The translations under genes were made by a program, and so were the position numbers. This document shows, piece after piece, positions 1-9,335 of a stretch of 9,335 nt of DNA. This DNA is from Candidatus Desantisbacteria bacterium CG1_02_38_46 (GTDB taxonomy: Bacteria > Desantisbacteria > UBA1551 > UBA1559). The notes beneath the pieces were generated by a model. That model was not told the DNA's origin. It saw only the letters and a list, made by a program, of their open reading frames with translations, and searched no databases. Every line of letters starts with the position of its first letter. The stretch's first letter is position 1. The DNA is taken from NCBI GenBank assembly GCA_001871015.1, contig MNUO01000120.1, positions 1 through 9,335 of the forward strand, in the 5' to 3' direction.

Positions 1-201
1 TCTTTTCTTGGTTACCCTCCTTGATACCCTGACCGAACCATCGGTGATAAGATACAATGCATCCCCGGGTGTGTTTTCTTCAAAAACAACTTCATTTGCC
101 GCTGATGCCTTCTCCTTTACAATACTGGCAATTTGTTCCAACTGCGCCTCATCTAGTTCGGTAAATAATACAATGCTCTTCAGAAATTCTTTCTTTTCCA
201 T
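1..201 (-). CDS. Cyclic-nucleotide-binding-domain protein, N-terminal part (cut by window edge)
   Basis: The first 67 codons of a minus-strand gene are present and the rest lies beyond the left edge. The reading starts MEKKEFLKSIVLFTEL and continues through LDEAQLEQIASIV, VVFEENTPGDALYLI and DGSVRVSRRV. This matches the start of a Crp/Fnr-type cyclic-nucleotide-binding fold: the 'LF..L...QL..IA' helix, then the first beta-roll strands with the G-x-x-x-x-x-LY-I-x-x-G-V turn. Such domains sense a small ligand and pass the signal to an attached output domain. The phosphate-binding cassette and any HTH or enzymatic partner are not in the window, so ligand and output cannot be named. The ATG at 201-199 is preceded by GAGGA four bases upstream. 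The gene lies downstream of tRNA-Glu and the palindromic repeat array, in the same direction. Confidence 0.75.
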   Translation of the reverse strand, partial: MEKKEFLKSIVLFTELDEAQLEQIASIVKEKASAANEVVFEENTPGDALYLITDGSVRVSRRVTKKR

Positions 202-220
202 TCCGTCCTCGTTCCAGAGA

Positions 221-365
221 TGTCAGGTCTTGACATGTAACTCAGGACTTTAGTCCTGACATGTAACTTGGGACTTTAGTCTTGACATGTAACTCAGGAC
301 TTTAGTCCTGACATGTAACTCAGGACTTTAGTCCTGATATTTGTCATTTGTCAAGACCTGGCACC
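221..365. repeat. Four-copy 26-bp palindromic tandem array bounded by inverted repeats
   Basis: Units of 26 bp begin at 231, 257, 283 and 309, with a truncated fifth start at 335. Each unit reads about TGACATGTAACTCAGGACTT then TAGTCC. Copies 1, 3 and 4 are near identical; copy 2 carries substitutions (TTGGGAC, AGTCTT). The centre of a unit is an inverted repeat, TCAGGACT-TT-AGTCCTGA, with 8-bp arms, and ACATGT between units is also self-complementary. The block is framed by CAGGTCTTGACA at 224-235 and its exact reverse complement at 349-360. It lies between tRNA-Glu and the cyclic-nucleotide-binding gene. This is a REP/BIME-like non-coding element. It could fold into serial hairpins in either transcript, but a function is not shown. 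Confidence 0.9.
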
Positions 366-372
366 TTTTTCG

Positions 373-448
373 TGGTGGCGCGTACGAGAGTTGAACTCGT
401 ATCTCTACCTTGAGAGGGTAATGTCCTTAACCGTTAGACTAACGCGCC
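373..448 (-). tRNA. tRNA-Glu (anticodon CUC), CCA encoded
   Basis: A full cloverleaf can be folded on the minus strand. The acceptor GGCGCGT pairs with ACGCGCC. The D arm is GTCT/GGAC. The anticodon stem TTACC/GGTAG holds the loop CTCTCAA, giving anticodon CUC, which reads GAG. The T arm is ACGAG-TTCAACT-CTCGT. The discriminator is A at 376 and CCA is encoded at 375-373. With C at the first anticodon position it should read only GAG, so a UUC isoacceptor is expected elsewhere. It lies about 65 nt downstream of the broken NYN gene. It is not a copy of the half tRNA-Glu at 2492-2534, because the D loop and anticodon-stem bases differ. Confidence 0.95.
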
Positions 449-513
449 GTGCTTACTTTATAAAAATTTTAAAAAGGCACCAATGTTCCAAAGTTTTTTA
501 AGATCTTTAGCTA

Positions 514-738
514 TTAAAAACAGCATTTAAGAAATTGGCTATTGAGAAAAATAAATTTATCACACACCTGTCTTAAATGCCAAGATGCACAATGTCTTGC
601 TTGACGGTTTTTCCTTGGCCAGAAATATGCATTTTCTACGTGTTTCCCTTTTCTCTTCACAGCTTCTATTACATATGCAAAATCTCCATCACCACTTACT
701 AAAATACATGTATCATAAGCATTTTCGTAAGCCATTTC
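514..738 (-). pseudogene. NYN/PIN-like (LabA/DUF88-type) protein, 3' part, severed by IS630
   Basis: This is the C-terminal 74 codons of the split NYN gene. It continues in frame from the part at 1876-2188 once the IS and one TA are removed: the junction codons become CTA-GAA-ATG, giving ...DML-EMAYENAYD.... It holds the conserved CILVSGDGDFAYVIE segment, whose two aspartates (restored residues 122 and 124) belong to the NYN metal-binding acidic cluster, followed by the GKHVE strand and the RQVCDKFIFL segment near the end. An ATG at 735 could allow internal initiation, but no Shine-Dalgarno site precedes it and the sequence upstream is now the IS end. It is probably not a functional protein alone. 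Confidence 0.85.
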
Positions 739-740
739 TA

Positions 741-771
741 GTGTGATGTTTCATAAATAACTTGACATTTG
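741..771 (+). repeat. IS630 left inverted repeat
   Basis: This 31-bp end pairs with 1843-1873. The outer 12 bp differ at one base, and the inner block ACATTTG (764-771 region) is again shared. It contains the -35 box of the transposase promoter. Confidence 0.85.
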
Positions 772-790
772 GACATTTATGTGGTATAAT
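762..790 (+). promoter_or_regulatory. Sigma70-type promoter of the transposase
   Basis: TTGACA at 762-767 and TATAAT at 785-790 are separated by exactly 17 bp, a perfect housekeeping consensus. Transcription should start at about 797, next to the ATG at 798. The -35 box lies inside the left inverted repeat, so transposase bound to the end could repress its own transcription (inference). Confidence 0.85.
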
Positions 791-797
791 AATATGC

Positions 798-1862
798 ATG
801 AATATATCAGAACGAATCATGCTTACACCGGAAGAAGAATCGGCTGTCAGTTGCTGGGCGAAAGGGAAAAGATTTCCAGTGCGTTTAGTCCAGCGGGCGC
901 AAATCATCCAGATGGCATCGCAGGGTGTTTTCAATCACGACATAGCCAGGCACTTGGGTATCTCCCGTCCGACCGTCCAGTTATGGCGGAAGCGTTTTTT
1001 GGCTCTGCGATTAGCGGGGTTGGAAAAAGACGCCCCGCGTCCGGGACGTTTCCCAAAGATCAGTCACCAGAAAGTTACAGCTATAGTGAGTGCTACCCTG
1101 CATACAACGCCTTCCAATGCAACTCACTGGAGTGTGCGCACTATGGCCAAATCGCAGAGAATCAGCGAAGCAACTGTCTGGCGCATCTGGAAACAATACA
1201 ATCTGAAACCCCATTTGATCAAAACGTTCAAGCTCAGCCGGGACAAGCGGTTCCTGGAGAAACTTTACGATATTGTTGGTCTTTATATGAATCCGCCGGA
1301 CAAATCGATTGTCTTCTGTGTGGACGAAAAAAGCCAGATTCAGGCATTAGAGCGGACACAGCCCTTGCTTCCGCTGAGGCCAGGTATTCCTGCAAGACAA
1401 ACTCACGATTATATGCGCCATGGTACAACGACATTATTTGCAGCATTAAACATGCTCGACGGCACTGTGCTGGGAGATTGTATGCCACGGCACAGACATC
1501 AGGAATTTATCAGATTCCTGCAGACTATCAATACAAAGACTCCTCTGGATCTGGACCTTCACCTGATAGTCGACAACTACGGCACACACAAACATCAACG
1601 TGTTCAGAGGTGGTTAAAACGCCATCCCAGGTTTCACATGCATTTTACGCCCACATCCAGTTCGTGGGTAAACCTGGTAGAACGATGGTTCTCCGAGATA
1701 ACATTAAAAAGAATTCGTCGTGGCTCGTTCAAAAATGTAAAAGAGCTAATCACAGTTATCAAACAATACATTGAATCTCATAATCAAAATCCAAAAGTAT
1801 TCGTTTGGACTGCTTCAGTTGAAAGCATTATGAGAAAAATTTCAAATGTAAAGATCTGTTAG
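798..1862 (+). CDS. IS630-family DDE transposase
   Basis: This 354-residue enzyme would cut and rejoin the IS ends at TA sites. The N-terminal region has a helix-turn-helix (about 45-66, HDIARHLGISRPTVQLW) and a second winged-helix-like segment (about 88-135) for end recognition. The catalytic DDE domain follows: D176 in VFCVDEKSQ, D259 in HLIVDNYGTHKH, and E295 in SSSWVNLVERWFSEIT, the last being the hallmark IS630 block. Length and motif spacing fit an intact enzyme with no frameshift. I start it at ATG 798: the TTG at 762 is the -35 box, so translation cannot begin there on this promoter's mRNA. No Shine-Dalgarno site precedes 798 or the next in-frame ATG at 819, so the mRNA may be leaderless. 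The stop at 1860-1862 lies within the right inverted repeat. Confidence 0.93.
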   Translation: MNISERIMLTPEEESAVSCWAKGKRFPVRLVQRAQIIQMASQGVFNHDIARHLGISRPTVQLWRKRFLALRLAGLEKDAPRPGRFPKISHQKVTAIVSATLHTTPSNATHWSVRTMAKSQRISEATVWRIWKQYNLKPHLIKTFKLSRDKRFLEKLYDIVGLYMNPPDKSIVFCVDEKSQIQALERTQPLLPLRPGIPARQTHDYMRHGTTTLFAALNMLDGTVLGDCMPRHRHQEFIRFLQTINTKTPLDLDLHLIVDNYGTHKHQRVQRWLKRHPRFHMHFTPTSSSWVNLVERWFSEITLKRIRRGSFKNVKELITVIKQYIESHNQNPKVFVWTASVESIMRKISNVKIC

Positions 1863-1873
1863 AAACACCACAC
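1843..1873 (-). repeat. IS630 right inverted repeat
   Basis: This is the partner of 741-771. It carries the transposase stop codon, and read on the minus strand it adds the residues WCF and a TAA stop to the severed NYN protein. Confidence 0.85.
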
Positions 1874-2188
1874 TAGCATATCGGTGGCAATTGCAACATC
1901 CACGCCTTTTTCTTCAGGTGGAGCTCCTTCTCTTTTTTCAAGCCTGCCTAACCTTACTGTAAAATTCGGTATAGTTCTCAGATAGGCAAAGAACCTTTGT
2001 TGATCTTTATATCTTTCTCCTTCATTGGTGCTCAAAGTAGCATTGTAATAGTAAGTACGTAATAAATCTCTCTGTCCCACCAATAATTCAACAAACTTCT
2101 GAAAATTAATTTTTGAAATACCGATATTTTCTTTAAGGCCGTGGTAGAAATTACTTCCATCAATAAAAATAGCAATTCTTTCATCCAT
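1859..2188 (-). pseudogene. NYN/PIN-like (LabA/DUF88-type) protein, 5' part, severed by IS630
   Basis: The host-derived part is 1876-2188 (105 codons counting the TA). Translation then runs into the IS end and stops after VWCF at 1859-1861. The start is ATG 2188, with AGGGAG five bases upstream; a GTG at 2194 overlaps that Shine-Dalgarno site and is unlikely. Visible NYN features are the first strand RIAIFIDGSNFYHGL with D10, a YYYNA strand, and EEKGVDVAIATDML with D97 and D103. Joined to 514-738 it gives 179 residues, a normal length for a single-domain NYN protein. The family has a PIN/FLAP-nuclease-like fold and is thought to act on RNA with a metal ion; the substrate here is unknown. The truncated product lacks the SGDGDF motif, so it should be inactive. 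Its expression looks controlled by the leader at 2200-2329. Confidence 0.88.
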
Positions 2189-2199
2189 GCCCACTCCCT

Positions 2200-2234
2200 A
2201 AAAAGAAACAGGGGGTTGACTCAGCAACCCCCTG
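2200..2234 (-). terminator. Intrinsic terminator in the NYN leader (candidate attenuator)
   Basis: A perfect 10-bp stem, CAGGGGGTTG (2225-2234 on the minus strand) with CAACCCCCTG (2209-2218), encloses a 6-nt loop. It is followed directly by TTTCTTTTT (2208-2200). The T-run abuts the AGGGAG ribosome site of the NYN gene. The terminator therefore ends transcription just before the coding sequence unless it is prevented from forming. Confidence 0.85.
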
Positions 2235-2329
2235 GAGGTAATAAACCCATTCTTGACAAGCAAAAATGGGGAGATAATAATCCTTGCATCCCAACTGAAA
2301 TGCAAGGTGCATTCTTCAATTCTTCTACT
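2200..2329 (-). promoter_or_regulatory. Structured 5' leader of the NYN gene, possible cis-regulatory RNA or small RNA
   Basis: About 130 nt separate the predicted start (about 2329) from the terminator end. In order, two hairpins precede the terminator: an 8-bp stem CCTTGCAT/ATGCAAGG (2300-2307 with 2282-2289), and a 9-bp stem with one G-U pair (2262-2270 with 2246-2254, 7-nt loop). CTCCCC at 2268-2273, at the base of hairpin 2, could instead pair with the G-run of the terminator stem (2228-2232), giving a mutually exclusive antiterminator. I recognise no T-box, SAM, preQ1 or other known riboswitch signature. The transcript could equally be an independent terminated small RNA. Confidence 0.5.
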
Positions 2330-2335
2330 GTATAT

Positions 2336-2363
2336 AGTATACTCATTTTTTCTCAAAAGTCAA
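2336..2363 (-). promoter_or_regulatory. Sigma70-type promoter for the NYN leader and gene
   Basis: On the minus strand TTGACT (2363-2358) and TATACT (2341-2336) are separated by 16 bp in an AT-rich tract. The start would be near 2329. This gives the NYN gene transcription independent of the gltX/tRNA unit upstream. Confidence 0.7.
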
Positions 2364-2419
2364 GTTTTCTATGCATTTTATTTGGCATTTTATTTAATTT
2401 CTTACTCAATCTATACTCT

Positions 2420-2450
2420 ATATCCCGAATTTCAAAAGTGGGATATCTTT
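2420..2450. repeat. Short inverted repeat in the spacer between half tRNA-Glu and the NYN promoter
   Basis: ATATCCC (2420-2426) and GGGATAT (2440-2446) form a 7-bp stem with a 13-nt loop, followed on the plus strand by CTTTTT. It may be a weak plus-strand terminator or a decayed palindromic element. Otherwise 2364-2491 shows only AT-rich sequence with no convincing gene. Confidence 0.4.
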
Positions 2451-2491
2451 TTACTAACCATTTCTTTACTTCTCTCTATCTCATCTTTTTT

Positions 2492-2534
2492 CCGCCTTGA
2501 GAGGGCGATATCCTGACCACTAGACTAACGCGCC
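2492..2534 (-). pseudogene. Truncated tRNA-Glu (CUC): 5' 43 nt only
   Basis: From 2534 the minus strand reads GGCGCGT (acceptor 5' strand), TA, a D arm GTCTAGTGGTCAGGAT and a complete anticodon arm TCGCC-CTCTCAA-GGCGG with anticodon CUC. It stops exactly at tRNA position 43 and is followed by AAAAAAGATG. The variable loop, T arm and acceptor 3' strand are missing and do not occur elsewhere in the window. The anticodon stem is self-consistent up to the break, so this is a broken gene and not half of a hybrid with the intact tRNA-Glu at 373-448. It lies 17 nt downstream of tRNA-Gln, as expected for an ancestral Gln-Glu tRNA pair. Confidence 0.88.
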
Positions 2535-2551
2535 GCAAAAATTCAAATCCA

Positions 2552-2623
2552 CTGCCCGACCAGGACTCGAACCTGGAATTACCTGCTCCAGAGGCAGGTG
2601 TGTTACCATTACACTATCGGGCA
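2552..2623 (-). tRNA. tRNA-Gln (anticodon CUG)
   Basis: The full cloverleaf is on the minus strand. Acceptor TGCCCGA/TCGGGCA, D arm GTGT/ACAC, anticodon arm CCTGC-CTCTGGA-GCAGG with anticodon CUG (reads CAG), T arm CCAGG-TTCGAGT-CCTGG, discriminator G at 2552. CCA is not encoded (TGG follows), unlike the tRNA-Glu at 373-448. It begins 28 nt after the gltX stop and is probably cotranscribed with it. Confidence 0.96.
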
Positions 2624-2651
2624 ATATAAAAGTACAATATTTATAATGGTT

Positions 2652-4178
2652 TTAAAAAATAGTGTCTGTCCCTATTTTTAATCGGGCTATAGTTTTTTCT
2701 CTTCCAAGTAATGCTATAGATTCAAATAAACTGGGACCTACTGTCTTACCTGTAAGCACATATCGCAGGGGATGAATAATATCTTTTGCCTTTAAACCCA
2801 ATTCCCTGGCAACATCACGCACAGTCTGCTCAATATTCTGGTGGTCAAACATAATACTTGCAAATTTTTCTTTAAGTACAGCGAGCCCCTTTCTAACCTT
2901 TTCATCGCTCAACTTACTGGATAATTCGGTTTCATCATACTTAATCTCATCGGTGAAGAAAAACGAGCCGTATGTTTCAATGTCTGAAATAATCTTGAGT
3001 CTGTCTCCGATTATATTTACTATTTCTTTAATTTTATCTTTTTCTGCACCCCGATGTAACTCCGATGCTTCCGATACGGAATCCGATATAACATCGGACA
3101 TCGGAGCACTACAAATCGCTCCGCTACTTACAAGATATTCAATAACCAGGTCTGTTTTTTTGTCCGGGTCCATATTTTTAAGATACTCACTGTTTATCCA
3201 GGTTAGTTTGTCAATATCAAAAATTGCAGGATTCTTTGAAACACGTTCAATAATAAATTCTTTTATCATATCTTCCACACGCAAAATCTGGCGTATTCCA
3301 TCAGGCGCCCATCCTAAGAGCACAAGGTAATTTACAAGTGCCTCCGGCAGAAATCCCTGCTCCCGATACCACCCGACTGAAACTGTTCCGTGACGCTTGC
3401 TCAAAGGAGAACCATCCTTACCAAGTATCAAGGGAATGTGAACATAAACCGGCTCTTTAAAACCGAGTGCTCGATAAAGCAGGATTTGACGTGGGGTATT
3501 GGAAATATGTTCATCTCCACGGATAACATGGGTAATTTCCATAAGAGCATCATCAATCACATTTGCAAAATTATAGGTCGGTAAACCACCTCTACCAGAG
3601 TTGACAGCGGACACACCTGATTTCAGTATTACAAAGTCGTCAAGCAATTTATTGTCAAAGACTACCTCTCCGCGGATTAAATCCCTAAATTCTGTTTTGC
3701 CTTCATCAGGAATTTTGAACCGAACCGCAGGTCTTCTTCCTTCTGCTTCATATTTTTTCTTCTCTTCAGAACCTAAATTTCTGCATCGTCCATCATATCC
3801 GGGAGTCTTATGCTCTGACAGAGCAAGATTGCGCCTCTGCTCAAGTTCAAAAGGAGTGCAATAACAATAATAAGCATAACCTTTTTCAAAAAGAATTTTT
3901 ATATATTTCGGATATATCTCCTGCCTCTGTGATTGAAAATAAGGTCCGAAATTACCCTCTGTATTTGGTCCTTCATCCCAGTCAAGCCCTAACCATTTCA
4001 AATCCTCAAGAATTGATTCAAGTGAAGATTCATCAGTTCTTAAGATATCCGTATCCTCAATACGCAGGATAAATACTCCCTTATTATGACGGGCAAAAAG
4101 CCAGTTAAACAATGCTGTCCTTGCTCCGCCGATATGCAGATAGCCCGTTGGACTGGGTGCAAACCTCACTCGTACCAT
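2652..4178 (-). CDS. gltX: Glutamyl-tRNA synthetase
   Basis: This class I synthetase ligates glutamate to tRNA-Glu, and also to tRNA-Gln in bacteria that use the GatCAB amidotransferase; which applies here cannot be read from the window. I start at ATG 4178 (MVRVRFAPSPTG), with GGGAGGG about 10 nt upstream; an in-frame GTG at 4205 would add nine atypical residues. The HIGH motif is PSPTGYLHIGG (8-18) and the KMSKS equivalent is PLSKRHG (258-264), in a Rossmann domain running to about 310. The helical anticodon-binding region follows. At 508 residues it is about 40 longer than compact family members. The excess falls in three places: GVSAVNSGRGG before LPTYNFA (188-198), a Ser/Asp/Glu-rich stretch at about 356-379 made by a palindromic DNA element, and the tail IGTDTIF made by another repeat. 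serA lies immediately upstream, and tRNA-Gln and half tRNA-Glu downstream. Confidence 0.95.
   Translation of the reverse strand: MVRVRFAPSPTGYLHIGGARTALFNWLFARHNKGVFILRIEDTDILRTDESSLESILEDLKWLGLDWDEGPNTEGNFGPYFQSQRQEIYPKYIKILFEKGYAYYCYCTPFELEQRRNLALSEHKTPGYDGRCRNLGSEEKKKYEAEGRRPAVRFKIPDEGKTEFRDLIRGEVVFDNKLLDDFVILKSGVSAVNSGRGGLPTYNFANVIDDALMEITHVIRGDEHISNTPRQILLYRALGFKEPVYVHIPLILGKDGSPLSKRHGTVSVGWYREQGFLPEALVNYLVLLGWAPDGIRQILRVEDMIKEFIIERVSKNPAIFDIDKLTWINSEYLKNMDPDKKTDLVIEYLVSSGAICSAPMSDVISDSVSEASELHRGAEKDKIKEIVNIIGDRLKIISDIETYGSFFFTDEIKYDETELSSKLSDEKVRKGLAVLKEKFASIMFDHQNIEQTVRDVARELGLKAKDIIHPLRYVLTGKTVGPSLFESIALLGREKTIARLKIGTDTIF
2655..2679. repeat. REP-like hairpin forming the gltX 3' end
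   Basis: AAAAATAG (2655-2662) and CTATTTTT (2672-2679) form an 8-bp stem around TGTCTGTCC. On the minus strand it reads TAGGGACAGACACTATTTTT and encodes the last GltX residues; the stop codon follows directly at 2654-2652. I recall this GGGACAGACAC type of motif as a common dispersed repeat in environmental bacterial genomes, but I did not check this. It may also weakly terminate the mRNA. Confidence 0.6.
3049..3106. repeat. Palindromic element inserted in frame within gltX
   Basis: CTCCGATG (3060-3067) and CATCGGAG (3099-3106) are perfect 8-bp inverted arms. They enclose further CCGAT/ATCGG copies, including TTCCG-ATA-CGGAA. The hexamer TCCGAT or its complement recurs about seven times in 58 bp. 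It encodes GltX residues about 358-373 (APMSDVISDSVSEASE), a low-complexity acidic patch unlike the rest of the enzyme. It shares the CCGATG/CATCGG core with the palindrome at 9171-9192. Confidence 0.75.
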
Positions 4179-4201
4179 TTTATTTTGACCCTCCCACGAC
4201 T

Positions 4202-5872
4202 TCACCCACGAGAAACAAGGTTCTTGAGCGATAGCGAAAGGTTCTTATTTATCTCATTTAAAAAGTAGCCTGTCCCCTTTTTTGAATCGTCCCCTTTTTT
4301 TATGAGGTGAACTTCCTGTATTCCCTCAATCTCTTTTATTTTTTTTATAGCAGAATCCGACGGGGTGGTATCAACATTTAATATGGTAAGGTTTGTCTCC
4401 CCTTTCTTTCTGCGGCTCAATTGTAATCCAGCAATATTTATCTTCTCCTTGCCAAGTATTGTGCCAATTTTACCGACCATTCCAGGTTTATCTTCATGAG
4501 TGCATATAAGCATATGCGATGAAGGAACAATGTCCACATTAAACTCATCAATACGAACAATCCTGAGCAGGTTTTTGCTAAAAACAGTACCGGCGATTAA
4601 CTTCTTACCTATAGATGAGTCTACCTCTACCGAAATAAAATTTGTGAAATCCTGTGGAGTATTACTTTTACCTTCTATTATTTTTATCCCTCTTTCTTTT
4701 GCCAGAGTAAGAACATTTACAAAATTAAGTGAATTGCCTAACATAGGTTCGAGCATTGCTTTCATTATTGATATTGTCATCGGATTCAAATTGTAATTCG
4801 CTACGTCCCCGCTGTAAAGAATCTGGACAGAATTAACAGGTCCGCATGCTAGTTGTCCATGGAGACTACCAAGTATCTCAGCCATATCCAGATATGGTTT
4901 AATCTGTTTTAGCAATTCAGGTTCTATTGAAGCAACATTTAATGCATTTCGAACCATACCTCTCTTCAAAACATCAACAACCTGTTTTGCCGCATCCACT
5001 GCAACTCTTACCTGTGCTTCCTGGGTTGAAGCGCCTAAATGTGGAGTTGTGATAACTGAATCCAGGGTTAAAAGTGGACTGCGTTCAGGAGGTTCGCTCT
5101 CAAAAACATCCAGTGCTGCACCTGCTACTTTTCCAGTTTTAATCGCGTCGTAAAGTGCAGTTTCATCAATAATTCCACCGCGGGCACAATTGATAATTCT
5201 CACTCCGTCTTTCATTAGAGCAAATTCTCTCTTGCCGATTAAATGCCTCGTCTCCTTGCTAAAAGGAGTATGAACCGTAATGTAATCAGATTTCTTGAAA
5301 ATTTCCTGCAGTTTTACATATTCAATACCCATCTTCTTTGCCTGTTCCAAAAAAACAAAGGGGTCATAACCAATAGTATGCATTCCCAATCCCTGCGCCA
5401 TCTTTGCGACTTCGGTTCCTATGCGACCCAGTCCTATAATACCAAGAATCTTGTCATGAACCTCTGTGCCGGTAAACTTCTTTTTTTCCCATTTTCCATT
5501 TTTCATTGAGGCATTCGCCTGTGGAATATTCCTGGACATAGAAAGAATCATTGCAATAGTATTTTCGGCTGCTGAAATTGTATTTCCTCCAGGCACATTC
5601 ATAACAATAATACCTTTCCTGGTTGCTGCTTCAACATTCACATTGTCAATACCAGTACCTGCACGAGCTATCACTTTAAGTTTCTTTGCAGAGTCAATCA
5701 CATCTTTGGTAACCTTTGTCTGACTTCGCACTATAAGTCCTTCATAGTCTCCGATTATTTTTAGTAACTCGCCGGGAGTCAAATCTGTTTGGACATCAAC
5801 CTCTATGTCTTTTTCCTTTTTTAGTTCTTCTATCCCATCACTTGCCAAAGGGTCACTGACAAGAACCTTCAC
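4202..5872 (-). CDS. serA: D-3-phosphoglycerate dehydrogenase, long form
   Basis: Oxidises 3-phosphoglycerate with NAD+, the first step of serine synthesis. Domain order fits the long, ACT-containing form: substrate-binding halves (1-100 and 283-315), NAD-binding Rossmann domain with GLGRIG (147-152), an intervening ASB-type regulatory domain (about 320-445), then an ACT domain (about 452-525, [17 protein letters not shown]) that in the family binds serine for feedback control. Catalytic residues are R231 (NCARGG), E260 (FESEPP) and H278 (TTPHLGAS). The start is GTG 5872, overlapping the lon stop as GTGA, with GGAGG upstream inside lon; translation is probably coupled. The 556-residue length is about 30 more than usual. 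The excess is the tail after VHLIKKG, encoded by repeat-like DNA at 4202-4301. The stop lies 23 nt before the gltX start. Confidence 0.95.
4210..4301. repeat. Repeat-like DNA encoding the SerA C-terminal extension
   Basis: Two adjacent copies of the G-rich motif are read on the minus strand as AAAAAAGGGGAC (at about 4287-4301 and 4271-4286). The second continues into AGGCTACTTTTT, giving a weak AAAAAG/CTTTTT hairpin. It resembles the hairpin at the gltX end (TAGGGACAGACAC). Beyond it, AAGGTTCTT is directly repeated at 4217-4225 and 4238-4246. The block codes for SerA residues from about 525 to the end and has no counterpart in a standard ACT domain. Confidence 0.55.
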
Positions 5873-8241
5873 TTCTTCCCTCCCTCAAAAAATTTATGAA
5901 TTTTTAAAACCTCATCCATATTCTTGACAAATTTGAGTTCTAATTGTCTTGTCACATTCTTTGGAATATCCTCAATGTCTTTCTTATTTTCCTCAGGCAT
6001 AATCAAGGTTTTAATTCCAGCACGATGAGCTGCAAGTATTTTCTCTTTTATTCCACCTACAGGCAAAACTCTTCCCCTCAAGGTAATCTCCCCGGTCATC
6101 GCAATATCAGAAGAAATGGATTTTTTTGTAAGCCCAGAAATCAAAACGCAAGCCATAGTTATGCCAGCAGACGGACCATCCTTGGGAATTGCACCTTCTG
6201 GCACATGGATATGAACATCATATTTTTTATAAAAATCTTTTTTAAGTTTTAATTCCTTTGTCCTGGAACGAACATAACTTAGTGCTGCCTTTGCAGATTC
6301 TTGCATCACATCACCCATTTGACCGGTGAGAAGAAGTTGACCTTTCCCTGAAAGAATCACCACTTCAATAATAAGTATATCTCCACCAGCCTCAGTCCAG
6401 GCAACGCCTGTCCCTACACCAATTCCACTTTTCTCCTCTTTTTTCCCACGACGAATTTTAGGTACTCCTAAATATTTTGGTACATTCACTCCAGTAATCT
6501 TTATTTTTTTACCATTCTCCTCTTTCCCGGTTGTTATTCTTCTGGCCACTTTTCGACATATATTGGCAATTTCTCTCTCTAAATTTCTAACGCCTGCTTC
6601 CTGAGTATATTCCCTGATAGTTCTCAATATTGCGCTTTTTGAAATTTCTACATTCTTTTTTGATAAACCGTGCTCTTTCAGTTCTTTTAGAATTAAAAAT
6701 TTGTCTGCAATGTGAAATTTCTCGTCTTCTGTATAACCGGGAAATTCAATAACCTCCATTCTATCCCGAAGTGCAGGAGGAACTGGATAAAGAGTGTTAG
6801 CGGTAGTAATAAACATCACCTTTGATAAATCAAAATCAACCTCAAGGTAGTGGTCGCTAAAAGCATTATTCTGCTCAGGGTCAAGAACTTCTAATAGTGC
6901 ACTTGAAGGGTCTCCACGGAAATCCATACTCATTTTATCTATCTCGTCCAGGATAAATACAGGATTCCTGGACTTTGCTCTGCGTACTGACTGAATAATT
7001 CTTCCTGGTAATGCACCAACATAAGTACGGCGATGTCCACGTATTTCAGCCTCATCCCTCACTCCGCCCAGGGACAATCTGATGAATTTCCTTCCCATTG
7101 CTCTGGCAATAGATTTTCCAACTGAAGTTTTCCCGGTTCCTGGCGGACCGACAAAACATAAGATTGGACCTTTCATTTTCTCTACAAGTTTCCTCACTGC
7201 CAAATATTCAAGTGCTCTCTCTTTAACCTTCTTCAGTCCATAGTGGTCTTCCTCAAGAATTTTTTCTGCTTCCTTTATATCAATCTTATCCTTTGTCTCT
7301 ATAGACCAGGGAAGATTTACAAGCCAATCAAGATAATTGCGCACAACGGTAGTTTCTGGAGAAAGCGGAAACATCTGTTTGAGTCTTTCAATTTCCTTCA
7401 TTGCTTTTTCTTCAATTTCCCCTGGCATCCTTGCTTCTTTAACCTGTTTTTTCAGATTTTCTATGTCGCCAGTTTCCCCTTTCTTACCAAGTTCCTCCTG
7501 GATCGCCTTCAACTGCTCACCCAGGTAATATTCCTTCTGGACCTTGCCGATTCGATCAAAAACCTTCTTTTGAATTTTTTCTTCTAACCCTAATATTTCC
7601 AATTCTGAAACCAGGAGTTTGCACAATCTCTCAAGTCGTTCTCTCGGACTTATTGCCTCTAATAATTGCTGTTTATCTGGAATTTTTAAAAATAAATGAG
7701 CTGTAATCACATCTGCGAGCCTGCCTGGTTCTTCAATGCCAGTAATTATGGCTAATATTTCAGGAGGTACCTTTGGATTGAGATTAACATATTTTTCAAA
7801 TTGGTCATTAGCGGTGCGCATTAACGCTTCAATATCCAGAGTTTTTTCTATATTCTCCCTGACTTCCTCAATCCTGACCTGTAAGAATTTTTCGTTATTT
7901 AAATATTCCTTTATTCTGACGCGCCGTATTCCCTCAATTAATATTCTTGTTGTTCCGTCGGGTAATTTAAGCAACTGCAATACTTCCGATAGCGTACCTA
8001 TTTGATAAATATCCTCTACGCCAGGCTCTTCTATCTTCAAATCCTTTTGAGCACAGATTAAAATAAAGTGATCATGCAGCATCGCTTCTTCAATGGCATT
8101 AACTGACTTTAATCTTCCTACTGACAGGGGCACAACCATATGTGGGAAAATAACCAGGTCCCTGACAGGAAGAAGTGGTACCACCCCAATTGGTTTCTTT
8201 CGTCTTTCTTCAATTTTTTCAATCATATTTTGAATTGCCAT
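5869..8241 (-). CDS. lon: ATP-dependent Lon protease
   Basis: A cytosolic hexameric AAA+ serine protease that unfolds and degrades misfolded and regulatory proteins. I start at ATG 8241 ([12 protein letters not shown]), which has GGAG six bases upstream; the longer reading from 8301 adds 20 atypical residues from repeat-like spacer DNA. Counting from 8241 there are 790 residues: LON substrate-binding domain (about 18-210, [18 protein letters not shown]), coiled linker (about 215-300), AAA+ module with Walker A GPPGTGKT (365-372) and Walker B FILDEID (429-435), then the Lon-type protease domain. The catalytic dyad is S691 (PKDGPSAG) and K732 (GGIKEKIL). It is complete and of normal length with no visible insertion. 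It sits 84 nt after clpP and overlaps serA by four bases. No CIRCE-type heat-shock operator is visible. Confidence 0.96.
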
Positions 8242-8252
8242 CTTGCACTCCG

Positions 8253-8323
8253 TGGTGTCATCCATGGTGTCATAATAAAAAAACCCTAAAGCACAAAGCA
8301 AGACCTGACACCGTTACACCGTT
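8253..8323. repeat. Repeat cluster in the clpP-lon spacer
   Basis: Three small repeats fill the spacer. TGGTGTCAT occurs at 8253-8261 and 8265-8273. ACACCGTT is perfectly tandem at 8308-8315 and 8316-8323. CAAGACCTGACACC at 8299-8312 matches the right boundary of the repeat array at 352-365 at 13 of 14 positions. This supports rejecting the upstream lon start, since the extra residues would come from this DNA. Confidence 0.65.
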
Positions 8324-8325
8324 AT

Positions 8326-8916
8326 TTATTTTCGGTGCGTGATTACTTCATCAATAATACCGTATTCCTTTGCCTCCTCAGGTGTCATAAAGAAATCTCT
8401 GTCAGTATCTTTCTGAATTCGGTCAATTGGTTGACCGGTATGGTGGGCTAAGATTTGATCAAGTTTATCTTTGGTCCTCAGTATTTCCCTTGCCTGGATT
8501 CCAACATCTGTCGCCTGCCCCTGAGCTCCACCTAATGGTTGATGAATTAAAATAGAAGTATTCGGAAGAGCAAATCTTTTTCCTCTGGTGCCAGATGCCA
8601 AAAGCAATGCCCCAAGACTTGCAGCCTGCCCCATACATATAGTGGAAACCTGTGGCTTTATATATTGCATTGTATCATAGATTGCTAAACCTGCGCTGAC
8701 TACGCCGCCAGGCGTATTAATGTAGAGTCGGATATCTTTATCCGGATCCTCCACCTCTAAGAAAAGAAGCTGAGCTATGATGAGATTTGCAATCATGTCA
8801 TCAATGGGTGAACCAATAAGAATAATTCTGTCCTTTAATAACCGTGAATAAATATCATACGCTCTCTCTCCCCTACTCGATTGCTCAATAACAACCGGAA
8901 CTAATTCCATATTCAC
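8326..8916 (-). CDS. clpP: ATP-dependent Clp protease, proteolytic subunit
   Basis: A serine peptidase that forms the barrel-shaped proteolytic core used by ClpX or ClpA/ClpC unfoldases. All 196 residues are present, a normal length. The Ser-His-Asp triad is S100 (MGQAASLGA), H125 (ILIHQPLGG) and D174 (TDRDFFM). The oxyanion and handle regions (INTPGG at 66-71, [15 protein letters not shown] at 128-142) are typical. The start is GTG 8916, with AGGAG seven bases upstream; ATG 8910 is too far from that site. The N-terminal [22 protein letters not shown] is standard with only a minimal propeptide. It leads the clpP-lon-serA-gltX series. clpX and tig, frequent neighbours, are not in the window, so the partner unfoldase must be encoded elsewhere. 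Confidence 0.96.
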
Positions 8917-9060
8917 TTTTTCACTCCTCGTATAATATATTTTTAGTAGTACCCTGGTAGAACGTCTGCAGGAAACTCATGAAAGGCAAATTTGATATTC
9001 TTGGAGGCAAATTTTGAAATTTATCCTTTCACAGATGCCCGTAGACGCATTATTTCAGGG

Positions 9061-9084
9061 TGGGCATACATAAATGTATACCCA
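9061..9084. repeat. Inverted repeat upstream of the clpP and RNA promoters
   Basis: TGGGCATACAT and ATGTATACCCA flank AA: 11-bp arms with a single C-A mismatch. A T-run follows on the plus strand after about 8 nt (9092-9100), so it could be a loose plus-strand terminator or an operator. Elsewhere, 8917-9098 holds an AT-rich tract before the clpP ribosome site and a directly repeated GGCAAATTT (8986-8993 region and 9006-9014), but no convincing clpP promoter or gene. Confidence 0.4.
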
Positions 9085-9098
9085 AAAACATCTTTTTT

Positions 9099-9127
9099 TT
9101 GACTTTTAAGAGAGATCCCTGTATAAT
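9099..9127 (+). promoter_or_regulatory. Sigma70-type promoter, plus strand
   Basis: TTGACT (9099-9104) and TATAAT (9122-9127) are exactly 17 bp apart. Transcription would start near 9134 and run rightward, divergent from clpP. No open reading frame with a ribosome site follows in the window, which points to a non-coding transcript or a long leader. Confidence 0.75.
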
Positions 9128-9133
9128 ATCTTT

Positions 9134-9335
9134 AAAGGTATTAAGAGGGAAATGCTTTTTCTCCTTGTTGTATCCCGATGGACATCGGGATAGCTTCTTT
9201 AGAAAGTCTGCTTCCCTGGGTAGAGGCCAAAAATTCTAACACGTAAATTGTTCAGTCTCCTTGAGACGCCTTGCAAGCAGCAAGGTTTGTACCCGCTCTT
9301 AGAGATTAGTTCTAATTCCTGCGAGGCTGTTTTTA
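9134..9335 (+). ncRNA. Structured non-coding RNA, possibly 6S-like (runs off the window)
   Basis: The transcript from the promoter at 9099-9127 contains several pairings. A closing helix pairs TTAGAA-AGTCT (about 9201-9211) with AGATT-AG-TTCTAA (about 9303-9315), and an outer AGCTTC pairs with GAGGCT near the right edge. Between them lie CTTCCCTGGGTAGAGG on the 5' side and, on the 3' side, a hairpin CCTTGC-AAGCA-GCAAGG (about 9269-9285) followed by TTTGTACCC. A closing stem, a CCCTGG-containing bubble strand, and a small CCTTG hairpin in the opposite strand resemble 6S RNA, the RNA polymerase mimic. GTCTC-CTT-GAGAC adds another hairpin. The apical stem is not the long one usual for 6S, so the identity is tentative. 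It could instead be the leader of a gene outside the window. It seems to end near the T-run at 9330-9334. Confidence 0.4.
9171..9192. repeat. Perfect-arm palindrome in the RNA's 5' part
   Basis: TATCCCGATG (9171-9180) and CATCGGGATA (9183-9192) are exact reverse complements separated by GA. The core CCGATG/CATCGG is the same as in the element inside gltX (3049-3106), suggesting one dispersed family. Confidence 0.85.

Follow-up and report, generated by a model that had tools for sequence, protein, structure and literature searches.

Locus layout

The window analyzed here—a complete contig of 9,335 bp from the 1.73-Mb genome of Candidatus Desantisbacteria bacterium CG1_02_38_46—carries on its minus strand a promoter, three short hairpins, and a terminator that runs directly into the ribosome-binding site of an NYN-family ribonuclease gene, itself split by an insertion sequence. 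In window coordinates, the features are as follows:

2336..2363, minus strand: promoter of the RNA gene, TTGACT-16-TATACT, with 10/12 matches; expected start near 2329
2282..2307, minus strand: hairpin 1, 11 bp, least like the other units; 37 nt ahead of hairpin 2 and in register with it
2246..2270, minus strand: hairpin 2, canonical unit with tail AUUAUUAUCUC
2209..2234, minus strand: hairpin 3, canonical unit with tail UUUAUUACCUC, doubling as the terminator stem
2200..2208, minus strand: U-run TTTCTTTTT, intrinsic terminator after hairpin 3
2194..2199, minus strand: Shine-Dalgarno site AGGGAG of the NYN gene (ATG at 2188-2186)
1876..2194, minus strand: NYN ribonuclease gene, 5' part, with FIDGSN and KGVD motifs (PF01936, E = 3.2e-12; PADLOC HEC-09, E = 3.8e-10)
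741..1873, plus strand: IS630-like element inside the NYN gene (transposase 762-1862; TA on either side, 739-740 and 1874-1875)
514..738, minus strand: NYN gene, 3' part, with SGDGDF motif (PF01936, E = 4.6e-14), with the insertion lying between it and the 5' part

A first-pass annotation, made from the sequence alone, had described the promoter, two hairpins, and a terminator as an attenuator or terminating riboswitch, and all of these parts are present (2363-2200, minus strand). The T-run that it saw touching the Shine-Dalgarno site is equally real, TTTCTTTTT being followed directly by AGGGAG, TGGGC, and the ATG, and the PF01936 matches (3e-12 for the 5' part, 5e-14 for the 3' part) confirm the NYN identity. 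Two points had been overlooked: the IS630-like insertion in the NYN frame, which has inverted ends TAGTGTG(A/G)TGTTTC and inactivates the NYN half in this genome, and the repeat-like spacing of the three hairpins, which follow each other at 37 and 36 nt. The leader folds at -49.0 kcal/mol, a value equaled by 1 of 200 dinucleotide shuffles (z = -3.1), and it has no second copy elsewhere in its own genome. No match was found in Rfam 15 at E up to 10, in keeping with the earlier remark that no known riboswitch class could be recognized. The proposed antiterminator, in which CCCC of hairpin 2 pairs with GGGG of the terminator, lies 5.4 kcal/mol above the best fold, also when the nascent chain is considered, and its G-run is missing from homologous leaders (L018, L062, L097, L142, L187; locus numbers are ours).

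Elsewhere in the window, a partial tRNA-Glu(CUC) gene (2495-2535, minus strand) directly follows a tRNA-Gln gene; it comprises the 5' half and breaks off past the anticodon stem. An intact tRNA-Glu(CUC) gene lies on the opposite side of the NYN gene (373-448, minus strand), and the NYN-RNA loci L118 and L083 likewise have tRNA genes next to them. About five tandem 26-bp copies with the palindrome CAGGACTTTAGTCCTG occupy 227-356, upstream of a truncated reading frame resembling cyclic-nucleotide-binding proteins. At 9099-9192 (plus strand), a strong promoter-like TTGACT-17-TATAAT precedes the hairpin TATCCCGATGGACATCGGGATA, with no gene in sight.

A family of hairpin RNAs beside NYN genes

A search with an alignment of NYN proteins returned 94 loci, and the 170-200 nt ahead of each match were read. 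Conservation of the leader upstream of NYN homologues, on which the first-pass annotation had staked its reading beforehand, was borne out in the form of a structured RNA. The same pattern recurs in bacteria, including L018, WOR-3 (L019), Brocadiales (L045), Syntrophaceae (L062), and Coatesbacteria (L097), in Methanophagales (L025, L026) and many DPANN archaea, and on viral contigs (L099, L100). Its unit consists of an A/U-rich 5' tail of about 10 nt, ending in CUC or similar, followed by an 11-bp hairpin, and hairpins 2 and 3 of the window match this unit family. Nearly all bacterial loci have two or three units and archaeal loci mostly one; the repeat spacing is mostly 34-40 nt, reaching 43 nt among bacterial loci.

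Covariance models were built from units beside NYN homologues (R1 from 25 units, R2 from 45), hairpin 3 scoring 44.8 bits against R1 (E = 7.5e-10) as a member of its seed. Across the 45 units, 91.7% of cells are paired versus 66.0% when shuffled, 130 cells show double changes versus 43, and pairing falls to at most 46% when the partner is slid by 1-3 columns. Among cells that are not Watson-Crick, G-U outnumbers other mismatches (16 vs 12, p = 5e-6), which points to selection acting on RNA. A single covarying 11-bp hairpin accounts for the conservation, and no pseudoknot is evident by eye; loops and much of the stem vary among units. We dropped the idea that the CUCC tail mimics the 16S anti-Shine-Dalgarno, as the tail sequence varies between loci. 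The last hairpin is followed by a U-run or terminator in the window and at roughly half the bacterial loci (L018, L062, L097, L142, L144, L179, L187), and the T-run is missing in L019, L045, L099, and L100. In a further Rfam 15 search of 12 homologous loci, tRNAs were the only matches. The small hairpin RNA linked to NYN genes is a previously undescribed family without an Rfam match.

Linkage, orientation, and distribution

Model R2 was run without protein information on approximately 1,460 genomes: 386 that are related to the window's own, one DPANN group, and the phyla to which L025, L019, L064, and L045 belong. This RNA-only search recovered 37 new loci, 24 of which have an NYN gene of this family, whole or partial by HMM, within 1.5 kb (p ~ 3e-39 at an assumed background chance of 1%). 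The other 13 comprise two with NYN remnants only (L158, L173), one with a divergent NYN start recognized by eye (L169), and ten without NYN, one of them a plain terminator; L145, a plain terminator, was rejected as a false positive of the model. Another candidate, a "terminator before Shine-Dalgarno" at L004, trails an upstream glycine-dehydrogenase-like gene and is not the hairpin RNA. The search filters were strict, and prevalence is a lower bound.

Presence of the RNA tracks the NYN tree, requiring 7 changes versus 32 when shuffled (0/500 shuffles). Of 24 genomes already known as carriers, most yield one or two copies with R1. Where there are second copies, L118 and L127 adjoin second NYN genes, and L124 lies within a 4-kb inverted duplication. 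A 4-kb inverted duplication (99.3%) containing an NYN-RNA pair was seen in a Coatesbacteria genome (L191 7454-11516 and L192 9896-5834).

At most loci, the RNA lies directly ahead of the NYN gene on the same strand, in archaea roughly 10-100 nt from the start codon. At nine loci, it is instead antisense to the gene—upstream and divergent in L064 and L023, downstream and convergent in the other seven (L027, L098, L186, L071, L072, L086, L140)—and in L071 palindromes stand on both sides of NYN. At L027 (2929-3610), leuB and a leuA-like gene flank the NYN gene and its antisense RNA, an arrangement that resembles a compact inserted module. The RNA is a gene of its own, linked to NYN, and not a leader element. 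What stands of the first-pass reading is a structured, conserved RNA preceding NYN; what falls is its role as a cis-acting attenuator or riboswitch, given that the same RNA occurs antisense or with no NYN nearby.

The module is spread patchily over bacteria and archaea, mostly in single copy, a distribution that looks like horizontal transfer. The NYN match is absent from the one other genome of the window's phylum that was examined. In sequenced phages and plasmids, only distant NYN matches (30-35%) were found, and a search for defense-island context showed ten neighboring proteins to be mostly housekeeping, with one N6-methylase. No named cultured carrier of the pair was found among the genomes searched, which are mostly MAGs. 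A search for missed RNAs beside RNA-less NYN genes (L077, Deinococcota, Chloroflexota) found none; the Deinococcota and most Dehalococcoidia NYNs have no recognizable RNA, though they share the same catalytic residues.

Promoters and predicted RNA start

Bacterial loci have a sigma-70 promoter just before the first hairpin, with at least 10/12 matches in 14 of 21 (2.4% when shuffled) and the end of the -10 box mostly 16-18 nt before the first stem. When archaeal loci are aligned on the first stem, a TATA box appears at -39 to -33 (A+T 0.81-1.00, with every base A or T at -36 and -35), and 98% carry A(-8)U(-7). Most antisense RNAs have a promoter of their own (L064, L027, L023, and archaeal ones). 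By the usual promoter-to-start spacing, both promoter types would put the RNA start some 10 nt ahead of the stem, close to the conserved AU at -8/-7, which suggests a common start site in the two domains.

RNAs that outlast the NYN gene

At seven loci, the RNA and its promoter are kept and the NYN gene is broken: the window, with its IS630-like element, and L158, L162, L168, L173, L179, and L183. In L183 (1545-2264), the NYN frame is cut after about 60 residues by a sequence that by eye resembles DUF3800, and the RNA units remain. Four genomes (G913, G928, G585, G680) have the RNA and no NYN at a threshold of 1e-8, and in G913 and G928 none was found anywhere in the genome at that threshold. 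Orphan RNA arrays with a perfect TTGACA-17-TATAAT promoter and a U-run, and no NYN nearby, were observed at L180, L181, and L184. Inside the RNA-bearing clade, the count of intact NYN genes lacking the RNA is 1/28, compared with 15/36 on the other side of the comparison (p = 4e-4, the two samples having been drawn differently). This asymmetry, in which the RNA outlasts NYN, is the trace expected of a toxin that is costly and an antitoxin that is harmless, though any decay of a gene pair could mimic it. Most of the genomes are MAGs, and an absence or a broken gene may therefore be an effect of assembly or of the population.

The NYN protein

Most NYN/LabA (DUF88) proteins, a common group, have no assigned function. 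The protein of L018 is predicted to adopt the PIN-like NYN fold: its AlphaFold model (pLDDT 93.2) aligns over nearly the whole chain with VPA0982 (2QIP; Z = 21.5) and with the MARF1 NYN RNase (Z = 16.8). The active-site Asp residues are invariant in 16 homologues, whose catalytic site is intact. The profile of HEC-09, a PADLOC defense candidate, matches the 5' part in the window (E = 3.8e-10) and the homologues (1e-17 to 7e-29), matches that include RNA-less NYNs and do not involve PADLOC's coverage cut-off.

Interpretation

The RNA and the NYN gene may form a type III-like toxin–antitoxin module with the RNA as antidote, a reading that we rate at about an even chance and favor over an RNA cofactor and over autoregulation. 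We favor it on account of the locus layout, the patchy single-copy spread, and the RNA outliving broken NYN genes; RNA covariation, linkage to NYN, antisense and detached copies, promoter positions, and the NYN fold with its Asp residues speak for it as well. On this view, a small RNA with one, two, or three 11-bp hairpin units would be transcribed from a promoter of its own and form one half of the module, and the adjoining NYN-family ribonuclease gene would form the other. In the commonest bacterial layout, most transcripts would end at the last hairpin, and occasional read-through would yield NYN mRNA. The NYN protein would cut or bind the RNA, and unit-length RNAs of about 36 nt would keep the nuclease inactive until RNA synthesis is halted, for example by phage infection, and the nuclease is freed. 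The analysis shows the RNA family, its covariation, linkage to NYN, independent orientation, promoter positions, and the intact NYN active site in homologues; RNA binding and processing, toxicity, release, and the ratio of stopping to read-through are inferred. Several observations count against it: no pseudoknot was seen, many archaeal loci have a single unit, neighbors are mostly housekeeping genes rather than defense islands, and the large RNA-less NYN clades with the same catalytic residues imply that those NYNs need no such antidote.

The hairpin RNA could instead be a positive part of an NYN ribonucleoprotein, serving in scaffolding, specificity, or sensing and not as an inhibitor. Strict linkage and clustering on the tree fit a defined ribonucleoprotein as well as an antitoxin, and the sharply conserved 5' tail, the near-fixed RNA start in both domains, and the single-unit archaeal RNAs are in its favor; on the other hand, a dedicated cofactor would not be expected to outlast, promoter included, a broken or absent NYN, and variable loops and stem leave no guide sequence evident. 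We consider this cofactor role unlikely. Autoregulation, in which NYN would keep its own mRNA in check by binding or cutting the hairpins of its 5' leader, is an idea to which we give the same low probability. RNase III and RNase E limit their own mRNAs by such leader action, and the usual position of the RNA, on the same strand directly ahead of NYN (in archaea about 10-100 nt from the start codon), suits it, but the nine antisense loci, most with their own promoters, and the existence of orphan RNAs do not.

That the paired palindromes act as DNA, as mobile-element ends or binding sites, would accord with the palindromes flanking NYN in L071, the placement of the L027 module between leuB and a leuA-like gene, and the IS-like patchy spread, but it is very improbable in view of the preference for G-U over other mismatches, promoters that point into the hairpins in both domains, and copy numbers of one or two in most genomes, not those of dispersed repeats. 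Lastly, the terminating riboswitch or attenuator with antiterminator, suggested by a promoter, a structured leader, and a terminator reaching the Shine-Dalgarno site, is rejected as scarcely credible: the antiterminator is energetically unfavorable, neither G-run nor U-run is conserved across loci, Rfam has no match, and a cis attenuator could not work from the antisense upstream and downstream positions seen in L064, L023, L027, L098, L186, and others, which contradict a rule of always lying in the 5' leader.

Whether the type III-like module or the cofactor is the better description, we are fairly confident of the broader proposition: that this is a cross-domain system of bacteria, DPANN archaea, and Methanophagales in which short hairpin RNAs, their 5' ends nearly fixed, regulate or aid NYN ribonucleases, representing a new class of RNA antitoxin or a new ribonucleoprotein without a described counterpart. 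An RNA inherited with NYN offers a direct, testable partner for a mostly unassigned protein family, and other NYN genes could be screened likewise for RNA partners. If the type III-like reading is true, the principle of an RNA inhibiting an RNase would extend to the PIN-like fold and to archaea with tiny genomes.

Comparison with known systems

The known bacterial NYN ribonucleases—VPA0982, the CRISPR-associated NYN of B. fragilis, and HEC-09—share the fold and the Asp active site. The related B. fragilis protein is an RNase that depends on Mn and loses its activity with the D13A mutation (PMC11346440), and antiviral activity has been shown for HEC-06, a different HEC candidate (PMC12988326). 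In the literature searched, where preprints and subscription journals were sparsely covered, we found no description of a linked hairpin RNA for bacterial NYNs, nor of NYN with a noncoding RNA or in a type III toxin–antitoxin system.

Promoter, repeats, terminator, ribosome site, and RNase gene together make up the layout that defines type III loci (PMC5086642). ToxIN, AbiQ, and CptIN likewise combine tandem RNA units of 34-36 nt (here mostly 34-40 nt) with a terminator and an endoribonuclease gene. Their toxins, however, have a MazF-like fold in place of the PIN-like NYN fold, and their RNAs form an H-type pseudoknot, known from crystallized antitoxins, where ours by eye is a plain 11-bp hairpin; the NYN-linked RNA, moreover, often has one unit in archaea, has a terminator at about half of the bacterial loci, and is sometimes antisense. 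The NYN-RNA module is not a member of ToxIN, and with a different fold and no pseudoknot seen we do not claim it as type III proper.

The AbiF-RCd22 locus of a Clostridioides difficile prophage, which consists of a promoter, two RNA motifs, a Rho-independent terminator, and a gene for a toxic nuclease-type protein (PMC12373285), has nearly the same layout as the NYN-RNA locus, and its RNA, RCd22, neutralizes AbiF by direct binding, both in cis and in trans (PMC12373285). It differs in that its protein is Abi_2/AbiF and not NYN and the RNAs are unrelated (no Rfam match), whereas the NYN-linked RNA is found in archaea, too, and at some loci lies antisense to its gene.
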